Shown: positions 1 to 14,835 of the stretch, piece by piece
How the letters are laid out: the number at the start of each line of letters is the position of its first letter
Position numbering within the stretch: the first letter of the stretch is position 1
Source: Eimeria necatrix
Taxonomy: Eukaryota > Apicomplexa > Conoidasida > Eucoccidiorida > Eimeriidae
Direction of reading: 5' to 3'
Assembly: GCF_000499385.1 (NCBI RefSeq)
Contig: NW_013654620.1
Span: forward strand, 2,501-17,335
DNA length: 14,835 bases
Notes under the pieces: model-generated
The model's input: the letters and a program-made list of their open reading frames with translations, nothing else
What the model was told of the DNA's origin: nothing
Database searches by the model: none
Program-made: the position numbers and the translations under genes

Positions 1-29
1 TAAAATTAAAATTAAAATTAAAATTAAAA
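1..29. repeat. (TAAAAT)n hexanucleotide repeat
   Basis: The window opens inside a run of about five TAAAAT units. It continues into AATTTAA-type low-complexity DNA to about position 230. No coding potential is visible. Confidence 0.85.
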
Positions 30-118
30 GTGTTTAATAAATTTAATTTAATTGTTTTGATTTGACAGTTTGAATTAATTCAATTTGGTTGTTTTGAAAG
101 TGCAGCTCGAATATTTAA

Positions 119-230
119 TTTAAATTAATTTAATTTAGATTAATTAAATTTAAAGTAATTTAAATATAATTTAAATTAATTTAATTTAAATTAAATTAAT
201 TTAATTTAATTTAATTTAATTTATTTAAAA
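119..230. repeat. AATTTAATTTAA low-complexity tract
   Basis: This stretch is almost only A and T, built from imperfect TTTAA/TTAAA units on both strands, so it is strongly self-complementary. No gene is visible between 1 and about 1060. Confidence 0.7.
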
Positions 231-371
231 ATATGATTTTATTGTTTGCGATGATATGATTTGATTAAATTTGGAATTCCAATTTAAACATTTTTGAAAA
301 TTAATGTTTTTGAATGAAGTTTAAAAAATATATTTTCTGACTTTCACTTTATATTTATAAATGCATTTAAA

Positions 372-545
372 AATATATTTATACAAATAAATAGAATATA
401 TTTATATGTACAAATAAATAAAATATATTTATTTATACAAATAAATAAAATATATTTATTTATATAGATAAATAAAATATATTTATTTATACAAATAAAT
501 AAAATATATCTGTATATACAAATAAATAAAATATATTTATATTTA
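372..545. repeat. 27-bp AT-rich tandem repeat, about six to seven copies
   Basis: Successive units begin ATATATTTAT and end in CAAATAAATAAA. The typical period is 27 bp, with point differences such as a TATAGATA variant near 462 and a CTGTATATACA variant near 510. It behaves like an AT minisatellite in intergenic DNA. Confidence 0.75.
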
Positions 546-734
546 TATATATTTATAAATATGATTAAAATGTATTAATCCAAATATGTATATATGTATT
601 ATATATATTTAATAGATATTATATATATATTTATTTGTTATACTTTTATTGTATATATTCTTTATAGTGTTATAAATGATAAAACATACTTATTCAAATA
701 TATATATATTTATGTTGATTATATATATTGATTG

Positions 735-1059
735 TTATATATATAAATTTATTTGGTTATGCTGTTCTACTATTATATATATTAAATATATATATATTTA
801 TATTTATTATCTATATTAATGGATATATATTTATTTATTTGCTTATACTCTTCTAGTGTTATATGTATTAAATATATATATATATTCATATTTATTATAC
901 ATATTAAATGTTATATATATTTATTTATTTGGTTATACTCTTATACTATTATATATATTAAATATATATATATATATACGTTTATATTTATTTTATATGT
1001 TGTTATATATATTTATTTATTTGGTTATACTCTTCTACTATTAAGTATATTATTTATAG
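735..1059. repeat. ~90-bp AT-rich tandem repeat, about 3.6 copies
   Basis: Units start near 735, 822, 911 and 1003 and share the order TTATATATATTTATTT, GGTTATACTCTTCTACTATT, then ATATTAAATATATATATA. Spacing is 87-92 bp and the copies differ mainly in TA-run length. The short open frames here (for example 819-1064) are Tyr/Ile runs from the repeat and are not genes. Confidence 0.8.
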
Positions 1060-1074
1060 TGTGAGAAGTGTCGA

Positions 1075-1088
1075 GGTGTACATACACC
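1075..1088. promoter_or_regulatory. GGTGTACATACACC palindromic motif, site 1
   Basis: A near-perfect 14-bp palindrome at the edge of the AT satellite, first member of a family repeated about 12 times in this window. It lies upstream of the plus-strand gene ending at 2725. A role as a transcription-factor site or promoter element is inferred. Confidence 0.5.
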
Positions 1089-1254
1089 TGAGTTTCTGCG
1101 AGTTTGGAAGCAGACCAGTTCCTGAATTGTCGCTTTTGTGTTTGAAGTTGAATTTAAAAACAATTGAATTGAATTTAATTTATATTTGTTTTTATATTTG
1201 CATTTATATTTGCATTTATATTTATATTTTATTTCCAATTTGTGAAAACATTTG

Positions 1255-1345
1255 CATGCGACCTCGCCGCCTTGGGGTGTATGTCCACCTCGTCCGAAAG
1301 CCGCAAATGCATCGCCGGCTGCGCAATTCGCCATTTAAATGTTTA
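1255..1345. other. Isolated GC-rich islet in AT-rich DNA (possible exon or regulatory patch)
   Basis: About 90 bp of balanced, GC-rich sequence sits between AT-only flanks. It is open in several frames on both strands and contains a degenerate palindrome copy at 1276-1289. It could be a 5' exon of the plus-strand gene, because the following sequence is T-rich like the other introns of that gene. I could not fix splice borders. Confidence 0.35.
1276..1289. promoter_or_regulatory. Palindromic motif family, site 2 (GGTGTATGTCCACC)
   Basis: The outer GGTGT and CACC ends are kept and the centre is degenerate. It lies in the GC islet 1255-1345. Confidence 0.4.
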
Positions 1346-1441
1346 TTTATTATTTTATTTATTATCTTTTAATATTTATTCATTTATTTATCATTTATTT
1401 ATTTATTTTTGTTTGTTTTTTCTTCGTTTCTTCTTTTTGCA

Positions 1442-1543
1442 GGCCCGCGCACCTCTTGCCGATGCTGGGGGCTCTCCAGTCGAGCATGCCTTCCTTTATG
1501 GTGCGTTGGAAGCTCTTTTTGTCTTTTTTAATTCTTTAAATGC

Positions 1544-1592
<49 letters not shown>

Positions 1593-2019
1593 TTTTTCAT
1601 TTTTTCTTTTATTTGCTTCATTGGGCTTCTTTTGACGCATTTCTCTTCTTCGGAGAGCTGCTGCTGCTCCAGCTGTCTGTACACCTCGCTGCTGCTCCTC
1701 TCACGTAACTTTCTCCCGTCTGTTTATTATTATCTGTTTTTTTATTATTTATTATTTATTATTTATTATTATATATTGTTTGTTTCTTATTTATTTCCTA
1801 TTTATTGTTTATTTGCTGCTGTTAATCTCATTCACTGGTCTTTACTTAGCTCCCCCCATTTGCTGCAGCAGCAGAAAGCGCATTTTGCCTTTAAGACTTT
1901 CGCTGCAGCAGAACCAATCCCACAAATAACCCTGCTGCTGCTGCTGCTGCTGCTCATCTGTTGCTGCTGCTGCTGATCCTCTGCTGCTGCTGATCTGCTG
2001 CTGCTGCTGCTGCTCATCC

Positions 2020-2057
<38 letters not shown>

Positions 2058-2219
2058 AGTGCGCGTGTCTGGTGCTGATGTACCACCGGGAGCGGGTGCG
2101 GCTGTTTGGCCTCCCGCGGGAAACGGCGAAGGCCTTGGGGGGTTTTTACTCAATAGCTTCTGCGCTTGGCTGCCTGGTCTACTTGGCGCTACTCATGGCC
2201 ACTGTTTTCGTTTTCCAAG

Positions 2220-2282
<63 letters not shown>

Positions 2283-2372
2283 TGTGGTTGTGTAGCTGTT
2301 TTGCTGCTGCTGCTGCTGGCCGTGTGGCTGCGGGCCGGCTGCTGTTGCTGCCGCAGCCTCACCTTCCGCCGC

Positions 2373-2408
<36 letters not shown>

Positions 2409-2565
2409 AGGTGGACAGGACTGAAGAGCCTGCTTACTTCTTTTTGTCTTCGACTTGGCTGCTAGTTACTCTTCTTTGGTTTATTTTGCAAGCTTGTTTA
2501 AAACCTCCTCCGAAGCGCGTGGAGGAGTTGGTGCATCAGTACGAAGCAGCAAGGCCGGGGGCCAA

Positions 2566-2604
<39 letters not shown>

Positions 2605-2724
2605 AGTGGGGGCCCCCCTCGTCGCCGTGGGGGCCCCCCTCGCGGGGCCCCCCGAGGTACCCGAAACTGAAATGGCCCGCGCTGCGCGCTCCCAGCCAGT
2701 TGTTATAGGCCAAGTCCGAACTTG

Positions 2725-2725
<1 letters not shown>
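1442..2725 (+). CDS. Unidentified multi-exon, multi-pass membrane protein (5' end uncertain)
   Basis: I do not recognise the family. The best model joins 1442-1499 (after a T-rich tract ending in TTTTTGCAG; donor GTGCGT), 2060-2218 and 2411-2725 (stop TGA). The last two exons join in phase 0 and remove a (CTG)20-bearing segment. The visible protein has HLLPMLGALQSSMPSFM, then VLMYHRERVRLFGLPRE, a hydrophobic segment around YSIASALGCLVYLALLMATV, a short acidic loop DRTEEPAY, a second hydrophobic segment around FFLSSTWLLVTLLWFILQA, and a charged tail KPPPKRVEELVHQYEAA followed by a poly-Ala and GAPL-rich end. The two-helix layout with a short loop loosely recalls PIG-P/DPM2-type subunits, but the PIG-P hallmark between the helices was not seen. 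Reading through the (CTG)20 tract is also open. Another exon near 1640-1705 is possible. The donor GTCTGC at 2219 is weak. Confidence 0.45.
1546..1596. repeat. (TTTA)n microsatellite in putative intron
   Basis: About 50 bp of uninterrupted TTTA units on the plus strand. Together with the T-rich stretches 1340-1440 and 1720-1815 it fits introns of the plus-strand membrane-protein gene. Confidence 0.7.
1672..1685. promoter_or_regulatory. Palindromic motif family, site 3 (GCTGTCTGTACACC)
   Basis: It differs at one base from the reverse complement of site 9 (GGTGTACAGACACC). It lies in a putative intron or exon of the plus-strand gene. Confidence 0.4.
1931..2059. repeat. Interrupted CTG tract ending in a CAG acceptor
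   Basis: Several CTG runs are broken by CATCTGTTG, ATCCT and similar interruptions. The tract ends in CTGCAG directly before the exon starting at 2060, so the repeat itself appears to supply the 3' splice site. Confidence 0.65.
2221..2280. repeat. Pure (CTG)20 tract
   Basis: Sixty uninterrupted bases. It follows the putative donor at 2219 of the plus-strand gene, so it is either intronic or read as a Cys or Leu run. Further CTG runs at 2374-2410 and 2567-2600 follow; the latter encodes poly-Ala in the gene frame. Confidence 0.9.

Positions 2726-2727
<2 letters not shown>

Positions 2728-2769
<42 letters not shown>
2728..2769. repeat. Pure (CAG)14 tract just after the stop codon
   Basis: This is CAG on the plus strand, whereas the tracts upstream are CTG. 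It begins 2 bp after the TGA of the preceding gene. From here to about 2995 the DNA is mixed CTG/CAG with a short unique stretch (2812-2860). I could not assign an exon to it. Confidence 0.85.
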
Positions 2770-2771
<2 letters not shown>

Positions 2772-3009
2772 GTTGCTGCTGCTGCTGCGGTGCTGCGGCG
2801 GCTGCTGCTGGCTGGGCAGGGAACAGCTCAGGGCGACACCGCTTTCGTGGACGGCCCGTGCTGCTGCTGCTGCTGCTGCTGCAGCTCTTCTGCTGCTGCT
2901 GCAGCGGCAGCAGCTCTTCTGCTGCTGCTGCATTAGCAACTGAAGCGGGAGAGACGCTGCTGCAGCAGCTGCAACAGCAGCAGCAGCAGCAGCAGCTCAC
3001 CACTTCATT

Positions 3010-3557
3010 CTAAAGATTAAAATGGAAGGGGCTCCCGTTTCCGCTGGGACTCAATTTAGGTTTTGCTGCAGGCTTATTAGCTATAGCCCTACCAGCAGCA
3101 GCAGCTGCTGCAGTTGCTGCTGCAGCTGCTGCAGTTGCTGCTGCAGCTGCTGCAGTTGCTGCTGCAGCTGCTGCAGTTGCTGCTGCAGCTGCTGCAGTTG
3201 CTGCTGCAGCTACCGCGGCAACTGCGGTTGCTGCTGCTGCAGCAGCTGCTGCTGCTGCAGCTACCGCGGCAACTGCGGTTGCTGCTGCTGCAGCTGCTGC
3301 TGCTGCTGCAGCTACCGCGGCAACTGCGGTTGCTGCTGCTGCTGCTGCAGTTGCTACCGCAACTGCAGCTGCTGCTGCGGCTGCTGCCTCTGCAACAACT
3401 ACTGCTGCAGCTACTGCTGCGGCTCCTGCTGCAGCTACTGCTGCAGCTACTGCTGCAGCTACTGCTGCAACAACAGCAGCAGCAGCAGCTGCTGCTGCTG
3501 CTGCTGCTGCCAGTGTTAGGGTTGCTTCGGAATTCACTTTTTGGAGTTTTTCTCCGG
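3010..3557 (-). CDS. Possible Ala-rich terminal exon of a minus-strand gene, unidentified
   Basis: On the minus strand the frame begins GEKLQKVNSEATLTL, passes through about 140 residues of Ala broken by Val and Thr, and ends in ANKPAAKPKLSPSGNGSPF and a TAA at 3010. The ends look like ordinary protein, unlike the repeats. No ATG opens this frame nearby. A 3' splice site is plausible just upstream: the minus-strand sequence there is T-rich and runs TTTTTCTCCAAG then GGCTGCAG. The 1.3 kb of A-rich plus strand beyond it would then be a T-rich intron. The opposite strand is also open, with a hydrophobic start GLNLGFAAGLLAIALP followed by poly-Ala, so the strand call is weak. Confidence 0.25.
3113..3480. 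repeat. Higher-order CTG/CAG repeat: 21-bp x5, 51-bp x3, then ~12-bp units
   Basis: GTTGCTGCTGCAGCTGCTGCA recurs at 3113, 3134, 3155, 3176 and 3197, an exact 21-bp step. A longer unit carrying TACCGCGGCAACTGCGG then recurs at 3211, 3262 and 3313, an exact 51-bp step. After 3400, short CTACTGCTGCAG units follow. All periods are multiples of three, consistent with coding selection. Confidence 0.85.
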
Positions 3558-4279
3558 CTGCAGCCACTTGGAGAAAAACTTTTAAAATAAAAAAGAAAAG
3601 TTGATTTAACTTTCTTCAAAAAACAAAAAACAAAAAAAGAAATAATTAAATTCCTTTTTTCAGATTTTGTCTTTTAGTTCTTTTATCTCTTTTTCTTTTT
3701 TTGTTTTTTGTCTTTTTTATTTGTTTGTCTTCTTAGGAGAAAGAATTAAATAAATAAAAAGACAATTAAATAAATAGATAATTATTTGTTTTTGTTTAAT
3801 AAGAAGTAATGGCGAAGAAGATAATAAATAAATGAATAAAAGAAACAAATGGATAGACAAATTGAAAGTAATGAAATAAATAAGTAAAACAAATAAATGA
3901 AATAAATGAATCAAATAAACAAATAATTTAAAACAAATAAATGGAATAATAAATGGATTAAATAAACAAATAATTTAAAACAAATAAATGAAATAAATAA
4001 ATGAATTAAATAAACAAATAATTGTAAGAGAAATAATCAAAAGGAACAAATAAACAACTTTAGAAGACACGGACACTTTAAAGAAAGAATTAAACAATTT
4101 GGAAAATAATTAAAAACAAAATTAAAAAAATTAAAATTAAAAAGAATTAAAATGAGACAATTAAGTGGTCAAAAGGAAACAAATAAATAAATAAAAAGGG
4201 AGAAATATATAAATAAATTATATGTAAAAAATGAATGTGAAGAGAGATACTAAAGAAATAAAGAAATGACAAATAAATA

Positions 4280-4480
4280 AACAAAATTAATTAATTAATT
4301 AATTATATTTATTAATTAATTAATTCGTTAGTTAATTAATTAGTTAATGAACTAATTGATTAATCAATTAGTTAATCAAATAACTAATTAATTAATTAAT
4401 ATAATTAATTAACTAATTAATAAATAAATATACTTAATTGATTGATTAATCAATTAATTAATTAATTAATTAATTATAAA
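4280..4480. repeat. (TTAA)n imperfect palindromic tract
   Basis: A 200-bp run of TTAA units with variants such as TAGTTAAT, GATTAATC and AACTAATT. Every unit is its own reverse complement, so the whole block could form long hairpins. Confidence 0.75.
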
Positions 4481-4748
4481 TAAAGAAAAACGAATAATTA
4501 AGTGGAAGAAATGAACAGAAGAAAATAACAAATAAAAGAAATGAAAAAAATTAAATTAAAAAATAATTAAAGGAAATAAAAGCAAAAGAATTTAAGGAAT
4601 AAAAAGAAATTAATAAAAGGAAAAAATTAAGAAAAGAAATAAATCATAAATAAATAAACAAGTAAAAATAAGTAAAGAAAACAAATAGAATATAAGTAGA
4701 GGCATAAAAGAATAGAAACTAATCAACAAAAGAGGAACGAAATAAATA

Positions 4749-4749
4749 A

Positions 4750-4808
<59 letters not shown>

Positions 4809-4809
4809 A
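4749..4809. repeat. (AAAT)n microsatellite
   Basis: About 60 bp of uninterrupted AAAT on the plus strand, the complement of the TTTA tracts found elsewhere in the window. Confidence 0.85.
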
Positions 4810-4915
4810 TGGTAAATAAATGATGGGAAATAAATAATAGATATATGATGAACAATAAATGAGAAATAAATAAAACAAAAAACGAAAAATAAATAAAAAT
4901 AAATAAATAAACTAT

Positions 4916-5579
4916 ATGTTGTTCTGCCTTTTTCTTCTGTTTTCAGTTTTCATTTTATTTTAATTTCATTTTTATTTTATTCTTAATCTTTTAAATTTTT
5001 TTCATTTTAATTATTTCTTTTAATTCTTTTTGTTTTTAAAAGTCTTTTTAATTCTTAAACTTCCAATCATCTTTTTAAATTCATTTTTCTTTTTAATTTT
5101 TTTGTTTTACTTTCAATTCTTTTTTAAATTCTTTTTTATTTAAATATTCTTTTCCTTTATTTTTATTTTATCTTTTTAGTTTTTAAATTTTAATTATTTT
5201 CTTTATTATTTTTACTTTTAATTTTTTTAGTTTTAAATTTAAATTATCTTTAACTTTTAAATTCAAATTTTCTTTTTTGTTTTTTAGTCAATTAAAATTA
5301 ATTCTAAGTAGATCTGCTGCTTATATTCTAACTTTTAATTCTTTTATTTTTATTACTTTTATTAATTCTTTTATTTTTGTTTATTTTCAATTTATTTTTA
5401 TTTCTATTTCTTTAATTTTAATTTCTTTTTTTGTTTCTTTTGTTTTTAATTCTTTTATTCTTATTTTTATTTTCGTAGTCTCTTTGCATTTTTATTTTTT
5501 TGAATTGCTTCTTGTGTCTTATCTTGCTGCTGCTGCTGCTGGCGTTTCAAGTTTCTCCTTTTATTTCTTTTGTCACCTT
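4916..5579. other. T-rich (plus-strand) low-complexity DNA ending in a likely 3' splice site
   Basis: Composition flips from A-rich to T-rich at about 4915. The block ends TTTCTTTTGTCACCTTGCAG at 5583, a good polypyrimidine-AG acceptor, directly before a CAG-repeat open frame. It is most simply a plus-strand intron. No upstream exon was found in it. Confidence 0.4.
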
Positions 5580-5588
5580 GCAGCAGCA

Positions 5589-5621
<33 letters not shown>

Positions 5622-5984
5622 GCAGAAGCAGCAACAGAAGCAGCAGCAGCAGCAACAGAAGCAGCAGCAGCAACAGAAGCAGCAGCAGCAGCAGCAGCAG
5701 CAGCGGTTTCTGTTCCCCTCTGTTGCCTGACAGGAACTCTCGCTGAGACGCGGGTTGCTGCGCTGCTGCAGCAGCAGCAGCAACTGCTGCAGCAGCAGCA
5801 ATTGCTGCTGCAGCATTTTCAGCTGCTGCAGCAGCAAATGCTGCTGCAGCAGCTTCAGCTGCAGCAGCAGCAACCGCCGCAGCAGCAGCTCCTGCTGCAG
5901 CAGCAGCACTCTTCCCCAGCACTCTTCTTGAGAGTCTCCCAAGAAGACAAAATAATAAAAAGTAATTTAATTAGTCAATTCTAA
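5580..5984 (+). CDS. Possible Gln/Ala-repeat exon, unidentified
   Basis: After the acceptor-like TTGCAG, one plus frame runs through Ala-Glu repeats, then a short unique stretch SVPLCCLTGTLAETRVAALL, then a Gln/Leu-rich segment and HSSPALFLRVSQEDK before a stop at 5982-5984. The unique stretch and the T-rich sequence upstream favour this strand. The minus strand is also open through the same repeats. There is no recognisable domain, and nothing shows that the frame is translated. Confidence 0.2.
5581..5703. repeat. CAG tract interrupted by AAG and CAA
   Basis: CAG runs are broken at intervals by AAG or CAACAGAAG. A second Gln/Leu-coding block of CAGCAG and CTGCTG follows at 5763-5910. Confidence 0.85.
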
Positions 5985-6200
5985 AATTAATTTAATAATT
6001 AATTCAACAATTAAAAATTAATTTAATAATCAATTCATTATTTATTAAACCAAATAACTCCTAATTATTCCCTTTTTCTCTAAAAACAAAACTAAAATAA
6101 ATAAATAAATAAAAAAGATAATTCAAAACAAATTAAAACAACAAGTTCAAAAGTATAAATAAATCTTTTAATTAGTTCTTTCCACATAAACCAGAATCTC
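5985..6200. other. AT-rich spacer, nothing recognised
   Basis: AATTAATTTAAT-type sequence with one (AAAT) run near 6098. No open frame or RNA structure of note was seen. Confidence 0.5.
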
Positions 6201-6475
6201 TAACTCGCAACAGAGGGGGGCCCCCCGGGGGCCCCCCAGAGGCCTTCAGGGGGGCCCCCAGGGGGCCCCCAAGGGGGGCCCCCAAGGAGTTTCTAAGGGT
6301 CCCCTGAGGGGCCCCCCAAGCGTTTCTAGGGGGCCCCTGAGGGGCCCCCTTTGTGAATTCTGGGGGCCCCTAAGGGGCCCCTTTTGTGCAACATTGGGGG
6401 CCCCCTGGGGGCCCCCTAGGGAGTTCTAGGGGCCCCCTCTTTGTGCTACTTGAGGGGCCCCTGAGGGGCCCCCTT
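6201..6475. repeat. Cluster of GGGGGCCCCC palindromes (non-coding context)
   Basis: More than ten blocks of GGGG(G)CCCC(C) are separated by short linkers such as AAGGAGTTTCTA, AAGCGTTTCTA and TTTGTGAATTCT. The recurring linkers give a loose period of about 35-50 bp. The same palindrome family recurs at 9538-9817, 10128-10407, 12193-12212 and 13478-14835. In this copy no convincing gene surrounds it. Confidence 0.85.
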
Positions 6476-6489
6476 GATATGTTGGCTAT

Positions 6490-6780
6490 AGGTGCAAGCA
6501 GCAGCAGCAGCAGCAGCAGCTGCTGCTGCTGCTGCAGCAGGTAATTTTAAGCAGCAAAAGGGCTAGGAGGGTTCTCTGGACTTGTAGCATTTTGGGGATT
6601 TGGAAAGTCTAATAAAAGGCCTTTTGGCAGCAGCAAAAAAGCAAAGTTGAGAATAATAATAATTGAGTTAATGGCAGCAGCAAAAAGAAGTTTGGAGGAA
6701 ATCTTTGGGGCTTTTTTGCATGCAGAAAGTGTTTAAAATGCGCTCCGGTGTATCTACAGTGGAGCTGTGCACTCCTCTTC
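6490..6780. other. Spacer with CAG/CTG inverted tract; no gene assigned
   Basis: A CAG run at 6498-6518 is followed at once by a CTG run to about 6537, forming a hairpin-prone inverted pair. The rest is ordinary sequence with several CAGCAGCAAAA patches and no supported gene. Confidence 0.45.
6747..6760. promoter_or_regulatory. Palindromic motif family, site 4 (GGTGTATCTACAGT)
   Basis: It keeps the GGTGTA half and TACA of the second half. It lies downstream of the VAP stop codon. Confidence 0.35.
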
Positions 6781-6908
6781 GCCAGAGAAAAGAAAGGAAA
6801 TAAAGAAAGAAAGAAAAGGAAAAGAAATAAAAGAAATTAAAGAAAGAAAAGAAAGAAAAGAAATAGAAAAGAAATGAAAGAAAAGAAAAGAAACGCAGTG
6901 TCTGCGGA

Positions 6909-6922
6909 GGTGCCTATACACC
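6909..6922. promoter_or_regulatory. Palindromic motif family, site 5 (GGTGCCTATACACC)
   Basis: It is paired with site 6, 28 bp away start to start, inside an isolated GC-rich islet. Confidence 0.4.
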
Positions 6923-6936
6923 CGAGCGCCGCGCGC

Positions 6937-6950
6937 GGTGTCTGGACAGC
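6937..6950. promoter_or_regulatory. Palindromic motif family, site 6 (GGTGTCTGGACAGC)
   Basis: Second member of the pair in the islet 6895-6980. It is a degenerate copy. Confidence 0.35.
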
Positions 6951-7063
6951 GCAGTCGGAAGTTCGGCGAGAAGTGGCGGAATAAAATGAGAAAAAAAAGG
7001 AAAATAAAGAACAAAATGAGAAATAAAAGAATAAAATAAAAGAAAAAAGAAGTTAAAAGGTCT

Positions 7064-7283
7064 TTATCCGCGAAAAACGCGCTCCAGGAGGTACCACAGC
7101 ATGACTGCAACAAACAGGTAGATGGGCACATACCAAATGTCTTTGTAGCTGCTGCTGCTGCTGCTGCTGCTGCTCTTCTTTTCCAGCTGCTGCCGCAGCA
7201 ATTCGTTTTCCTTCGTCAAGTCTTCTTTGTGTCTTTCCATTGCCAAAGTGTACTCCACCAGCTGGTCGTACTGCTGCCGCAGG

Positions 7284-7318
<35 letters not shown>

Positions 7319-7400
7319 GCTGCTGCTGCTGCTGCTGCTGGGCGCGCCGCCGCCGCCCGCGGGCGCCTCCGCGCGCCCCGCCGCGTCCCCCGCAGCAGCC

Positions 7401-7432
<32 letters not shown>

Positions 7433-7905
7433 GTCTGCTGCTGCTGCTGCTGCGCGCTTGAAGCTCACGCTCAGCCGCGTCTCCTCCAGCTGCTGCTTCG
7501 GCAGCTCCAGCCAATAATTCCGCGGCAAAGCTTCTCCAGAAGCAGCAGCAGTTGCTTGAATTAAAAAGCGATCTGCTGCTGCTTTCGGAGGCTCTTCTGT
7601 CGGCGCCTGCAGCACTATCTGCACTGACCGGCTCTCCCCCTGAGGCACAGCTCCTGCAGCGGGAAACTCAGTGTTTGGCTTGCTGCTGCAACTGCAATTA
7701 ATTAATTTAATTAATTAAATAATTGATTAATTAAATTAATTAATTATTATTTATTTAAATTAATTAAATTAAATTAATTAATTAATTGCAGACAGACGCA
7801 GCAGCAGAAGCAGCCGCTGCAGGGAAGTGCGTGCAGCCTCCCCAGCAGCAGCAGCAGCAGCAGCAGCTGCTGCTGCTGCTGCTGCTGCCGCACGCCCTCC
7901 GCTGC

Positions 7906-7943
<38 letters not shown>

Positions 7944-8111
7944 ACCTGTGGAGGGCCTGACGAGGTAGCTTTTGGGGGCTGTGGTTTTGATTTTGTAGGC
8001 CACGAAAGGATGCGAAGAAACATTTTTTAAAGTTATTTGCACAATTGAACTTGTGAATAAAGCAAAGGGAATTTCGAGCACCTTTTCGGGGTGCACTTCC
8101 AGCAGCGGCAT
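7064..8111 (-). CDS. VAP: VAP family protein (VAMP-associated protein; MSP domain, ER tail anchor)
   Basis: VAPs sit in the ER membrane and bind FFAT motifs of lipid-transfer and tethering proteins at contact sites. Two exons, 8111-7946 and 7653-7064, join in phase and give 251 residues, close to the ~245-250 of animal VAPs. The donor is ACAG|GTCAGC at 7945 and the acceptor GCTGCAG|GAG before 7653; the split Gly completes RPSTG-AVPQGES. Residues 1-122 are the MSP domain with the family signature KIKTTAPKSYLVRPS around 40-54, then VQIVLQ, DRFLIQ and YWLELP. Residues 123-178 are an Ala/Ser/Gly linker from CAG-type repeats. A coiled coil spans about 179-215 (LRQQYDQLVEYTLAMERHKE...), Ser9 lies at 216-224, and a membrane anchor at about 229-245 (WYVPIYLFVAVMLWYLL) is followed by ERVFRG. 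ATG at 8111 fits the normal MSP start and directly abuts a 14-bp palindrome. The frame is open upstream to 8222 but encodes only repeats. Confidence 0.95.
7654..7945 (-). other. VAP intron with CAG tract at its 5' end
   Basis: A 292-bp GT-AG intron. A (CAG)n run begins immediately after the donor dinucleotide, then come more CAG/CTG, an AT-only palindrome (7692-7791) and a short pyrimidine stretch (GAGTTTCCCGCTGCAG) before the acceptor. Other CAG acceptors upstream (TTGCAG repeated) would join out of frame. This one restores the MSP sequence. Confidence 0.85.
7692..7791. repeat. AT-only imperfect palindrome with CTGCA ends
   Basis: The left arm CTGCAATTAATTAATT (7692-7707) is matched by AATTAATTAATTGCAG (7776-7791). 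The interior is also made of self-complementary TTAA units. It sits inside the VAP intron. Confidence 0.8.
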
Positions 8112-8125
8112 GGTGTACGTACACC
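8112..8125. promoter_or_regulatory. GGTGTACGTACACC perfect palindrome abutting the VAP start codon, site 7
   Basis: A perfect 14-bp palindrome whose last base touches the A of the VAP ATG. This position suggests a core-promoter, transcription-start or 5'-UTR element. The binding factor is unknown. Confidence 0.6.
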
Positions 8126-8130
8126 TGGAC

Positions 8131-8131
<1 letters not shown>

Positions 8132-8173
<42 letters not shown>
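8132..8173. repeat. Pure (CAG)14 tract upstream of VAP
   Basis: It lies 20 bp upstream of the VAP ATG, beyond the palindrome. On the VAP sense strand it is CTG. Confidence 0.9.
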
Positions 8174-8175
<2 letters not shown>

Positions 8176-8218
8176 GCAGCACCCGCAGCAGAAGTGTGCA
8201 CGCAGCAGCAAACGCCCT

Positions 8219-8535
8219 TCAAATGGCCCTGACGATTGGTGCAGCAGCAAATCCAAAGAAAAATAAACTCCTCGCAGCGCAGAGGCCCCGTGAACGGCGG
8301 CTCTGCTGCTGCTGCTGCTGCTGCTGCGTGCGGCTGCTGCTGCTGCTGCTGCTGCGCTGCTGCTGCTGCACAGACCGAGCCACAAACTCGCTTTCTGCTG
8401 CTTCCAACTCCTTTTTGCTGCTAACTGAAATTGGACTTCTCAAGTCAAGAAAGTTTTCAGCGCCAGAAAAGAAAAGAGACAGCAGCAACCCCGGGAGCTG
8501 CAGCAGCTGCTGCTGCCAGCAGCGTGAGGGCTGGG

Positions 8536-8573
<38 letters not shown>

Positions 8574-8675
8574 CCCGCGCTGCTGCTGCTCACTGCCCAC
8601 CTGCAGCAGCAACTGCCCATCTCAAAGCTCAAAAACTCCAAAATATTCCTTTTAATGTCTTTAGCTGCTTTTTCG

Positions 8676-8712
<37 letters not shown>

Positions 8713-8749
8713 TCCTGAACTCCCCGCCGTGCTGCTGCGGCGGCTGCAT
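8219..8749 (-). CDS. Unidentified short protein, upstream of and co-oriented with VAP
   Basis: ATG at 8749 lies 2 bp downstream of palindrome site 8, the same arrangement as VAP. The uninterrupted frame gives 176 residues: MQPPQQHGGEFRR, poly-Gln, REKAAKDIKRNILEFLSFEMG, poly-Ala/Leu, SPISVSSKKELEAAESEFVA, then Ser and Gln runs and a stop at 8219. A 162-bp intron can be proposed (donor CTGCAG|GTGGGC at 8600, acceptor CTTGAG before 8438, after a C/T-rich stretch). It keeps the frame and gives about 122 residues. The two unique segments look helical and charged, like real protein, but I do not recognise a family. The stop lies 108 bp from the VAP ATG. Whether it is expressed cannot be seen. Confidence 0.4.
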
Positions 8750-8751
8750 CG

Positions 8752-8765
8752 TGTGTATGTACACC
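8752..8765. promoter_or_regulatory. Palindromic motif family, site 8 (TGTGTATGTACACC), 2 bp before an ATG
   Basis: One mismatch from the consensus. On the minus strand it reads GGTGTACATACACA, then CG and the ATG of the short gene at 8749. Confidence 0.55.
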
Positions 8766-8888
8766 CGAGCAGCAGCAGCAGCAGCAGCAGCAAAGTAGAA
8801 GCAGCAGCAGCTGCTGCGGCTGCTGAAAAGAATAAAAGTTTTGTTTTGATTTATTTTCAGAAAATAAACCCAAAAGGGTCCTTTTTCC

Positions 8889-8902
8889 GGTGTACAGACA
8901 CC
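8889..8902. promoter_or_regulatory. Palindromic motif family, site 9 (GGTGTACAGACACC)
   Basis: Lies 140 bp upstream of the short minus-strand gene's ATG. Between the two is a T-rich stretch ending TTTTCAG on the minus strand, so a 5'-UTR intron is possible. Confidence 0.45.
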
Positions 8903-8949
8903 CCAATCTCGCAGCAGGGGGGCTGCGCCGCTCCGGGTCGAAGCAAAGA

Positions 8950-9309
8950 CTTATAAGTTGAAAATAATTAATTTAATTAATTTATTTTATTTATTTTAAT
9001 TTAATTGCCATTTCTGCTGCTGCAAAGCCTCGTGCTGCAGCAGCAAACGGACCAGTGGTCACTGCGCGCTGCTGGGGTGTACGTACACCCCGCGCTGCAG
9101 CAGCACTTCTTTTCTCTGCAGCAAAACCAATTCTGCAAAGACAAATAAATAAAACGAATTAAATGAATTAAATAAATAAAACAAATTAAATAAATTAAAT
9201 AAATTAAATATTTAAAATAAAATAAAACACATAAATGCTATAAATGTGTAAACGGGAGCAAGTACAGCCATCAGTAAGACATACACACATGTATTAATAT
9301 ATTTATTTA
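8950..9309. other. Intergenic stretch with CAG patches and AT-rich repeats, no gene seen
   Basis: AT-only sequence at 8958-9007, a GC-richer patch 9008-9140 that holds palindrome site 10, then AAATTAAATAAATTAAAT repeats to about 9230. No supported open frame. Confidence 0.5.
9076..9089. promoter_or_regulatory. GGTGTACGTACACC palindrome, site 10 (18 bp when extended)
   Basis: Identical to site 7 and extends to a perfect 18-bp palindrome, GGGGTGTACGTACACCCC, at 9074-9091. No start codon is close on either side. Confidence 0.55.
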
Positions 9310-9347
9310 TTTATGTATATATTTAGTTTATTTATTTGTTTATTTGT

Positions 9348-9386
<39 letters not shown>

Positions 9387-9468
9387 TTTTGAAGTTTAAG
9401 ATAATATATTTTGCATTTATAAATGCATCTTTGGATTGTTTTGGCTTCGACAAAAAGGAGCAAATCGG

Positions 9469-9482
9469 GGTGTACATACACT
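9469..9482. promoter_or_regulatory. Palindromic motif family, site 11 (GGTGTACATACACT)
   Basis: One mismatch from consensus. It lies in copy 1 of the 590-bp duplication. Confidence 0.45.
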
Positions 9483-9506
9483 CGAAAATAAAAAAGCAAA
9501 AAACTC

Positions 9507-9899
9507 TTAAGACCAGTTCTGCTCTGCAGCAGCAAAGGGGGCCCCCCGCTGCTGCTGGGGGCCCCCCAAGGCAGCAGGGGCCCCTGCGGCTTGCTGCTGC
9601 AGCAACGCATGCAGCAGCAGCAAATCCATTGCTGCCAACGGCTGCAGCAGGGGGCCCCCTCCGTCCCATTTCGGCTTCACAGAGGGTACTATCCTTCCTT
9701 GGGGGCCCCCAGTAGGGGGGCCCCTGTCTTGGGGGGCCCCCCTTGGGGGCCCCCTGTCTTGGGGGGCCCCCTGTCTTGGGGGGCCCCCTTGGGGGGGCCC
9801 CCCTTTGGGGGCCCCCCTGTGGGCCTGCATGTATTGAATAGCTGCCCATGCAATCATTGCAGCATTATCGTTGCACAGAGAAGCAGCAGGAACTACAAG
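9507..9899 (-). pseudogene. Duplicated 3'-terminal TsaD coding segment (orphan copy)
   Basis: The minus-strand frame repeats the C-terminal end of the neighbouring gene from VVPAASLCNDNAAMIAW through the GGPP-rich insert and VPSVKPKWDGG to a stop at 9507. It lacks everything upstream and has no visible 3' splice site at its break. It could at most act as an alternative terminal exon or 3' UTR, and is most simply a pseudo-exon left by the tandem duplication. Confidence 0.75.
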
Positions 9900-9937
9900 T
9901 TTATGTATATATTTAGTTTATTTATTTGTTTATTTGT

Positions 9938-9976
<39 letters not shown>

Positions 9977-10489
9977 TTTTGAAGTTTAAGATAATATATT
10001 TTGCATTTATAAATGCATCTTTGGATTGTTTTGGCTTCGACAAAAAGGAGCAAATCGGGGTGTACATACACTCGAAAATAAAAAAGCAAAAAACTCTTAA
10101 GACCAGTTCTGCTCTGCAGCAGCAAAGGGGGCCCCCCGCTGCTGCTGGGGGCCCCCCAAGGGTCGTCCCCGGGGACGCGCTTGCTGCTGCAGCAACGCAT
10201 GCAGCAGCAGCAAATCCATTGCTGCCAACGGCTGCAGCAGGGGGCCCCCTCCGTCCCATTTCGGCTTCACAGAGGGTACTATCCTTCCTTGGGGGCCCCC
10301 AGTAGGGGGGCCCCTGTCTTGGGGGGCCCCCCTTGGGGGCCCCCTGTCTTGGGGGGCCCCCTGTCTTGGGGGGCCCCCTTGGGGGGGCCCCCCTTTGGGG
10401 GCCCCCCTGTGGGCCTGCATGTATTGAATAGCTGCCCATGCAATCATTGCAGCATTATCGTTGCACAGAGAAGCAGCAGGAACTACAAG
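9900..10489. repeat. 590-bp tandem direct duplication, copy 2
   Basis: Second copy, contiguous with the body of the TsaD gene. The only difference from copy 1 is 10162-10178, where every one of 17 consecutive bases is the complement of the matching base at 9572-9588. Confidence 0.95.
10059..10072. promoter_or_regulatory. Palindromic motif family, site 12 (GGTGTACATACACT)
   Basis: Exact duplicate of site 11, 590 bp away, carried by the tandem duplication. It lies just beyond the TsaD stop codon. Confidence 0.45.
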
Positions 10490-10501
10490 ACGCTGCACAC
10501 C

Positions 10502-10581
<80 letters not shown>

Positions 10582-10687
10582 AAGAGCCGCAGTAGCACCA
10601 GAACGCTGGGAGAAACTGGAAGAGAGGATTGGCTCCAGGCTGGCCGAAGGGAGCAGTCCCCAGGCTGCTGCTGCTGCTGCTGCCAAC

Positions 10688-10721
<34 letters not shown>

Positions 10722-10803
10722 AGCCACTGCGACTGTCCCGGCAGCAGCAAATCAAACCGCCTGCATTCACGCGTAGTGGTGCCCGTGTGGTCCCTGCGAT
10801 CCC

Positions 10804-10848
<45 letters not shown>

Positions 10849-11043
10849 GCGCCCGTGAGGGTACAGCAGCAGCAGCAGCAGCAGCCAAAAGAGCTGCAGG
10901 TATGCAGAGGGGCCCCTCAGCAGCAACGGGGGCCCCCCCAGCAGTTGTGCTGCAGCAAAAGGAGACAAAAGAAGAAACAGGAATGCGAAATGCCAAATAG
11001 TCGGAGACAGAAAAACGGTCAATTAGCGCTCGCAGGGCCTCTC

Positions 11044-11099
<56 letters not shown>

Positions 11100-11269
11100 G
11101 GTGGGCCTGAAAGGATGAGGAGGGGCCGCCTCTGGACGAGCTTCGCGAGGCGCTTCTTGAGGGCAGCAAACTCGCGCTGCTGCTGCTGTTGCTGCTGCTG
11201 GCTGTCCGCGCGCTGCTGCAGCAGCTGCAGCACTTGCTGCTGCAGTTCCCGATTACGAGCAACTCCTGG

Positions 11270-11309
<40 letters not shown>

Positions 11310-11588
11310 CTCTGCAAAGGTCAGTGTAGCAGCGTGTTTAACGTCTGCGAAGCAGCCAGCAACTACCACGAATCGTGCAGCAGCAACGGCAGCAGCAGCA
11401 ACTGCTGCAGCAGCAACAGCAACTGCTGCAGCAGCAGCAGCAGCTGCTGCAGTTGCAGCAGGTGATTCGAGCGCTGCCTGGCTGCTAATAGTTGCAGAGT
11501 TGCGCTGCAGGCCCACACACGGTGCCAGCATCAGCAGCAGCAGCCACGGAAGCAGCAGCAGCAGCAGAAAGAGCAGCAGCAGCAGCAA

Positions 11589-11624
<36 letters not shown>

Positions 11625-12282
11625 TCACCGCCCACTAGGGCGAGGGTTTTAATCTCTGGTATAAATTCAGTCAGCCAAAGGGCTTGCGAAAGGCGGCGGG
11701 ACACGGGGTAGAAAAGGCCTGAGCAGCAGCAGCACAAGTAGCTAGCTAGCTAGCTAGCTAGCTAGCTAGCCAGTCAGTTGGCTAGCTAGCTAGTCAGTTA
11801 GCTAGCTGGTTAGTTAACTGGACTTTTAGCTAGCCAGTTAGATAGCTAGCCAGCTCGCCAGCCAGCTAGCTGGCTAGCTAACTAGCTAGCCAGAGAGCTA
11901 GCCAACTAGCTAGCCAGAGAGCTAGCCAACTAGCCAGCCAGGTAGCTAGCTAGCTAGCTAGCTAGCTAGCCAGCTAGCTAGCCAACTAGCTGGCGAGCTA
12001 GATAGCTCCCCAGCTAGCCAGGCAGCTGGCTAGCCAGCTACCTAGATAGCTAGATAGCTAGCTAGCTAGAGAGCTAGCTAGCTAACTAGCCAGCTAGCTA
12101 GCTAGCTAGCTAGCCAGCTAGCTAGCTAGCTGGCCGAAGCTACTTACAGTCTTGAATGTATTTGGCAAGGGCCCTCTGAGTGGAAAGAGATGGGGGGCCC
12201 CCGGGGGCCCCCTGAGACTTCAAAAGGCGACTGAGGTGGGCCTTTAGGCCTGAGAAGCTGCAGCAAACCGCAGACGCAGCAA

Positions 12283-12340
<58 letters not shown>

Positions 12341-12916
12341 TGGGGTGGGGTGGGGTGCAACGGGGGAGAGAGCAGCAGCAGCAGCAGAAAGATGGATCGA
12401 GGGAAGAAAATAAAAGTAGAAAATAAAAATAAAAAAAAAAGAAATAAAAAGAAATAAAAAAGAAATAAAAAAGAAATAAAAATAAAAATAAATAAATAAA
12501 AGTGAAAAGATAAAAGAGATAATGAAGCTGAGGAGGGGAGAAAAGAAGAAACAAAAAACAAAAAGAAGCAAAAAGCAAAAAGAGAAATAAATAAAAAAGA
12601 AATAAAAGATAAAATGAAACAAAAATAAAAGATAAAAGATGTAAAAAGAAACAAAAATAAAATTAAGTTAAAAATGAAATAAATAGGAATAAAAAGAAGC
12701 AAAAAAGACAAAATGAAACAAAAGAAGAAATAAAAGAATATCAAAAAAGAGAAAAAAAGAAAATAAAAAAGAAACAAAAATAAACAAAATGAATTAAAAG
12801 AAATAAAAAGAAATGAAGAAATAAAACAAAATTCAAAGAAATAAAAGAAATAGAAGGAATAAAAGAAACAGAAAAAAAGAAATGAAAAGAAATAAAAGGA
12901 ATAAAAGAAATAGAAA

Positions 12917-12991
<75 letters not shown>

Positions 12992-13165
12992 GAAATAAAA
13001 AGAAATTAAAAAAATAAATAAATAAAAAGAAATTAAAAAAATAAAAAAAAAGAATTACCTGAAGTCCAGACTTCGAGTCTGGTGAGAAGGAGGGGCTTTT
13101 GGCAGCAGCAGCAAATTGTCTGCTGCAGCAGAAGCAGCAAGAGCCTCCAGATACGCGCCACCACT

Positions 13166-13221
<56 letters not shown>

Positions 13222-13324
13222 GTTGCTGCTGGCGTTGCTGCTGCTGCTGCTGCTGGTGCAGTTGCTGCTCCTGGCGCTGCGGGTGCTGGTGCTGCAGCCG
13301 TTGCGTTTGCTGCTGCTGCTGCAC

Positions 13325-13381
<57 letters not shown>

Positions 13382-14108
13382 AGCAGCAAGGGCCCGCAGC
13401 TGCCTCGCAGCTTTGTCCAGGGCCTCCCCAAGGGCATCATCTTGGGTCTCCCCGAGGGTCACCAGGCGGAAAGGAAGGGGGGCCCCCGGCTCGGGGGGCC
13501 CCCCCTCTGGGGGCCCCTCTGGGGGCCCCTCTGGGGTCCCCTCTGGGGGCCCCCCCTCTGGGGGCCCCTCTGGGGGCCCCTCTGGGGTCTCCTCAGGGGG
13601 CCCCTCAGGGGGCCCCTCTGGGGGCCCCTCTGGGGGCCCCTCGGGGGGGCCCCCCTCAGCGAAGGGGGCCCCCCAGTACCCAGGGGGCCCCCCAGCGCTG
13701 CCCCGGGGGCCCCCGGGGCCCCTGGGGGCCCCCACCTGGCAAAAGTGCTGCTGCGACCTTTGCTGCGCCTCCAGCCAAACCCTTGGGGGGGCCCCCCGGG
13801 GGCCCCCGGGGGCACGGGGGCCCCCTGGGGGCCCCCCAGGAGGGGGGCCCCCGGGGGGCCCCCCAGCCAGGGGGCCCCCAGAGGGGGCCCCCTCAGCAGC
13901 AGCAGGGGCCCTAAGGGGCCCCCCGAGGGGCAGCAGCTCTTTAGACAAAAGAAAAGAGAATTGAGAATGGCCTCCAGACAGCAGCAGCAGCAGCAGCGGC
14001 TCCGTGGGAAGCACTTTTGCTGCTGCAGCAGCAGCAGCAGCAGCTGCTGCTGCTGCTGCTGTTCCTGCCTCTGCCGCCTCGGAATCTTCAAGTGCTGCTG
14101 CAGTTGCC

Positions 14109-14141
<33 letters not shown>

Positions 14142-14473
14142 GTACAACTGCTCTCCATAGAGGCCCCCTGGCTGGTGGGGGCCCCCTCTTCCCTAGGGGC
14201 CCCCGGGGCCCCCAGAAGCCCCCCGCGGCCCCCCAAAGGCCTCCCGGGGGCCCCCTTGGGGGCCCCCAAGGGGGCCCCCTTGGGGGCCCCCAGGGGGGCC
14301 CCCCGGGGGGCCCCCAGGGGGGCCCCCCTTGGCCTGTTTGGCAGCAAGTAAAGAGAGGCCCCCGGAAGACTTGTGCTGAAGGCGTGGCCCTGGAGGTGGT
14401 GGACCCCCACAAGGGTGGGGGGCCCCCTGGCAGCAAGAATGCGTTTTTGCACAGCTGCCATTGCTGCTGCCTT

Positions 14474-14537
<64 letters not shown>

Positions 14538-14835
14538 AGCAGGCGGCGAAAGGCGCAGCGTAAATGCCACGAGGGGTCTATGCCTAGGGGCGTTTTGCCG
14601 GGGCCCGGGGGCCCCCCGGGGGGCCCCTGGGGGCCCCCCTGGTGGAACTTCTCTGGGGCAAATGGGGGCCCCTGTGGGGCCCCCAGGGCCTCCCCAAGGA
14701 CTTCATCATAAGCAGCAGAAAGCAGCAAATTAAAAGGCACTAGAGGGTCTTTGCTGCACTTTGAAATGTCCCCTCTGGGGGCCCCCAGGGGGGGGCCCCC
14801 CAGGGGGGGGCCCCCCAGGGGGGGGGCCCCCAGGG
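10097..14835 (-). CDS. tsaD: TsaD/Qri7-type tRNA N6-adenosine threonylcarbamoyltransferase, 5' partial
   Basis: This enzyme transfers threonylcarbamoyl from TC-AMP to A37 of ANN-decoding tRNAs. Exons 14835-13059 (open at the window edge), 12257-12148, 11718-11629 and 11265-10097 join in phase. Donors are GTAATT, GTAAGT and GTGAGT; acceptors end CTGCAG, GCTCAG and TTCCAG. Motifs in order: LVGVHHLQGHAFST with the metal-binding His-x3-His (14384-14401), SGGHSQF (13967-13978), LGETQDDALGEALDKAARQL (13397-13456), SLDF|SFSGLK across intron 1, LALVGG|GVARNREL across intron 3, LCNDNAAMIAW with the metal Asp (10454-10465), and a C-terminal VKPKWD (10253-10270). HH-x-x-GH, SGGH and C-x-DN are the bacterial/organellar type rather than cytosolic Kae1, so it is probably the apicoplast or mitochondrial enzyme. 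E. coli TsaD has 337 residues; this model exceeds 1,040 without its N-terminus, the excess being Gln, Ala, Ser and GGPP-type repeats. Some repeat segments in the first and last exons could be unrecognised introns. Any targeting peptide lies outside the window. Confidence 0.9.
10503..10580. repeat. Long CTG tract (26 triplets, one TTG interruption)
   Basis: In the TsaD reading frame on the minus strand it encodes a Ser run directly before the exon part containing LVVPAASLCNDN. Confidence 0.9.
11045..11098. repeat. Pure (CTG)18 tract in TsaD exon 4
   Basis: Fifty-four bases, read as poly-Gln in the TsaD frame. Similar CTG runs at 10664-10721 and 10805-10848 encode Gln or Ala/Ser in the same frame. 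Confidence 0.9.
11266..11628 (-). other. TsaD intron 3
   Basis: The donor GTGAGT follows GTGGGCG and the acceptor is TTGCTTCCAG. Splicing joins G|GA to give LVGGVARNREL, the expected GGVAxN motif. The intron begins with CTG repeats immediately after the donor and holds several more CTG/GCA runs. Confidence 0.85.
11719..12147 (-). other. TsaD intron 2
   Basis: Donor GTAAGT and acceptor GCTGCTGCTCAG. Joining gives QDC-LFYPVSRRLSQALW. It is filled almost entirely by a GCTA microsatellite. Confidence 0.85.
11739..12132. repeat. Degenerate (GCTA)n microsatellite, about 394 bp
   Basis: GCTA units with variants such as CCAG, GTTA, GAGA and GATA. The unit core GCTAGC is palindromic, so both strands look alike. 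It lies between exons 2 and 3 of TsaD, ending 20 bp from the 3' splice site on one side and about 15 bp from the donor on the other. Confidence 0.9.
12337..12357 (+). other. GGGGT x3 run, possible G-quadruplex
   Basis: GGTGGGGTGGGGTGGGGTG gives four G-runs separated by single T bases, directly beside the CTG tract in intron 1 of TsaD. Confidence 0.5.
12400..13050. repeat. AAATAAAAG / GAAATAAAA purine tract
   Basis: About 650 bp of almost pure A/G with scattered T, with an exact ~9-bp period (AAAAGAAAT) near 12910-12990. On the TsaD sense strand it is a giant polypyrimidine stretch in intron 1. Phe-rich minus-strand open frames here are artefacts. Confidence 0.8.
13169..13381. repeat. CTG array: (CTG)17, interrupted middle, (CTG)18
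   Basis: Pure runs at 13169-13219 and 13328-13381 flank a varied Gln-coding middle. In the TsaD frame the whole block is a Gln-rich insertion of about 70 residues, between DKAARQL and GGAYLEALA, which are adjacent in ordinary family members. Confidence 0.9.
13478..13922. repeat. GGGGGCCCCC palindrome array inside TsaD coding sequence
   Basis: Mostly 12-bp units of the type CTCTGGGGGCCC. In the TsaD frame they read EGPP/GGPP repeats, inserted between the SGGH motif and the LGETQDD motif. Related arrays lie at 14158-14331, 14419-14429 and 14597-14835. Confidence 0.9.
14477..14536. repeat. Pure (CTG)20 tract in TsaD exon 1
   Basis: Read as poly-Gln in the TsaD frame, between the segment TPLGIDPSWHLRCAFRRLL and AAVQKRILAARGPPTLVGVHH. 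Confidence 0.9.

Follow-up and report, generated by a model that had tools for sequence, protein, structure and literature searches.

How can a short block in one of two otherwise identical tandem copies read as the complement of its counterpart in the same direction, without reversal? The question is raised by a 14,835-base stretch of DNA (the window) from Eimeria necatrix, a chicken parasite whose genome is a draft. The window corresponds letter for letter to C980:2501-17335 and is the end part of a 17,335-base contig of the E. necatrix assembly. The assembly sequence that was searched comprised 44.0 Mb in 1148 contigs, with some stretches consisting of N. According to a review, the E. necatrix Houghton assembly is a short-read draft (Illumina HiSeq 2000) of 55.0 Mb in 3707 contigs, so that the whole-assembly counts reported here apply to the searched part. 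The features under study are:

9310..9899, plus strand: copy 1 of the 590-base tandem repeat, sharing 573 of 590 bases with copy 2
9572..9588, plus strand: natural form of the block, CAGCAGGGGCCCCTGCG, with its 14-base core at 31 places in 44.0 Mb
9900..10489, plus strand: copy 2 of the 590-base tandem repeat, whose minus strand carries the end of open frame 10097-11317
10162..10178, plus strand: unreversed-complement block, GTCGTCCCCGGGGACGC, with a 14-base core that is unique in 44.0 Mb

The two copies were compared letter by letter. All 17 mismatches among the 590 positions form one contiguous run (9572-9588 versus 10162-10178), within which CAGCAGGGGCCCCTGCG and GTCGTCCCCGGGGACGC are same-direction complements at 17/17 positions, exactly as the preliminary description had stated. 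The identity ends precisely at both borders of the repeat with 0 bases of extension on either side, and the remaining positions are without divergence (573/573), as expected of a false tandem duplication; a recent real duplication would equally give undiverged 590-base copies. The chance that all 17 differing bases fit one given swap is (1/3)^17 = 7.7e-9, or 2.3e-8 for any of the three swaps, which bears out the earlier judgement that 17 independent substitutions are an inadequate explanation. The same holds for a simple inversion, since 9 mismatches remain after the best single inversion, compared with 3 after the best single reversal and 0 once 9572-9588 is complemented. The core of the block, GCAGGGGCCCCTGC, is a palindrome of 14 bases, and therefore few positions in the window block can tell complementation from in-place reversal. 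Both forms of the block are able to fold into a hairpin.

Copy 2 had been proposed to be the altered one, and the assembly counts agree with this, given that its core CGTCCCCGGGGACG occurs at 1 place (the window) and the copy-1 core at 31. When the block was sought elsewhere in the window on either strand the longest exact match was 8 bases, and the copy-2 core was not found elsewhere in the 44.0 Mb. The single occurrence of the copy-2 core thus leaves a template switch without a donor in the sequence searched. The expectation of further complement blocks at GGGGCCCC palindromes was not borne out, as GTCCCCGGGGAC (2 occurrences versus 324 for its reversal in 44.0 Mb) was present in the window and in C95 only, and the C95 site (L046) is ordinary-looking sequence.

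If complementation without reversal had occurred more than once, its product should be visible in other repeats. AAACCCT repeats are abundant in the assembly and their unreversed complement, TTTGGGA, is expected to be rare. The word TTTGGGATTTGGGA, an unreversed complement of the telomere-like repeat, gave 41 matches versus 64,822 for the natural form, and these lay in 13 contigs of the 44.0 Mb; a looser search for the telomere word, with 1 mismatch allowed, gave 31 matches, all of them in contigs examined here. All 13 contigs were fetched and read. A strict test required 14 or more bases of exact complement directly adjoining 12 or more bases of identity on the same repeat diagonal. It was positive at 9 of the 13 telomere-word loci, 2 of these 9 having identity on both flanks, and it also flagged the window itself. 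The two control swaps (transition; A-C/G-T) each gave 0/13 at the telomere-word loci and 0 in every other group. The operation thus recurs at unrelated places of the same assembly, and the preliminary description's suggestion that an assembly error may be the cause gains from the blocks of the same kind in nine other contigs. Contigs that carry such blocks are C194, C463, C588, C627, C660, C688, C958, C975 and C1117. Outside this group the test was negative at 7 GTC loci (0/7), 5 loci with the copy-1 core (0/5) and 8 loci matching part of the 590-base unit (0/8). Among 20 longer stretches (165,558 readable bases, chosen mostly around earlier matches and not at random) it flagged 1/20, which was the window's own block. 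With no further strict-test block in these stretches or in the GTC, core and repeat-related loci, the error is rare.

Some of the complement matches were long, with 136 bases at 96.3% in L052 (C588), 129 at 96.9% in L049 (C194), 91 at 96.7% in L048, 86 at 98.8% in L059 and 61 at 98.4% in L050. By eye, the complemented sequence extended to about 150 bases in L049 and about 200 bases in L052, and block lengths across loci ranged from under 20 to about 200 bases. In L057 (C958) a natural 21-base unit, TAGCAGCAAGGGTTTAGGGTT, changes to ATCGTCGTTCCCAAATCCCAA and back again, with 66 bases in register, and in L055 the complemented bases lying outside the telomere-like repeat number 28/28. Locus L056 (C688) has a complement block in each of two successive tandem copies (213-261 and 350-396), the first being by eye longer by one base at either end, which looks as though the two had been made independently. 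The view that a hairpin is needed is not supported, given that the complement blocks at other loci are situated in telomere-like minisatellites and comprise long non-palindromic sequence.

The telomere word was at most 600 bases from a contig end in 9/9 flagged loci and interior in 4/4 unflagged loci (Fisher p = 0.0014, four loci being few); positions no more than 760 bases from an end make up about 4% of the assembly. In contrast to the nine flagged loci, the window block is interior, at a distance of 4.66 kb from the contig end, and two blocks found by looser methods, in L048 and L051, are also interior, at 5.7 and 6.3 kb from an end. Natural telomere-like repeat is found at a contig end too (C4, among the first three contigs with matches) and its presence at some ends could yield part of the enrichment, so the enrichment at ends is supportive and not proof.

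Looser scans were also run. A loose self-complement scan of the 20 stretches gave complement matches in 12/20, transition matches in 3/20 and A-C/G-T matches in 2/20; the top matches in 11/12 were G/C-rich runs with GGGGCCCC arrays, which match their own complement, and these sample matches were therefore not counted. In L025 the same scan found telomere-like matches at 85.7%. Over L039-L059 the numbers were 13/21 for the complement (11/13 telomere-word loci plus L040 and L044), 0/21 for the transition and 1/21 for the A-C/G-T swap, this single match being L045, an AGCT tandem. At the telomere-word loci, L053 and L054 gave nothing and the match in L047 was weak (85% over 40 bases); the strict test did flag L053, through a 14-base run. 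A Viterbi reading along the diagonals, made with no control swaps, agreed with the strict-test loci except for L053 and added L048 and L051. Its weaker candidates L025, L039, L040, L043, L044 and L047, likewise with no control swaps, were not counted.

Runs of (GTC)5 in a CAG context were examined as possible complement blocks (18 matches at 7 places versus 293,299 natural; strict test 0/7). Both AGC and its complement TCG are serine codons and in-frame serine tracts could mimic junctions, and for this reason these runs were set aside. The word GTCGTCGACGTCG gave 3 matches versus 10,131 natural in the 44.0 Mb, two at the start of C1063 and one in C144 (L060), the latter being rejected as its letters contain no CAG run. 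At the C1063 start (L045 1-32, C1063:1-32) GTC/GAC complements by eye to CAG/CTG in phase with the following sequence, which is suggestive of another block, possibly cut by the contig end.

The coding context was considered as a guide to which form of the block is correct. The minus-strand frame 10097-11317 has 46% identity to an E. maxima protein over 355 aligned columns and 42% over 403 to a second relative. It contains CNDNAAMIAWA, which we take to be typical of the TsaD/Kae1 C-terminus, and a Pfam search of this frame gave no match. In the minus-strand frame 13055-14740 Pfam gives a weak match to TsaD that stays below the cut-off. The two frames probably belong to a single TsaD/Kae1 (tRNA threonylcarbamoyladenosine) gene that contains large poly-Q/A/S insertions and whose 3' part lies within copy 2 of the 590-base repeat and is repeated by copy 1. 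The block encodes residues 380-386 of frame 10097-11317, which fall outside the part aligned to E. maxima and, in the second alignment, just past the end of the conserved stretch. Given this position beyond the conserved aligned parts, coding conservation does not show which form is right. The window also carries, at 7064-8222 on the minus strand, a gene for a protein with a major sperm protein (VAP-like) domain and CAG repeats (frame 7782-8222, Pfam PF00635; minus-strand frame 7064-7648, 99% identity to E. necatrix protein P0001), and at 11739-12131 a long TAGC tandem array with period 4, about 98 copies and 73% matches.

Polymerases copy antiparallel and do not produce an unreversed complement, yet same-direction complements beyond the reach of any polymerase are present in the window and at other loci. 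The recurrence in one assembly of an operation that DNA copying cannot perform makes an error by assembly software almost certain, and the pattern of the sequences indicates that the window block and its kin almost surely arose in the draft assembly through complementing without reversing. In such a scenario an automatic post-assembly step, for example gap closing or contig-end extension, would find the right bases and convert their strand wrongly, either by complementing without reversing or by reversing a reverse complement without complementing it, the resulting letters being identical. In the window, 17 bases would have been filled in at a GGGGCCCC palindrome, and the in-register blocks of varied length at repeats and contig ends would be wrongly converted fills or extensions. 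The GGGGCCCC palindrome of the window block sits inside an array of such palindromes, and short reads do poorly in arrays of this kind. A classic route to complement-only output is the Perl function reverse(), which in list context does not reverse a string, and one idea is that the pipeline fault had this source; the paper on the assembly pipeline is reportedly Reid et al. 2014.

Short-read assemblers usually collapse perfect tandem copies that exceed the read length, and we see about an even chance that the undiverged 590-base copy represents two contig ends placed side by side. A second perfect tandem pair, with a unit of 601 bases rich in GGGGCCCC palindromes, was observed at L020 8746-9947 (C31:188746-189947), and AAACCCT telomere-like repeats begin within a few bases after it. 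Both pairs could be juxtaposed contig ends or real recent duplications.

Several other explanations can be weighed against a strand-handling error. That a template switch or microinversion at a hairpin replaced the block, which the preliminary description had entertained, would fit its location at a palindrome able to fold, and human-chimpanzee microinversions of 17-33 bases with flanking inverted repeats are known (PMC8755829). Such events yield a reverse complement (PMC7954356), whereas the best inversion here leaves the 9 mismatches noted above, the window has no match beyond 8 bases, the core has no second site in the 44.0 Mb, and same-direction complement matches of 86-136 bases occur elsewhere in non-palindromic sequence; a mutation of this type is therefore exceedingly improbable. 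An in-place reversal of the 14-base palindromic core combined with three nearby substitutions is attractive in so far as reversal equals complementation on a palindrome, with only 3 mismatches remaining. It requires four events versus one for complementation, and DNA can no more be physically reversed without being complemented than complemented without being reversed. Since blocks at other loci are same-direction complements of their neighbouring copy, and long non-palindromic sequence in L049, L052, L055 and L059 fits same-direction complementation, this account is also unnecessary and we give it practically no credence.

The fault might instead be confined to the copy of the assembly analysed and be absent from the public record. 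A protein search with frame 10097-11317 gave 2 proteins, neither of them named E. necatrix, so none confirms the block. Against this, the contig of origin of the public E. necatrix protein P0001 is also 17,335 bases long, and a fault in one copy would not be expected to give blocks of under 20 to about 200 bases scattered at contig ends, which renders this possibility very unlikely. One could finally suppose that the DNA of E. necatrix really carries unreversed complements, generated in register in tandem repeats by a novel process. The blocks do recur in register within tandem repeats, and in L056 two consecutive copies have one block each, their ends differing by eye by one base. However, we know of no enzyme that copies in parallel, and nine blocks lie at contig ends of a short-read draft, so that we assign next to no probability to such a process.

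A strand-handling error of this type would mean that a recurrent error class appears to be present in a published parasite genome. Spurious variants, disrupted reading frames and, in repeats, false differences between species would result, and checks based on length would miss the error, since the block does not change in length. Reads are not needed for its detection, which amounts to testing whether complementation improves the fit of a repeat copy to its neighbour, with the other base swaps as controls, and assemblies from the same pipeline could be screened in this way.

Among known systems, microinversions and short template switches resemble the window block in that a short run of substitutions lies in hairpin-prone sequence while the rest of the copy is identical. 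According to PMC7954356 and PMC8755829 they produce the reverse complement of a nearby template; the window block is unreversed, does not correspond to the reverse complement of any local template, and no donor was found. With respect to draft-assembly errors, no description of complemented but unreversed blocks was found in the open-access literature searched, in which no paper appeared to describe this error class or faults in the E. necatrix assembly. PMC9516828 and PMC8848313 give general descriptions of false duplications and wrong gap fills, and the present case shares with draft-assembly errors its undiverged tandem copies and the occurrence of faults in repeats and, at the nine flagged loci, near contig ends.
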